From Rhodovulum steppense (lineage in GTDB: Bacteria; Pseudomonadota; Alphaproteobacteria; Rhodobacterales; Rhodobacteraceae): a DNA stretch of 53,351 nucleotides. The translations under genes and the position numbers were made by a program. The notes beneath the pieces were generated by a model. That model searched no databases and had not been told where the DNA came from. It was given only the letters and a program-made list of their open reading frames with translations. This document shows, piece by piece, positions 1 through 53,351 of the stretch; positions within the stretch are counted from its first letter, which is position 1, and each line of letters starts with the position of its first letter. The DNA is taken from assembly GCF_004339675.1 (NCBI RefSeq), contig NZ_SLVM01000022.1, positions 1-53,351 on the forward strand. Direction: 5' to 3'.

Positions 1-315
1 CAAGTGCTGTGCAAGCCCGGCTCGGTGAAGCCGCACAAGAAGTTCGAGGCCGAGGCCTATATCCTGACCAAGGAGGAGGGTGGCCGTCACACGCCCTTCT
101 TCGCGAACTACCGTCCGCAATTCTACTTCCGCACGACGGACGTGACCGGGACGGTCGAGCTTCCCGAAGGCACCGAGATGGTGATGCCGGGCGACAACCT
201 GAAATTCGTGGTTGAGCTGATCGCGCCGATCGCGATGGAGGAGAAACTCCGCTTCGCCATCCGCGAAGGCGGCCGCACCGTCGGCGCCGGCGTCGTCTCC
301 AAGATCATCGAGTAA
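1..315 (+). CDS. tuf: Elongation factor Tu, C-terminal part (5' end outside window)
   Basis: Open frame from base 1 (Q-V-L-C-K-P-G-S-V) to a TAA at 313-315, giving the last ~104 residues of EF-Tu, i.e. the end of domain 2 and domain 3. Recognisable blocks are [27 protein letters not shown] and the terminal [14 protein letters not shown]-Tu delivers aminoacyl-tRNA to the ribosome in the cytoplasm as a GTPase. A tuf copy directly before rpsJ is the usual alphaproteobacterial order (rpsL-rpsG-fusA-tuf-rpsJ), so this is probably the copy of the str operon. The GTPase domain lies upstream of the window. Confidence 0.98.
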
Positions 316-329
316 CCGAAATCACGGCC

Positions 330-349
330 GGGTCGGCGAAAGCCGACCC
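330..349 (+). promoter_or_regulatory. Hairpin between tuf and rpsJ
   Basis: Perfect 8-bp stem GGGTCGGC / GCCGACCC closed by a GAAA tetraloop, 15 nt after the tuf stop. No T-tract follows, so it is more likely an attenuating, processing or mRNA-stabilising element at the str/S10 boundary than a full terminator. Function is inferred from structure only. Confidence 0.5.
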
Positions 350-370
350 ATCAGCCCGAGGGCAAGAAAC

Positions 371-679
371 ATGCAAAGTCAGAATATCCGCATTCGGCTG
401 AAGGCCTTCGATTACCGCGTTCTGGATGCCAGCACCGCGGAGATCGTTAACACGGCCAAACGGACCGGCGCGCAGGTGCGCGGCCCGATCCCGCTGCCGA
501 ACAAGATCGAGAAGTTCACCGTTCTGCGCGGTCCGCATATCGACAAGAAGTCGCGCGACCAGTGGGAAATCCGCACGCACAAGCGGCTTCTCGACATCAT
601 CGACCCGACGCCCCAGACCGTGGACGCGCTCATGAAGCTCGATCTCGCGGCCGGTGTGGACGTCGAGATCAAGGTTTGA
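371..679 (+). CDS. rpsJ: 30S ribosomal protein S10
   Basis: 102 aa, the family's normal length. [19 protein letters not shown] at the start and the loop segment around [18 protein letters not shown] are diagnostic. S10 (NusE) sits in the head of the small subunit and also joins the NusB antitermination complex. It is the first gene of the S10 operon, 55 nt after tuf, with rplC starting 13 nt downstream. Confidence 0.98.
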
Positions 680-692
680 GGAGGGCACCCGG

Positions 693-1424
693 ATGCGCTC
701 TGGTGTGATCGCAAAGAAGCTGGGCATGACCCGGCTGTTCATGGAAGACGGGCGGCAGGTGCCGGTCACCGTCCTGCAACTCGACGGCTGCCAGGTCGTC
801 GCGCAGCGTACGACCGAGAAGGATGGCTATACGGCCGTTCAACTCGGCGCGGGCAGTGCCAAGGCCAAGCGGGTGACGGCGCCGATGCGCGGTCATTTCG
901 CCGCCGCCAATGTCGCGCCCAAGCGCAAGCTTGCCGAGTTCCGGGTGGCCCCCGAGAACCTGATCGCCATCGGTGAGGAGATCACCGCCGATCACTATTT
1001 CGAGGGCCAGTTCGTGGACGTGTCGGGCACCTCGATCGGCAAGGGTTTTGCCGGTGCGATGAAGCGGCACAATTTCGGCGGACTGCGTGCCTCGCACGGG
1101 GTGTCGATCAGCCACCGCAGCCACGGCTCGACCGGCCAGTGCCAGGATCCGGGCCGCGTGTTCAAGGGCAAGAAGATGGCCGGCCACATGGGCGCGGCCC
1201 GCGTGACCACGCAGAACCTGCAGGTGGTGCGCACGGATGCCGACCGGGGCCTGATCATGGTCAAGGGCGCGGTGCCGGGTGCCAAGGGCGGCTGGGTCAC
1301 GATCAAGGACGCGGTCAAGAAGCCCGCGCCCGAGAACCTCGTTCTGCCCGCCGCGCTGAAATCGGCCAATGCTGCGGCCGCCGCGCCCGCCGAGGCCGCG
1401 CCCGCCGAAGGGGGTGAGGAATGA
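693..1424 (+). CDS. rplC: 50S ribosomal protein L3
   Basis: 243 aa from the ATG at 693, chosen because it follows a GAGGAGGG ribosome-binding site and gives the expected [16 protein letters not shown] start; an upstream in-frame GTG would only add rpsJ-overlapping sequence. The central loop ([16 protein letters not shown]) reaches toward the peptidyl-transferase centre in known structures. The C-terminus carries an Ala/Pro/Glu-rich tail (about residues 215-243), common in alphaproteobacteria. Overlaps rplD by 4 nt (ATGA), indicating translational coupling. Confidence 0.98.
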
Positions 1425-2041
1425 AACTCGACGTGATCAAACTGGACGGCGCCAAGGTCGGCACCGTGGAACTCGGCGACGAGATCTTCGGCCTGGAACC
1501 GCGCGCCGACATCCTGCACCGTGTGGTCCGCTGGCAGCGCAACAAGGCGCAGGCCGGCACCCACAAGGTCAAGACCCGTTCCGAGACCAGCTACTCGACC
1601 AAGAAGATCTATCGCCAGAAGGGCACCGGTGGCGCACGCCACGGCGACCGGAACGCGCCGATCTTCCGCAAGGGTGGCGTCTACAAGGGTCCGACGCCGC
1701 GCAGCCACGCCCATGACCTGCCCAAGAAGTTCCGGGCGCTGGGTCTGAAGCACGCGCTGTCGGCCAAGGCGAAGGCGGGCGAGCTGGTGGTGCTGGATTC
1801 GGCCGAAATGGCCGCGCCCAGGACTGCCGAACTGGCCAAGTCGCTGAAGTCGCTGGGCTGGAAGCGTGTCCTGATCATCGACGGTGCGCAGGTGAACGAG
1901 AACTTCGCCATGGCCGCGCGCAACATCGAGGGGATCGACGTGCTGCCCTCGATGGGCGCCAATGTCTATGACATCCTCCGCCGCGACACGCTGGTGTTGA
2001 CCAAGGCGGGTGTCGAAGCTCTGGAGGCTCGACTGAAATGA
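1421..2041 (+). CDS. rplD: 50S ribosomal protein L4
   Basis: 206 aa. [18 protein letters not shown] at the start and the long basic loop around residues 45-90 ([25 protein letters not shown]) identify L4; this loop lines the exit tunnel. In E. coli L4 represses its own operon through the S10 leader, but the upstream leader here does not allow that to be judged. Coupled by ATGA overlaps to rplC before it and rplW after it. Confidence 0.98.
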
Positions 2042-2334
2042 GCGCGAAGGCAGAACATTACGACGTGATCCGCAAGCCGATCATCACCGAAAAGGCGACC
2101 ATGGCCTCCGAGGCCAACGCGGTCGTCTTCGAGGTGGCGATCGACGCCAACAAGCCCGCGATCAAGGAGGCCGTCGAAAGCCTTTTTGGCGTCAAGGTGA
2201 AGGCGGTCAACACGACGATCACCAAGGGCAAGACCAAGCGGTTCAAGGGCATCCTCGGGCGCCGCAAGGACGTCAAGAAGGCCTATGTGACGCTCGAAGA
2301 GGGCAACACCATCGACGTCACCACCGGGCTCTGA
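2038..2334 (+). CDS. rplW: 50S ribosomal protein L23
   Basis: 98 aa. [15 protein letters not shown] at the N-terminus and the KGKTKRFKG loop identify L23, which sits at the tunnel exit and docks trigger factor and SRP. Starts inside the rplD stop (ATGA). Unlike the tight spacing before it, 119 nt separate it from rplB, filled with hairpins described separately. Confidence 0.98.
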
Positions 2335-2353
2335 TAAACGAGCCCGACTCAGC

Positions 2354-2430
2354 GGCCCCGGGGCATCCGGGGCCTGCTGCATTCAAGACCGGGGCGCCTG
2401 CGCCCCACACGGAAACGGGACCTTTGGTCC
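2354..2430 (+). promoter_or_regulatory. Three consecutive hairpins in the rplW-rplB spacer
   Basis: Hairpin 1 (2354-2374): GGCCCCGG / CCGGGGCC, 5-nt loop. Hairpin 2 (2391-2406): GGGGCG / CGCCCC around CCTG. Hairpin 3 (2418-2430): GGACC / GGTCC around TTT. None has a T-tract. They sit where most relatives have a short gap, so they may limit read-through, set an RNase site or bind a ribosomal protein. Structure is seen; role is inferred. Confidence 0.55.
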
Positions 2431-2453
2431 GAAGCTGACGGAAGACAGAAAGC

Positions 2454-3293
2454 ATGGCACTCAAGTCGTACAAGCCGACGACGCCGGGCCAGCGTGGGCT
2501 GGTGCTGATCGACCGTTCGGAGCTTTGGAAAGGTCGCCCGGTCAAGGCTCTCACCGAGGGTCTGACCAAGAAGGGCGGCCGGAACAATACCGGACGGATC
2601 ACGATGCGCCGCCGCGGCGGCGGGGCGAAACGCCTCTACCGGATCGTTGATTTCAAGCGAAACAAGTTCGACGTTTCGGCCGTCGTGGCCCGGATCGAGT
2701 ATGACCCGAACCGCACCGCCTTCATTGCGCTGCTCCAGTACGATGACGGTGAGCAGACCTATATCCTAGCGCCGCAGCGTCTGGGCGTGGGCGACAAGGT
2801 GATCGCCTCGGCCAAGGCCGACGTGAAACCTGGCAACGCGATGCCCTTCACCGGCATGCCGATCGGCACGATCGTCCACAATATCGAGATGAAGCCCGGC
2901 AAGGGCGGCCAGATCGCACGCGCCGCGGGTACTTATGCCCAGTTCGTCGGGCGTGACGGTGGCTATGCCCAGCTCCGGCTGTCCTCGGGCGAGCTGCGGC
3001 TGGTGCGCCAGGAATGCATGGCGACCGTCGGGGCCGTCTCGAACCCCGACAACTCGAACCAGAACTTCGGCAAGGCCGGGCGCTCGCGCCACATGGGCAA
3101 GCGTCCGTCGGTCCGCGGCGTCGTGATGAACCCGATCGACCACCCCCATGGCGGCGGCGAAGGCCGCACCTCGGGCGGCCGTCACCCGGTGACCCCGTGG
3201 GGCAAGCCGACCAAGGGCGCCAAGACCCGCCGCAACAAGGCGACGGACAAGTACATCCTCCGCTCCCGTCACGCGCGCAAGAAGGGTCGCTAA
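2454..3293 (+). CDS. rplB: 50S ribosomal protein L2
   Basis: 279 aa. [15 protein letters not shown] at the start and the C-terminal [20 protein letters not shown] block, which carries the conserved histidine near the peptidyl-transferase centre, are unmistakable. L2 bridges the subunits and is required for peptide-bond formation. Three nt before rpsS, so the two are probably co-translated. Confidence 0.98.
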
Positions 3294-3296
3294 GCC

Positions 3297-3575
3297 ATGA
3301 CACGTTCTGTTTGGAAGGGCCCCTTCGTCGACTCCTATGTCCTGAAGAAGGCCGAGAAAGCCCGCGAATCCGGCCGTAACGAGGTCATCAAGATCTGGTC
3401 GCGCCGCTCCACCATCCTGCCCCAGTTCGTCGGGCTGACCTTCGGCGTCTACAATGGCCAGAAGCATATTCCGGTCAATGTGACCGAGGACATGATCGGC
3501 CAGAAGTTCGGGGAATACTCGCCGACGCGGACCTATTACGGGCACGCGGCCGACAAAAAAGCGAAGAAGAGGTAA
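3297..3575 (+). CDS. rpsS: 30S ribosomal protein S19
   Basis: 92 aa. [18 protein letters not shown] start and the [12 protein letters not shown] tail are typical. S19 lies in the 30S head with S13 and contacts A-site tRNA. Tightly packed between rplB and rplV (3 and 5 nt gaps) in standard S10-operon order. Confidence 0.98.
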
Positions 3576-3580
3576 TCGCC

Positions 3581-3961
3581 ATGGGCAAGGACAAGAACCC
3601 CCGCCGCGTGGCCGAGAACGAGGCGATGGCCAAGGCGCGCATGCTGCGCACCTCGCCGCAGAAACTTAACCTCGTCGCCGCGATGATCCGTGGCAAGAAG
3701 GTGGATCGCGCGCTGGCCGATCTGACCTTCTCGAAGAAGCGGATCGCCGAGGACGTGAAGAAATGCCTTCAGTCCGCGATCGCCAATGCCGAGAACAACC
3801 ACAACCTCGATGTGGACGAACTGATCGTGGCCGAGGCCTATGTCGGCAAGAATCTGACGCTGAAACGCGGCCAGCCGCGCGCCCGTGGCCGGTTCGGCAA
3901 GATCGTCAAGCCGTTCTCGGAACTCACCATCAAGGTCCGCCAGGTCGAGGAGCAAGTCTGA
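3581..3961 (+). CDS. rplV: 50S ribosomal protein L22
   Basis: 126 aa. Contains the helix block [20 protein letters not shown] and the beta-hairpin region [13 protein letters not shown] that reaches into the exit tunnel (site of macrolide-resistance changes in other bacteria). Its TGA overlaps the rpsC ATG by one base (TGATG). Confidence 0.98.
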
Positions 3962-4674
3962 TGGGTCACAAGGTCAATCCGATCGGCATGCGCCTTCAGG
4001 TGAACCGCACTTGGGACAGCCGCTGGTATGCCGACACCAAGGAATACGGCAACCTGCTGCTGGAAGACCTGGCGATGCGCGACTTCATCCGTGAAGAGTG
4101 CAAGCAGGCCGGCGTCAGCCGCATCATCATCGAGCGCCCGCACAAGAAATGCCGGGTGACGATCCACACCGCGCGTCCCGGCGTGATCATCGGCAAGAAG
4201 GGCGCCGATATCGAAGGGCTGCGCAAGAAGCTGGCCAACATGACGGCGAGCGAGTTGCATCTCAACATCGTCGAGGTGCGCAAGCCCGAACTTGACGCTC
4301 AGCTGGTGGCCGAATCCATCGCCCAGCAACTGGAGCGCCGGGTCAGCTTCCGCCGCGCGATGAAACGGTCGGTTCAGAATGCCATGCGCATGGGCGCCCT
4401 CGGCATCCGGGTCAACGTCGCGGGCCGCCTCGGCGGCGCCGAGATCGCGCGGACCGAATGGTATCGCGAGGGCCGGGTGCCGCTGCACACGCTGCGCGCC
4501 GACATCGACTATGCCCTGGCCGAGGCGTCCACGCCCTACGGCATCATCGGCATCAAGGTCTGGATCTTCAAGGGCGAGATCATGGAGCATGATCCCTCCG
4601 CCCGCGATCGCCGCCAGGCCGAGCTGCAGGAAGGTGGCGCCCCGTCGCGTCCGCGCCGCGAGCGCGAGCGCTAA
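3961..4674 (+). CDS. rpsC: 30S ribosomal protein S3
   Basis: 237 aa from the ATG overlapping the rplV stop; [18 protein letters not shown] is the conserved N-terminus. A KH domain with [14 protein letters not shown] (about residues 75-90) and the C-terminal domain with [20 protein letters not shown] follow. S3 lines the mRNA entry channel and helps unwind mRNA. The basic RPRRERER tail is usual in this group. Confidence 0.98.
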
Positions 4675-4685
4675 GGAGAGAAGAG

Positions 4686-5099
4686 ATGCTGCAACCAAAG
4701 CGCACGAAATTCCGCAAGATGCACAAGGGCCGGATCCACGGCCAGGCCAAGGGCGGGTTCGACCTCAATTTCGGCTCGTTCGGGCTGAAGGCGACCGAGC
4801 CCGAGCGCGTCACCGCGCGCCAGATCGAGGCCGCCCGCCGGGCCATGACGCGCCACATGAAGCGTCAGGGCCGCGTCTGGATCCGCATCTTCCCCGATAC
4901 CCCCGTCTCGTCGAAACCGACCGAGGTGCGTATGGGTAAGGGGAAAGGCTCCGTCGATTTCTGGGCGGCTAAGGTCAAGCCCGGACGGATCATGTTCGAG
5001 ATCGACGGCGTGTCCGAAGCGGTCGCCCACGAGGCCCTGCGCCTTGCGGCGATGAAGCTGCCGATCAAGACCCGGATCGTGCACCGTGAGGACTGGTAA
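4686..5099 (+). CDS. rplP: 50S ribosomal protein L16
   Basis: 137 aa, the usual length. [16 protein letters not shown] start and the [17 protein letters not shown] loop are diagnostic. L16 organises the A-site tRNA region of the 50S subunit. It follows rpsC by 11 nt. Unusually, the operon does not run straight into rpmC: a repeat hairpin, a strong terminator and a leftward gene follow. Confidence 0.98.
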
Positions 5100-5105
5100 A
5101 CAGGC

Positions 5106-5123
5106 GGTGGGTTGACACCCACC
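5106..5123. repeat. REP-like palindrome after rplP
   Basis: Perfect inverted repeat GGTGGGT-TGAC-ACCCACC directly followed by CTACG. The core ACCCACCCT is shared with the larger inverted repeat after rpoA (15989-16039), which suggests a family of short palindromic intergenic elements. Confidence 0.55.
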
Positions 5124-5137
5124 CTACGAAACAAGGC

Positions 5138-5165
5138 CCCCGTCGAGAGATCGGCGGGGTTTTTT
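5138..5165 (+). terminator. Rho-independent terminator after rplP
   Basis: Nine-pair stem CCCCGTCGA / TCGGCGGGG (one G-U pair) with a GAGA tetraloop, followed at once by six T. It should end the S10-type transcript after rplP. A leftward gene also ends nearby (stop at 5213), so the two units converge here. Confidence 0.88.
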
Positions 5166-5212
5166 CGTTGCATGCAGGTGAAACTGCGGGCGCCCAGGTC
5201 GTCGGGCTGCAT

Positions 5213-5461
5213 TCATTCGGCGGGAAAAAATACGATAAGGATCAGTGCCAAAGCCCACAATAACAAGAAGGCCTGAAACAAGCGCTTTGCATTTCGGTGG
5301 CGAGGGCTATCGCGATTGTACAGATCGAGCCAAGTCACGCCATACCGAATGAAGAGATACCAAGAGGCGATGGCCGTAGAAAAAACGAAAATAAGAAAAT
5401 CGAAATCAGGATTTCCCGCACTGGTACTCGCCACTCCAGCTCGCAGGATGTCCATGTCCAT
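5213..5461 (-). CDS. Small membrane protein, function unknown, inside the S10 cluster
   Basis: 82 aa from the ATG at 5461, preferred because GAGG lies 9 nt upstream; an in-frame TTG at 5506 would give 97 aa. It has two clear hydrophobic segments, FLIFVFSTAIASWYLFI (about residues 24-40) and FLLLWALALILIVFF (about 65-79), joined by a short charged linker with RDSPRHRNAK, so it is probably a two-span inner-membrane protein. No family is recognised. It lies antisense between rplP and rpmC, and the stretch is visibly richer in A and T than the flanking ribosomal genes, which points to later insertion. Confidence 0.6.
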   Translation of the reverse strand: MDMDILRAGVASTSAGNPDFDFLIFVFSTAIASWYLFIRYGVTWLDLYNRDSPRHRNAKRLFQAFLLLWALALILIVFFPAE

Positions 5462-5599
5462 AGGCAATCGCCTCAGTTCGTTGGAGGTACTGTATCTCCT
5501 GAACAAGGCAAGCGCTTGCCGAGGTTGCCCGCAAGCGTGGTTCAGGCGTACCCGGCGGGCTCCCGATGCCCCATTTCCGAAGCCTTCTCACATCAGGGG

Positions 5600-5628
5600 T
5601 TGCTTTATCGGAGGACGGGGCGTAAAGG
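5600..5628 (+). promoter_or_regulatory. Candidate sigma70 promoter for rpmC and following genes
   Basis: TTGCTT at 5600-5605, 17-bp spacer, TAAAGG at 5623-5628; predicted start about 90 nt before rpmC. Needed because a terminator at 5138-5165 cuts the unit off from rplP. The -10 resembles that of the rpmH promoter (TAAAGA). Confidence 0.55.
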
Positions 5629-5719
5629 GACCGCTCATCCACGGACTCCACCGGAATCAGGGTGACCCGCGGTGCTGCCGCATCAGGGGCCCTTCGGTGA
5701 TGTTGAAAGGACAAGGCGC

Positions 5720-5920
5720 ATGAACGCCAGCGAACTTCGGGACAAGACCCCCGACCAGCTCCGCGACCAGCTCGTGGCCCTCAAGAAGGAGGCGTTCAAC
5801 CTGCGCTTCCAGCAGGCCACCGGCGCGATGGAGAACACCGCCCGTATCCGGCAGATCCGGCGCAACGTCGCCCGGGTCAGGACCGTTCTGAACGAAAAAG
5901 CCCGCGCGGCGGCCGAGTAA
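5720..5920 (+). CDS. rpmC: 50S ribosomal protein L29
   Basis: 66 aa from the ATG at 5720, following [26 protein letters not shown] and [18 protein letters not shown] are typical of L29. Upstream in-frame starts would add an unconserved extension. L29 sits beside L23 at the tunnel exit. It is the first gene after the leftward interruption and lies 12 nt before rpsQ. Confidence 0.97.
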
Positions 5921-5932
5921 GGAGCCAGACAG

Positions 5933-6166
5933 ATGCCCAAACGTATCCTGCAAGGCACCGTGACCTCGGACAAGAACGACCAGACCGTGACGGTCCTGGT
6001 CGAGCGTCGCTTCAAGCACCCCGTGCTGCAGAAGACGATCCGCAAGTCCAAGAAATACCGGGCCCATGACGAAGCCAACACCTTCAAGGTCGGCGATATC
6101 GTGCGCATCCAGGAATGCGCGCCCAAGTCCAAGACGAAACGCTGGGAGGTGGTGGCGCAGGTCTGA
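5933..6166 (+). CDS. rpsQ: 30S ribosomal protein S17
   Basis: 77 aa OB-fold protein. The blocks [20 protein letters not shown] and [18 protein letters not shown] match S17, a primary 16S rRNA binder of the 30S body. A 69-nt gap with a GGTTT / AAACC stem-loop (about 6197-6211) separates it from rplN, the traditional S10/spc boundary. Confidence 0.98.
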
Positions 6167-6235
6167 CCTGATCCCCACAGCCCGGTTTGAACGAAACCCT
6201 GGGGCAAGACGTTCCCAAAGGTCGGGAGAAACCAA

Positions 6236-6604
6236 ATGATCCAGATGCAGACCAATCTGGATGTCGCTGACAACTCCGGCGCACGCCGGGTTCAGTGCAT
6301 CAAGGTCCTCGGCGGGTCCAAGCGGAAATATGCCAGCGTCGGCGACATCATCGTGGTGTCGGTGAAAGAGGCGATCCCGCGCGGCCGCGTCAAGAAGGGC
6401 GATGTCCGCAAGGCCGTCGTCGTGCGCACCGCCAAGGAAGTGCGCCGCGAGGACGGCACCGCGATCCGCTTCGATCGCAACGCCGCCGTCATCCTCAACA
6501 ACAATCTCGAGCCCGTCGGCACCCGCATCTTCGGGCCGGTGGTGCGCGAGCTGCGCGCGAAGAACTTCATGAAGATCATCTCGCTCGCCCCGGAGGTGCT
6601 GTGA
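6236..6604 (+). CDS. rplN: 50S ribosomal protein L14
   Basis: 122 aa, the family's length. [18 protein letters not shown] and [20 protein letters not shown] are signature ends. L14 helps form subunit bridges and binds the silencing factor RsfS. First gene of the spc section. Its TGA overlaps the rplX ATG. Confidence 0.98.
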
Positions 6605-6915
6605 TGGCTGCCAAGCTCAAGAAGGGCGACAAGGTCATCGTGCTCGCCGGCAAGGACAAGGGCCGCGAGGGCGTGATCACGTCCGTAGATCCCAAGGCCG
6701 GCAAGGCCGTGGTGGACGGCATCAACATGGCCATCCGCCACCAGAAGCAGACCCAGGCCACCCAGGCCGGCCGCATCTCCAAGGCGATGCCGATCGACCT
6801 GTCGAACCTTGCCATCATCGACAAGAACGGCAAGCCCACCCGCGTCGGCTTCAAGATCGAGGACGGCAAGAAGGTGCGCTATGCCAAGACCACGGGGGAC
6901 GCGATCGATGCTTGA
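6604..6915 (+). CDS. rplX: 50S ribosomal protein L24
   Basis: 103 aa from the ATG at 6604 in the rplN stop. The KOW motif ([18 protein letters not shown]) at the N-terminus and the [20 protein letters not shown] segment identify L24, an assembly initiator of the 50S subunit. It overlaps rplE by 8 nt. Confidence 0.98.
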
Positions 6916-7471
6916 TGCCGCCACCTACACCCCGCGCCTGAAATCGGTCTACCGCGAGACGATCAAGGCCGCGCTCAAGGAAGAGTTCGGCTACAGGAAC
7001 GACATGATGATCCCGCGGCTCGACAAGATCGTGCTGAATATCGGCTGCGGCGCCGAGGCGGTCCGCGACTCCAAGAAGGCCAAGTCGGCTCAGGAGGATC
7101 TGACCCGCATCGCCGGTCAGAAGGCCGTCATCACCAAGGCCAAGAAATCGATCGCCGGCTTCCGCGTCCGCGAGGACATGCCGCTCGGCGCCAAGGTCAC
7201 GCTGCGCGGCGACCGGATGTACGAATTCCTCGACCGCCTCATCACCATCGCCATGCCCCGGGTCCGCGACTTCCGCGGCGTTCCCGGCAAGTCCTTCGAC
7301 GGACGCGGCAATTACGCGATGGGTCTGAAAGAGCACATCGTCTTCCCCGAGATCGACTATGACAAGGTCGACGAGGTCTGGGGGATGGACATCGTCATCG
7401 CCACCACCGCGAAAACCGACGCGGAAGCGAAGGCGCTGTTGAAGCATTTCAACATGCCGTTCAACAGCTGA
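6908..7471 (+). CDS. rplE: 50S ribosomal protein L5
   Basis: 187 aa from the ATG at 6908, inside the end of rplX. Contains [38 protein letters not shown] and [21 protein letters not shown]5 binds 5S rRNA and contacts P-site tRNA. Start chosen by homology ([12 protein letters not shown]) and coupling to rplX. Confidence 0.98.
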
Positions 7472-7491
7472 TCGCGGGAGGAACAGGACCA

Positions 7492-7797
7492 ATGGCCAAG
7501 AAATCCATGATCGAACGCGAACTCAAGCGCCAGCGCTTGGTCAAGCAATACGCTGCCAAGCGCGCCCGCCTGAAGGAGATCGCGAAAAACGAGGAGCTTC
7601 CGATGGAAGAGCGGTTCAAGGCGCAGCTCAAGCTCGCCAAGCTGCCGCGCAACTCCTCGGCGACGCGGCTGCACAACCGCTGTCAGCTCACCGGGCGTCC
7701 GCACGCCTATTACCGCAAGCTCAAGGTCTCGCGGATCATGCTTCGGGAACTCGGCTCTCAGGGCCAGATCCCCGGCATGGTGAAGTCGAGCTGGTAA
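7492..7797 (+). CDS. rpsN: 30S ribosomal protein S14, zinc-free type
   Basis: 101 aa, the long form. It ends with [20 protein letters not shown] and has one cysteine only, so it lacks the CxxC pairs of the short zinc-binding S14. S14 sits in the 30S head next to S3 and S10. RBS GGGAGGA upstream. Standard place between rplE and rpsH. Confidence 0.98.
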
Positions 7798-7809
7798 GGA
7801 GGGGAAGAA

Positions 7810-8208
7810 ATGTCCGTGAACGATCCTCTCGGCGATATGCTGACCCGCATCCGCAACGCGCAGATGCGCGGCAAGTCCACCGTCCGCACGCCGGCCTCCA
7901 AGCTGCGCGCCTGGGTGCTGGATGTGCTGACCGACGAAGGTTACATCCGCGGCTACGAGAAGGTGGACGGCCCCAACGGCCTGCCCGAACTCGAAGTCAG
8001 CCTGAAATACTTCGAAGGCCAGCCCGTGATCCGCGAACTCAAGCGCGTGTCGAAACCCGGCCGCCGCGTCTACATGGGCGTTGGCGAGCTGCCGCAGGTG
8101 CGTCAGGGCCTGGGCGTGTCCATCGTCTCGACCTCTCGGGGCGTGATGTCGGATGCGGCCGCGCGCTCGGCGAATGTCGGCGGCGAAGTGCTCTGCACCG
8201 TGTTCTAA
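7810..8208 (+). CDS. rpsH: 30S ribosomal protein S8
   Basis: 132 aa. [19 protein letters not shown] and the C-terminal [18 protein letters not shown] are diagnostic. S8 binds the central domain of 16S rRNA and in E. coli represses the spc operon at rplE; the matching site was not examined here. RBS GGAGGGG 8 nt before the ATG. Confidence 0.98.
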
Positions 8209-8219
8209 GGAGGAAGGCA

Positions 8220-8753
8220 ATGTCTCGTATTGGCAAAAGACCGGTCGAGCTGCCGTCGGGTGTGACCGCATCCGTCTCCGGCCAGACCGTCGAAGTGAAG
8301 GGGCCCAAGGGCACCCGCAGCTTCACCGCGACCGATGATGTTACCATCGCGGTCGAGGACAACGCCGTCAGTGTCACCCCCCGGGGCAGCTCCAAGCGGG
8401 CGCGCCAGCAATGGGGGATGTCGCGCACCATGGTCGCGAATCTCGTGACCGGCGTCACCCAGGGCTTCAAGCGCGAGCTCGAAATCCAGGGCGTGGGTTA
8501 CCGCGCACAGATGCAGGGCAACGTGCTCAAGCTGAACCTTGGCTACAGCCATGACGTGAATTTCGAGGTCCCGCAGGGCGTCAGCGTGACGACGCCGAAG
8601 CAGACCGAGATCATCGTCGAGGGCATCGACCAGCAACAGGTCGGCCAAGTCGCGGCCAATATCCGCGAGTGGCGCGGCCCAGAACCCTACAAGGGCAAGG
8701 GGATCCGCTACAAGGGCGAGTTCATCTTCCGCAAGGAAGGCAAGAAGAAGTAA
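8220..8753 (+). CDS. rplF: 50S ribosomal protein L6
   Basis: 177 aa with two repeated L6 folds. [15 protein letters not shown] start and the [20 protein letters not shown] end are conserved. L6 sits by the sarcin-ricin loop and elongation-factor site. Strong RBS AAGGAGGAAGG before the ATG; 11 nt gaps on both sides. Confidence 0.98.
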
Positions 8754-8764
8754 GGGCGCGACAG

Positions 8765-9124
8765 ATGGCAAACAGCAAACGGGACCTGTTCCAGAAACGC
8801 CGCCTGCGCGTGCGGAACAAGCTGCGCAAGATGAACGACGGGCGCCTGCGCCTGTCGGTCTTCCGCAGCAACAAGAACATCAGCGTTCAGCTGATCGACG
8901 ATGTCGCCGGCGTGACGCTGGCCGCCGCCTCCAGCCTGGAAAAGGATCTGGGCGTGGTCGGCAAGAACAATGTCGAGGCGGCCGCCAAGGTCGGCGCGGC
9001 GATCGCAGAGCGGGCCAGGAAGGCCGGGGTCGAGGAATGCTATTTCGATCGCGGCGGCTACCTCTATCACGGGCGCGTCAAGGCGCTGGCCGATGCCGCC
9101 CGTGAGGGCGGGCTGAAGTTCTGA
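8765..9124 (+). CDS. rplR: 50S ribosomal protein L18
   Basis: 119 aa from the ATG at 8765, supported by the conserved [15 protein letters not shown] start. The C-terminus [19 protein letters not shown] forms the 5S rRNA-binding region. L18 loads 5S rRNA onto the 50S subunit together with L5. Normal spc-operon position. Confidence 0.98.
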
Positions 9125-9135
9125 GGAGACGAGAC

Positions 9136-9699
9136 ATGGCAGAACGTGAACAACGCCGGGACCGCCGCGAGCGCGACGAGACCCCGGAATTCGCCGATCG
9201 TCTCGTGGCGATCAACCGGGTCTCCAAGACCGTGAAGGGCGGCAAGCGCTTCGGCTTTGCAGCCCTCGTGGTGGTGGGCGATCAGAAGGGCCGCGTGGGC
9301 TTCGGCAAGGGCAAGGCCAAGGAAGTGCCCGAGGCGATCCGCAAGGCCACCGAACAGGCCAAGCGGTCCATGATGCGCGTGCCGCTCCGCGAGGGCCGCA
9401 CCCTGCACCACGACATGGAAGGTCGCCACGGCGCCGGCCGCGTCGTGATGCGCTCGGCCCCGCAAGGGACCGGCATCATCGCGGGCGGCCCGATGCGCGC
9501 GGTGTTCGAGATGCTGGGGGTGCAGGACGTGGTGGCGAAATCCATCGGTTCGCAGAACCCCTACAACATGATCCGCGCGACGCTCGACGGGCTGCGCAAG
9601 GAAAGCTCGCCCCGTCAGGTGGCGCAGCGCCGCGGCAAGAAGGTGGCCGACATCCTGAAACGGGATGACGCGCCGACCGAAGCCGTCGCCGAAGCGTAA
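9136..9699 (+). CDS. rpsE: 30S ribosomal protein S5
   Basis: 187 aa. After a short charged N-terminal stretch ([13 protein letters not shown]) come the dsRNA-binding-like fold with [20 protein letters not shown] and the C-terminal [20 protein letters not shown] block. S5 works with S4 at the mRNA channel and in decoding accuracy. It follows rplR by 11 nt. Confidence 0.98.
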
Positions 9700-9711
9700 G
9701 GAGGCGATCCC

Positions 9712-9903
9712 ATGACCAAGAAGACCATCGTGGTCAAGCAGATCGGCTCGCCGATCCGCCGCCCCGCCGTTCAGCGCCAGATCCTGATCGGCCTGGGCCT
9801 GAACAAGATGCACCGCACCCGCGAGCTCGAGGACACTCCCTCGATCCGCGGCATGGTCGCCAAGATCCCGCATCTCGTCGAGATCGTCGAAGAGCGCGGC
9901 TGA
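9712..9903 (+). CDS. rpmD: 50S ribosomal protein L30
   Basis: 63 aa. [13 protein letters not shown] and [20 protein letters not shown] match L30. RBS GGAGG upstream. The unit ends here with a hairpin terminator instead of continuing to rplO, which is 1.4 kb away past a leftward gene. Confidence 0.97.
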
Positions 9904-9929
9904 TCCATCGGCAGAGCGCGTCCATGGAA

Positions 9930-9962
9930 CGCCCCGGACCCGGTCCGGGGCGATTTCGTTTG
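9930..9962 (+). terminator. Terminator after rpmD
   Basis: Stem CGCCCCGGA / TCCGGGGCG (9 perfect pairs, 5-nt loop, extendable by two more pairs) followed by ATTTCGTTT. It closes the rpmC-rpmD unit. The T-tract is interrupted, so termination may be partial. Confidence 0.7.
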
Positions 9963-9981
9963 CGCGGCCTAGGCGAGAAAT

Positions 9982-10080
9982 TCAGGCTGCCCTTGCCCGC
10001 CGCCGGAACAGGCCGATTGCCCCCAACGCCCCGACCCGCGCAGCAAGGAGGCGGGCAGGGGAAACAGGGCTGGGATAACC
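9982..10080 (-). pseudogene. Frameshifted remnant of a VPLPA-CTERM protein tail
   Basis: On the minus strand one frame gives PLPASLL and, after a shift, another gives ALGAIGLFRRRARAA followed by TGA at 9984-9982. Together these are the sorting signal, membrane span and arginine cluster of a VPLPA-CTERM protein broken by a frameshift. The same parts in the same order occur at the 3' end of the intact neighbour (10318-11046), and short blocks align base for base, so this looks like a decayed paralogue. Confidence 0.55.
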
Positions 10081-10317
10081 TTCTAGGAGCCGATGGAAGA
10101 TGTTCTGGCTGTGGAAGTTCCCCCGCCATGACACAGAAACCAGTCATCTTCCGATTCGTACCGTTAGGCGAATTCGCCTATGGGGATCGCCAGTCGCCGT
10201 GCGGGGAAGAAGACCACACCGAGGTTAAACGACACGCGCCCCGTCGGCAATTCGGTGATCGCGGTTTCGCAAGGCTTCACCGAGAAAGCGGCGCTTGGCA
10301 GAACCGCTCGCCTTGTG
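10081..10317. other. Gene-free spacer with no recognisable gene
   Basis: Lies between the remnant above and the intact VPLPA-CTERM gene. On the minus strand an open stretch ending about 10164 reads ITELPTGRVSFNLG...PIGEFA, which is not recognised and may be the tail of a further decayed gene. No promoter or RNA gene is visible. Confidence 0.4.
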
Positions 10318-11046
10318 TCAACGCCGCCGCCCCAACAGGCCAACCGCGCCGAGCGCGCTTGCAAGAACGATCCACGAGGCGGGCAAGGGCGCATGCGGCA
10401 GTTCCGCGATCACCGTCCATTCCCCGCTCAGGCTGGTCGAGCCTTTTGCATAAGCACCTATGCCTACCGAGTTGATTTCAGCGTAGATGAACGAGAACTC
10501 TGCGCGGTCCCCACCTTGCGAACTGGCATAGAAAATCGAGTAGTCGTAGCTTTGGGCGGTGTTGTAGACCTCCCATGACACGATGTTTCCCCGGGCGTCG
10601 GTGGTCAGGTTCAGGTCCACCTCGTCCACGAAGTTGAAAGCCATGGCCGTGTCGAAAGTCCCGTGGATCGAATAGGTTCCCGCGATGTCCAGTCCCTCCC
10701 CGGTGAGACCGTCATGGATCCAGTGAACCATTCCGCCCTCCCCGTAGATTGTCCCCGACCAGTTCCGCGGCAGGTTCGAGTCGAGCCAGAGGGTGAGCGA
10801 GATGTACTGGGACGTATCTAGCGGCGCCTGTGAGCCGATATATAGGTTCTTCTGGGCGATGTAGTGCTCAAGTTCGCCATGCTCGCCCCAAGGATCGAGA
10901 ATGGCCAGGGAGTGTATCACATCTGCGTCGTCCCAGCCGTAGTTGAACACCGTTTCAAAGGGCTTTCCCTTATATATCAGTGTGGCCCCATGGCTCAGCG
11001 TCGGCAGGAAAATCATGTACGCCAGCAAGATGAGCGCTGTACGCAT
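10318..11046 (-). CDS. VPLPA-CTERM sorting-signal protein, probable exported surface protein
   Basis: 242 aa from the ATG at 11046 with ACGGAG upstream; an earlier in-frame start at 11064 adds six residues. N-terminal signal peptide (RTALILLAYMIFLPTLSHGA), then a beta-rich body of about 190 residues of no recognised family, then a C-terminal tripartite signal: APLPAS, a hydrophobic span and GRRR at the very end. Such tails are handled by exosortase-type systems, which are not encoded in this window. It lies antisense between rpmD and rplO, breaking the spc operon. Confidence 0.75.
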   Translation of the reverse strand: MRTALILLAYMIFLPTLSHGATLIYKGKPFETVFNYGWDDADVIHSLAILDPWGEHGELEHYIAQKNLYIGSQAPLDTSQYISLTLWLDSNLPRNWSGTIYGEGGMVHWIHDGLTGEGLDIAGTYSIHGTFDTAMAFNFVDEVDLNLTTDARGNIVSWEVYNTAQSYDYSIFYASSQGGDRAEFSFIYAEINSVGIGAYAKGSTSLSGEWTVIAELPHAPLPASWIVLASALGAVGLLGRRR

Positions 11047-11184
11047 AATGAACTCCGTCAACATGAATTAACCTTCGTTAACGGTTGCGACTCGCCGTCT
11101 GGAAGTCAACGGGAATCTGGCTGGTTCGCAAACGGCACCGTCGCCGGGGTGGCTACCCGGCCGATGCACCGGTGAAACCTGTCC

Positions 11185-11213
11185 TTGAAACCCGGCGCCG
11201 GTCCGTCTATACG
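11185..11213 (+). promoter_or_regulatory. Candidate sigma70 promoter for rplO-secY-adk
   Basis: TTGAAA at 11185-11190, 17-bp spacer, TATACG at 11208-11213, about 90 nt before rplO. It would restart transcription downstream of the rpmD terminator and the inserted leftward gene. Confidence 0.65.
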
Positions 11214-11308
11214 CCATCGGCGGCCTGTCTCGGGCCACATCCCACAATCAGGAAACGCCGTGGCCGCCCAATTCGCTTCGGGGGCGCGTCCGGCCAAGGA
11301 GAAGCGAC

Positions 11309-11785
11309 ATGAAACTCAATGAACTGCGCGACAACCCGGGTGCCGCGAAAAAGGCCAAGCGGGTCGGCCGTGGCCCGGGTTCGGGCAAGGGCAAGACCGC
11401 CGGGCGCGGCATCAAGGGCCAGAAATCGCGCTCGGGCGTCTCGATCAACGCCTTCGAGGGCGGCCAGATGCCGCTCTATCAGCGCCTGCCCAAGCGCGGC
11501 TTCACCAAGCCGAACCGCAAGGCCTATGCGGTGGTCAATCTCGGCCTGATCCAGAAATTCGTCGATGCGGGCAAGCTCGACGGCACGGCGCCCATCACCG
11601 AGGATGCGCTGGTGGCCTCGGGCCTGGTGCGCCGCAAGCTTGACGGCGTCCGCGTGCTCGCCAAGGGCGAGGTGACCGGCAAGCTGACGCTCGACGTGAC
11701 CGGCGCCTCGCGCGCGGCTGTCGAGGCGGTCGAAAAGGTCGGCGGCACGCTCAAGACCGCCGCCCCGGCCGAGGCGACCGAATAA
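11309..11785 (+). CDS. rplO: 50S ribosomal protein L15
   Basis: 158 aa. [20 protein letters not shown] and the Gly/Lys-rich segment [20 protein letters not shown] are classic L15, a late assembly protein of the 50S core. AAGGAGAAGCGAC precedes the ATG. It begins a separate unit with secY and adk. Confidence 0.98.
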
Positions 11786-11837
11786 GTGGTTGTTCGCGGG
11801 CTCCGGGCCGCTTACATCCTGACCTAGTTTTCCATTG

Positions 11838-11870
11838 CGCCGCCGGAGCCGGAAGACGGTTTCGGCGGCG
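11838..11870 (+). promoter_or_regulatory. Leader hairpin before secY
   Basis: Perfect outer stem CGCCGCCG / CGGCGGCG with an inner CCG / CGG pair-up. No T-tract adequate for termination follows (TTGTCCTTG). Probably modulates read-through or stability between rplO and secY; role inferred. Confidence 0.5.
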
Positions 11871-11893
11871 TTGTCCTTGAACAGAGGCTCAGC

Positions 11894-13252
11894 ATGGCAT
11901 CTGCAGCAGAGCAAATGGCCGCGAACATGAGCTGGGGGGCCTTCGGCAAGGCCACCGAGCTGCGCCAGCGCATCTTCTACACCCTCGGTCTTCTGATCGT
12001 CTATCGCCTGGGCACCTATATCCCGGTGCCCGGCATCGACGGGGTCGAGCTGCGCAACTTCATGGATCAGGCGGCGGCCGGTCTGGGCGGCATCCTGTCG
12101 ATGTTCACCGGCGGCGCGCTGGGGCGGATGGGCATCTTCGCCCTCGGCATCATGCCCTATATCTCGGCCTCGATCATCGTGCAGCTTCTGGCCGCGATGG
12201 TGCCCCAGCTCGAACAGCTCAAGAAAGAGGGCGAGCAGGGCCGCAAGAAGCTGAACCAGTATACCCGCTACGGCACGGTGTTCCTCGCGACCTTCCAGGC
12301 CTATGGCCTTGCCGTCAGCCTCGAGGCCGGGGGGCTTGCCTCCGATCCGGGCTGGTTCTTCCGCGCGGGCACGGTCATCACGCTGGTCGGCGGGACCATG
12401 TTCCTGATGTGGCTGGGCGAACAGATCACCGCGCGCGGCGTCGGCAACGGCATCTCGCTGATCATCTTCGTCGGCATCATCGCGGAAATCCCGGCGGCGC
12501 TTGCGCAGTTCTTCAGCCAGGGCCGCTCCGGCGCGCTCTCGCCCGTGGTCATCATCGGCGTGATCGTGATGGTCGTGGTCACGATCGCCTTCGTGGTGTT
12601 CATGGAACGGGCCTTGCGAAAGATCCACATCCAGTATCCGCGCCGCCAGGTGGGGATGAAGGTCTATGACGGCGGCTCCTCGCACCTGCCGGTCAAGGTG
12701 AACCCGGCGGGCGTGATCCCGGCGATCTTCGCCTCGTCGCTGCTGCTGCTGCCGACGACGGTGGCGACCTTCTCGCACAACCAGGCGGGGCCGGTGATGA
12801 CGGCGCTGCTGGCCTATTTCGGTCCCGGCCAGCCGCTTTATCTCGCCTTCTTCTCGGGCATGATCATCTTCTTCACCTATTTCTACACGTTCAACGTGGC
12901 CTTCAAGACCGAGGACGTGGCCGAGAACCTCAAGAACCAGAACGGCTTCGTTCCGGGGATCCGGCCGGGCAAGCGCACGCAGGAATATCTCGACTATGTC
13001 GTGACCCGCATCCTGGTGCTCGGCTCGGGCTATCTGGCGCTGGTCTGCATGCTGCCCGAGGTGTTGCGCGCCCAGCTTGCCATCCCGTTCTATTTCGGCG
13101 GCACATCGGTCCTGATCGTCGTCTCGGTGACGATGGACACAATCCAGCAGGTCCAGTCCCATCTTCTGGCGCACCAGTACGAGGGGCTGATCGAGAAATC
13201 GCAACTCAGACGCAAGCGCAAGGGCGCAAGGAAAGGGACAGCGCGCAGATGA
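11894..13252 (+). CDS. secY: Preprotein translocase subunit SecY
   Basis: 452 aa with ten predicted membrane spans, the channel of the Sec translocon in the inner membrane. Recognisable are [20 protein letters not shown] in the first span, [20 protein letters not shown] in the second, and the cytoplasmic loop [20 protein letters not shown] with RPGKRT before the last spans. ATGA overlap with adk. The ATG at 11894 is the natural start. Confidence 0.98.
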
Positions 13253-13893
13253 ACATCATCCTGTTGGGCCCCCCGGGGGCCGGGAAGGGCACGCAAGCCC
13301 GCCGGCTCGTGGAGGAACGGGGCATGACCCAGCTTTCCACCGGCGACATGCTGCGCGAGGCGCGCAGCTCGGGCACCGAGATGGGGAAAAGGGTGGCGGC
13401 GGTCATGGATCGCGGCGAACTGGTGACCGACGAGATCGTGATCGGCCTGATCGCCGAAAAGCTCGACTCGGGCGGCGGTGGGTTCATCTTCGACGGCTTC
13501 CCCCGCACGCTGGCCCAGGCCGATGCGCTGGGCGCCCTGCTCGACAACATGGGCCAGCGGCTCGATGCCGTGATCGAGATGCGCGTCGATGACGAGGCGC
13601 TGGTGGCGCGGATCGCCGCGCGCTCGACCTGCGCGGGCTGCGGCGAGGTCTATAACGACATCAGCCGCCCGATTCCGGCCGATGGCAGATGCGTCAAATG
13701 CGGCGCGACCGAGTTCACCCGCCGCGCCGACGACAATGCCGACAGCCTGCGCCAGCGGCTGATGGAATATTACAAGAAGACCTCGCCGCTGATCGGCTAT
13801 TACCACGCCAAGGGTCAGCTTTCCGTCGTCGACGGGCTGGGCGAGATCGACGCCGTGTCGGCCGAGATCAAGGCGGTGCTTGACAAGGCGTGA
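13249..13893 (+). CDS. adk: Adenylate kinase, zinc-LID form
   Basis: 214 aa, long form. P-loop GPPGAGKGT (residues 8-16), nucleotide site FDGFPRT (81-87), and a LID with four cysteines (C128, C131, C148, C151) able to hold zinc. It interconverts AMP, ADP and ATP in the cytoplasm. It starts in the secY stop codon, the usual secY-adk arrangement. Confidence 0.98.
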
Positions 13894-13902
13894 TACTCCC
13901 CC

Positions 13903-13931
13903 TTGACGGGAAACGGGATTCGCCCTAGGCA
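13903..13931 (+). promoter_or_regulatory. Candidate promoter for the rpsM-rpsK-rpoA-rplQ unit
   Basis: TTGACG at 13903-13908, 17-bp spacer, TAGGCA at 13926-13931, starting 10 nt after the adk stop. The -10 is poor but the -35 is strong. It would give a leader of about 140 nt before rpsM. Confidence 0.5.
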
Positions 13932-13998
13932 CGGCGTCTCGATCATGAATCGACCTTTTGTCGCACACGGCGTGCGCCGCGGCGGCAACGGGCAGAGC

Positions 13999-14060
13999 GG
14001 CCCGAAGGCAGGATGCTTTCGGGCCTCAGTTGTGAAAAAAGGTTCCGGGATTACGGAACC
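13999..14060 (+). promoter_or_regulatory. Two-hairpin leader before rpsM
   Basis: Hairpin 1 (13999-14025): GGCCCGAA / TTCGGGCC. Hairpin 2 (14041-14060): GGTTCCG / CGGAACC around GGATTA, ending 20 nt before the rpsM start. In E. coli this leader is the S4-binding site that represses the alpha operon; whether S4 is used here is unknown, and rpsD is not in the window. Confidence 0.5.
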
Positions 14061-14080
14061 GCAACCGAAGGAACATACGT

Positions 14081-14449
14081 TTGGCACGTATCGCTGGCGT
14101 CAACATCCCCACCGGGAAACGCGTCCCCATCGCACTAACCTATATCCACGGCATCGGCCCGGCCTCGGCCCGCGCGATCTGCGACGCGATCGGCATCGAC
14201 GCCGCCCGCCGCGTAAACGACCTGTCGGATGCCGAGGTTCTGGCCATCCGCGAGCATATCGACGCCAATCTCACCGTCGAGGGTGATCTGCGGCGCGAAG
14301 TGCAGATGAACGTCAAGCGCCTGATGGACCTGGGCTGCTACCGGGGGCTTCGCCACCGCCGCAACCTGCCCGTGCGCGGCCAGCGCACTCACACCAATGC
14401 CCGCACCCGCAAGGGCCCGGCAAAAGCCATTGCCGGCAAGAAGAAATAA
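14081..14449 (+). CDS. rpsM: 30S ribosomal protein S13, TTG start
   Basis: 122 aa. The conserved start [10 protein letters not shown] is encoded by a TTG at 14081, preceded by GAAGGA; no ATG or GTG in frame fits. Other signatures are [14 protein letters not shown] and [21 protein letters not shown]13 contacts tRNA and bridges the subunits at the 30S head. The rare start codon together with the leader hairpins suggests translational control. Confidence 0.96.
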
Positions 14450-14464
14450 GGGAGGGCAGGACAG

Positions 14465-14854
14465 ATGGCACGCGACAAGACCCGCATCAAGCGCAAGGAA
14501 CGCAAGAACATCGCCGCCGGTGTGGCGCATGTGAACAGCTCCTTCAACAACACCAAGATCCTGATCTCCGACGTGCAGGGCAACGCGATCGCCTGGTCGT
14601 CGGCGGGCACGATGGGCTTCAAGGGTTCGCGCAAGTCGACCCCCTATGCCGCCCAGATGGCCGCCGAGGATGCCGGCCGCAAGGCCCAGGAACATGGCGT
14701 CCGCACCCTCGAGGTCGAGGTGCAGGGTCCCGGCTCGGGCCGCGAATCGGCTTTGCGCGCGCTGGCCGCGGTCGGCTTCAACATCACCTCGATCCGCGAC
14801 GTGACCCCCATCGCGCATAACGGCTGCCGTCCGCCCAAGCGCCGCAGGGTCTGA
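14465..14854 (+). CDS. rpsK: 30S ribosomal protein S11
   Basis: 129 aa. [18 protein letters not shown] and the C-terminal [20 protein letters not shown] are signature blocks. S11 lies on the platform near the E-site mRNA. It follows rpsM by 15 nt. A strong hairpin separates it from rpoA. Confidence 0.98.
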
Positions 14855-14869
14855 TCGGCCACCCTTTCT

Positions 14870-14897
14870 ACCCGGGCCAGGCAATGTCGGCCCGGGT
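14870..14897 (+). promoter_or_regulatory. Hairpin between rpsK and rpoA
   Basis: Perfect 9-bp stem ACCCGGGCC / GGCCCGGGT with a 10-nt loop, no T-tract. Possibly a partial attenuator or RNase-protecting structure that lets rpoA be expressed differently from the ribosomal genes. Confidence 0.5.
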
Positions 14898-14966
14898 CGT
14901 ACGCCATTTCCCTCGGGCGTTCTTCGCTACGGACATGGGCGAAGGACAGGAATTGAGGAGACGCAC

Positions 14967-15983
14967 ATGATCCATAAGAACTGGCAGGAACTCATCAAGC
15001 CGGTGCAGCTCGACATCAAGCCGGGCAACGATCCCGCGCGCCAGGCGACCGTGGTCGCCGAGCCGCTGGAACGTGGCTTCGGCCTGACGCTGGGCAACGC
15101 GCTGCGCCGCGTGCTGATGAGTTCGCTGCAGGGCGCGGCGATCACGTCGGTCCAGATCGACAACGTGCTGCACGAGTTTTCCTCGGTTGCGGGCGTGCGC
15201 GAGGACGTGACCGATATCGTGCTCAACCTCAAGGGCGTCGCGCTCCGGATGGAGGTCGAGGGGCCCAAGCGGCTGTCGATCTCGGCCAAGGGGCCGGGTA
15301 TCGTGACCGCCGGCGACATCTCGGAAACCGCCGGCATCGAGGTCCTGAACAGAGACCATGTGATCTGTCACCTCGACGAGGGGGGGGATCTGTTCATGGA
15401 GCTGACCGTGAATACCGGCAAGGGCTATGTCGCAGCCGACAAGAATCGACCCGAGGATGCACCGATCGGTCTGATCCCGATCGATGCGATCTATTCGCCG
15501 GTGAAGAAAGTGGCATATGAGGTGCAGCCGACCCGCGAGGGTCAGGTGCTCGATTATGACAAATTGACGCTCAAGATCGAGACCGACGGCTCGCTGACCC
15601 CCGATGACGCGGTGGCCTATGCCGCCCGCATCCTTCAGGACCAGCTGTCGATCTTCGTCAATTTCGACGAGCCCGAATCCGCCGGCCGCGATTCCGAGGA
15701 CGAGGGGCTGGAATTCAACCCGCTCCTGCTCAAGAAGGTGGACGAACTGGAACTTTCGGTGCGCTCGGCCAACTGCCTGAAGAACGACAACATCGTCTAT
15801 ATCGGCGACCTGATCCAGAAGACCGAAGCCGAGATGCTGCGCACCCCGAACTTCGGCCGCAAGTCGCTGAACGAGATCAAGGAAGTGCTCTCGGGCATGG
15901 GCCTGCACCTTGGCATGGATGTCGAGGAATGGCCGCCCGAGAATATCGAGGATCTGGCCAAGAAGTTCGAGGACCAGTTCTGA
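14967..15983 (+). CDS. rpoA: DNA-directed RNA polymerase subunit alpha
   Basis: 338 aa. N-terminal assembly domain (about 1-235) with [19 protein letters not shown], linker, and C-terminal domain (about 250-338) with [14 protein letters not shown] and the helix-hairpin-helix [16 protein letters not shown] that touches UP elements and activators. GAGGAG lies 6-8 nt before the ATG. Normal place in the alpha operon. Confidence 0.98.
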
Positions 15984-15988
15984 GGAAT

Positions 15989-16039
15989 GGCGGGTTTCAC
16001 CCACCCTGCGCCAGACCCGCAGGGTGGGGGCAACCCGCC
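15989..16039. repeat. Large REP-like inverted repeat between rpoA and rplQ
   Basis: Two 22-nt arms (15989-16010 and 16018-16039) pair at 20 of 22 positions around a 7-nt loop; arms start GGCGGGTT and end CACCCTGCG. The CCACCCT core is shared with the palindrome after rplP. It would form a long RNA stem and lies within an operon, so it may tune rplQ expression. Confidence 0.7.
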
Positions 16040-16142
16040 GCCATGACGACAAGGGCAATCCGCCCCAAGGAGAGCGGCCCGCACGCATGGGCTGCCGGAC
16101 AAAGCAAAACCGCCCCAACGAGGGCAAGACCGGAGAAGAGAA

Positions 16143-16562
16143 ATGCGTCACGCCCGCGGCTATCGCCGCCTGAACCGCACCCATGAACACCGCAAGTCGA
16201 TGTTCGCCAACATGGCCGGCTCGCTGATCGAACACGAACAGATCAAGACCACGCTGCCCAAGGCCAAGGAACTCAAGCGCATCGCCGACAAGCTGGTGAC
16301 GCTGGGCAAGCGCGGCGACCTGCATGCTCGCCGCCAGGCCGCGGCGCAGCTCAAGCAGGACGCCCATGTGGCCAAGCTGTTCGAGGTTCTGGGTCCGCGC
16401 TATGCCGAACGCCAGGGTGGCTATGTCCGCGTGCTGAAGGCGGGCTTCCGCTATGGCGACATGGCGCCGATGGCCATCGTCGAACTGGTGGACCGCGATC
16501 CCGACGCCAAGGGTGCGGCCGACCGCGCCCGGCTCGAGGCCGAGGCCGACGCCGAGGAATAG
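16143..16562 (+). CDS. rplQ: 50S ribosomal protein L17
   Basis: 139 aa. [20 protein letters not shown] and [20 protein letters not shown] are diagnostic; the acidic extension after residue 125 is common in alphaproteobacteria. L17 lies near the tunnel exit. Last gene of the cluster, followed by a terminator. Confidence 0.98.
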
Positions 16563-16597
16563 GGCCCGCCCGGACCGCTGCCCGCGCAAAAGGAAAA

Positions 16598-16625
16598 GGC
16601 CCCGCCGGATGGCGGGGCCTTGTTC
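16598..16625 (+). terminator. Terminator after rplQ
   Basis: Perfect 9-bp stem GGCCCCGCC / GGCGGGGCC with GGAT loop, preceded by an A-rich stretch and followed by TTGTTC. It marks the end of the ribosomal supercluster. Confidence 0.8.
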
Positions 16626-16659
16626 AATCGGCCGCAGGCTCAATTCCCGGGCGCGATGT

Positions 16660-16845
16660 TCAGGCCATGACCTCGGCTCCCGCCCTCGCCCGGCTGTCCT
16701 CCACGAGTCGGTCCATCTCGCGCAGCATCCGCTCAAGCTGGATATCGGCGACGGGCGTCGCGCCCAGGAATTCCAGCAGGTCCGTCCGGATGCCCGCGGG
16801 CAGCCGCATCAACTGGTTGAAATGGTTCGGGTGGATTGTATGCAC
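16660..16845 (-). CDS. Small hypothetical protein divergent from luxR
   Basis: 61 aa from a GTG at 16845 preceded by GGGGAG with 6-nt spacing. Residues 1-35 include HPNHFNQLMRLPAGIRTDLL; residues 36-58 look like one amphipathic helix (IQLERMLREMDRLVEDSRAR). No signal peptide or span, so probably cytoplasmic. No family recognised. It shares an 88-nt intergenic region with luxR, so regulation by LuxR is possible but not shown. The good RBS and the position between two genes on the other strand support its reality. Confidence 0.55.
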   Translation of the reverse strand: MHTIHPNHFNQLMRLPAGIRTDLLEFLGATPVADIQLERMLREMDRLVEDSRARAGAEVMA

Positions 16846-16899
16846 CGTCTACTCCCCTTAACTATGAAATGCGCGCGATCCTAGTGCAACAATTTACGG

Positions 16900-16928
16900 T
16901 TGACTGCAAAACCTTCAACTTGTCTAAA
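16900..16928 (+). promoter_or_regulatory. Candidate promoter of luxR
   Basis: TTGACT at 16900-16905, 17-bp spacer, TCTAAA at 16923-16928. The expected transcription start falls at about 16935, on the proposed luxR ATG, so the message would be leaderless or the true start would be further downstream. No lux-box-like palindrome was found here. Confidence 0.45.
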
Positions 16929-16933
16929 AAGTC

Positions 16934-17545
16934 ATGTTCGAAAAGGCCGTGTTTGACAGGGAACTCAGGGTTCTCGACTCGTTGGCTCCCCAGGGGTACA
17001 ACATCGGGCTCCACATACGCTTTACCTCCCCCCTGATGACCTTTCAGAGCTACGACCCGGAGTGGCTGGCCCACTACACCGAACGTGGATATGTCCTGCG
17101 CGACCCTATGGTGGCCTGGGGCTTCTCAACCACCGGCGCGACACGGTGGAGCAATCAGAACATCCCCGACCCGTTCGGCATTCTCGAGGATGCCGCGCGT
17201 TTCGGCTTGAGGTACGGCGTGACGATCTCCTGGGGGCCGATCGCCTCCAGGACCATTGCGAGTGTGGCACGAGCAGATCGGGAATTCGAGGATGCCGAGA
17301 TCGACAAGATCGAGGCCCTCGTGCGTCGGTTGCACGACATGACCGAGCCGCCGCAAGAGCTGACCAAGGCTCAGATCGAGGCGCTGAAATGCATCGCGGA
17401 CGGCGACCGCCATGCGGCCGCTGCCAGCAAGCTGGGGATATCGGAAAGTGCGCTCAAGGCCCGTCTCGCCTCTGCCCGCGAGCGACTGATGGCGCGCACC
17501 ACAGCCGAAGCGATTCAGCGCGCCAAGGATTACAGGCTGCTCTGA
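16934..17545 (+). CDS. luxR: LuxR-family quorum-sensing regulator
   Basis: 203 aa, shorter than the usual ~240. The autoinducer-binding domain (about 20-130) keeps YDPEWLAHYTERGYVLRDP, with Y48, D57-P58 and W72 placed like the ligand contacts of TraR. The C-terminal LuxR-type HTH (about 140-200) runs from LTKAQIEALKCIADG through SESALKARLASARERL. It sits 57 nt before luxI, so it probably senses the signal made by that enzyme. No ribosome-binding site precedes the ATG; the N-terminus is uncertain and the next in-frame ATG is at residue 35, inside the domain. Confidence 0.88.
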   Translation: MFEKAVFDRELRVLDSLAPQGYNIGLHIRFTSPLMTFQSYDPEWLAHYTERGYVLRDPMVAWGFSTTGATRWSNQNIPDPFGILEDAARFGLRYGVTISWGPIASRTIASVARADREFEDAEIDKIEALVRRLHDMTEPPQELTKAQIEALKCIADGDRHAAAASKLGISESALKARLASARERLMARTTAEAIQRAKDYRLL

Positions 17546-17602
17546 CGGCCGTCGCCCTCCGCAAGGTTACAGACCACACCACCAACCCTGCAGGAGGCTC
17601 TT

Positions 17603-18193
17603 ATGCAGACCACGACCCTTTCCTTCGAAAACCTTCACAACCATGGCGAGCTTTTCGCCAACATGCTTCGCGCGCGTCGCGAGCTTTTCATCGAGCGCAA
17701 CAAATGGGACCTCCCCGAGGCGCTGGGGATGGAATATGACCAGTACGACACCCCCGCCAGCCGCTGGGTCGTCGTCCATGACGAGTTGGGCCAGGTGCTC
17801 GCGGGCAACCGCCTGACACCGACCACCGCGCGCTGCGGCATCTACTCCTACATGATCCGCGACGCGCAGAAGGGGCTTCTGGACACCATCCCCTCGCACC
17901 TGCTGCATGACGAGGCCCCCGTGGCCGAAACCGTGTGGGAAAGCTCGCGGCTCTTCGTGTCGCAGCGCGTGCCGCTGGTCCAGCGCCGCCCGATCTACTT
18001 CAACCTAGTGCAGGAACTGGCCAAGGCCGCCCGCAGCCTGGGCGCCAGCCAGTGCCTGACGCTGCTGAACGCCAACTGGACCCTGTGGTACAAGCGTGTC
18101 GGCATCGACATGACCGCCATGGGTCCCGTGATGGAGATCGACGGCATCAAGAACCAGGTGGTCTCGATGAACTTCGCGTCCAACCTGCACTGA
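17603..18193 (+). CDS. luxI: Acyl-homoserine-lactone synthase (LuxI family)
   Basis: 196 aa. It makes N-acyl-homoserine lactone from S-adenosylmethionine and an acyl carrier protein or CoA thioester in the cytoplasm. The invariant residues are in place: R25/R26, F29, W35, D46, D49, R70, E113 and R116. AGGAGG lies 6 nt before the ATG. Cotranscription with luxR is likely from the spacing. The side-chain length of the product cannot be read from the sequence. Confidence 0.95.
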   Translation: MQTTTLSFENLHNHGELFANMLRARRELFIERNKWDLPEALGMEYDQYDTPASRWVVVHDELGQVLAGNRLTPTTARCGIYSYMIRDAQKGLLDTIPSHLLHDEAPVAETVWESSRLFVSQRVPLVQRRPIYFNLVQELAKAARSLGASQCLTLLNANWTLWYKRVGIDMTAMGPVMEIDGIKNQVVSMNFASNLH

Positions 18194-18203
18194 GGCTGCC
18201 CGA

Positions 18204-18229
18204 ACCCCCCGCCTGGGTGGGCGGGGGGT
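18204..18229 (+). terminator. GC-rich hairpin after luxI
   Basis: Perfect 10-bp stem ACCCCCCGCC / GGCGGGGGGT with TGGGTG loop, 10 nt after the luxI stop. No T-tract, so it may be a Rho-assisted or partial terminator separating luxRI from degP. Confidence 0.55.
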
Positions 18230-18297
18230 GCCGGGGCGTTGAACTCCGGCCCGGGCACACGCATATGCCTGAACGATCGCAACCGCAAAAGCCGCCC

Positions 18298-19683
<1,386 letters not shown>

Positions 19684-19706
19684 CCGCCTTGCCCTAGGCT
19701 TGGCCG

Positions 19707-21026
19707 ATGGCTGACCTGTTCGACCGCATAGACCCCGCCCCGCCGCACAAGCCAGGCCCCCGCCCGCTGGCCGACCGGCTGCGCCCGAAACGGCTGGCCG
19801 AGGTGATCGGGCAGGAACATGTCCTCGGCCCCGACGGCCCGCTGGGCGTGATGCTGGCCTCGGGCACGCTGTCCTCGCTGATCCTCTGGGGGCCGCCGGG
19901 CGTGGGCAAGACCACCATCGCGCGGCTGCTGGCCGACGAGACCGACCTTTCCTTCGTCCAGATCAGCGCGATCTTCACCGGGGTCGCGGATCTGAAGAAG
20001 GTGTTCGAGGCGGCGAAACTGCGCCACGCGAACGGCCAGGGGACGCTGCTGTTCGTGGACGAGATCCACCGCTTCAACAAGGCCCAGCAGGACGGGTTCC
20101 TGCCGCATATGGAGGATGGCACGATCCTGCTGGTGGGCGCGACCACGGAAAACCCCAGCTTCGAACTGAACGCGGCACTCCTGAGCCGGGCGCAGGTGCT
20201 GGTGCTGGAAAGGCTGGATCTGGCGCATCTCGAACTGCTGGCGCAACGCGCCGAACAGGACCTCGGCCACGCGCTGCCGCTGACCGGCCCCGCGCGCGAG
20301 CAATTGCTGGAAATGGCCGATGGCGATGGCCGCGCGCTTCTGAACCTGATCGAGCAGATCGCGGCCTGGACGGTCGAGGGCGCGCTGTCGCCCGAGGCGC
20401 TGGCCCGGCGGCTGCAGAAACGCGCCGCGCAATACGACAAGTCGGGCGACGCGCATTACAACCTGATCTCGGCGCTGCACAAATCCGTGCGCGGGTCCGA
20501 TCCCGACGCCGCGCTTTACTGGCTTGCGCGGATGTTGGAGGGCGGCGAGGACCCGCGCTTTCTGGCCCGCCGCATCACCCGCATGGCAATCGAGGATATC
20601 GGCCTCGCCGACCCGCAGGCGCAGACGCTGTGCCTGGATGCGTGGTCCGTCTATGAACGGCTGGGCAGCCCCGAGGGCGAACTGGCGCTGGCGCAGGCGG
20701 TGATCTATCTGGCGCTCGCGCCGAAATCGAACGCGGGCTACGCCGCCTACAGGAACGCGCGGGCGGCGGCGAAACGCACCGGGTCCGAACCGCCGCCGAA
20801 ACATATCCTGAACGCACCGACGAAGCTGATGAAGGACCAGGGTTATGGAACGGGCTACGAATACGACCATGACGCGCGGGACGCCTTTTCGGGGCAGGAC
20901 TATTTCCCCGAGGCGATGACCCGCGGCGTCTATTACAGCCCCGTGGAGCGGGGTTTCGAGCGCGAGCTGAAGCGCCGCCTCGACCATTTCACGAGGCTGC
21001 GTGCCCAGCGGCGGGGCGAGGGCTAG
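19707..21026 (+). CDS. rarA: Replication-associated recombination protein RarA (MgsA)
   Basis: 439 aa AAA+ ATPase. Walker A GPPGVGKT (62-69), Walker B FVDEIH (116-121), sensor 1 GATTENPSFELN, and the C-terminal tetramerisation region with AIEDIGLADPQA and APKSNAGYAAYRNA. RarA acts at stalled replication forks. Its stop is 17 nt before the left end of the Mu-like element, so the gene is intact but its downstream neighbour crcB has been pushed 2.5 kb away. Confidence 0.95.
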   Translation: MADLFDRIDPAPPHKPGPRPLADRLRPKRLAEVIGQEHVLGPDGPLGVMLASGTLSSLILWGPPGVGKTTIARLLADETDLSFVQISAIFTGVADLKKVFEAAKLRHANGQGTLLFVDEIHRFNKAQQDGFLPHMEDGTILLVGATTENPSFELNAALLSRAQVLVLERLDLAHLELLAQRAEQDLGHALPLTGPAREQLLEMADGDGRALLNLIEQIAAWTVEGALSPEALARRLQKRAAQYDKSGDAHYNLISALHKSVRGSDPDAALYWLARMLEGGEDPRFLARRITRMAIEDIGLADPQAQTLCLDAWSVYERLGSPEGELALAQAVIYLALAPKSNAGYAAYRNARAAAKRTGSEPPPKHILNAPTKLMKDQGYGTGYEYDHDARDAFSGQDYFPEAMTRGVYYSPVERGFERELKRRLDHFTRLRAQRRGEG

Positions 21027-21037
21027 CGCCGCGAGGG

Positions 21038-21042
21038 GTTTC
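21038..21042. repeat. Left 5-bp target-site duplication of the Mu-like element
   Basis: GTTTC immediately before the terminal TG at 21043. It is repeated exactly at 23520-23524 after the terminal CA. Five-base duplications are the hallmark of Mu-type transposition. Confidence 0.85.
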
Positions 21043-21049
21043 TGTGTAG

Positions 21050-21091
21050 TTACAGGTGGTTCTGACAGGGCATTACAGGGGTTTTGATACC
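21050..21091 (+). repeat. Left-end transposase-site array (two copies)
   Basis: TTACAGGTGGTTCTGACAG at 21050-21068 and TTACAGGGGTTTTGATACC at 21073-21091, 23 bp apart start to start. They match the right-end sites read on the opposite strand, as expected for MuA-type end binding. Confidence 0.8.
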
Positions 21092-21151
21092 GGAAGAGCC
21101 TCGAAGTCCGCGGGCTATCCCGGATCGCCCGGCACCGTCCGGGACGGCAGA

Positions 21152-21523
21152 TCAGCGGCGGTTGTTCTGCCACCAGGAGTGGATGGCGCTCTTGCCGACA
21201 CGGCGCTCGGGCGGGAATGCCTTGGCGACTTCCTCGGCCAGGTCAATGAAGGTCATCCGGTCGATGCGCGCGCGGATGAAGGCGCGCAACTCGGGGTCGG
21301 TGTCGATCTTGGGCGGCCGGCCGGGGCGGTGGGCGCGGCGGTGGGCGCTCGGTTCGGGCAGGTCTTCGGGGGGCGTTTGAAGGGGCGTTGGAACACCCTC
21401 TTCAAGCTCGGCGCGAAGGGTGCCCTGGAGGCGGTCGAGCTCGGCCGAGGCGTTGTCGAGCAGCCTGCGGACCTCGCGCAGGGCGGCGCGCAAGGCCACG
21501 ATCTGCGACAGGGCGCGGCTCAT
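21152..21523 (-). CDS. Small Mu-like phage protein, DNA-binding type, function unknown
   Basis: 123 aa from the ATG at 21523, which overlaps the stop of the upstream gene (ATGA). Residues 1-45 form a probable coiled coil (VALRAALREVRRLLDNASAE), then a Pro-rich linker, then GRPPKIDTDPELRAFIRARI and a helix-turn-helix-like end (MTFIDLAEEVAKAF...VGKSAIHSWWQ). I believe this pair of small genes recurs in transposable phages of Rhodobacterales but cannot name it. No frameshift is seen. Terminator-like inverted repeat TCCCGGA / TCCGGGA lies after the stop near the element's left end. Confidence 0.65.
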   Translation of the reverse strand: MSRALSQIVALRAALREVRRLLDNASAELDRLQGTLRAELEEGVPTPLQTPPEDLPEPSAHRRAHRPGRPPKIDTDPELRAFIRARIDRMTFIDLAEEVAKAFPPERRVGKSAIHSWWQNNRR

Positions 21524-21891
21524 GCGTCCCCCCATCGGGCGGGCGACGGCCGGTAGGGATCCTTGCCCAGCCAGCCGCGGACGGTCGTGTCGCTCGCGTG
21601 AAGGGTGCGGGCAATGTCGGCGACCGAGCGCCCCTCATGCGCGAGACAGGCCGCGACCCACGGCTTGGCGAGCGGGATGCGCGGGTTCTGGGTCTGCCGC
21701 AGCGTCTCTGACAGCTCGGCGGCCAGGTCCACGCCCACGAGTTGGACGACACGCGAGCGCTCGGTCGGGTTGCGGCCGATATAGAGCTCGGCCCCGCCGA
21801 AGGTCAGGAGGAACTGCATGGCGAGTTTGGAACCCAGCACGCGGACATAGGGTTCGATGTGCGCCGGGGGCTTGGGATAGCTGTCTCTCAC
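21520..21891 (-). CDS. Mor-like phage regulator
   Basis: 123 aa from a GTG at 21891 (GTGAGAGAC). The core FLLTFGGAELYIGRN followed by a spacer and a helix-turn-helix (VAACLAHEGRSVADIARTLH, then SDTTVRGWLG) has the layout of the Mor/C transcription activators of Mu: a Gly-Gly-x-x-x-Tyr-Ile strand and then an HTH. Mor switches on middle transcription in Mu. The match is by layout, not by full alignment. Coupled by ATGA to the next leftward gene. Confidence 0.6.
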   Translation of the reverse strand: MRDSYPKPPAHIEPYVRVLGSKLAMQFLLTFGGAELYIGRNPTERSRVVQLVGVDLAAELSETLRQTQNPRIPLAKPWVAACLAHEGRSVADIARTLHASDTTVRGWLGKDPYRPSPARWGDA

Positions 21892-21921
21892 GTGCTCACT
21901 CCGTCGCGCGGCGGGGTGGAT

Positions 21922-21955
21922 GGGGACGGCTGCGAGGGGGAAAGCAGCCGTCCCC
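21922..21955 (-). terminator. Long hairpin between protease fragment and Mor-like gene
   Basis: Perfect 12-bp stem GGGGACGGCTGC / GCAGCCGTCCCC with a 10-nt loop. No T-tract on either side. It fills most of the gap after the I-gene fragment and may be the terminator that once separated two phage transcription units. Confidence 0.55.
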
Positions 21956-22017
21956 CGTGCCGTCGGCCCTGGTGACCGAACCGGCGGCGATGCGCGGGGC
22001 CAGGCCCCCGCGCAATC

Positions 22018-22623
22018 TCAGTCCTTCAGCGCATCCTCGGCCAGGCCGAGCTGGCGCGCCACCGAGGCGGCTTCGGGCGACGTGGGACGCCCACCGCCAG
22101 CGCAGCCGGGATTGTCGGCGAGGTGGCTTTCGCGCGTGAGGTGCGCGAAGGCGGGAACGGCGGTGGCGATGAAGCGGTCGAACGCGGCCTCGTCCGTCGC
22201 GCAGAGGTCGAACGCCCATGCCTTCATCGGCGTGGTCAGATAGCCCTTGCGGAAGGCGTCTTCGACCTTGCGGGCGGCGCGCTCCTGGTGCCTCTGGCCG
22301 CGTTCCTGCAAGGCCGCTTCCATCGCCTCGATGGGCACGAACCTGCGCGGGTCGGGCTTGGCACCGTCGCGCACCGGGGACGAGAGCGCCGCGACGATCT
22401 CGGCCTCGCTGGCAGTCGCGGCGAGGTTCAGGAGCCGGGCGACCCGGGCGGAGAATTCCTGTTCTTCGGCCATCGGGTCCTCCATCGAAGCGGCCAGGGG
22501 GGTGAGACGCAGGGCGGGCGTGTGCACCAGGCCCGCGCTGGACAGGTAGACCACGCGGTGATCGTCCTCGCGCACCATCAGCATGGGGCTGAGACACGAA
22601 GCCCGCTCGCACCTGAGCGACAC
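22018..22623 (-). pseudogene. C-terminal fragment of Mu-like protease/scaffold protein (gene I)
   Basis: Open frame of 201 codons. Early residues carry VVYLSSAGLVHTPALRLTPL, then a helical scaffold-like part: FSARVARLLNLAATASEAEI, DPRRFVPIEAMEAALQERG, KGYLTTPMKAWAFDL. This matches the C-terminal half of Mu prophage I proteins, which are about 350-400 aa; the protease half is missing. Upstream, a different frame gives the start of another small gene (MTIVTEKVDRR, ATG at 22660), so a deletion appears to have joined an early gene to the middle of gene I out of frame near 22625-22640. Confidence 0.7.
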
Positions 22624-22680
22624 GCTGGCGCCTGTCCACCTTTTCGGTTACGATGGTCATGGTATTCGAACTCTTCAATC

Positions 22681-22711
22681 CCATGATGATAGTATCATGC
22701 TATGATCATGG
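22681..22711. promoter_or_regulatory. Candidate phage operator, 31-bp near-palindrome
   Basis: 26 of 31 positions are symmetric. It contains the perfect palindrome ATGATAGTATCAT and overlapping ATCAT/ATGAT half-sites, and is much more AT-rich than its surroundings. It lies 21 bp before the repressor start and overlaps the beginning of the leftward unit, the right place for a repressor controlling both directions. Confidence 0.75.
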
Positions 22712-22732
22712 CGTGTCAAGCGTGGTGGTGCG

Positions 22733-23308
22733 ATGGACCAGGACCTTTCCGCTCGGCTCAGAGACCTGAAGGAGGCGCACGGCTGGACCGCGAAGGAAAT
22801 GGGTGAGATGATCGGCATCCCAAAACGCACGATGGAAAGCTACATGCGCCCGAGGGATGCGGCGTATCCCGGTGTGGACGCGCTCCGAAAGCTTGCCACC
22901 GGGCTGGGTGTTTCCTTGGACTGGCTCGTTTTTGGGGCCGAGTGCGCTGGGAGGCGGTCGGCAAGCCTCGCCAAGCTCGTGACCCTCTCCGCCGCGCGTG
23001 AAGTTCTGCCCGACTTGTTCCAGGCCATTGACCGTGTGGACGACGAGCCTCTCGAAGAGCAGTTTGTGGGTGGAAGAACGGCCGGCGAATGGGCCGAGGC
23101 GTTGGCAACCATCGCAGCGGAGCGCGCGTTCAATGTCGCTTCGCTCGGAGCCACCAGCGAGGCTCTGGAGCACTTCGAGCGGCGCTTCGAGTTGAAGGCG
23201 GCCCTGGAAAGGCTCCAGACCTTTGAGGCGTTGAAGGCGAAGAAGCTTGAGCTCGAAGCGCAAATTGCCGAGCTCCGCGCGGACATGGGCAGCGACTCCC
23301 CCGATTGA
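22733..23308 (+). CDS. Phage c-type repressor, XRE-family HTH
   Basis: 191 aa, apparently intact. Residues about 5-65 are a Cro/C1-type HTH (LRDLKEAHGWTAKEMGEMIG, IPKRTMESYM, LRKLATGLGVSLDWLVFG). The rest is helical, ending in a coiled coil (ERLQTFEALKAKKLELEAQI) likely used for dimerisation. No catalytic Ser-Lys pair of LexA/CI type is evident. The upstream near-palindrome is its probable operator. The ATG at 22733 has a poor RBS. If expressed it could repress related incoming phages. Confidence 0.8.
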   Translation: MDQDLSARLRDLKEAHGWTAKEMGEMIGIPKRTMESYMRPRDAAYPGVDALRKLATGLGVSLDWLVFGAECAGRRSASLAKLVTLSAAREVLPDLFQAIDRVDDEPLEEQFVGGRTAGEWAEALATIAAERAFNVASLGATSEALEHFERRFELKAALERLQTFEALKAKKLELEAQIAELRADMGSDSPD

Positions 23309-23426
23309 TCCCGTGCGGTGTGCGGTTTTCAGCGCACACCTTTTAGGAGCCGATCATTGATTTTATTGGATTTTGCCTAACCGCCCCCCCTAGGTCCGCG
23401 CCGTTCTGGTGCTGAAAAGCCCCGAA

Positions 23427-23512
23427 ACTGTCAAAACCCCTGCAACTGGCCGCCCGCTAACCCCTTGATTTTCAATGGCGCTAAAATCCCAGGGTGTCAA
23501 AACCTCCTGTCG
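23427..23512 (-). repeat. Right-end transposase-site array (two copies)
   Basis: On the minus strand CGACAGGAGGTTTTGACACC (23512-23493) and GTTGCAGGGGTTTTGACAGT (23446-23427), 66 bp apart. They share the core CAGGnGGTTTTGACA with the left-end sites and face inward. Confidence 0.8.
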
Positions 23513-23519
23513 CCGCTCA

Positions 23520-23524
23520 GTTTC
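23520..23524. repeat. Right 5-bp target-site duplication
   Basis: GTTTC directly after the terminal CA at 23518-23519, identical to 21038-21042. Confidence 0.85.
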
Positions 23525-23605
23525 GCCCCGGCTGTCGCCGGGGCGACCCGGCGGGGGGCGCTGCCCCCCCCCGGACCCCCCCGGGATATTTGAGGGCAGA
23601 AGAAG
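23524..23605. repeat. Intergenic hairpin repeat, copy A (split by the Mu-like element)
   Basis: Begins with a 9-bp hairpin CGCCCCGGC / GCCGGGGCG (TGTC loop), then ACCCGGCGGGGGGCGCTG, a C-run, and a degenerate tail TATTTGAGGGCAGAAGAAG. The first bases of this copy (GAGGGGTTTC) now lie at 21033-21042, left of the Mu-like element. Compare copy B at 31211-31291. Confidence 0.75.
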
Positions 23606-23656
23606 CCAGGGCCGGGGGCGGTTGACAACGCGCGCCAAGACGCAGAAGGGAAGCCC

Positions 23657-24040
23657 ATGACAAGCATCGGAACGATCCTTCAGGTGGCGCTGGGCGGCGC
23701 GATCGGGGCGGTGGGGCGCTACCTCACCGGGCTGGCGACGATCCGGCTGATGGGGCCGGGCTATCCCTGGGGCACGCTGACGGTGAATGTGCTGGGCTCG
23801 TTCCTGATGGGCGTGCTGGTGGTGGTGCTGGCGCGGAAGTTCGGCAATGCCTATGCGCCCTTCCTGATGACCGGGATCCTCGGCGGGTACACCACCTTCT
23901 CGGCCTTCTCGCTGGATGCGCTGACGCTTTACGAGCGCGGGCAGGTCCATATGGCGGCGGGCTATGTCTTTGCCTCGGTCGCGCTGTCGCTGCTGGCGAT
24001 TGCGGCGGGGCTGTGGGTGGCGCGGGGGCTGATGGCATGA
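23657..24040 (+). CDS. crcB: Fluoride channel CrcB/Fluc
   Basis: 127 aa, four membrane spans. Signatures GGAIGAVGRY (13-22), GTLTVNVLGSFLMG (39-52, with the conserved Asn44) and GGYTTFSAF (76-84). It forms a dual-topology dimer that exports fluoride across the inner membrane. No fluoride riboswitch was recognised upstream. It overlaps the next gene by ATGA, starting a four-gene overlapping operon. Confidence 0.96.
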   Translation: MTSIGTILQVALGGAIGAVGRYLTGLATIRLMGPGYPWGTLTVNVLGSFLMGVLVVVLARKFGNAYAPFLMTGILGGYTTFSAFSLDALTLYERGQVHMAAGYVFASVALSLLAIAAGLWVARGLMA

Positions 24041-25074
24041 CGGGCGTGCAGACCCTGACGGTGGCGCCGGGCGAGGGCGAGCAGCGGCTGGACCGCTGGT
24101 TTCGTCGGCATTTCCCGCATGTTCCCCAGACCCGCATCGAGAAGATGTGCCGCAAGGGCGAGATCCGGGTGGATGGCGGCCGGGTGAAACCCGCCACGAG
24201 GCTGGAAGAGGGCCAGCAGGTGCGCATTCCGCCGCTGCCCGCGCCGGGCGAGGCGCCGCCGCGCGCCGCGGTCGGCGAGGCCGATGCGGCGATGATCCGG
24301 GCCTGCGTGCTTTATCGCGACGACCACATCATCGCGCTGAACAAGCCGCCGGGGCTGGCGAGTCAGGGCGGCAGCGGCCAGACCCGCCATGTCGACGGGC
24401 TGGCCGAGGCGCTGCGCTTCGGGCTGGAGGACAAGCCCCGTCTGGTGCACCGGCTGGACCGCGACACCTCGGGCGTGCTGCTGCTGGCGCGCACCCGCGC
24501 GGTGGCGCATGCGCTGACCGCGGCCTTTCGTGCCCGCGAGACGCGCAAGATCTACTGGGCCGCCGTCGCGGGCGTGCCCAGCCCCGCGATGGGCACGATC
24601 CGCTTCGGGCTGGTCAAGGCGCCGGGCCACGGCGCGGGGGGCGAGGGCGAGAAGATGCGCTGCATCCATCCCGACAAGGTCGACAAGACCCCCGATGCCA
24701 AGCGCGCGGTGACCGATTACGCGGTGCTGTCCTCGCTGGCCAAGCGCGTCAGCTGGTGCGCGCTGGTCCCGGTCACCGGGCGCACCCACCAGTTGCGCGC
24801 GCATATGGCCGAGATCGGCCATCCCGTGATCGGCGACGGCAAATATGGCGGCTCCGGCCAGGTCAACGAGGGCGAGGGCTGGGGCGCGCAGCTGGGCGGC
24901 GAGGTCAGCCGCAAGCTGCACCTGCATGCCCGCCACCTGCGCCTGACCCATCCGGTCACCGGCAAGGTGCTGACCATCACCGCGCCCCTGCCCGAGCACA
25001 TGAAGCGCACCTGGGACATGCTGGGCTGGGCCGAGAACGACGTGCCCGCCGACCCGTTCGAGGATCTCGCGTGA
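24037..25074 (+). CDS. rluC: RluA-family 23S rRNA pseudouridine synthase (RluC-like)
   Basis: 345 aa from the ATG overlapping the crcB stop. S4 RNA-binding domain (about 16-70, RLDRWFRRHFPHVPQTRIEK), then the catalytic domain with HRLDRDTSG (138-146; catalytic Asp141) and the GRTHQLRAHM motif. RluC modifies U955, U2504 and U2580 in E. coli 23S rRNA; exact targets here are inferred. Its TGA overlaps the next GTG. Confidence 0.92.
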   Translation: MTGVQTLTVAPGEGEQRLDRWFRRHFPHVPQTRIEKMCRKGEIRVDGGRVKPATRLEEGQQVRIPPLPAPGEAPPRAAVGEADAAMIRACVLYRDDHIIALNKPPGLASQGGSGQTRHVDGLAEALRFGLEDKPRLVHRLDRDTSGVLLLARTRAVAHALTAAFRARETRKIYWAAVAGVPSPAMGTIRFGLVKAPGHGAGGEGEKMRCIHPDKVDKTPDAKRAVTDYAVLSSLAKRVSWCALVPVTGRTHQLRAHMAEIGHPVIGDGKYGGSGQVNEGEGWGAQLGGEVSRKLHLHARHLRLTHPVTGKVLTITAPLPEHMKRTWDMLGWAENDVPADPFEDLA

Positions 25075-25736
25075 GCGGGCTGCGGTTGGTGATCTTCGAC
25101 GTGGACGGCACGCTGGTCGACAGCCAGGCGCATATCGCCGCCGCCATGACCGCCGCCTTCGCCGCCGAGGGGCTGGCCCCGCCGCCGCTGCCCGCGATGC
25201 TGTCGGTGGTCGGGCTCTCGCTGCCCGTGGCGCTGGCCCGTCTTGCCCCCGACCTGCCCGAGGAGGGCCGCGCGCGGATGGTGGAGCGGTATCGCGGCCA
25301 GTATTTCACCCGGCGCACCGAGACCGCCTCGCCGCTCTATCCCGGCGCGCGCGCCGCGATCGAGGCGCTGGCCGCGCAGGACGACACGCTTCTGGGCATC
25401 GCCACCGGCAAGTCGGGCCGCGGGCTCGACGCGATCCTGGCCGCGCATGGGCTGGCCCGCCATTTCGTGACCCGCCAGCATGCCGACCTGCACCCGTCCA
25501 AGCCGCATCCCGCCATGGTGCTGGCCGCGCTTGACGAAACCGGGGTGGCGCCGGAAAACGCGGTGATGATCGGCGACACGGAATTCGACATCGCGATGGG
25601 GCGCGCGGCTTGCGTGCGCACGCTGGGCGTTCGCTGGGGCTATCACCCGGCCGAGCGGCTGGCCGCCGCGGATGCGCTGATCGAGGATTTCGCCGCGCTG
25701 CCGGGCGCGCTCGACCGGCTCTGGGGGCGGGCATGA
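25071..25736 (+). CDS. HAD-superfamily phosphatase, phosphoglycolate-phosphatase type
   Basis: 221 aa from a GTG at 25071 overlapping the rluC stop. Motif I FDVDGTLVDS (D10 nucleophile, D12), motif II IATGKSG, motif III with K in PSKPHPAM and motif IV MIGDTEFD. A helical cap of about 65 residues follows motif I. Substrate is not determined; Gph or pyrophosphatase activities are options. Conserved beside RluC-type genes in Rhodobacterales. Confidence 0.88.
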   Translation: MSGLRLVIFDVDGTLVDSQAHIAAAMTAAFAAEGLAPPPLPAMLSVVGLSLPVALARLAPDLPEEGRARMVERYRGQYFTRRTETASPLYPGARAAIEALAAQDDTLLGIATGKSGRGLDAILAAHGLARHFVTRQHADLHPSKPHPAMVLAALDETGVAPENAVMIGDTEFDIAMGRAACVRTLGVRWGYHPAERLAAADALIEDFAALPGALDRLWGRA

Positions 25737-26452
25737 GTGCCTGGGCGCCGAAACGCTTCTGGGCAGAGGCCAGCGTGGACGAGACCGAGGCGGGCTTTGC
25801 CGTGCTGCTCGACGGCCGCCCGGTCCGCACCCCGGCCAAGGCCGCCTTCCTGCTGCCCACCCGCGCCATGGCCGAGGCCGCCGCCGCCGAATGGGACGCG
25901 CAGGAGCGCGAGCTGCGCCCGCTGACCATGCCCGTCACCCGCGCAGCGAATGCCGCCATCGACCGGGTCCGCCCCCAGCAGGCCGAGGTCGCTTGCCTGA
26001 TCGCAGCCTATGGCGAAAGCGACCTGATCTGCCACCGCGCCGACAGCCCCGCCGAACTGGTCGCCCGCCAGGCGGCGGCCTGGGACCCGCTGCTCGACTG
26101 GGCGCGCGACAGCCTCCGCGCTCCGCTGATCCCGACCGCGGGCCTTCTGCCCTGCGCCCAGCCCGCCGACAGCCTTGCCCGTCTGGCGGCCCGGGTGGCG
26201 GCACAGGATGCCTTTGCGCTGACCGCGCTGCATGACCTGGTGGCGCTGTCGGGCTCTCTGGTGATCGGGCTGGCCGCGCTCGACCGGGCGGTGGAGCCGA
26301 TCGAACGGCTCTGGGATCTCTCGCGCATCGACGAGACCTGGCAACAGGATCAATGGGGCATCGACGACGAGGCCGCCGAGGTCGCGGCCGCCCGGCGGCG
26401 CGACTTCCTTCAGGCCCGCCGCTTCCTCGATCTGGCCTCGCCGCCCGTCTGA
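25733..26452 (+). CDS. ATP12-family F1-ATPase assembly chaperone
   Basis: 239 aa from the ATG overlapping the HAD stop. Begins APKRFWAEASVDE...FAVLLDGRPVRTPAKA, typical of ATP12, then AEWDAQERELRPLTMPVTRA and TAYGE-like AAYGESDLICHRA. The family binds the F1 alpha subunit during assembly; it is shared by mitochondria and alphaproteobacteria. Last gene of the crcB operon. Confidence 0.93.
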   Translation: MSAWAPKRFWAEASVDETEAGFAVLLDGRPVRTPAKAAFLLPTRAMAEAAAAEWDAQERELRPLTMPVTRAANAAIDRVRPQQAEVACLIAAYGESDLICHRADSPAELVARQAAAWDPLLDWARDSLRAPLIPTAGLLPCAQPADSLARLAARVAAQDAFALTALHDLVALSGSLVIGLAALDRAVEPIERLWDLSRIDETWQQDQWGIDDEAAEVAAARRRDFLQARRFLDLASPPV

Positions 26453-26678
26453 CGCCCGGTCCGCAGGCCGGTCTGCCCAATTTATATGCAGCTGGCTTCT
26501 GCGTCGATTGGCGAACCCTGCTCGCCGCGACTGGGGCAGAGCAGCCTTGACCTGTCGGCGGGAATTTGCCCAAACTTGCGGCGCCCAGGGGGGAGCGGTT
26601 TTTCGTCAGCCCCCTGCCAGCCCCACGGGGGTCAAGACAAGCCGCCCCAGAGGCGGAGAATTCAGGAAGAGGTAAACA

Positions 26679-27698
26679 ATGAGGAAATCCGTTTTTCTGG
26701 GAGCGCTTGCCGTGGCTGGTCTCGCCGCAGGGGGGGCGGCGGCGGGGACGCTGGACGACGTCAAGGCCCGCGGCAAGGTCAACTGCGGCACCAATACCGG
26801 GCTGGTCGGGTTCGCCGCGCCTGATGCGAACGGCGAATGGCAGGGCTTCGACGTGGCGGTATGCCGTGCCGTTGCGGCCGCCGTCCTCGGCGATCACATG
26901 GCGGTCGAATTCGTGCCGACCACTGGCAGGACGCGCTTCACCGCGCTTGCCTCGGGCGAGATCGACATCCTGTCGCGCAACACCACATGGACCTATACCC
27001 GCGATGTGGACCTCAGATTCACCTTCATCGGCGTCAACTATTACGATGGCCAGGGCTTCATGGTGCCGAAATCGCTGGGGGTGACCTCGGCGAAGGAACT
27101 CGATGGCGCGACCGTCTGCATCCAGACCGGCACCACGACCGAACTGAACCTCGCTGACTTCTTCCGAACCAACAACATCAGCTACGAGCCCGTGCCGATC
27201 GAGACCAATGCCGAGGGCCAGCAGCAATACCTGGCCGGCGCTTGCGACGCCTACACCACCGACGTTTCGGGTCTCGCGGCCACTCGCGCCACCTTCGAGG
27301 ATCCGACGGCGCATGTCATCCTGCCCGAAATCGTGTCAAAGGAGCCGCTGGGGCCGCTCGTGCGCCATGGCGATGACGAATGGGCCGATGTCGTGCGCTG
27401 GACGCTGTTCGCGCTGATCGCGGCCGAGGAATACGGCGTGACTTCGGCCAATATAGACGAACTGGCCGCGACACCGACCTCGAATCCCGAGATCAACCGC
27501 CTGCTCGGCACCGAAGGCGACCTCGGTCCGATGCTGGGACTGCCCGTCGACTGGGCCGTCAAGGCGATCAAGGCCGGCGGCAATTACGGCGAACTGTTCG
27601 AGAAATATATCGGCCAGAACACCCCGATCGGGCTGGCGCGCGGCCTGAACGCGCAATGGACCGAAGGCGGGCTGCTTTACGCCCCGCCCTTCCGGTAG
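26679..27698 (+). CDS. aapJ: General L-amino acid ABC transporter, periplasmic binding protein
   Basis: 339 aa. Signal peptide (FLGALAVAGLAAGGAAAG), then a type 3 solute-binding fold: GKVNCGTNTGLVGFAAPDAN, GQWQGFDV-like GEWQGFDVAVCRAVA, and SRNTTWTYTRDVDLRFTF, a hallmark of AapJ/BztA. It captures acidic and other polar L-amino acids in the periplasm. GAAGAGG precedes the ATG. The first gene of the operon; a 22-bp palindrome follows it, which usually raises the yield of the binding protein relative to the membrane parts. Confidence 0.95.
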   Translation: MRKSVFLGALAVAGLAAGGAAAGTLDDVKARGKVNCGTNTGLVGFAAPDANGEWQGFDVAVCRAVAAAVLGDHMAVEFVPTTGRTRFTALASGEIDILSRNTTWTYTRDVDLRFTFIGVNYYDGQGFMVPKSLGVTSAKELDGATVCIQTGTTTELNLADFFRTNNISYEPVPIETNAEGQQQYLAGACDAYTTDVSGLAATRATFEDPTAHVILPEIVSKEPLGPLVRHGDDEWADVVRWTLFALIAAEEYGVTSANIDELAATPTSNPEINRLLGTEGDLGPMLGLPVDWAVKAIKAGGNYGELFEKYIGQNTPIGLARGLNAQWTEGGLLYAPPFR

Positions 27699-27710
27699 GC
27701 CAGACCACGA

Positions 27711-27732
27711 GGGCGCGGGATATCCCGCGCCC
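27711..27732 (+). promoter_or_regulatory. Perfect palindrome between aapJ and aapQ
   Basis: GGGCGCGGGAT and its exact complement form a 22-bp palindrome 12 nt after the aapJ stop; no T-tract. In binding-protein operons such stem-loops protect the upstream message from 3' decay and cause partial termination. Confidence 0.65.
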
Positions 27733-27841
27733 TTCGCCTGTCTGGTACGGCAACAGGGACAAGCCCGGGCAGGGTGCGCCTCCAGAAGGGGGCGCCCTAT
27801 ATAAGGTCGTTGCCCGGAGGGAGCCAAAGGGAGCGCCCGCC

Positions 27842-29098
27842 ATGACCTCGATGACGGACCCGCCGAAACAAACCTTGCGCCTGGGGATGCTGATCCATGA
27901 CACGCGGTACAGGTCGCTGACCATCCAGATCGTCGTGCTGGCCGTCTTCATGCTTCTGGCGGCCTGGCTCATCAGCAACACGATCCAGAACCTTGCGGCT
28001 CTGGGCAAGCCGATCAGCTTCGACTTCCTGTCCTCGGCCGCGCAATATGACATCAACCAGACCCTCATTGCTTATGACAATCAGGACAGCCACCTGCGCG
28101 CCGCCATCGTCGGGCTTCTGAACACGCTGCTGGTGGCGGTGCTGGGCTGTGCACTGGCCACCCTGGTCGGCGTGCTGGTCGGCGTTCTGCGGCTGTCAAA
28201 GAACTGGCTGATCGCGCGCATCATGGCGGCCTATGTCGAGATATTCCGCAACGTGCCGGTGCTCCTGTGGGTCGTCTTCGCAATGGCGATCCTGATCGAG
28301 ACCCTGCCCATGCCCCGCGACTTCCGCGGCGAGGACGCCACCGCCTCAATGCTGCTGGGAGACAGTATCGCCATCACCAATCGCGGCGTCTATGTCCCCG
28401 AACCGCTGTTTGCCCGCTCGCTGGGCGATTTTCCGGTTTTCGGCGCCTTCGGTATCAGCCTCGACTTTCTGGCAATACTCGCTGTTCTGGTGGGCGGGTT
28501 TGCCACCAGTGCCGCTATCCGCCGCCGGGCCGAGCGGATTCAGAACGCAACCGGCACAAGGCCAACCACTTGGCATCTGCGCCTTGCCGTGATCGTGCTG
28601 TCGCCTGTCGCGCTTCTGGCGGCCCTCGGCTTTCACCTCGGCTATCCGGAACTCAGGGGGTTCAACTTCCAGGGCGGCATTCACCTGCGCAACTCTCTGC
28701 TTGCACTCTGGCTAGCGCTCTCGTTCTACACCGCCGCCTTCATCGCCGAGATCGTGCGCGCGGGCATCCTCGCGATTCCGAAAAGCCAGACCGAGGCAGC
28801 CACCGCGCTGGGTCTGCGCCCGCACCGAACAATGCGGCTGGTGATCCTGCCCCAAGCGCTGCGCGTCATCATCCCGCCCCTGATCTCGCAATACCTGAAC
28901 CTGACCAAGAACTCATCGCTCGCCATAGCGGTCGGCTACATGGACATTACAGGCACGCTGGGCGGGATTACACTGAATCAGACCGGGCGCGAACTGGAAT
29001 GCGTGCTTCTGCTGATGCTGGTCTACCTGATCATCTCGCTGATCATTTCGGCGGTGATGAACTGGTACAACAGCCGCGTCAAACTGGTGGAGCGCTGA
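27842..29098 (+). CDS. aapQ: General L-amino acid ABC transporter, permease AapQ
   Basis: 418 aa from the ATG at 27842. About eight spans, with a large insert between the early and late ones typical of Aap/Bzt permeases. EIFRNVPVLLWVVFAMAILI and the EAA loop EAATALGLRPHRTMRLVILP are seen. It pairs with AapM in the inner membrane. Its stop is 1 nt before aapM. Confidence 0.94.
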   Translation: MTSMTDPPKQTLRLGMLIHDTRYRSLTIQIVVLAVFMLLAAWLISNTIQNLAALGKPISFDFLSSAAQYDINQTLIAYDNQDSHLRAAIVGLLNTLLVAVLGCALATLVGVLVGVLRLSKNWLIARIMAAYVEIFRNVPVLLWVVFAMAILIETLPMPRDFRGEDATASMLLGDSIAITNRGVYVPEPLFARSLGDFPVFGAFGISLDFLAILAVLVGGFATSAAIRRRAERIQNATGTRPTTWHLRLAVIVLSPVALLAALGFHLGYPELRGFNFQGGIHLRNSLLALWLALSFYTAAFIAEIVRAGILAIPKSQTEAATALGLRPHRTMRLVILPQALRVIIPPLISQYLNLTKNSSLAIAVGYMDITGTLGGITLNQTGRELECVLLLMLVYLIISLIISAVMNWYNSRVKLVER

Positions 29099-29099
29099 G

Positions 29100-30401
29100 A
29101 TGCCCGGCCCTTCCTTCGTTCGCCGCGAGATACTGCCCGAACGCGCCCCGCCCGTCTTTGCCTCGGGCCCTGTCCTCTGGCTGCGCGAGAACCTGTTCTC
29201 GACCTGGTTCAACACGACCCTGACGCTGCTGTCTCTGGGCTTCGTGTGGTATGTGTTCGGCCACACGCTGCCCTGGATCGTCCAGTCCAGTTGGACCGCC
29301 AATTCGCTGACGGAGTGCCGCCAGCAGATCGCCGCCAGCCACGGGCCGGGCACCTCCGGCGCCTGCTGGGCGGTGATCCGCGAACGCTATCTGCAACTGA
29401 TCTTCGGCTTCTATCCCTCGCGGCTTTACTGGCGGCCGATCCTCGCCTTTGTCCTGACGCTGGCTGCGCTTTGCCCAATCCTGTTCACCGGGCTGCCCCG
29501 GCGGCTGCTCTGGCTGTCGGCCACGGCACCCTTCTTCGTGCCCTGGCTGCTGTGGGGCGGCTCGCTCTGGGGCTTGGTTGCGGTCGCGCTGGGCTTCTTT
29601 CTTGGCTATGTCGCCTTCCGGCTGGTCACGCCCCTGGTCGGGGAACTTGGCGGAGCGATCGCCGCAGGGCTGCTGCCGGTGCTGTGGTGGCTGTTCGGTG
29701 CAGGTCCCGCAGCAGGGCTGATGCAATCCATCCTGCCGCTGGGCATCGAGACCGTGACCAGCCGCGCCTTCGGCGGCTTCATGCTGTCGATCACAATCGG
29801 CATCGTCGCGATAACCTGCTCGCTGCCCATCGGCATCCTTCTGGCGTTGGGGCGGCAATCGGATCTCTTCATCGTCAAGACGATCTGTGTCGGATTCATC
29901 GAGTTTATCCGAGGCGTGCCGCTGATAACTCTCCTGTTCGTGGCCTCGCTTCTCCTGAACTACTTCCTGCCGCCGGGGACCGATTTCGACATCATCCTGC
30001 GGGTCGTCATCATGGTGACGCTCTTTGCCTCGGCCTACATGGCCGAGGTGATCCGCGGCGGGCTGGCGGCCTTGCCCAAGGGCCAATACGAGGCCGCCGA
30101 TGCTCTCGGCCTCGACTACTGGAAGGCACAGCGGTTGATTATCATGCCCCAGGTGCTGAAGATCTCGATCCCCGGCATCGTCTCGACCTTCATCGGCGTG
30201 TTCAAGGACACCACGCTGGTCTCGATTATCGGCCTTCTGGACCCGCTCGGGTTCTCCAACGCGATCCGCGCCGATACCGCCTGGAACGGCATCGTCTGGG
30301 AGCTTTACGGTTTCATCGCCGCGGTGTTCTTCATGTTCTGCTTCGCCATGTCCCGCTACTCGATGTATCTCGAGCGTAAGCTCGCCACCGAACACCGCTG
30401 A
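29100..30401 (+). CDS. aapM: General L-amino acid ABC transporter, permease AapM
   Basis: 433 aa. N-terminal part with several spans ([37 protein letters not shown]) and the transport core with [20 protein letters not shown] and the EAA loop [20 protein letters not shown]. Starts one base after the aapQ stop; aapP follows by 13 nt. Confidence 0.94.
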
Positions 30402-30414
30402 GGAGGTCCGCGCC

Positions 30415-31206
<792 letters not shown>

Positions 31207-31210
31207 GGAG

Positions 31211-31291
31211 AGGTTTCGGCTTGCCTTTGGCAAGCCGACCCGGCCGGGGGCGCTGCCCCCGCGCCCCTGGGGTATTTTTGCCAAGAAGAAG
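31211..31291. repeat. Intergenic hairpin repeat, copy B (intact)
   Basis: Order of parts: GGTTTC, hairpin GGCTTGCC / GGCAAGCC (TTT loop), GACCCGGCCGGGGGCGCTG, C-run, and the tail TATTTTTGCCAAGAAGAAG ending at 31291. Directly after aapP, so the first hairpin may also terminate that operon. Same architecture as copy A, but unbroken. Confidence 0.8.
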
Positions 31292-31314
31292 GGTTGGTGG
31301 GAGCGGGCGGGGGA

Positions 31315-31330
31315 TGTCGGCTTTGCGACC
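31315..31330 (+). promoter_or_regulatory. Possible NifA-type upstream site
   Basis: TGT-N10-ACC, one base off the NifA consensus TGT-N10-ACA, about 65 bp before the sigma54 site. Such a short pattern is frequent by chance, so this is only suggestive. Confidence 0.25.
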
Positions 31331-31394
31331 AGTGTCCGACAGAAAGCCCGACGAAAGCCGGATTGCTTTCCGATTACGGGCAGGTCAGGTGCCT

Positions 31395-31410
31395 TGGCAT
31401 GCTTCCTGCT
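31395..31410 (+). promoter_or_regulatory. Candidate sigma54 (-24/-12) promoter
   Basis: TGGCATGCTTCCTGCT fits TGGCAYR-N4-TTGCW at all but one position, with GG and GC at exact -24/-12 spacing. It lies about 78 nt before the ferredoxin ATG, on the same strand. Confidence 0.6.
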
Positions 31411-31487
31411 TGTGCGGGGTAGGAAACGCGCGACCGGTTCGAGCCCCAGATACCCGCCCCCCGGGCGGCCAGAACAGGAATAAGTGA

Positions 31488-31859
31488 ATGGCCATCGTGA
31501 CCTTTTCTTCCCCGCTGATGCACAAGGACAAGGCGGTCTACGCCATCGCCGGCGACACCCGCACGGCGCTGGCGCTGGCCGAGGAACACCGGATCCCGAT
31601 CCCCTTCGAGTGCCGCGACGGCAACTGCGGTTCCTGCCTGATCGAGGTCCGCTATGATGCGCCGGACAGGAAAAAGGCGATTATGTTGACGGACAAAGAA
31701 AAAATGACCCTGACCGAGTTGGGTAAGCTGACCGCGCAGGAGATAGAGGACGCCGAAGTGCGCGACATGCCGCCGCGCTACCGTCTGGCCTGCCAGTTCA
31801 TCGCGCGCGACGAGGACGTGACCATCACCTTCACCGGCAACCCCGGCGGCGCCGACTGA
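31488..31859 (+). CDS. [2Fe-2S] ferredoxin of the FeSII (Shethna protein II)/FdxD type
   Basis: 123 aa. Cluster ligands C42, C47, C50 (ECRDGNCGSC) and C102 (RLACQ). The frame SSPLM near the start, MLTDKEK in the middle, VRDMPPRYRLACQ and the end FTGNPGGAD match the FeSII protein of Azotobacter (about 122 aa), which docks onto nitrogenase to shield it from oxygen; Rhodobacter FdxD is related. Cytoplasmic. A near-consensus sigma54 site upstream fits nitrogen-regulated expression. A general plant-type ferredoxin role is the alternative. Confidence 0.85.
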   Translation: MAIVTFSSPLMHKDKAVYAIAGDTRTALALAEEHRIPIPFECRDGNCGSCLIEVRYDAPDRKKAIMLTDKEKMTLTELGKLTAQEIEDAEVRDMPPRYRLACQFIARDEDVTITFTGNPGGAD

Positions 31860-31879
31860 GGCGCGGCGACTGGCCCGGG

Positions 31880-32386
31880 TCAGGCGGTGATGTCGCGTGG
31901 CGTGATGAATTCCACCACCCGGCCGGTGCCGAACGCCACCTCGCTCCAGTCTCCGGCGTCGAACTCGACAACCAGCGTCGCGCCGGTCGGATAGGTCACA
32001 AAGCGCTGGCTGTTGGGCAGCTGCTGCAACAGCCGCGCCGCGAATTCGCCTATGCCGGGATTGTGCCCCAGCATCAGCACGGGCGAGGCCGCACAATGCT
32101 TCAAAATTTCCAGCATCCGCTGCGCGGGCGCGTGATAAAGCGCGGGATCGCGCCGCATCACGGTGCATTCGCCCAGCGCAGGCGCCATCAACTCCCAGGT
32201 CTCGACAGTCCGGCGCGCGGTTGAGGCCACCACCTCGGCCGGGACATGCCCGCGTTCGGCCAGCCACTCGGCGATCCGGGGCGCGGCGTCGCGGCCACGG
32301 GCGTTCAGCGGACGGTCGTGATCGTCCTGTCCCGGATCGTTCCAACTGGATTTCGCATGGCGGACCAGGATCAGGCGCAGGGTCAT
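31880..32386 (-). CDS. SixA-type histidine phosphatase
   Basis: 168 aa from the ATG at 32386 (MTLRLILVRHAKSSW); an in-frame ATG at 32422 with GACAGG just before it would add 12 residues. RHAK motif with the phospho-accepting His near the N-terminus, and the second His in MLGHNPGIGEF. Members remove phosphate from histidine phosphotransfer domains or small molecules. It follows argB on the same strand, so it may be cotranscribed with it. Confidence 0.85.
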   Translation of the reverse strand: MTLRLILVRHAKSSWNDPGQDDHDRPLNARGRDAAPRIAEWLAERGHVPAEVVASTARRTVETWELMAPALGECTVMRRDPALYHAPAQRMLEILKHCAASPVLMLGHNPGIGEFAARLLQQLPNSQRFVTYPTGATLVVEFDAGDWSEVAFGTGRVVEFITPRDITA

Positions 32387-32446
32387 TGGCTGGCCGTTAT
32401 GCTGCTCGTCAGTTGGGGGCATCCTGTCACAGCTTTCCCGGGCCGC

Positions 32447-33307
32447 CTAGCCCGTTTGACGCGGCGCGCGGATCAGCGATCCCGCACCGTGGTCGGTGAA
32501 AAGCTCCAGAAGGCAGGCATTGGGCGCCCGCCCGTCCAGGATGACCACCGCCCGCACGCCGCCCTCGATGGCGGCCAGTGCGGTTTCGGTCTTGGGAATC
32601 ATGCCGCCCGCGATCACGCCCTCTTCTGTCAGGGCGCGGATATGGTCCGGACTCAGTTCCGTCACCACCTCGCCGCCCGCATCCTTGACCCCCGCCACAT
32701 CGGTCAGCAAGAGCAACCGGTCGGCCTTGAGCGCGGCGGCAATGGCCCCCGCCGCGGTGTCGCCATTGACGTTGAAGGTCTCGCCCGCATGCCCGGCACC
32801 AATCGGCGCCACGACCGGGATCATGCCCGCCTCGAACAGGCTGTGCAGCACGCGGGGGTTCACCTCGGACGGGGTGCCGACGAACCCCAGCGCGGCGTCG
32901 GTCTGATCGCAGAGCATCAGCCCGCCATCCTTGCCCGACAGGCCCACCGCGCGGCCGCCCTGATCGTTGATCGCCTGCACGATCCGCTTGTTCACGCGGC
33001 CCGACAGCACCATTTCCACCACCTCGACGGTGGCGGCATCGGTCACCCGCTTGCCGCGCACGAACTCGGACTGCACGCCCAGTTTCGCCAGCATCTCGTT
33101 GATCATCGGCCCACCGCCATGCACGACCACCGGGTTCACGCCGACCTGGCGCATCAGCACCACATCGCGCGCGAAACTTTCCATCTCGGCATCGTCGCCC
33201 ATGGCATGGCCGCCGAACTTGATCACGACGATGGCGCCCGTGTAGCGCTGCAGATAGGGGAGCGCCTCGGACAGCGTCCGGGCGGTGGCGATCCAGTCGC
33301 GATTCAT
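32447..33307 (-). CDS. argB: N-acetylglutamate kinase
   Basis: 286 aa from the ATG at 33307; an in-frame ATG at 33325 would add [15 protein letters not shown] (phosphate-binding Lys-Phe-Gly-Gly), [14 protein letters not shown], and [20 protein letters not shown] are diagnostic. It phosphorylates N-acetyl-L-glutamate, the second step of arginine synthesis, and is usually inhibited by arginine. Divergent from a short-chain dehydrogenase with about 130 nt between them. Confidence 0.96.
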
Positions 33308-33438
33308 GGCGGTCTGTTTTCTCATCTCTCGGGTCCGGCCTCTGGGCGCATCTGTTATCCCGCCCGGGCCCGCACGCCAAGGGCGATTGTCTTTTCGTCG
33401 CGCCTGCGTAGGGTGGCCCCTCAAGGAAGGGACGCGCG

Positions 33439-34170
33439 ATGAGCCAGAGAATCCTGCTTCTGACCGGCGCCAGCCGGGGCATCGGGCATGCCACCGTGAA
33501 ACGCTTCTCGGCCGAGGGCTGGCGGGTTCTGACCTGTTCGCGCCACCCATTCGATCCGCGCTGCCCCTGGCCCGGCGGGGCCGATAACCATGTCCAGATC
33601 GACCTGGCCGATGCCGCCGCCACCAGACGCGCGATCGAGGTGGTCCGCGGCAAGCTGACCGAGGGCAAGCTGCACGCCCTGGTCAACAATGCCGGCATAT
33701 CGCCCAAGGCCGAGGGCGGCGGGCGCATGAACACGCTTGAAACCGACCTGCGCATCTGGGGCCATGTGTTCAACGTGAACTTCTTCGCCTCGATCGTGCT
33801 GGCACGCGGGTTGCAGGATGAACTTGTCGCGGCGAAGGGTGCGGTCGTGAACGTGACCTCGATCGCGGGCAGCCGGGTGCATCCGTTCGCAGGCGCGGCC
33901 TATGCCACGTCCAAGGCGGCGCTGGCCGCGCTGACCCGCGAGATGGCGCATGATTTCGGGCCTCTGGGCGTTCGGGTGAATGCCATCGCGCCGGGCGAGG
34001 TCGATACCTCGATCCTGAGCCCCGGCACCGAGAAGATCGTCGAAACCCTGCCGCTGCGCCGCCTGGGCCAGCCCGACGAGGTGGCAAGCGTGATCCATTT
34101 CCTCTGCTCCGACGAGTCGAGCTATGTCACCGGCGCCGAGATCGAGGTGAATGCCGGACAGCATGTCTGA
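33439..34170 (+). CDS. Short-chain dehydrogenase/reductase
   Basis: 243 aa classical SDR. Cofactor motif TGASRGIG (9-16), NNAGIS, catalytic Ser in [14 protein letters not shown] (Tyr and Lys of the active site) and the C-terminal [13 protein letters not shown]. Arg after the Gly motif suggests NADP(H). Substrate unknown; FabG-like paralogues are common. It lies rightward inside an otherwise leftward housekeeping block, 11 nt from the end of engB. Confidence 0.9.
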
Positions 34171-34181
34171 TGCCGGTGGCC

Positions 34182-34835
34182 TCAGCCGATGCCCGCGATG
34201 ATCGCGCGCAACGTTGCGATGCCGTCGCCCTTTTCCGACGAGGTCAGCACGATTTCGGGAAAGGCCGCCGGGTGGCGGGCCAGCGCGGCGCGCACCTGGT
34301 CCAGCACCTTCGCGCGGTCGGCTTCCCGGACCTTGTCGGCCTTGGTCATCACCACCTGAAAGGTCACCGCCGCCCCGTCCAGCAGGCGCAGGATCTCCTC
34401 GTCCACCGCCTTGACCCCGTGGCGCGTGTCGATCAGCACGAAGGCGCGGCGCAGCGTCTGGCGCCCGGCCAGATAGGCTTTCAGCAGCCGCTGCCATTTC
34501 TCGACCACCGCCACCGGCGCCTCGGCATAGCCATAGCCGGGCAGGTCCACCAGGTAATGCCGTTCGCCCAGCGTGAAGTAGTTGATTTCCTGCGTGCGGC
34601 CCGGTGTGTTCGAGGCCCGCGCCAGCGCCTTGCGGCCCGTCAGCGCGTTGATCAGACTCGACTTGCCCACATTCGAGCGGCCCGCGAAACAGATCTCCGC
34701 CCGGTCGGCAGGCGGCAAGCCGTCCATCGCGACGACGCCTTTCAGGAACTCGACCGGCCCGGCAAACAGCTTGCGCCCGTATTCGGCGGTTTCGGAATCG
34801 GGCTCGGGGGCCAGCGGAAAGGGCAGCGCGGTCAT
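34182..34835 (-). CDS. engB: Ribosome-biogenesis GTP-binding protein YihA/EngB (YsxC)
   Basis: 217 aa from the ATG at 34835. G1 GRSNVGKSS (52-60), the G2 threonine in NTPGRTQEINYF, G3 VDLPGYGYA, G4 TKADK. An essential GTPase in 50S subunit assembly. Its ATG overlaps the stop of the upstream acetyltransferase gene (ATGA), so the leftward genes yidC-MOSC-acetyltransferase-engB are translationally chained. Confidence 0.95.
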   Translation of the reverse strand: MTALPFPLAPEPDSETAEYGRKLFAGPVEFLKGVVAMDGLPPADRAEICFAGRSNVGKSSLINALTGRKALARASNTPGRTQEINYFTLGERHYLVDLPGYGYAEAPVAVVEKWQRLLKAYLAGRQTLRRAFVLIDTRHGVKAVDEEILRLLDGAAVTFQVVMTKADKVREADRAKVLDQVRAALARHPAAFPEIVLTSSEKGDGIATLRAIIAGIG

Positions 34836-35470
34836 TGTGCAGTCTCCAGCGCGGCGAGCTCGCTGCCGCGGATGGCGTTCAGGTTGCGGTCGATCTTGTC
34901 GATGGGCCAGTCCCACCACGCGATGGCCAGAAGCCGCGCGATGGTGGCGTCGTCGAAGCGGCGCCGAACCTCGCGCGCTGGATTGCCGACGACCACGGCA
35001 TAGGGCCGCACATCGGCGGCGACAACCGCCCCCGCGGCGATGATCGCGCCCGCGCCGATGGTCACGCCCGGCATCAGGCGCGCCTCGGTTCCGATCCAGA
35101 CATCGGGGCCGATCACGGTGTCGCCGCGGTTCTCGACCTCCCATGTCGCGGGGTCGAAGCCCTGTTCCCAGCCGCCGCCAAAGATGTTGAACGGATAGGT
35201 GGAAAAGCCCGACATCGCATGCGTGCCGCCATTCATGTGGATCTGGACGCCATGGGCAATGGCGACGAAATCGCCGATCACCAGCCGGTCGCCGACGAAA
35301 TCGAAATGATGCAGCACGTTGCGGTCGAAGAAATCGCCTGTCTGATGGCGGTCGTCGTAATAGGCATAGCGGCCCACGGCGACACTGGCCCGCCCCTCGG
35401 CCAGGGGGCGCAGGAAGGTGACGGCGGGTGCCGCCGCCATCGGGTGCAGCCGGTTCGGATCGGGGGCCAT
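34832..35470 (-). CDS. CatB-related O-acetyltransferase (left-handed beta-helix)
   Basis: 212 aa from the ATG at 35470, which overlaps the MOSC gene's TGA. Hexapeptide repeats (VIGDFVAIAHGVQI; VIGPDVWIGTEARL; MPGVTIGAGAIIAAGAVV) and an active-site His in MNGGTHAMSGFSTYPF. Xenobiotic/Vat-type enzymes transfer acetyl from acetyl-CoA to hydroxyls; the C-terminal VVGNPAREVRRRF is typical. The acceptor is not known. Confidence 0.88.
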   Translation of the reverse strand: MAPDPNRLHPMAAAPAVTFLRPLAEGRASVAVGRYAYYDDRHQTGDFFDRNVLHHFDFVGDRLVIGDFVAIAHGVQIHMNGGTHAMSGFSTYPFNIFGGGWEQGFDPATWEVENRGDTVIGPDVWIGTEARLMPGVTIGAGAIIAAGAVVAADVRPYAVVVGNPAREVRRRFDDATIARLLAIAWWDWPIDKIDRNLNAIRGSELAALETAQ

Positions 35471-36216
35471 CAGACCTGCTCCACCCGGTCGCCCAGCGCC
35501 ACGCGGCCGCCCGTGACGACCCGTGCATAGACGCCCAGATCGGTATGGCCCCAATGGTTTTCCAGCGCGCCCAGCGTGTCGGCGTCGCGCTTGCCGGTCT
35601 CGGGGTTCACGCTGGTTGCCATGCAGCGCCCGATCCGCTCGCAGACCTCAAGCTCTGCCTCACCCAGACGCAGCCGCCGGCCGATCCAGTCGAACTCCTC
35701 CCAGGGGGCAAGCCCCTCGATCCAGAAATTCCCGCGAAACCGCCGCGGATCGAGCGGTTGGCCCACCGCGTCCGACAAGGTGCGCAGCGAGGCCAGGCCC
35801 AGGATGCTGACCGAGGGGAAATCGGTATCCGTCATCCCCCGCCCCGGCACCCGCACGATTCGCGCCGGGGCCGCGCGGTCCGCGGGCATCAGCGGCGCGA
35901 CCCAGTCGAGGAAGGCCGCTTCCTCGCGGTCGGGGGAAAACGTCAGATCGGGCCGCGCGGGGTGGCTCAGCGTCACGGTTTCCGCCGCCTCGTCCAGCCG
36001 CGCCATGATCGCCATCAGTTCCGGTGCCTTCGCCCCGCGCGAGAAATTCGCACAGGGCGCCCAGGCCGTTCCGTCCGTCCGGGCCGCCTCATGCGCCACC
36101 GCCCATTCCCTGTCCCAGGGCAGGGCGCGGCCCGCCTCCAGTCTGACCGCCTCGAGCATCTGGGCCCCGTGCCCCTTGACGGGATGGCGCCAGATCTGCG
36201 CGAGGCGGGCGGTCAT
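35470..36216 (-). CDS. MOSC-domain protein
   Basis: 248 aa from the ATG at 36216 overlapping the yidC stop (ATGA). N-terminal beta-barrel-like start (LAQIWRHPVKGHGAQMLEAV), then the MOSC fold with DPRRFRGNFWIEG, a conserved Cys in ERIGRCMATSVNPETG, and HTDLGVYARVV. MOSC proteins bind molybdenum cofactor and take part in sulfur transfer or N-hydroxyl reduction (mARC, YiiM, YcbX). The electron partner is not visible. Confidence 0.88.
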   Translation of the reverse strand: MTARLAQIWRHPVKGHGAQMLEAVRLEAGRALPWDREWAVAHEAARTDGTAWAPCANFSRGAKAPELMAIMARLDEAAETVTLSHPARPDLTFSPDREEAAFLDWVAPLMPADRAAPARIVRVPGRGMTDTDFPSVSILGLASLRTLSDAVGQPLDPRRFRGNFWIEGLAPWEEFDWIGRRLRLGEAELEVCERIGRCMATSVNPETGKRDADTLGALENHWGHTDLGVYARVVTGGRVALGDRVEQV

Positions 36217-38087
36217 TTCTTGCCTGTCGCGGGCTTCTTCTGGAAGCTCGACCGGATATTGCCGAACACGTCCGGCTTGTAGCCGTGGCTGCGCATGATC
36301 GCGTATTGCTGGATGAAGGTGATCAGGTTGTTCGCGATCCAGTAGATGATCAGGCCCGAGGCAAAGCCGCCCAGCATGAACATGAAGATCCAGGGCAGCC
36401 AAGCAAAGACCATGGCCTGCGTCGCATCGGTCGGCGTTGGGTTCAGCTTCTGCTGCAACCACATCGAGATGCCGAAGATGATCGGCAGGATGCCGACGAA
36501 GGCCAGGGCCATGATCGAACCGGGCACAGGCGCATCCCAGGGCAACAGCCCGAACAGGTTGAAGATCGAGGACGGGTCAGGCGCAGAGAGGTCCTTGATC
36601 CAGCCGATCCAGGGCGCATGCCGCAACTCGATCGTGACGAAGATCACCTTGTAGAGCGAGAAGAAGATCGGGATCTGCACCAGGAGTGGCAGACAGCCCG
36701 CCGCCGGGTTCACCTTCTCCTTCTTGTAGAGCGCCATCATCTCCATCTGGAGCTTCTGGCGGTCGTCGCCCACGCGCTCCTTGATCTCCTCCATCTTCGG
36801 CTGAAGTTCCTTCATCTTCGCCATCGAGGTATAGGATTTGTAGGCGAGCGGCAGCACCGCCGCCTTGATGATGACTGTCAGCGCGATGATCGCCCAGCCC
36901 ATCGCGCCGGGAATGTTCATCTGCAAGAGGCTGACATGCAGCCAGTGCAGCAGCCAGAAGATCGGCTTGGTGAAGAAGAAGAACCAGCCCCAGTCGATCG
37001 AGTCGATGAAACGGTAGATGCCCAGTTCGCGCTCGTAGCGGCGGATCGTCTCCCATTCCTTGGCACCGGCGAACAGCATCGATTCCGACGTCGCGCTTTC
37101 GCCCGGGGCAAGGGTGACCAGAGGCATCCTCGTTTCCACCTGGTAGATATCCGCGCCGTCGACATATTTCACGACCGAGTTGAATGGCTGGCCCGGCTGC
37201 GGGATCAGCGTCGTCATCCAGTACTTGTCGGTGAAGCCGATCCAGCCGTTCTGCTCGACCGGGACGATCTCGGCGCGCGCGGCCTCGCGGTCCATGAAGG
37301 ACAGGTCGACCAGCTTCTTGTATTTCAGCTCCGACAACTCGTTGTCGGTCTGGCGCACCACGCCCTCGTGGAGGATGAAGAAACCGATCGTGTCCGGTCG
37401 GCCATGGCGGGCGACGATGCCATAAGGGGCAAGGCGCACGGTCTCGGCGGTGCTGTTCGCGACGCTCTGGGTGATGGTGAAGAGGTAATCCTCGTCCAAG
37501 CTGATCGTGCGGCGGAAGGTCAGCCCTGTGCCGTTGTCCCAGACCAGCGTCACGGGGCGGTCGACCCCCAGCGTTTCGCCGCTTTCGACGCGCCACTCGG
37601 TGTTGGCGCCCGGCACCTGCTCATAGGACAGTTGCCCGGCCGGGGCCCAGCCGTGCAGCGCGTAATAGGGCTGAGGGCTGCCCACCGGCGACAGCAACCC
37701 GACAATCTCCGAGTCCGGGTCGATGGTCTCATTGTAATCCTTCAGCGCCAGCTCGTCGATCCGCCCGCCCAGAAGCGAGATCGAGCCGGTCAGTCGCGGC
37801 GTGTCGATCTCGAGGCGCGGCATGTTCGAGCCCGGCGCGGGCGCGGCTTCGGCGGCGGAGGAGGGCAGAGCCTCGCCGGTAGTGGCGGCGGGCGGTGTCA
37901 GCGCCATGCCGGGTGCCGCGCTTTCCGTCGAGGGGGTGCCCGGGGCGGTCGCGCCGCTGTCCTGCGCCACGGGTTCGGGTTCGGGGAACCAGTCCGGCAC
38001 GACCTTGGGGCCGACAGTGTACCACAGCAGGATCACCAGAAAGCTCAACGCCGTCGCGAGAAGAAGGTTCTTGCCTTGTTCGTCCAT
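36213..38087 (-). CDS. yidC: Membrane protein insertase YidC
   Basis: 624 aa, long Gram-negative form. N-terminal span (LLLATALSFLVILLWYTV), an Ala/Pro-rich linker (about 40-85), a large periplasmic beta domain (about 88-340), then five C-terminal spans of the Oxa1 domain including WLLHWLHVSLL, PAAGCLPLLVQIPIFFSLYK and GLIIYWIANNLITFIQQY. It inserts and folds inner-membrane proteins with or without SecYEG. The start at 38087 gives the conserved MDEQGKNLLLA. Confidence 0.96.
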   Translation of the reverse strand: MDEQGKNLLLATALSFLVILLWYTVGPKVVPDWFPEPEPVAQDSGATAPGTPSTESAAPGMALTPPAATTGEALPSSAAEAAPAPGSNMPRLEIDTPRLTGSISLLGGRIDELALKDYNETIDPDSEIVGLLSPVGSPQPYYALHGWAPAGQLSYEQVPGANTEWRVESGETLGVDRPVTLVWDNGTGLTFRRTISLDEDYLFTITQSVANSTAETVRLAPYGIVARHGRPDTIGFFILHEGVVRQTDNELSELKYKKLVDLSFMDREAARAEIVPVEQNGWIGFTDKYWMTTLIPQPGQPFNSVVKYVDGADIYQVETRMPLVTLAPGESATSESMLFAGAKEWETIRRYERELGIYRFIDSIDWGWFFFFTKPIFWLLHWLHVSLLQMNIPGAMGWAIIALTVIIKAAVLPLAYKSYTSMAKMKELQPKMEEIKERVGDDRQKLQMEMMALYKKEKVNPAAGCLPLLVQIPIFFSLYKVIFVTIELRHAPWIGWIKDLSAPDPSSIFNLFGLLPWDAPVPGSIMALAFVGILPIIFGISMWLQQKLNPTPTDATQAMVFAWLPWIFMFMLGGFASGLIIYWIANNLITFIQQYAIMRSHGYKPDVFGNIRSSFQKKPATGKK

Positions 38088-38232
38088 GGGAGACCGCCGC
38101 CCTGTCCTTTGGAGGTGTGGGTGGTTCAACAGATTGCACCGGGCAAGGTCAAGCTGTTTTCCCGACGCATGGTGCCTGCCTCGCCCTTGCGTGGAGCCCG
38201 GGCCGCGGGAGGCGAAAGACGGCGCGCCGGTG

Positions 38233-38256
38233 CTTCTTCTTGGGAAAAATACCCGG
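38233..38256 (-). repeat. Intergenic hairpin repeat, copy C (tail only)
   Basis: On the minus strand CCGGGTATTTTTCCCAAG followed by AAGAAG, the tail motif of copies A and B. It is flanked by an inverted repeat GACGGCGCGCC / GGCGCGCCGTC, so it lies in the loop of a large hairpin between ttcA and yidC. The 5' half differs from copies A and B. Confidence 0.65.
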
Positions 38257-38283
38257 ATTCCGTCCGTCCGTCCGGGCGCGCCG

Positions 38284-39144
38284 TCAGGGCGTGGGCGCAT
38301 CCCCATCGGCGCCTGGCGCGGGGCGCGTCAGACCGGCGAAATCGAACAGCGCCGGGTCAAGAAGATGTGAGGGCCGCGCGTTCATCAGCGCGCGGAACAT
38401 CTTCTGCCGACGGCCCGGATGGTTTCTTTCCCACTGGTCCAGCAGCGCCTTCACCTGCATCCGTTGCAACCCGTCCTGGCTGCCGCACAGGTTGCAGGGG
38501 ATCACGGGGTAGTTCATCGCCCGGGCGAAACGGTCGCAATCGGCCTCGGCGACATGGGCCAACGGGCGATAGACGAACAGGTCGCCCTCCTCGTTCACCA
38601 GCTTCGGTGGCATCGTGGCCAGCCGCGAGCCATGGAAAAGGTTCATGAAAAAGGTTTCCAGGATGTCGTCGCGGTGGTGGCCCAGCACGATGGCCGAACA
38701 GCCCTCCTCGCGCGCGATCCGGTAAATATGACCGCGCCGCAGCCGCGAACACAGCGCGCAATAGGTCCGGCCTTCAGGCACCTTGTCCATCACGATGGAA
38801 TAGGTGTCGCGATAGTCGATCCGGTGCGGCACTCCCATCCGGGTCAGGAACTCGGGCAGGACGGTGCCCGGAAAGCCCGGCTGGCCCTGATCGAGATTGC
38901 AGGCCAGCAGGTCCACCGGCAACAGCCCGCGCCACTGCAACTCGTGAAGCGCGGCCAGCAGGGTAAAACTGTCCTTGCCGCCCGAGAGGCAGACCAGCCA
39001 GCGCGCGCCGCGCTCGATCATGCCGTATTGGTCGATCGCCTCGCGGGTCTGGCGCACGATCCGCTTGCGCAGCTTCCTGAACTCGGTCGTCGAGGGCGCA
39101 CCGGCAAACAGCGGGTGGATGTCATCTTTGGCATCGTCAAGCAT
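38284..39144 (-). CDS. ttcA: tRNA 2-thiocytidine(32) synthetase TtcA
   Basis: 286 aa from the ATG at 39144; an in-frame start at 39174 would add ten residues. PP-loop SGGKDS (54-59) and the paired cysteines C129/C132 (CALC) and C217/C220 (CNLC); the family uses an Fe-S cluster. It thiolates C32 in several tRNAs, including arginine tRNAs. The [18 protein letters not shown] block is typical. Confidence 0.95.
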
Positions 39145-39269
39145 GGCGCGGGTTCCCAAGGGCCTTGCCGCCATATCGCAAGCGCAGGGCCGCGCGTAAA
39201 GTCCTTTGCGATTCGCGGCTTCGGGGCGAGAGTGGGCTCGTTGATACAGGCCCCGAGGGAGGAGAGACC

Positions 39270-40217
39270 ATGGATTACGTCTTCAGCGTGCGCAACATCC
39301 GCCGCGGCGCCTTTGGCTCGGAACCCGGGGCGAGCCATTTCCTTGCGGTGCCCCAGACCGTCGCTGCCCCCGACCCCGCGCACCGGATCACCAAGCGCGA
39401 CTGGTTCGCCAGGGTTCAGGAAGAGGCGAAATCCGGCACCTTCGGGGGCCATCCGTCGGGCGATATCGTGATGTATGTGCATGGCTACAACAACAGCCAG
39501 ACCACGATGCTGGCCCGCCACCGCAAGATCCGCAAGGGGCTGGAGGCGCATGGCTTCGGCGGTGTCGTGGTCAGCTTCGACTGGCCCAGCGCGGACAACG
39601 CGCTGAACTATCTTGAAGACCGGACCGATGCCAAGAAGACCGCCCTGCGGCTGGTGGACGAAGGGATTTCCTCCTTCGCCGCGCTGCAACGACCCGATTG
39701 CCGGATCAACGTGCATCTTCTGGCCCATTCCATGGGCTGCTATGTGGTGCGCGAGGCCTTCGACGATGCCGACGACCGCCCGGCCGTGGCCGCGCGGAGC
39801 TGGTCGGTCAGCCAGGTCATGCTGGTCGGCGCCGATGTGTCGGCCGCGTCGCTGGCGGACGGCAACCCGAAAAGCTCGTCGCTCTATCGCCACTGCGTCC
39901 GGCTGACGAACTACTTCAACCCCTTTGACAACGTGCTGTCGCTGTCGAACATCAAGCGGATCGGGGTCTCGCCGCGCGCGGGGCGTATCGGCCTGCCCGA
40001 TCGGCGGCCCGAGAAGGCCGTGAACATCTATTGCGGCGATTACTTCGACCGTCACAAGGACATGCTGGGTGATCACCCGAATGTCGCGCATAGCTGGTAT
40101 TTCGACGATGCCCATTTCCTTCAGGACGTGTTCCTGACGGTGCAGGGCGTGATGGACCGGCACGAATTCCCGACCCGGCTGCCCACGACCCAGGGCAATC
40201 TGGCGCTCCGGCCCTGA
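39270..40217 (+). CDS. Alpha/beta hydrolase, DUF900 type
   Basis: 315 aa from the ATG at 39270 with GGAGGAGAG upstream. [10 protein letters not shown] forms the oxyanion region, [10 protein letters not shown] follows, the nucleophile elbow is [10 protein letters not shown], and an Asp/His pair is likely in the C-terminal part ([10 protein letters not shown]). No signal peptide, so cytoplasmic. Substrate unknown. It is rightward and sits between two leftward housekeeping genes. Confidence 0.82.
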
Positions 40218-40220
40218 GAC

Positions 40221-40466
40221 TCAGCCGTCCTGCGCCTTGTCCTTCGGCTCGGGCACCGGATCATAGCCGCAGCCGCCCCAAGGATTGCAGCGCAGGATGC
40301 GCCATGCCGCCATGGCGCCGCCCTTGATCGCGCCGTGCTTTTCCAGCGCCTCCAGCGCGTAGGCCGAGCAGGTCGGCTGGTAGCGGCAGTTGAACCCGAT
40401 CCAGGGGCTGAGAATCAGCCGATAGGCCCGGATCGGCAGGGCCAGAAGGTGGGCCAGCGGGGTCAT
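40221..40466 (-). CDS. yidD: Membrane protein insertion efficiency factor YidD
   Basis: 81 aa. [21 protein letters not shown] and [20 protein letters not shown] with the GGCGYDPVP end are the family signature. It aids YidC-dependent insertion at the inner membrane. Its ATG overlaps the rnpA stop (ATGA). Confidence 0.96.
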
Positions 40467-40879
40467 CGCGCGCTCCCATGCACCTTGGCCAGCGCGCGTT
40501 TCAGATCAGCCTGCATCGCGGCGAAATCGCGGGTCGCGGTGATCTCGGGGCGGCCGATCAGGACGTAATCCCAGCCCGCGCGGCCATGGGTGGGCAGCAC
40601 CAGCCGGGCGATCTCGCGCAAGCGGCGCTTGGCACGGTTGCGGGCGACGGCGTTGCCGACCTTCTTCGAGCAGGTGAACCCGATGCGGATGCCCTCGGCC
40701 TCGCCCTCGGCGCGTTCGCGCGCCTGAAGGGTGAAGCCGGGCATGGTCTGTCGCAAGGCGCGGGCGGCACGGAGGAAATCGGCGCGCTTTCGTAGCACCT
40801 GCGGACAAGATGAAGCCGCCGGGGGCGCTTGCGTGGACCCCGGCGTTTCGCCTGCCACGTTCGCCCCCGGCGGTATCAT
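40463..40879 (-). CDS. rnpA: Ribonuclease P protein component
   Basis: 138 aa, with an N-terminal extension of about 25 residues before the conserved [13 protein letters not shown]. The RNR motif [16 protein letters not shown] is clear. It binds M1-type RNA to mature tRNA 5' ends. AGGAG lies just before the ATG at 40879. Part of the conserved rpmH-rnpA-yidD unit. Confidence 0.95.
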
Positions 40880-40905
40880 TGTCTCCTGACTGATCGGCGC
40901 GTGTC

Positions 40906-41040
40906 TTACGCGCTCAGCCGCTTGCGGCCGCGGGTGCGGCGGGCGTTCAGGATCTTGCGGCCGGCCTTGGTGGCCATGCGCGCACGGAAGCCATGGCGCC
41001 GCTTGCGGACCAGGTTCGAGGGCTGGAAGGTGCGTTTCAT
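40906..41040 (-). CDS. rpmH: 50S ribosomal protein L34
   Basis: 44 aa: [20 protein letters not shown] at the start, ending [10 protein letters not shown] and TAA at 40908-40906. The small basic L34 binds 23S rRNA. First gene of the rpmH-rnpA-yidD unit, with a good promoter upstream on the same strand. Confidence 0.97.
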
Positions 41041-41111
41041 AGCGCGTCGCTCCGTTCGCTCAGGCCCAAATCGCGTGCGGATTCGAAGGCCCCGTGTTGT
41101 TCGAAGCTCGC

Positions 41112-41140
41112 TCTTTAGGGGGTTGGGCCGGACAAGTCAA
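41112..41140 (-). promoter_or_regulatory. Promoter of rpmH-rnpA-yidD
   Basis: On the minus strand TTGACT (41140-41135), 17-bp spacer, TAAAGA (41117-41112); start expected near 41105, leaving a leader of about 65 nt. A second TTGACC lies 14 bp further upstream. Confidence 0.65.
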
Positions 41141-41332
41141 TTCGCCCGGTCAAGGAATTGTTGCAACACATGGCGGAATCGTCCGACTCGATTGTTACCA
41201 CCGCGTTGCGAATCCACGCCAAAGCCTGTCCCCTTGGTCACTGCCAATCAAGGCCGCGTGAGGCCCCTGTCGGGCGAGCGGGCGATGGCGCATGTTCGCA
41301 AGGCATCAGGTGAAGCGCAAAGGGCCCGAAGG

Positions 41333-42058
41333 ATGAGCGACATGACCGAGACCCCGAAGCCCGGGGTAGCCCGCCGCCTGCCGCTGATCGCGATCCTGCT
41401 GGTTGCGGCGCTGGGCGCGGTCACGCTGCGCGATCATCTGTCGTTCCAGGCGCTGGCCGAGCATCGCGAGGCGCTGATCGGGTTTCGCGATGCGCATCTG
41501 GTGGCGACCGCGCTGGGCTTCTTCGCAGCCTATGTGCTGATCGTCGCCTTCTCGCTGCCGGGCGCGCTGATCGCGACGCTCGCGGGGGGCTTCCTGTTCG
41601 GCGTCTTTCCGGGGGTGCTGGTCAACGTCGCCGCGGCGACGACCGGCGCCATCCTGATCTTCCTTGCGGCGCGGGCCGGGCTGGGCGAGCGGCTGGCCGC
41701 CCGGCTCGATGCCTCCGAGGGGCGGGTTAAACGCCTGCGCGAGGGACTGCGCGAAAACGAGCTTTCGGTTCTGTTCCTGATCCGCCTTGTGCCCGCCGTC
41801 CCGTTCTTCGTGGCGAACCTGTTGCCCGCGCTCGTGGGGGTGCGGCTTGACCGCTTCGCACTGACCACCTTTTTCGGGATCATGCCCGGTGCGCTTGTCT
41901 ACACCTGGGTCGGCGCGGGGTTGGGCGAGGTTCTCGCCCGCGGCGAGAGCCCGAATCTCGGCCTGATCTTCGAGCCCCATATCCTCGGGCCGCTGCTTGG
42001 CCTTGCGGCGCTGGCCGCCCTGCCGATGGTGGTCCGCCTTGTCCGCAAGGCCCGCTGA
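41333..42058 (+). CDS. TVP38/TMEM64-family (DedA-like) membrane protein
   Basis: 241 aa from the ATG at 41333 (AAGGATG; another in-frame ATG at 41342). Around five to six spans with the SNARE-associated core FSLPGALIATLAGGFLFGVF, AATTGAILIFLAARAGLG and FLIRLVPAVPFFVANLLPAL. Members are thought to move lipids or to be scramblase-like. It is almost joined to the next gene (TGAG-ATG), and this pair is common across bacteria. Confidence 0.88.
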   Translation: MSDMTETPKPGVARRLPLIAILLVAALGAVTLRDHLSFQALAEHREALIGFRDAHLVATALGFFAAYVLIVAFSLPGALIATLAGGFLFGVFPGVLVNVAAATTGAILIFLAARAGLGERLAARLDASEGRVKRLREGLRENELSVLFLIRLVPAVPFFVANLLPALVGVRLDRFALTTFFGIMPGALVYTWVGAGLGEVLARGESPNLGLIFEPHILGPLLGLAALAALPMVVRLVRKAR

Positions 42059-42059
42059 G

Positions 42060-43472
42060 ATGGCGCGCATCAGGACCGATCTGTGCATCCTCGGCGCGGG
42101 CTCGGGCGGGCTGTCGCTGGCGGCGGGGGCGGTGCAGATGGGCGCCCGCGTCGTGCTGGTCGAGGGGCACCGGATGGGCGGCGATTGCCTGAACTATGGC
42201 TGCGTGCCCTCCAAGGCGCTGCTGGCGGCGGCGAAACAGGCCCAGAGCATGCGGCAGGGCGGCTGCGGCATCCCGGGGGTCGAGCCGCAGATCGACTACG
42301 CGGCCGCCATGGACCATGTGCAGGCCGCCATCGCCACCATAGCCCCCCATGACAGCGTCGAGCGATTCGAGGGGCTGGGCGTGCGCGTCATCCAGGCCTG
42401 GGGACGGTTCCTGAACCCGCGCGAGGTCGAGGCGGGCGGGCATGTCATTCGCGCCCGCCGCTTCGTGATCGCCACCGGCTCGCGCCCGGCCATCCCGCCG
42501 ATCCCGGGGCTCGATACCGTGCCCTATCTGACCAACGAAACGCTGTTCGACTTGCGCGAGCGGCCCGGCCATCTGCTGATCCTGGGCGGCGGACCGATCG
42601 GGATGGAAATGGCGCAGGCACATCGGCGGCTGGGCGCAGAGGTTACCGTGATCGAGGCCGACCGCGCCCTGAACCGCGAAGACCCGGAACTTGCCGCCAT
42701 CGTGCTGGACCGTTTGCGCGCCGAAGGCGTCACCGTGATCGAGGGCGCCCGGGCCGACCGCGTCACCGGCGAGGCGGGCGCCATAACCGTCGAAACCGCC
42801 CAAGGCCCGATCAGGGGCACCCACCTGCTGGTCGCCACTGGTCGCATGCCCGCGCTCGACCGGCTGAACCTTGCCGCGGCGGGCATCGAGACCACGCACG
42901 CCGGGGTCAAGGTCGGCCCCGACCTACGCAGCACCAACCGTCGCGTCTATGTCACCGGCGATGCGGCGGGAGGGATGCAGTTCACCCATGTCGCGGGCTA
43001 TCACGCGGGCGTCGTGATCCGCCCGATCCTGCTGGGCCTGCCCGCAAGGGCCGGGACCGCGCATATCCCCCGCGTCACCTATACTGACCCCGAACTTGCC
43101 CAGATCGGCCCGACCGAGGCCGAGGCCCGCGCGACCCATGGCCCGCGGCTGGAAATTGCCCGCTTCGCCTTTTCGGGCAATGACCGCGCCATCGCCACCG
43201 GCCGGACCGAGGGGCTGATCAAGGTGATGGTGGTCCGGGGCCGCCCCATCGGCGTCTCCATCGCGGGCGAGGGGGCGGGCGATCTGATCGGCCTCTGGGC
43301 GCTGGCGCTCGCCAATGGGCTGAAGATGGCCGATATCGCGAAGATGGTTGCGCCGTATCCGACGCTGGGCGAGGTTAGCAAGCGGGCGGCAGGTGCTTAC
43401 TTCTCGCCCAGATTGTTCGAGAATCCCTGGGTCAAACGGGCCGTTCGCATCACGCAGCGCCTCTTGCCCTGA
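42060..43472 (+). CDS. Pyridine-nucleotide-disulfide oxidoreductase, mercuric reductase/Lpd-like
   Basis: 470 aa. FAD-binding GAGSGGLSLAAGA, redox-active disulfide in GGDCLNYGCVPSKA, second Rossmann GGGPIGMEMAQAHRRLG, FAD site VYVTGDAAGG, and a C-terminal dimerisation domain that has PYPTLGEVSKRAA where Lpd has the catalytic HAHPT. No mercury-binding C-terminal Cys pair, so it is not a true MerA. Function unclear; the neighbouring TVP38 gene suggests a membrane-related redox task. Confidence 0.85.
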   Translation: MARIRTDLCILGAGSGGLSLAAGAVQMGARVVLVEGHRMGGDCLNYGCVPSKALLAAAKQAQSMRQGGCGIPGVEPQIDYAAAMDHVQAAIATIAPHDSVERFEGLGVRVIQAWGRFLNPREVEAGGHVIRARRFVIATGSRPAIPPIPGLDTVPYLTNETLFDLRERPGHLLILGGGPIGMEMAQAHRRLGAEVTVIEADRALNREDPELAAIVLDRLRAEGVTVIEGARADRVTGEAGAITVETAQGPIRGTHLLVATGRMPALDRLNLAAAGIETTHAGVKVGPDLRSTNRRVYVTGDAAGGMQFTHVAGYHAGVVIRPILLGLPARAGTAHIPRVTYTDPELAQIGPTEAEARATHGPRLEIARFAFSGNDRAIATGRTEGLIKVMVVRGRPIGVSIAGEGAGDLIGLWALALANGLKMADIAKMVAPYPTLGEVSKRAAGAYFSPRLFENPWVKRAVRITQRLLP

Positions 43473-43498
43473 GCCCCGGGGGGGCATGGGCGTGTGTG

Positions 43499-44914
43499 AT
43501 GGTCCTCAATTCCCTCTCCGGCCGCTTCCTGATGCTGACGGTCCTCTTCGTCATGCTGGCCGAAGTGTTGATCTTCCTGCCCTCCATCGCGCGCTTCCGC
43601 GAGGATTACCTGCTGTCGCGGCTGGAACGGGCGCAGATCGCTTCGCTTGCACTTCTGGCCACCGACGAGATGATCGATGAGGATGTCGAGGCGGAACTGC
43701 TGGTCAATGCGGGCGTCTACAACGTCGCGTTGCGCCGCGATCAGGCGCGCGAACTGGTCCTGTCCTCGCCGATCCCAGAGCCGGTCCATCGCAGCTATGA
43801 CCTGCGCGATCCGGGGGCGGCCGAACTGATCGTGGACGCGCTGCGCCAGTTGACCGATCCCGTCCCGCGCGTGATCCGCGTGATCGGCGAGCCGGTGCGC
43901 GATGCGGGCCTGCTGATCGAGGTCACGATGGGCAGCGAATCGCTGCGCGCGGCGATGATCGATTACGGGCTGCGCATCCTGTGGCTCTCGGCAGTGATTT
44001 CGGTGGTGACGGCGCTGTTGCTGTTTCTCGCCGTCCAGCGGCTGATGGTGACCCCGATCAAGCGCGTGGTCCGCGCCATGCAGCTCTATGCCGAGGCGCC
44101 CGAGGACACCCGCCGCATCATATCGCCCACCTCCCGCGTGCGCGAACTGAACGAGGCCGAGACCGCCCTGCAATCGCTTCAGAAAGATCTGACCGGTGCG
44201 CTGCGCCAGAAGGAACGGCTGGCCCAGCTTGGCGCCGCCGTCGCCAAGATCAGCCACGACCTGCGCAACATCCTGGCCACCGCCCAGCTTTTCGCCGACC
44301 GGATGGAGGCCAGTGAGGATCCGGGCGTCAAGCGCGCCGCGCCCAAGATCGTCGGCGCGATCAGCCGGGCAGTCAACCTGTGCGAGACGACGCTCGCCTT
44401 CGGCCGCGCGCAGGAACCGCCGCCCCGGCTGGAGCGGGTGCGGCTGGCCGCCATCGTCAACGACGTGGTGGATGCCGAACGGCTGGCCGCCGGCGACGAG
44501 GATATCAGCTTTGCCGAGGACGTGCCCGCGGGGCTGATGCTGCGCGCCGATCCCGAACAGTTGCACCGGGTTCTGACCAACCTGATCCGCAACGCCCGCC
44601 AGGCGATCCTCGCCAGCGGCAAGCCCGGCGAGATCGGCATCCGCGCCGAGGAGGACGATGCCGCCTGGACCATTCATGTCACCGATACCGGCCCCGGCCT
44701 GCCGCCCAAGGCGCGCGAGCATCTTTTCCAGCCTTTCCAGGGCGGCACCCGCAAGGGCGGCACGGGGCTTGGCCTGGCGATCTCGGTCGAACTGGTCCGC
44801 GGCCATGGCGGCGCGCTGGTCCTGCGCCGCTCGGATGCCACGGGCACCGAGTTCGAGATCCGGCTGCCGAAATCCGAGGCGGTACTTTTCGCGCAGGACC
44901 ACAAGGTATCCTGA
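43499..44914 (+). CDS. Membrane sensor histidine kinase, orphan
   Basis: 471 aa from the ATG at 43499; a GTG lies one codon earlier. First span about 10-30, periplasmic domain to about 158, second span 159-182, HAMP (about 183-235), H-box KISHDLRNILATAQL with H253, N-box NLIRNARQA, G1 DTGPGLP and G2 GTGLGLAISVELV. The autophosphorylating fold is complete. No response regulator is adjacent, so its partner is elsewhere. The periplasmic input domain is not recognised. Confidence 0.92.
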   Translation: MVLNSLSGRFLMLTVLFVMLAEVLIFLPSIARFREDYLLSRLERAQIASLALLATDEMIDEDVEAELLVNAGVYNVALRRDQARELVLSSPIPEPVHRSYDLRDPGAAELIVDALRQLTDPVPRVIRVIGEPVRDAGLLIEVTMGSESLRAAMIDYGLRILWLSAVISVVTALLLFLAVQRLMVTPIKRVVRAMQLYAEAPEDTRRIISPTSRVRELNEAETALQSLQKDLTGALRQKERLAQLGAAVAKISHDLRNILATAQLFADRMEASEDPGVKRAAPKIVGAISRAVNLCETTLAFGRAQEPPPRLERVRLAAIVNDVVDAERLAAGDEDISFAEDVPAGLMLRADPEQLHRVLTNLIRNARQAILASGKPGEIGIRAEEDDAAWTIHVTDTGPGLPPKAREHLFQPFQGGTRKGGTGLGLAISVELVRGHGGALVLRRSDATGTEFEIRLPKSEAVLFAQDHKVS

Positions 44915-44944
44915 CGCGCGGTGGCCGCGCGGGCGGTTTGCCCC

Positions 44945-44973
44945 TTGCAATGCCCCGAGGCGGGCGTTACATG
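44945..44973 (+). promoter_or_regulatory. Candidate promoter of tRNA-Arg
   Basis: TTGCAA at 44945-44950, 17-bp spacer, TACATG at 44968-44973; expected start only a few bases before the mature tRNA 5' end at 44984. Confidence 0.5.
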
Positions 44974-44983
44974 CACGTCGCAC

Positions 44984-45060
44984 GCGCTGGTAGCTCAGTT
45001 GGATAGAGTACTTGACTACGAATCAAGGGGTCGGGGGTTCGAATCCTCCCCAGCGCGCCA
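44984..45060 (+). tRNA. tRNA-Arg (anticodon ACG)
   Basis: 77 nt with an encoded CCA end. Acceptor GCGCTGG / CCAGCGC, D-arm with AGCTCAG...GGATAGAG, anticodon stem CTTGA / TCAAG around CTACGAA, T-arm GGGGG / CCTCC with TTCGAATC, discriminator G. The ACG anticodon is normally edited to ICG to read CGU, CGC and CGA. Confidence 0.97.
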
Positions 45061-45091
45061 TCTCACTTTTCTCCAACTGAAACGCCTCCAA

Positions 45092-45116
45092 AGCCTTGAA
45101 CGCTAAGGCTGTTTTT
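45092..45116 (+). terminator. Terminator after tRNA-Arg
   Basis: Stem AGCCTT / AAGGCT with a 7-nt loop followed by GTTTTTG, 31 nt after the tRNA. It lies over the stop codon of the recombinase fragment on the other strand. Confidence 0.7.
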
Positions 45117-45335
45117 GGGGTTCGAGTCCTTTTTCGCGGCAGTACGCGACACGCTCAGAAAATGCCAATCTGAGCACCATTCTCTTGACCGCCAGTTCGC
45201 CGAAAATCCATATTTTCCAAGAATTTGAGAGGAGCGACAGGGCGAGTTCGAACAACTCCTCGAAGGTATGCTTCGGCTTGCCCATATTTTCGATGGATTC
45301 GACCAGCCTGATCTTCTCGCGCTCCAGCTTGGCGA
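45103..45335 (-). pseudogene. C-terminal fragment of a large serine recombinase
   Basis: About 77 codons ending in TAG at 45103-45105. Reads VAKLEREKIRLVESIENMGK, then TFEELFELALSLLSNSWKIW, then VLRLAFSERVAYCREKG. This order (coiled-coil Lys/Glu segment, NPWKLW-like block, VLKLAF block) matches the end of resolvase-type site-specific recombinases. The catalytic N-terminus is absent; the frame opens directly at the junction with a transporter fragment. It begins 43 bp from a tRNA gene, a typical island site. Confidence 0.7.
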
Positions 45336-45665
45336 CCCCAGCCCCGCCTCGTTCGAGAACAGCCCCCGCCGCAACCCCTGCGAGATCGCCGCCCCCATGC
45401 CGCCGCCCACCGCCTCCTGCCAGTCAAAGGCATTGGCGACGATCTGCCAGATCATCCCGGGAACCTCGGTGATGTTGATGAGCACGATGAACAGCGCCAT
45501 CGCCAGATAGCCGATTGCCATGACCGGGATGATGACATCGGCGACCTTGGCGATGCGCTTGATCCCGCCATGGACCACCAGCCCGGTGATGACAGCCAGC
45601 CCGATCCCGGTCCACAGCCGGTCAAGGCCCAGGCTTTCCTGCGCCGCACCCGCCACCGTGTTGCC
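45336..45665 (-). pseudogene. Internal fragment of an AGCS sodium/amino-acid symporter
   Basis: About 110 codons: GNTVAGAAQESLG, GLAVITGLVVHGGIKRIAKV, VMAIGYLAMALFIVLINITE and ISQGLRRGLFSNEAGLG. These are central parts of the alanine/glycine:sodium symporter family (GIKRIA loop, RGLFSNEAGLGS motif). Both the first third and everything after NEAGLGS are missing, so it cannot be functional. Exact junctions are accurate to about 10 bp. Confidence 0.75.
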
Positions 45666-45826
45666 CTGGAGGCAGCAATTGTTCCCCGTATGCTCCGTAT
45701 TGGGCCGCGCCCGGCCCGGAGTCGAGTCCATCTGCCCCGCTTGCAAGCCCGAGCCCTTTGCCCCAGCTTGCCCCGAACCCGTCCGATCCGGTGCGACTCG
45801 GACCCCGCCGACAGGAGAGACCTTTC

Positions 45827-46546
45827 TTGCCCGACCCCAAGCCCCCGCTTCTGGCCGTTCTGATCGACGCCGACAACATCCCCGCCCGCTATGCCGAGGC
45901 GATCCTGAAGGAGATCACGTCCTTCGGGGAACCGGCGCTGAGGCGGGTCTATGGCGACTGGTCGTCGGACCGGCTGAAGCCCTGGTCCGAGAAGGTGCTG
46001 GGGCTGGGCCTGGTGGCGCATCAGGAAACCGCGAATACCAAGGGCAAGAATGCCAGCGATATCGGGCTGGTGATCGACGCGATGGACATCCTGCATTCGG
46101 GCCGGTTCGACGGGTTCGTGCTGGTCTCGTCGGACAGCGATTTCACCCGGCTGGCCAGCCGCATCCGCGAGCACGGGCTGGACGTGATCGGCATCGGCGA
46201 GGCCAAGGCGCCGGTCAGCTTGCGCAATGTCTGCAACCGCTTCGTGCTGATCGAGAACATCGTCGAGGAGACGGTGCCGGTGCAGAAGGGCAAGGCGCCG
46301 GAGGCGCCGTCGGGCAAGCGGCCGCCGAAGGAGGCGATCGACCTCATCATCCGGGCGATGGACAAGATCGAGCAGGAGGACGAGTGGTACACGCTGGGCC
46401 AGCTGGGCCAGTACATCACCGCCGACAATCCCGATTTCGACACCCGCACCTATGGCAAGCGCAAGCTGTCGGACCTGGTGCATGAACTCAAGCGGTTCGA
46501 GACGCGCAAGATCGGCAACCAGATGCAGGTGCGCCGGGTGGACTAG
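45827..46546 (+). CDS. NYN-domain protein with C-terminal OST-HTH/LOTUS-like region
   Basis: 239 aa from a TTG at 45827 with AGGAG 10 nt upstream; earlier in-frame starts would lie in the transporter fragment. PIN-like NYN nuclease fold: LIDADN (D14, D16), NASDIGLVID (D78) and SSDSDFT (D103, D105). The end (about 170-239, KEAIDLIIRAMDKIEQEDEW to the basic end) resembles an OST-HTH/LOTUS domain, which binds RNA. Probably acts on RNA in the cytoplasm. Its TAG shares the CTAG with the convergent tetR stop. Confidence 0.85.
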   Translation: MPDPKPPLLAVLIDADNIPARYAEAILKEITSFGEPALRRVYGDWSSDRLKPWSEKVLGLGLVAHQETANTKGKNASDIGLVIDAMDILHSGRFDGFVLVSSDSDFTRLASRIREHGLDVIGIGEAKAPVSLRNVCNRFVLIENIVEETVPVQKGKAPEAPSGKRPPKEAIDLIIRAMDKIEQEDEWYTLGQLGQYITADNPDFDTRTYGKRKLSDLVHELKRFETRKIGNQMQVRRVD

Positions 46547-47166
46547 GTCCGGACCCCGTAGCGGGCCATGAAGGTCGCGACCGCCCCGTCGATCACCCGG
46601 GCGATTTCCTCGGGGGCGAAGCTGTCGTCGATCCGCAGCAGGTGGCGCAGGTAGAGATCGGCCTTGCACAGCTCGATGAACTGGTCGGCGGCAAGGGCGG
46701 CGTCGGGGATCGCCACCTCGCCCTGTCCGTCGACGCCCGCCAGAAAACCGGCCAGTTCGTCATGCAGCCGGCGCGGACCCGAGCGGTAGAAGGCCGCGCC
46801 CAGTTCCGGAAAGCGGTCGGATTCGGCCACGCAGATCCGGAACACCGCCTGGTTGAACTCGTTCACGAACGAGGCGACCATATGCCCCGCGGCCTGGCGC
46901 AGCACCTCGGCGACCGGCGCGCCCAGGTCGATCTGGTCCAGCGCGGCCAGCGTCTGGCGGTCGCATTCCTGTCGGAACACCTCGATGAACAACAGCCGCT
47001 TGTCGGGGAAATAGCTGTAGAGCGTGGCCTTGGACACGCCCGCCGTGCGGGCGATGTCGTCCACATTCGCCCCCTCGAACCCGTCGCGCAGGAAGATGTC
47101 GCGGGCGCCTTCCAGAACCTGCTCGAACTTGCGCCCCTTGCGGATCGTCGCGGGATTGGTGTTCAT
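46543..47166 (-). CDS. TetR-family transcriptional regulator
   Basis: 207 aa from the ATG at 47166. N-terminal HTH (about 17-62): ILEGARDIFLRDGFEG-like VLEGARDIFLRDGFEGANVD, RTAGVSKATLYSYFPDK. The ligand domain includes FRICVAESDRFPELGAAFY, found in many AcrR-like regulators that respond to small hydrophobic compounds. Divergent from mbfA; its own promoter carries a palindrome in the spacer. Confidence 0.92.
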   Translation of the reverse strand: MNTNPATIRKGRKFEQVLEGARDIFLRDGFEGANVDDIARTAGVSKATLYSYFPDKRLLFIEVFRQECDRQTLAALDQIDLGAPVAEVLRQAAGHMVASFVNEFNQAVFRICVAESDRFPELGAAFYRSGPRRLHDELAGFLAGVDGQGEVAIPDAALAADQFIELCKADLYLRHLLRIDDSFAPEEIARVIDGAVATFMARYGVRT

Positions 47167-47193
47167 CCGGCCTTCCGTTCTACCGAGGGGGTA

Positions 47194-47222
47194 GTCTAAA
47201 CCAGACGGTTCACTTCGGGCAA
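47194..47222 (-). promoter_or_regulatory. tetR promoter with operator in the spacer
   Basis: Minus strand TTGCCC (47222-47217), 17-bp spacer, TTAGAC (47199-47194). The spacer holds AACCGTCTGGTT (47210-47199), whose AACC / GGTT ends are symmetric, like many TetR-family operators. Repressor bound here would block its own polymerase. Confidence 0.55.
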
Positions 47223-47307
47223 GCCTTGGCGGGGCGGCAAATGGCCCTCTGTCGCGTTGCGTGGCGAACGGAAATCCTGCGCTTGAAACCCGCCTTTCGC
47301 GGTATAG

Positions 47308-47324
47308 TTTAGAATCATTCCAGA
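47308..47324. promoter_or_regulatory. Candidate Irr box (ICE) over the mbfA start
   Basis: TTTAGAATCATTCCAGA has the layout of the iron control element TTTAGAA-N3-TTCTAAA, with 5 of 7 positions symmetric between arms. It directly follows a TATAGT -10 (47303-47308), so a bound regulator would cover the transcription start. mbfA is a known Irr target in Agrobacterium and Bradyrhizobium. Confidence 0.5.
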
Positions 47325-47338
47325 TAGTGAGGATGCCG

Positions 47339-48316
47339 ATGATTCCCGGACTTACCCAGCGGCGCCGGTTCTCCGATCTCAGCGAGCAGGAGATCCTTGC
47401 GCTTGCGATCTCGTCCGAGGAGGACGATGCCCGCATCTATCGCAGCTATGCCGAACGGCTGCGGGCCGATTATCCCGATACGGCGCAGGTCTTCGACAGC
47501 ATGGCGGGCGAAGAGGACCTGCACCGCCAGCGCCTGATCGAGAAGCACCGCGAACGGTTCGGCGAGGTGATCCCGCTGATCCGGCGCGAGCATGTCTCGG
47601 GCTATTACGCGCGCCGCCCGGTCTGGCTGATCGAGAATCTGGGGATCGAGCGGATCCGCGACGAGGCCGAGATGATGGAGCGCGATGCGCATGCCTTCTA
47701 CCTGAAGGCGGCGCAGCGGACCTCGGACGCGGGCACCCGCAGGCTGCTGGGCGATCTTGCCGCCGCCGAGGCCGGGCACGAGGCGCGGGCCGACAAGCTG
47801 GTGGACGCGCATGTCGGCGAGGATGCCGAGGCGCAGGAGGCGCGCACCGCGCATCGGAAATTCGTGCTGACCTGGGTGCAGCCGGGGCTGGCCGGGCTGA
47901 TGGATGGCTCGGTCTCGACGCTGGCGCCGATCTTCGCCACCGCCTTTGCCACGCAGGATCCGCGCACCACGCTGCTGGTGGGCATCGCCGCCTCGGTGGG
48001 CGCGGGGATCTCGATGGGGTTCACCGAGGCGGCCTCGGATGACGGGGTGATCTCGGGGCGCGGCTCGCCGCTCAAGCGGGGCATCGCCTCGGGGGTGATG
48101 ACGGCGGTCGGCGGGCTGGGCCACGCGCTGCCCTATCTGATCCCGGATTTCTGGACCGCCACCACCATCGCGATGATCGTCGTCTTCATCGAGCTCTGGG
48201 TCATCGCCTGGATCCAGAAACGCTATATGGAGACGCCCTTCCTGCGCGCGGCCTTCCAGGTGGTGCTGGGCGGCGGGCTGGTGCTGGCGGCGGGCATCCT
48301 GATCGGGTCGGGATAG
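47339..48316 (+). CDS. mbfA: Membrane-bound ferritin MbfA (rubrerythrin-VIT1 fusion), iron exporter
   Basis: 325 aa from the ATG at 47339, with GTGAGG 6 nt upstream; ATG 47333 is also in frame. N-terminal ferritin-like domain with metal-ligand Glu/His motifs SSEEDDARIY (26-35), GEEDLHR (58-64), EMMERDAHAF (111-120) and AAAEAGHE (142-149). The C-terminal CCC1/VIT1 domain (about 185-325) begins with VQPGLAGLMDGSVSTLAPI and has five spans. MbfA exports iron and guards against iron and peroxide stress. Confidence 0.9.
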   Translation: MIPGLTQRRRFSDLSEQEILALAISSEEDDARIYRSYAERLRADYPDTAQVFDSMAGEEDLHRQRLIEKHRERFGEVIPLIRREHVSGYYARRPVWLIENLGIERIRDEAEMMERDAHAFYLKAAQRTSDAGTRRLLGDLAAAEAGHEARADKLVDAHVGEDAEAQEARTAHRKFVLTWVQPGLAGLMDGSVSTLAPIFATAFATQDPRTTLLVGIAASVGAGISMGFTEAASDDGVISGRGSPLKRGIASGVMTAVGGLGHALPYLIPDFWTATTIAMIVVFIELWVIAWIQKRYMETPFLRAAFQVVLGGGLVLAAGILIGSG

Positions 48317-48382
48317 AGCGGCGCCCGGGCGGGGAAGGCGCCCCCGGTCGGGGCGCCTTCGGCTGTCAGGGCAGGGGCCGGG

Positions 48383-49090
48383 TCAGGCCGCGCGGCGACG
48401 TGCCCGCCGGACAAGGCCCAGACCGCCGAGCGCGGCCAGCAGGAGCGGCAGGCTTGCGGGGACCGGCACCACGTTGGGCTCGACGATCCGGCCATAGAGC
48501 GCCGCGACCGAGGTCGATCCTTCCGGGCTGTTGAAGCCGGTCGTCAGGGTGGCGCCGCCATCCTGCGAGAAGCCCAGCAATTCAAGCGTGTAGTCCAGCC
48601 CGCCATACATGAAGGTCGCGCTGGTGGAGGTGTTCGCGATCGACGCGATGTCGCCGTCGAGAACCGGGTCGCCGGTGTTGTTGGGCGTGTTGATGACGTC
48701 GAAGGCGAAGCTGAAGGATTCGGTCACGTTCAGCGGATTGATGATGAAGAGCGTCACCGCAAGGCTTGCGCCGTCGAAATCGTGGCCGGTCACCGATCCG
48801 TTGCGATAGGTGAAATCGCCCACCTTGAACAGGTTGCCCGCCTCGGCCGTCCAGCCCGGCCCGCCATCCGAACCGACGCCGTCGAAGCTCCAGAGATTGT
48901 TGAAATTCGTGGTGGCTGGCGTGCCCCAGTCGACATCGGCCGTCCCGCCCGCATCGTTGTTGGCGATCGTGAAGCCGAAGCTGCCGATCGGATCGACCCA
49001 GCTTCCCTGGGCCGTTCCGGAAAAGGTGACGGCATGGGCCGCACCGGCCGAAAGGCCAAGGATCGCGGCCGCGATCAGATGGTGTTTCAT
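48383..49090 (-). CDS. VPxPA/PEP-CTERM sorting-signal protein, choice-of-anchor K-like
   Basis: 235 aa. Signal peptide (LIAAAILGLSAGAAHA), then VTFSGTAQGSWVDP, DVDWGTPATTNFNNLWSFDG, FKVGDFTYRNGSVTG and a beta-rich middle, the pattern of choice-of-anchor K domains. C-terminus: VPVPAS, a hydrophobic span and RRARRRAA. Exported and cut by an exosortase-type enzyme encoded elsewhere. GGGGA precedes the ATG. Confidence 0.8.
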   Translation of the reverse strand: MKHHLIAAAILGLSAGAAHAVTFSGTAQGSWVDPIGSFGFTIANNDAGGTADVDWGTPATTNFNNLWSFDGVGSDGGPGWTAEAGNLFKVGDFTYRNGSVTGHDFDGASLAVTLFIINPLNVTESFSFAFDVINTPNNTGDPVLDGDIASIANTSTSATFMYGGLDYTLELLGFSQDGGATLTTGFNSPEGSTSVAALYGRIVEPNVVPVPASLPLLLAALGGLGLVRRARRRAA

Positions 49091-49117
49091 GTCTGATTTC
49101 CCCTTCTTACCCCCGGG

Positions 49118-49141
49118 CGGTGCACTCGAAAACCTGCACCG
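49118..49141. promoter_or_regulatory. Inverted repeat in the leader of the PEP-CTERM gene
   Basis: Perfect CGGTGCA / TGCACCG with a 10-bp gap, 28 bp upstream of the ATG at 49090. Could be an operator or an RNA hairpin; an AT-rich stretch (about 49155-49195) further upstream is the likely promoter region. Confidence 0.4.
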
Positions 49142-49294
49142 TCCACTTGATGAGAAGATCAGAAAATCGGTAAAATTTCAACAAGATTGCAAAAAAGAGC
49201 CCCTCTACGCAATAATCGAACCCTTGTGGCCGACCTGGCGCATGCGCTGCGCGGGGCCATTCCCAAGCCCGTCGCCGCGTGCTAACCGCCGGAC

Positions 49295-50224
49295 ATGCTG
49301 GCGATCTTTCTTCAGACCCTGCCCTTCTTCGCGCTGATCGGCTTGGGCTACGGGGCCGGGCGGACCGGGTTCTTCACGCCCGAGGCGACCGCCTGGCTGA
49401 CGAAATTCGTCTTCTACTTCGCGCTGTCGGCGATGATCTTCCGCTTTGCCGCCAACCTGCCCGCGGCCGAGTTGTTCGATCCGGCCTTCATCGCGGCCTA
49501 TCTGACCGGCACGATGGCGGTCTACCTGCTGGCCACCGCGGTCGCGCTGATCCGCCGCCGGGGCGTGGCCGAGGCGGCGGTCGAGGCGCAATGCGCGGCC
49601 ATCGGCAATACCGGGTTCCTTGGCATCCCGATGCTGGCGGTGCTGCTGGGCGAGGCCGCGGTGGGGCCGGTGATGATGGTGCTGGCGGTCGATCTGATCG
49701 TGTTCTCAAGCCTGATCGTGATCCTTGTCACCGGCTCGCGCGAGGGGCGGCTGTCGCCCGCGATCCTGGGCACTGTCGTGCTGGGGCTTGTGAAGAACCC
49801 GATGATCGTTTCGATCGTGCTGGGGCTGTGCTGGTCGGCCTTTCGTCTGCCGCTGCCGGAACCGGCGGCGATGTTCCTGGTGCTGCTGGGTGCTGCGGCC
49901 ACGCCGGGCGCGCTGTTTGCCATCGGCGCCTCGCTTGCCGCGCGGTCGGCCGAGCGGCTGGCGGTGGCGGGCTGGCTGTCCTTTGCCAAGCTGGTCCTGC
50001 ATCCGGCCGCGGTGGCCTTTTGCGCGCTGGTGCTGTTCGATGTCCGGCCCTATGCCGCGGGGGTGATGATCGCGGCGGCCGCGTTGCCGGTGGCGGGTAA
50101 TGTCTACATGCTGGCCCAGCATTACGGCGTCGCGCCGCAGCGGGTGTCGGCCTCGATCCTGATCTCGACCGCGGCCTCGATCCTGACGGTTCCCGTGGTG
50201 ATCGCGCTGATCGCCACGCTCTGA
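49295..50224 (+). CDS. AEC-family transporter (auxin efflux carrier type)
   Basis: 309 aa, about ten spans. LQTLPFFALIGLGYGAGRTG, GNTGFLGIPMLAVLLGE and TPGALFAIGASLA are family blocks. Bacterial members move malate, malonate and other small acids across the inner membrane; the cargo is not known here. Starts 59 nt before the S-formylglutathione hydrolase on the same strand. Confidence 0.88.
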   Translation: MLAIFLQTLPFFALIGLGYGAGRTGFFTPEATAWLTKFVFYFALSAMIFRFAANLPAAELFDPAFIAAYLTGTMAVYLLATAVALIRRRGVAEAAVEAQCAAIGNTGFLGIPMLAVLLGEAAVGPVMMVLAVDLIVFSSLIVILVTGSREGRLSPAILGTVVLGLVKNPMIVSIVLGLCWSAFRLPLPEPAAMFLVLLGAAATPGALFAIGASLAARSAERLAVAGWLSFAKLVLHPAAVAFCALVLFDVRPYAAGVMIAAAALPVAGNVYMLAQHYGVAPQRVSASILISTAASILTVPVVIALIATL

Positions 50225-50282
50225 GCTTGCCCGGGCGGCGCGGGCGCGCTACCCCATAGCCGGGTCAGCGAGGGAGAGCGCC

Positions 50283-51113
50283 ATGGAAACCCTATCCGAG
50301 AACAGATGCTTCGGCGGGAAGCAGGGCGTCTATCGCCACGCCTCCGAGGCCTGCAGATGCGACATGACCTTTGGCCTGTTCCTGCCCGAAGAGGCCGAGG
50401 ACGGGCCGGTGCCGGTGCTGTGGTATCTGTCGGGCCTGACCTGCACGCATGAGAACGCGATGGTCAAGGCGGGCGCGCAGCAATGGGCGGCCGAGCATGG
50501 CATCGCGCTGGTCTTTCCCGACACCTCGCCGAGGGGCGCGGATGTGGCCGATCACGAGATGTACAATCTGGGCCAGGGCGCGGGCTTTTACGTCAACGCC
50601 ACCGAAGCCCCCTGGGCCGCGAATTTCCGCATGTGGGACTATATCGCCGAGGAATTGCCGCGGGTTCTGTTCAATGGCTTCGCGCTGGACGAGGAACGCC
50701 AGGCGATTTCCGGCCATTCCATGGGCGGGCATGGCGCGCTGACCATCGCGATGGCCTATCCCGGCCGCTTCGCCTCGGTTTCGGCCTTTGCGCCGATCAC
50801 CCATCCCAGCCAGTCGGACTGGGCCAGAAAGCCGATCCACGCCTATCTGGGCGAGGGCAATGTGGACTGGGTGCGGCACGATGCCTGCCTGTCGCTGCGC
50901 GAGAACGGGTTCAACGGGCCGATGCTGATCGACCAGGGGACGTGCGACCAGTTCATCGACTCGCTGATGCCCGAGGCGCTGGCCGCGGCGATCACCGAAA
51001 CCCGGCATCCCGCGATCTTCCGGATGCAGGGCGGCTATGACCATTCCTATTTCTTCGTCTCCACCTTCATGGAGGATCACGTCGCCTTCCACGCCGAGGC
51101 GCTGTACCGGTGA
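50283..51113 (+). CDS. fghA: S-formylglutathione hydrolase
   Basis: 276 aa. Esterase D fold: LWYLSGLTCTHENAM, DTSPRGADV, nucleophile S146 in SGHSMGGHGA, a late Asp in IDQGTCDQF and His in GYDHSYFF. It hydrolyses S-formylglutathione to formate and glutathione, the last step of glutathione-dependent formaldehyde oxidation. The dehydrogenase (adhC/flhA) is not beside it. It overlaps the next gene by GTGA. Confidence 0.95.
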   Translation: METLSENRCFGGKQGVYRHASEACRCDMTFGLFLPEEAEDGPVPVLWYLSGLTCTHENAMVKAGAQQWAAEHGIALVFPDTSPRGADVADHEMYNLGQGAGFYVNATEAPWAANFRMWDYIAEELPRVLFNGFALDEERQAISGHSMGGHGALTIAMAYPGRFASVSAFAPITHPSQSDWARKPIHAYLGEGNVDWVRHDACLSLRENGFNGPMLIDQGTCDQFIDSLMPEALAAAITETRHPAIFRMQGGYDHSYFFVSTFMEDHVAFHAEALYR

Positions 51114-51565
51114 GCCGGGTGTTCGTCGACGCCGATGCCTGTCCGGTCAAGGACGAGGCGCTGCGCGTCGCCGAACGCCATGGCGCCCCGATCCATTATG
51201 TCGCGAATGGCGGGCTGCGTCCCGTGGATCACCCTCTGGCGCGGATGGTCTATGTGGCGCAAGGCCCCGACGAGGCCGACAAGTGGATCGCCGATCAGGC
51301 CGGCCCCGGTGACGTGGTGGTGACGGCCGATGTGCCGCTGGCCGCGAAATGCGTGGCGGCCGGGGCGGCGGTGCTGAACCACAATGGCGAGGCGTTCACC
51401 CTTGCCAATATCGGCCCGAAACTGGCCAGCCGCGACCTGATGGCCGACCTGCGCGCCGCCGATCCGTTCCGGCAGGGCGGCGGGCGCGGCTTCACCAGGG
51501 CCGACCGCTCGCGCTTTCTCGACGCGCTGGAACGCGCGTTGCGCGCCGCCCGCCGGGGCGGATAG
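51110..51565 (+). CDS. YaiI/YqxD-family protein (DUF188)
   Basis: 151 aa from a GTG at 51110 overlapping the fghA stop. VFVDADACPVKDEALRVAER, DVVVTADVPLAAKCVAAGA and LNHNGEAFTLANIG are family signatures; the Asp pattern suggests a PIN-like metal site. Biochemical role is unknown. Confidence 0.93.
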   Translation: MSRVFVDADACPVKDEALRVAERHGAPIHYVANGGLRPVDHPLARMVYVAQGPDEADKWIADQAGPGDVVVTADVPLAAKCVAAGAAVLNHNGEAFTLANIGPKLASRDLMADLRAADPFRQGGGRGFTRADRSRFLDALERALRAARRGG

Positions 51566-51642
51566 GCGCGCCCGCCCGAATCCCCCTTTCGGGAAGCCGG
51601 GCCAGCCGCTAGCCTGCCGCCGACCCGAGCAGAGGAGGCCCC

Positions 51643-52272
51643 ATGCCCATCGAGGCAGTGATCTTCGACATCGGCCGCGTGCTGATCGACTGGCAACCCG
51701 AGGCGTTCTATGATCGCCAGATCGGCCCCGGCCGGCGGCGCGCGCTGTTTGCCGAGGTGGACCTGCACGGCATGAACCTGTCGGTCGACCTGGGCGCCGA
51801 CCTGGACGAGGCGGTCGCGGCGCTGGCCGACCGGCACCCCGGCTGGGCCGATGCGATCCGGATGTGGCAAAGCCACTGGCTGGACATGGCCAGCCCCGAG
51901 ATCCCGGGCACGGCGCAGATCCTGCGGGCGGTCAAGGCCAGGGGCGTGCCGGTCTTCGCGCTGACGAATTTCGGCGTGCCGACCTATGACATCGCCCGCG
52001 CCGCCTATCCGTTCTTCGATCTGTTCGACCGGGCCTATGTCTCGGGGCGGCTGGGCGTCATCAAGCCCGACCCGGCGATCTACGAGATCCTTGAGCGGGA
52101 CAGCGGCATTGCCTCCGACCGGCTGATCTTTACCGACGACCGCCCCGAGAACATCGCGGCGGCAGCAGTGCGCGGCTGGCAGACCCACCTGTTCGACGGC
52201 GCCGGGGGCTGGGCCGCACGGCTGGTGGCCGAAGGGGTGCTGGACCAGACCGAGGTTGCGATCCATGCCTGA
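51643..52272 (+). CDS. HAD-family hydrolase, haloacid dehalogenase-like subgroup
   Basis: 209 aa. Motif I FDIGRVLID (D9 nucleophile; Gly in the usual second-Asp place, as in YihX and dehalogenases), motif II ALTNFG, motif III Lys in GVIKPDPAIY, motif IV FTDDRPEN. Small helical cap. Substrate unknown: sugar phosphate or haloacid are the usual options. Overlaps the next gene by 8 nt. Confidence 0.88.
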   Translation: MPIEAVIFDIGRVLIDWQPEAFYDRQIGPGRRRALFAEVDLHGMNLSVDLGADLDEAVAALADRHPGWADAIRMWQSHWLDMASPEIPGTAQILRAVKARGVPVFALTNFGVPTYDIARAAYPFFDLFDRAYVSGRLGVIKPDPAIYEILERDSGIASDRLIFTDDRPENIAAAAVRGWQTHLFDGAGGWAARLVAEGVLDQTEVAIHA

Positions 52273-53233
52273 GATCATCGGCTTCGCCGAGGGCGAGCGG
52301 CTGCTGGCCTGGCCCTGCCTGTGCGCCGCGCTGGAGCATGGCCACACCCTGCCGCGCGCCGCGATCGCCGACAGCTTTGTCTATCGCGGGGCCGACACGC
52401 TGCTGAACCGTGCGGCCTGGATCGACGGGCTGGGGCTGGCGGTGAAATCGGCGACGGTCTTTCCGGCCAATCCTGCCCGCGACAAACCGGCGGTCAATGG
52501 CGGCGTCTGCCTTTATTCCGACCGAGACGGCACGCTTGAGGCGATCGTCGATTTCCACCTTGTCACGAAATGGAAGACCGCCGGTGACAGCCTGTTGGCC
52601 GCCACGCGGCTGGCCCGACCGGACAGCCGCGAGATCCTGATCGTCGGCGCGGGCACCGTGGCGCATGCCCTTTACGAATCCTATTCCAGCGCCTTTCCGC
52701 AGGCGCGCTTCACCGTCTGGAACCGCTCGGCTGCGGGGGCGGAGCGGCTGGCCAGCAGCTTTCCGCAGATCGCCGTCGCGCGCGATCTGGAAGACGCGGT
52801 GCGGGCGGCCGATATCGTGACCTCGGCCACCATGGCGACCCATCCGCTGATCCGCGGGGACTGGCTGCGGCCGGGCCAGCATGTCGACCTGATCGGCGCG
52901 TTCCGCGCCGACATGCGCGAGGCCGACGATGCCGCCCTGCAACGGGCGCGCATCTTCGTCGACAGCCGCGAGACCACGCTGGGTCATATCGGCGAACTGA
53001 AAACCCCGCTGGCTTCGGGCGCCATCGCCGAAACCGATATCGTGGCGGATTTCTACGACCTGCCGGGCGGGCAATTCGCGCGGACCTCGGAGGACGAGAT
53101 CACGCTGTTCAAGAATGGCGGCGGCGCCCATCTCGACCTGATGACCTGCGCCCATATCCTCGCCGCCTGGCGCGGGCGGGGTTGCGGTTTGAGCTGCGAT
53201 GACCTCGCGGGGCGCGCGCATTTTCAGCCCTGA
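52265..53233 (+). CDS. Ornithine cyclodeaminase/mu-crystallin family protein, altered C-terminus
   Basis: 322 aa from the ATG at 52265. N-terminal dimer part, KSATVFPANPARDKPAVNGG, KTAGDSLLAATRLARPDS and the Rossmann motif GAGTVAHALYESY, then TSATMATHPLI. Members turn ornithine into proline or reduce cyclic imino acids with NAD(P)H. After GGGAHLDLMTCAHILAAW the last ~20 residues look unlike the family and coincide with antisense IS3 sequence, so the natural end seems replaced. Confidence 0.85.
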   Translation: MPEIIGFAEGERLLAWPCLCAALEHGHTLPRAAIADSFVYRGADTLLNRAAWIDGLGLAVKSATVFPANPARDKPAVNGGVCLYSDRDGTLEAIVDFHLVTKWKTAGDSLLAATRLARPDSREILIVGAGTVAHALYESYSSAFPQARFTVWNRSAAGAERLASSFPQIAVARDLEDAVRAADIVTSATMATHPLIRGDWLRPGQHVDLIGAFRADMREADDAALQRARIFVDSRETTLGHIGELKTPLASGAIAETDIVADFYDLPGGQFARTSEDEITLFKNGGGAHLDLMTCAHILAAWRGRGCGLSCDDLAGRAHFQP

Positions 53234-53351
53234 GTGCGGGTGGTTTTCGTTGTAGCCCTCGATCCAGCCTCCGATCAATCCGAGAACGGTCTGTGCATCC
53301 GGCAACGGCGTCACCTGGACGTAGTCGCGCTTCAGCGTTTTCACGAAAGCC
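53180..53351 (-). pseudogene. IS3-family transposase, truncated C-terminal part
   Basis: Frame reads in from the window edge: AFVKTLKRDYVQVTPLPDAQ, IGGWIEGYNENHPHSGLKM, RAPREVIAAQTAT. This is the end of the rve integrase core (OrfB) with its final catalytic-Glu region. No stop codon or terminal inverted repeat follows; the frame runs into the ornithine cyclodeaminase gene, so the IS end is missing. Confidence 0.8.

Follow-up and report, generated by a model that had tools for sequence, protein, structure and literature searches.

A 2477-bp insert in the 53,351-nucleotide stretch of Rhodovulum steppense DNA analyzed here (the window) is most likely a non-autonomous derivative of a compact Mu-type element of approximately 8.5 kb, from which it would have arisen most simply through one internal deletion. 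The insert was found, on reading the sequence, to extend from a TG at position 21043 to a CA ending at position 23519 (21043..23519), and it is flanked by GTTTC on the left (21038..21042) and on the right (23520..23524). These boundaries and the end sequences are the same as those given in an earlier note on this DNA. When close relatives were compared, as that note had suggested, the relative G014 was found to carry the uninterrupted site, with a single GTTTC and no insert, and with 97.0% identity over 1369 flanking bases and 98.0% over a further 1582. Because G014 has the empty site, a chance origin of the ends and duplication is excluded, and the 2.5-kb stretch is a genuine transposon-style insertion. 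The earlier view of a Mu-type element with a 5-bp duplication, both ends intact and an internal deletion is supported. The left end as read here (21043..21092) is the far end in phage orientation and contains repeats of a box like TTACAGG-GGTTTTGA; this end is conserved in the copies of G003 and G007. The right end (23431..23519) is the repressor-side end in phage orientation and is 83-85% identical, within approximately 162 bp, to the right ends found on contig C29 of G000 and in G003 and G007. Past the tips there is an inverted inner end repeat with arms of 15 nt (21073-21087 and 23431-23445) that are 93% complementary.

Between the ends, a gene for a 127-aa protein, p127, was found on the minus strand (21152..21535); the protein has a long N-terminal helix and a C-terminal helix-turn-helix domain resembling that of the small terminase subunit of Mu, gp27 (HTH_32 at E 0.0026, which falls short of Pfam's cut-off; hhalign; model pLDDT 89). 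At higher coordinates on the same strand lie a Mor/C-type late transcription activator of 123 aa (21520..21891; phrog_836, E 5.6e-20) and a Z-like scaffold frame of 151 aa (22018..22473), which starts at an internal ATG (22473) within gpI, has a ribosome site, GGAGG, 5 bases upstream and matches the C-terminal part of PF10123 (E 1.6e-20). A gpI remnant upstream of the Z-like start (22474..22588, minus strand) was recognized by tblastn alignment to gpI and from the sequence. The deletion junction (22586..22596), where approximately codon 24 of ner is fused to gpI, was read by eye, in comparison with the ner and gpI genes found in other elements. The ner remnant consists of the first 24 codons (22589..22660, minus strand) and was also read by eye, from an RAGFVSQ-like motif common to intact ner-like frames. 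Two small palindromes at 22686..22709 may be repressor operators, and a CI-like repressor of 191 aa is encoded on the plus strand (22733..23308; HTH_31, E 6.4e-8; Phage_CI_repr, E 9.4e-5; phrog_8, E 2.2e-10). Gone at the junction are the end of ner, MuA, MuB, small genes, GemA, gpT and the start of gpI. It appears that the region from ner to gpI was lost through one deletion and that the repressor, part of the scaffold, the activator, p127 and both ends were kept. The order of p127, Mor/C activator, gpI and repressor between shared ends matches the compact class described below; gpT, MuA and MuB are absent from the window copy, which is therefore a derivative of that class and not a full member. 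With no transposase left it is non-autonomous, as had been proposed.

The right end was found, with up to three mismatches, at seven places in 3 of the 16 genomes of the genus, the window's own place among them, and a control pattern read backwards was found at none. At five of the seven the other end is assembled, and the ends bound 9274, 6716, 2477, 1224 and 1135 bp; the remaining two (on contigs C17 and C29) stop at contig ends, so that long elements could lie there. The 9274-bp element (GCCAA duplication) and the 6716-bp element (CCGGC duplication) belong to two relatives within the genus and both encode MuA and MuB, which were found in loci L027 and L026. Copy sizes within the genus are 9.3, 6.7, 2.5, 1.2, 1.1 and 0.35 kb, the shortest being 352 bp. 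In the window's own assembly, MuA of this kind was found only as fragments, on contigs C29 and C14; the assembly breaks at copies, so that a complete MuA may have escaped it. It is plausible that the window copy could be mobilized in trans by the transposase of a relative. A portal-bearing Mu-like prophage in the same genome (contig C10) was considered as the parent and dropped; no end pattern was found on its contig, and its MuA is only distantly related (28 bits).

The earlier note had derived the insert from a phage of approximately 35-40 kb that shrank to 2.5 kb, and it proposed a search for the end sequences. In that search further copies of 9274, 6716, 1224 and 1135 bp were found; a full-length phage bounded by these ends was found neither among the 16 genus genomes nor, with an exact 22-base stretch of the right end as query, in the viral collection. 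A full Mu-like phage as the parent would accord with the Mu-phage descent of the structural genes, with the presence of the C10 prophage in the same genome and with the two right ends that reach contig ends. Nevertheless, we regard such a parent as very improbable: p127, activator, gpI, (deletion) and repressor are arranged as in the compact class, and a search with one p127 gave no match among 50,697 phage and 72,556 plasmid records. A nucleotide search of the element against phage and plasmid records gave no match, and no relatives were confirmed by scans of viral contigs with repressor, activator or MuA alone. Whether the deletion occurred in place, after a parent of approximately 8.5 kb had inserted, or the copy arrived as a 2.5-kb unit is evenly balanced. 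The short genus copies examined each carry their own deletion, and the ner-gpI junction was not met again at any other locus, in a search where the window genome's own assembly breaks at copies; both observations favor deletion in place. Arrival as a short unit is favored by the perfect ends and duplication, by the lack of the insert in the close relative G014, and by the presence, where contigs of the window's genome break, of several far-end copies that are 93-100% alike and suggest recent spread of family members.

The compact class, to which the 9274-bp and 6716-bp elements conform, has the layout repressor/ner-MuA-MuB-GemA-gpT (capsid)-gpI (protease/scaffold)-Mor/C activator-p127, with a CI-like repressor where one was detected. 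This architecture was found in 47 of the 80 genome loci and 11 of the 80 viral loci retrieved with gpT, under a rule that included gpT before gpI (or p127 after gpT) and a lack of phage markers. Of the 47 compact genome loci, 23 had a detected MuA and 21 both MuA and p127, only 29 of the 47 including 8 kb of sequence ahead of gpT and 4 kb beyond it. In the 58 compact loci there was no match to markers for terminase, portal, F, adaptor, sheath or tube, this absence being part of the naming rule and many of the loci being short; the missing terminase match is weak by itself, because the C10 prophage, which has a portal, likewise gave no match to the terminase markers. The open frames listed for three elements whose two ends are both present include no further one of the size of a large terminase, portal or tail gene. 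At loci with a portal or terminase, gpI lies before gpT in 47 of 47 and after it in none. Exact 5-bp duplications with matching ends were found at 14 of the 23 loci tested (11 of 20 when the three loci that defined the end profile were left out), compared to 0 of 506 mismatched controls; the other nine had no convincing ends. When the ends of Rhizobiales-type copies were examined at 12 loci, L165 was the one clear case, with 8815 bp and an end similarity of 18 compared to at most 16 in 132 controls. Compact elements appear to be widespread in Rhodobacterales, and a second set, often with a tape-measure gene, occurs in Rhizobiales and other bacteria.

Lingering of functionless capsid genes in decayed prophages or transposons would account for the stop codons found in G114/L116 (gpT) and G046/L129 (gpI), for the shortened or broken state of these and of L147 and G193, and for the internal deletions common in the genus. 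Several observations argue against decay, which we consider unlikely. In the gpT tree, 49 of 53 compact rows form one clade (SH-aLRT 96) that spans many genera, seven rows (five of them compact) having been left out for a broken frame or odd length. The dN/dS of gpT was 0.02-0.21 in 14 of the 15 pairs listed (27 were computed, some sharing identical rows), and gpT is under purifying selection. The internal Z-like start with its ribosome site is conserved in 37 of the 39 scorable compact gpI genes, and exact duplications recur, with 11 of the 14 loci carrying them between 7.5 and 9.3 kb long. As to p127, its family was aligned to the gp27 family by hhalign with a probability of 87.7 (E 3.4e-6), 60 shuffled controls falling well below; only 1 of 31 p127 members matches the gp27 Pfam family, weakly, and the link spans one small domain. 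Also on the negative side, a fold search of p127 gave no match at E<=0.001, and its dN/dS among the Rhodovulum copies was only 0.41-0.60. By the profile comparison, p127 has a domain like that of Mu gp27 and is possibly a small-terminase-like protein. Somewhat less likely still than decay is a role of the shell proteins against phages, for example in disrupting how an infecting Mu-like phage assembles its capsid, and not in transfer of the element itself. The presence of a capsid homologue and scaffold with no detected portal or large terminase would suit such a role, as would the case of SaPIbov5, whose capsid-protein homologue Ccm redirects helper capsid assembly (PMC8569155); the terminase-like domain of p127 and the activator would point rather to packaging.

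The parents have gpT and gpI, as well as a Mu transposase. With virus-shell genes but with other parts that a virus needs undetected, they may therefore travel by borrowing from other viruses, and our leading reading, held tentatively, is that the lineage is a transposing, capsid-carrying phage satellite that uses a helper. The parents would insert by MuA/MuB strand transfer, often at palindromic spots, and would be kept silent by their own repressor. As satellites moving between cells they would supply shell, scaffold and a terminase-recognition protein, the parts that may set particle size and packaging choice, and would depend on a Mu-like helper for portal, large terminase, tail and lysis. 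The window copy, with its repressor, Z-like scaffold, activator, p127 and both ends, could then move only with the transposase of a relative. Among genomes of the family, a Mu-type portal was found in 6 of the 22 that have p127 compared to 30 of the 273 that lack it (p 0.037, a weak co-occurrence), and none was found in 21 of the 31 host genomes checked. At the insertion sites, folding energy was low overall (combined p 2.7e-8) and a hairpin stem was present at the 5% level at 6 of 17 (combined p 0.003), the controls in both cases not being confined to intergenic spaces. A strict rule of insertion into hairpins was rejected, as the stem occurs at only those six sites.

Mu has TG...CA ends, and the compact elements resemble Mu-type phages (Mu, Rhodovulum phage vB_RhkS_P1 and Sinorhizobium phage StopSmel) in these ends, in the 5-bp duplication and in repressor/ner, MuA, MuB, GemA, Mor/C, gpT and a gpI with an internal start comparable to that annotated as gene Z in Mu. 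They differ from them in size (approximately 8.5 kb compared to 36.7-38.8 kb), in having no detected large terminase, portal or complete tail, and in the position of gpT before gpI and of p127 at the far end. PICIs have a site-specific integrase and the small terminase TerS, and capsid-forming PICIs (cfPICIs) carry integrase, portal and large terminase beyond their capsid genes. Like SaPIs and other PICIs, the compact elements have a capsid-protein homologue and possibly a small-terminase-like protein, but they would transpose instead of integrating site-specifically, and their gpT and gpI are of Mu type. Like cfPICIs, described as satellites making their own capsids (PMC11389934), they are satellite-sized with their own capsid genes; unlike cfPICIs, they have a Mu transposase, probably in place of an integrase, and portal and large terminase were undetected. 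Small size and reduced gene content are shared with PICMIs, which are stated to encode no capsid-remodelling genes (PMC10803314), whereas capsid genes are central in the compact elements. The window copy and the copies of 1224, 1135 and 352 bp resemble MITEs and other deletion derivatives of DNA transposons in keeping the ends and losing the interior; unlike MITEs, their source is a Mu-type element, the window copy retains four open frames, and the same deletion was not found twice among assemblies of which the window genome's own breaks at copies.

The series of copies in one genus illustrates the shrinkage of Mu-type elements. It is difficult to account for a shell gene kept under selection, with packaging motor, portal and complete tail all undetected, unless the lineage parasitises or interferes with phages. 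With a likelihood just short of even, the compact elements would constitute a new class of satellite, Mu-type and transposition-based, of approximately 8.5 kb, with its own capsid, scaffold/protease, late activator and small-terminase-like protein, to which Mu-like helpers would give portal, large terminase, tail and lysis. Culturable systems exist, such as Rhodovulum marinum DSM 18063 and Sediminimonas qiaohouensis DSM 21189. In a literature search, no combination of transposable phage and phage satellite of this sort was found; the satellite reading, if true, would connect transposable phages with phage satellites.

The element at 21043-23519 was found to start with TG, end with CA and be flanked on both sides by GTTTC, between a frame read as rarA (stop at 21026) and a frame read as crcB (start at 23657). 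A blastn search with crcB over 16 genomes of the genus gave one comparison genome, G014, whose flanks were 97.0% and 98.0% identical to the two flanks in the window, and whose site carried no insert and a single GTTTC read straight through. The earlier note had claimed a TG...CA element with a 5-bp duplication and had proposed a search for the empty site in close relatives; the claim was borne out, and the empty site was present. The single GTTTC in G014 therefore shows that both the insertion and its target duplication are genuine, and that this close relative does without the insert. Several copies, including that of the window, lie in hairpin-like sequence, which is a tendency rather than a rule.

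Inside the element, the minus strand encodes p127 (a 127-aa protein, seen as a frame), a Mor/C-type activator (phrog_836, E 5.6e-20) and the C-terminal part of the Mu-like protease/scaffold gpI (PF10123, E 1.6e-20), and the plus strand encodes a CI-like repressor found by profile match. Read by eye, 24 codons between the repressor and gpI resemble the start of ner, with the junction to gpI near 22589; a RAGFVSQ-like motif is common to these codons and to the ner-like frames of other elements. Compared to intact relatives, the end of ner, MuA, MuB, small genes, GemA, gpT and the start of gpI are missing, and a single deletion explains the loss of this stretch. Inside the gpI remnant, an ATG and its ribosome site, GGAGG, have been kept. 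The feature in the window is real: a compact Mu-type element in reduced form.

When the element was used as query, many partial copies were found in its own genome and genus. Seven right ends (repressor side) with at most 3 mismatches were present in the genus genomes; five bound elements of 9274, 6716, 2477, 1224 and 1135 bp, and two reach contig ends. A sixth complete copy (L029, 352 bp) has a more diverged right end. The note had proposed to use the end sequences to look for full-length phages or further mini-copies; short copies were found, and the longest element bounded by these right ends in the genus measured 9274 bp. This 9274-bp copy, in Rhodovulum marinum DSM 18063 (G007), is flanked by a duplication of GCCAA, and the 6716-bp copy in G003 by one of CCGGC. 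Both encode MuA and MuB, and both have a tape-measure gene in the place expected for gpI (L027 3346-5229 and L026 14808-16691; PF06791 E 4.8e-19 in G007). The 1224-, 1135- and 352-bp copies keep both ends around parts of the same element, and the 5-mers on their two sides do not match each other exactly.

Six further far ends (p127 side) were seen in the window's genome, on contigs C4, C6, C21, C40, C45 (L036-L039, L033) and C11 (L032). Five of these coincide with breaks between contigs and, over 46-190 bases, match the C4 copy at 93-100% identity, so the assembler probably collapsed several copies. Another kind of far end (TGTTAGTGTTCAG...) was observed on the same interior in L033 (~4240-4300), L026 (1704-1760) and L034 (~2850-2940). 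The opposite end in L026 is the usual one, and a matching target duplication is lacking there, as if elements had swapped ends. In G081, a genome of another genus, p127 matched 14 times and several fragments of MuA were seen, two of them where contigs end (L107-L111), which suggests an expansion of shortened copies.

A gpT (capsid) profile matched 426 genome stretches and 105 viral ones, and 80 of each were used to sample the compact parent class. Loci were called compact when gpI or p127 followed gpT and markers for the terminase large subunit, portal, head protein F, head-tail adaptor, sheath and tube all gave no match. By this marker search, 47 of 80 genome and 11 of 80 viral loci were compact, 14 and 33 had portal or terminase, and 19 and 36 were left unassigned. 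Wherever portal or terminase was found (47 loci), gpI precedes gpT. The T-before-I order of compact loci follows partly from the rule that defines them. Among the 47 compact genome loci, of which 29 had at least 8 kb before and at least 4 kb after gpT, markers detected MuA in 23, MuB in 28, GemA in 39, gpI in 45, the activator in 35 and p127 in 39, with MuA and p127 together in 21; L141, L178 and L205 are marginal members. The terminase markers missed a portal-bearing Mu-like prophage that the window's genome carries on contig C10, and the argument therefore leans more on portal, size and three frame lists. These lists, for three elements in which both ends are present (7951, 8301 and 8527 bp), showed no unexplained frame of the size that a large terminase or portal would need. 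Among 23 compact loci examined for ends, 14 (11 of 20 without the three profile-setting loci) had an exact 5-bp duplication and TG...CA ends that resemble each other, compared to 0 of 506 mismatched left-right control pairs; in the other nine, convincing ends were not found. The 14 bounded lengths were 4896-11018 bp, 11 of them within 7.5-9.3 kb.

A quick gpT tree grouped 49 of the 53 compact rows as a single clade (SH-aLRT 96), with L145, L153, L178 and L205 outside. The dN/dS of gpT was 0.02 to 0.21 in 14 of the 15 pairs reported; the remaining pair, whose dS was 0.01, gave 0.31. Between Rhodovulum copies, MuA gave 0.23 and the activator 0.21 and 0.31; p127, at 0.41 to 0.60, is therefore under less constraint. 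Frames were stop-free across the match in 53/58 cases for gpT, 46/52 for gpI, 16/20 for MuA and 42/42 for p127, the last a weak test because the matches are short. An internal start in gpI is annotated in Mu as gene Z; a comparable start with a ribosome site was found in 37 of 39 compact loci scored (of 58, the rest having no usable gpI, motif or methionine) compared to 35 of 302 internal gpT methionines. The comparison calls for caution, since the gpI test used the best of nearby methionines and the control each one singly, and part of this signal may be owed to the conserved residues QE encoded there.

A second gpT clade comprised 17 rows, mostly from Rhizobiales, Rhodospirillales and other bacteria, in which portal or terminase markers gave no match. 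Several members have MuA-MuB-GemA, activator and gpI before gpT. Tape-measure matches follow gpT in L165, L169, L176, L177 and L208 and, by eye, L168; host-like genes were read by eye soon after this region in L168, L172 and L177. Convincing ends were found only in L165 (Phyllobacterium phragmitis, 8815 bp). That this group represents further compact elements is a lead only. Compact-looking Mu-like elements were observed in L165, L168, L172, L176 and L177 (Rhizobiales, Caulobacter and others), and L175 (10900-12936) also looks compact, with gpT followed by a 678-aa frame that is tail-tip-like by eye and then by a gpG-like gene.

The p127 profile matched 22 of 295 sampled family genomes (E<=1e-6), and one member used as query matched nothing among phage or plasmid records (E<=1e-3). 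In profile comparison, the C-terminal domain of p127 matched the N-terminal one of the Mu gp27 family (prob 87.7, E 3.4e-6; trimmed, prob 93.4, E 2.4e-7, score 37), and 60 column-shuffled controls of the trimmed comparison scored at most 17. In Mu, gp27 carries the annotation terminase small subunit. Single members matched HTH_32 in 16 of 31 cases and gp27 in one (E 0.019). The p127 model was confident (pLDDT 89) and a structure search with it uninformative.

The C10 prophage (~94-117 kb; L279, L280) carries MuA, MuB, portal, head, tube and tape-measure markers, and is a candidate helper judged from its genes; its tape-measure gene is akin to that of the G007 and G003 copies (40% over ~250 residues). 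The 31 genomes checked for a Mu-type portal were those that carry 25 of the 47 compact genome loci, together with six others that included the window's genome and G003; 10 of the 31 had one. Across the family, 36 of 295 genomes had a portal, 6 of 22 with p127 compared to 30 of 273 without (Fisher p 0.037), a weak co-occurrence that could merely reflect genomes rich in mobile DNA.

Satellite kinds named in a 2024 review (PMC11389934) include P4-like, PICI, cfPICI, PLE, PICMI, VEIME, tycheposon and pDolos, and SaPIbov5 has a capsid-protein homologue by which helper capsids are redirected (PMC8569155). No Mu-type satellite was found in searches of open-licence literature, and descriptions may exist outside it. 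Our leading reading, held tentatively, is that the lineage behind the window copy may act as a phage satellite, and it is in this lineage that the interest lies.
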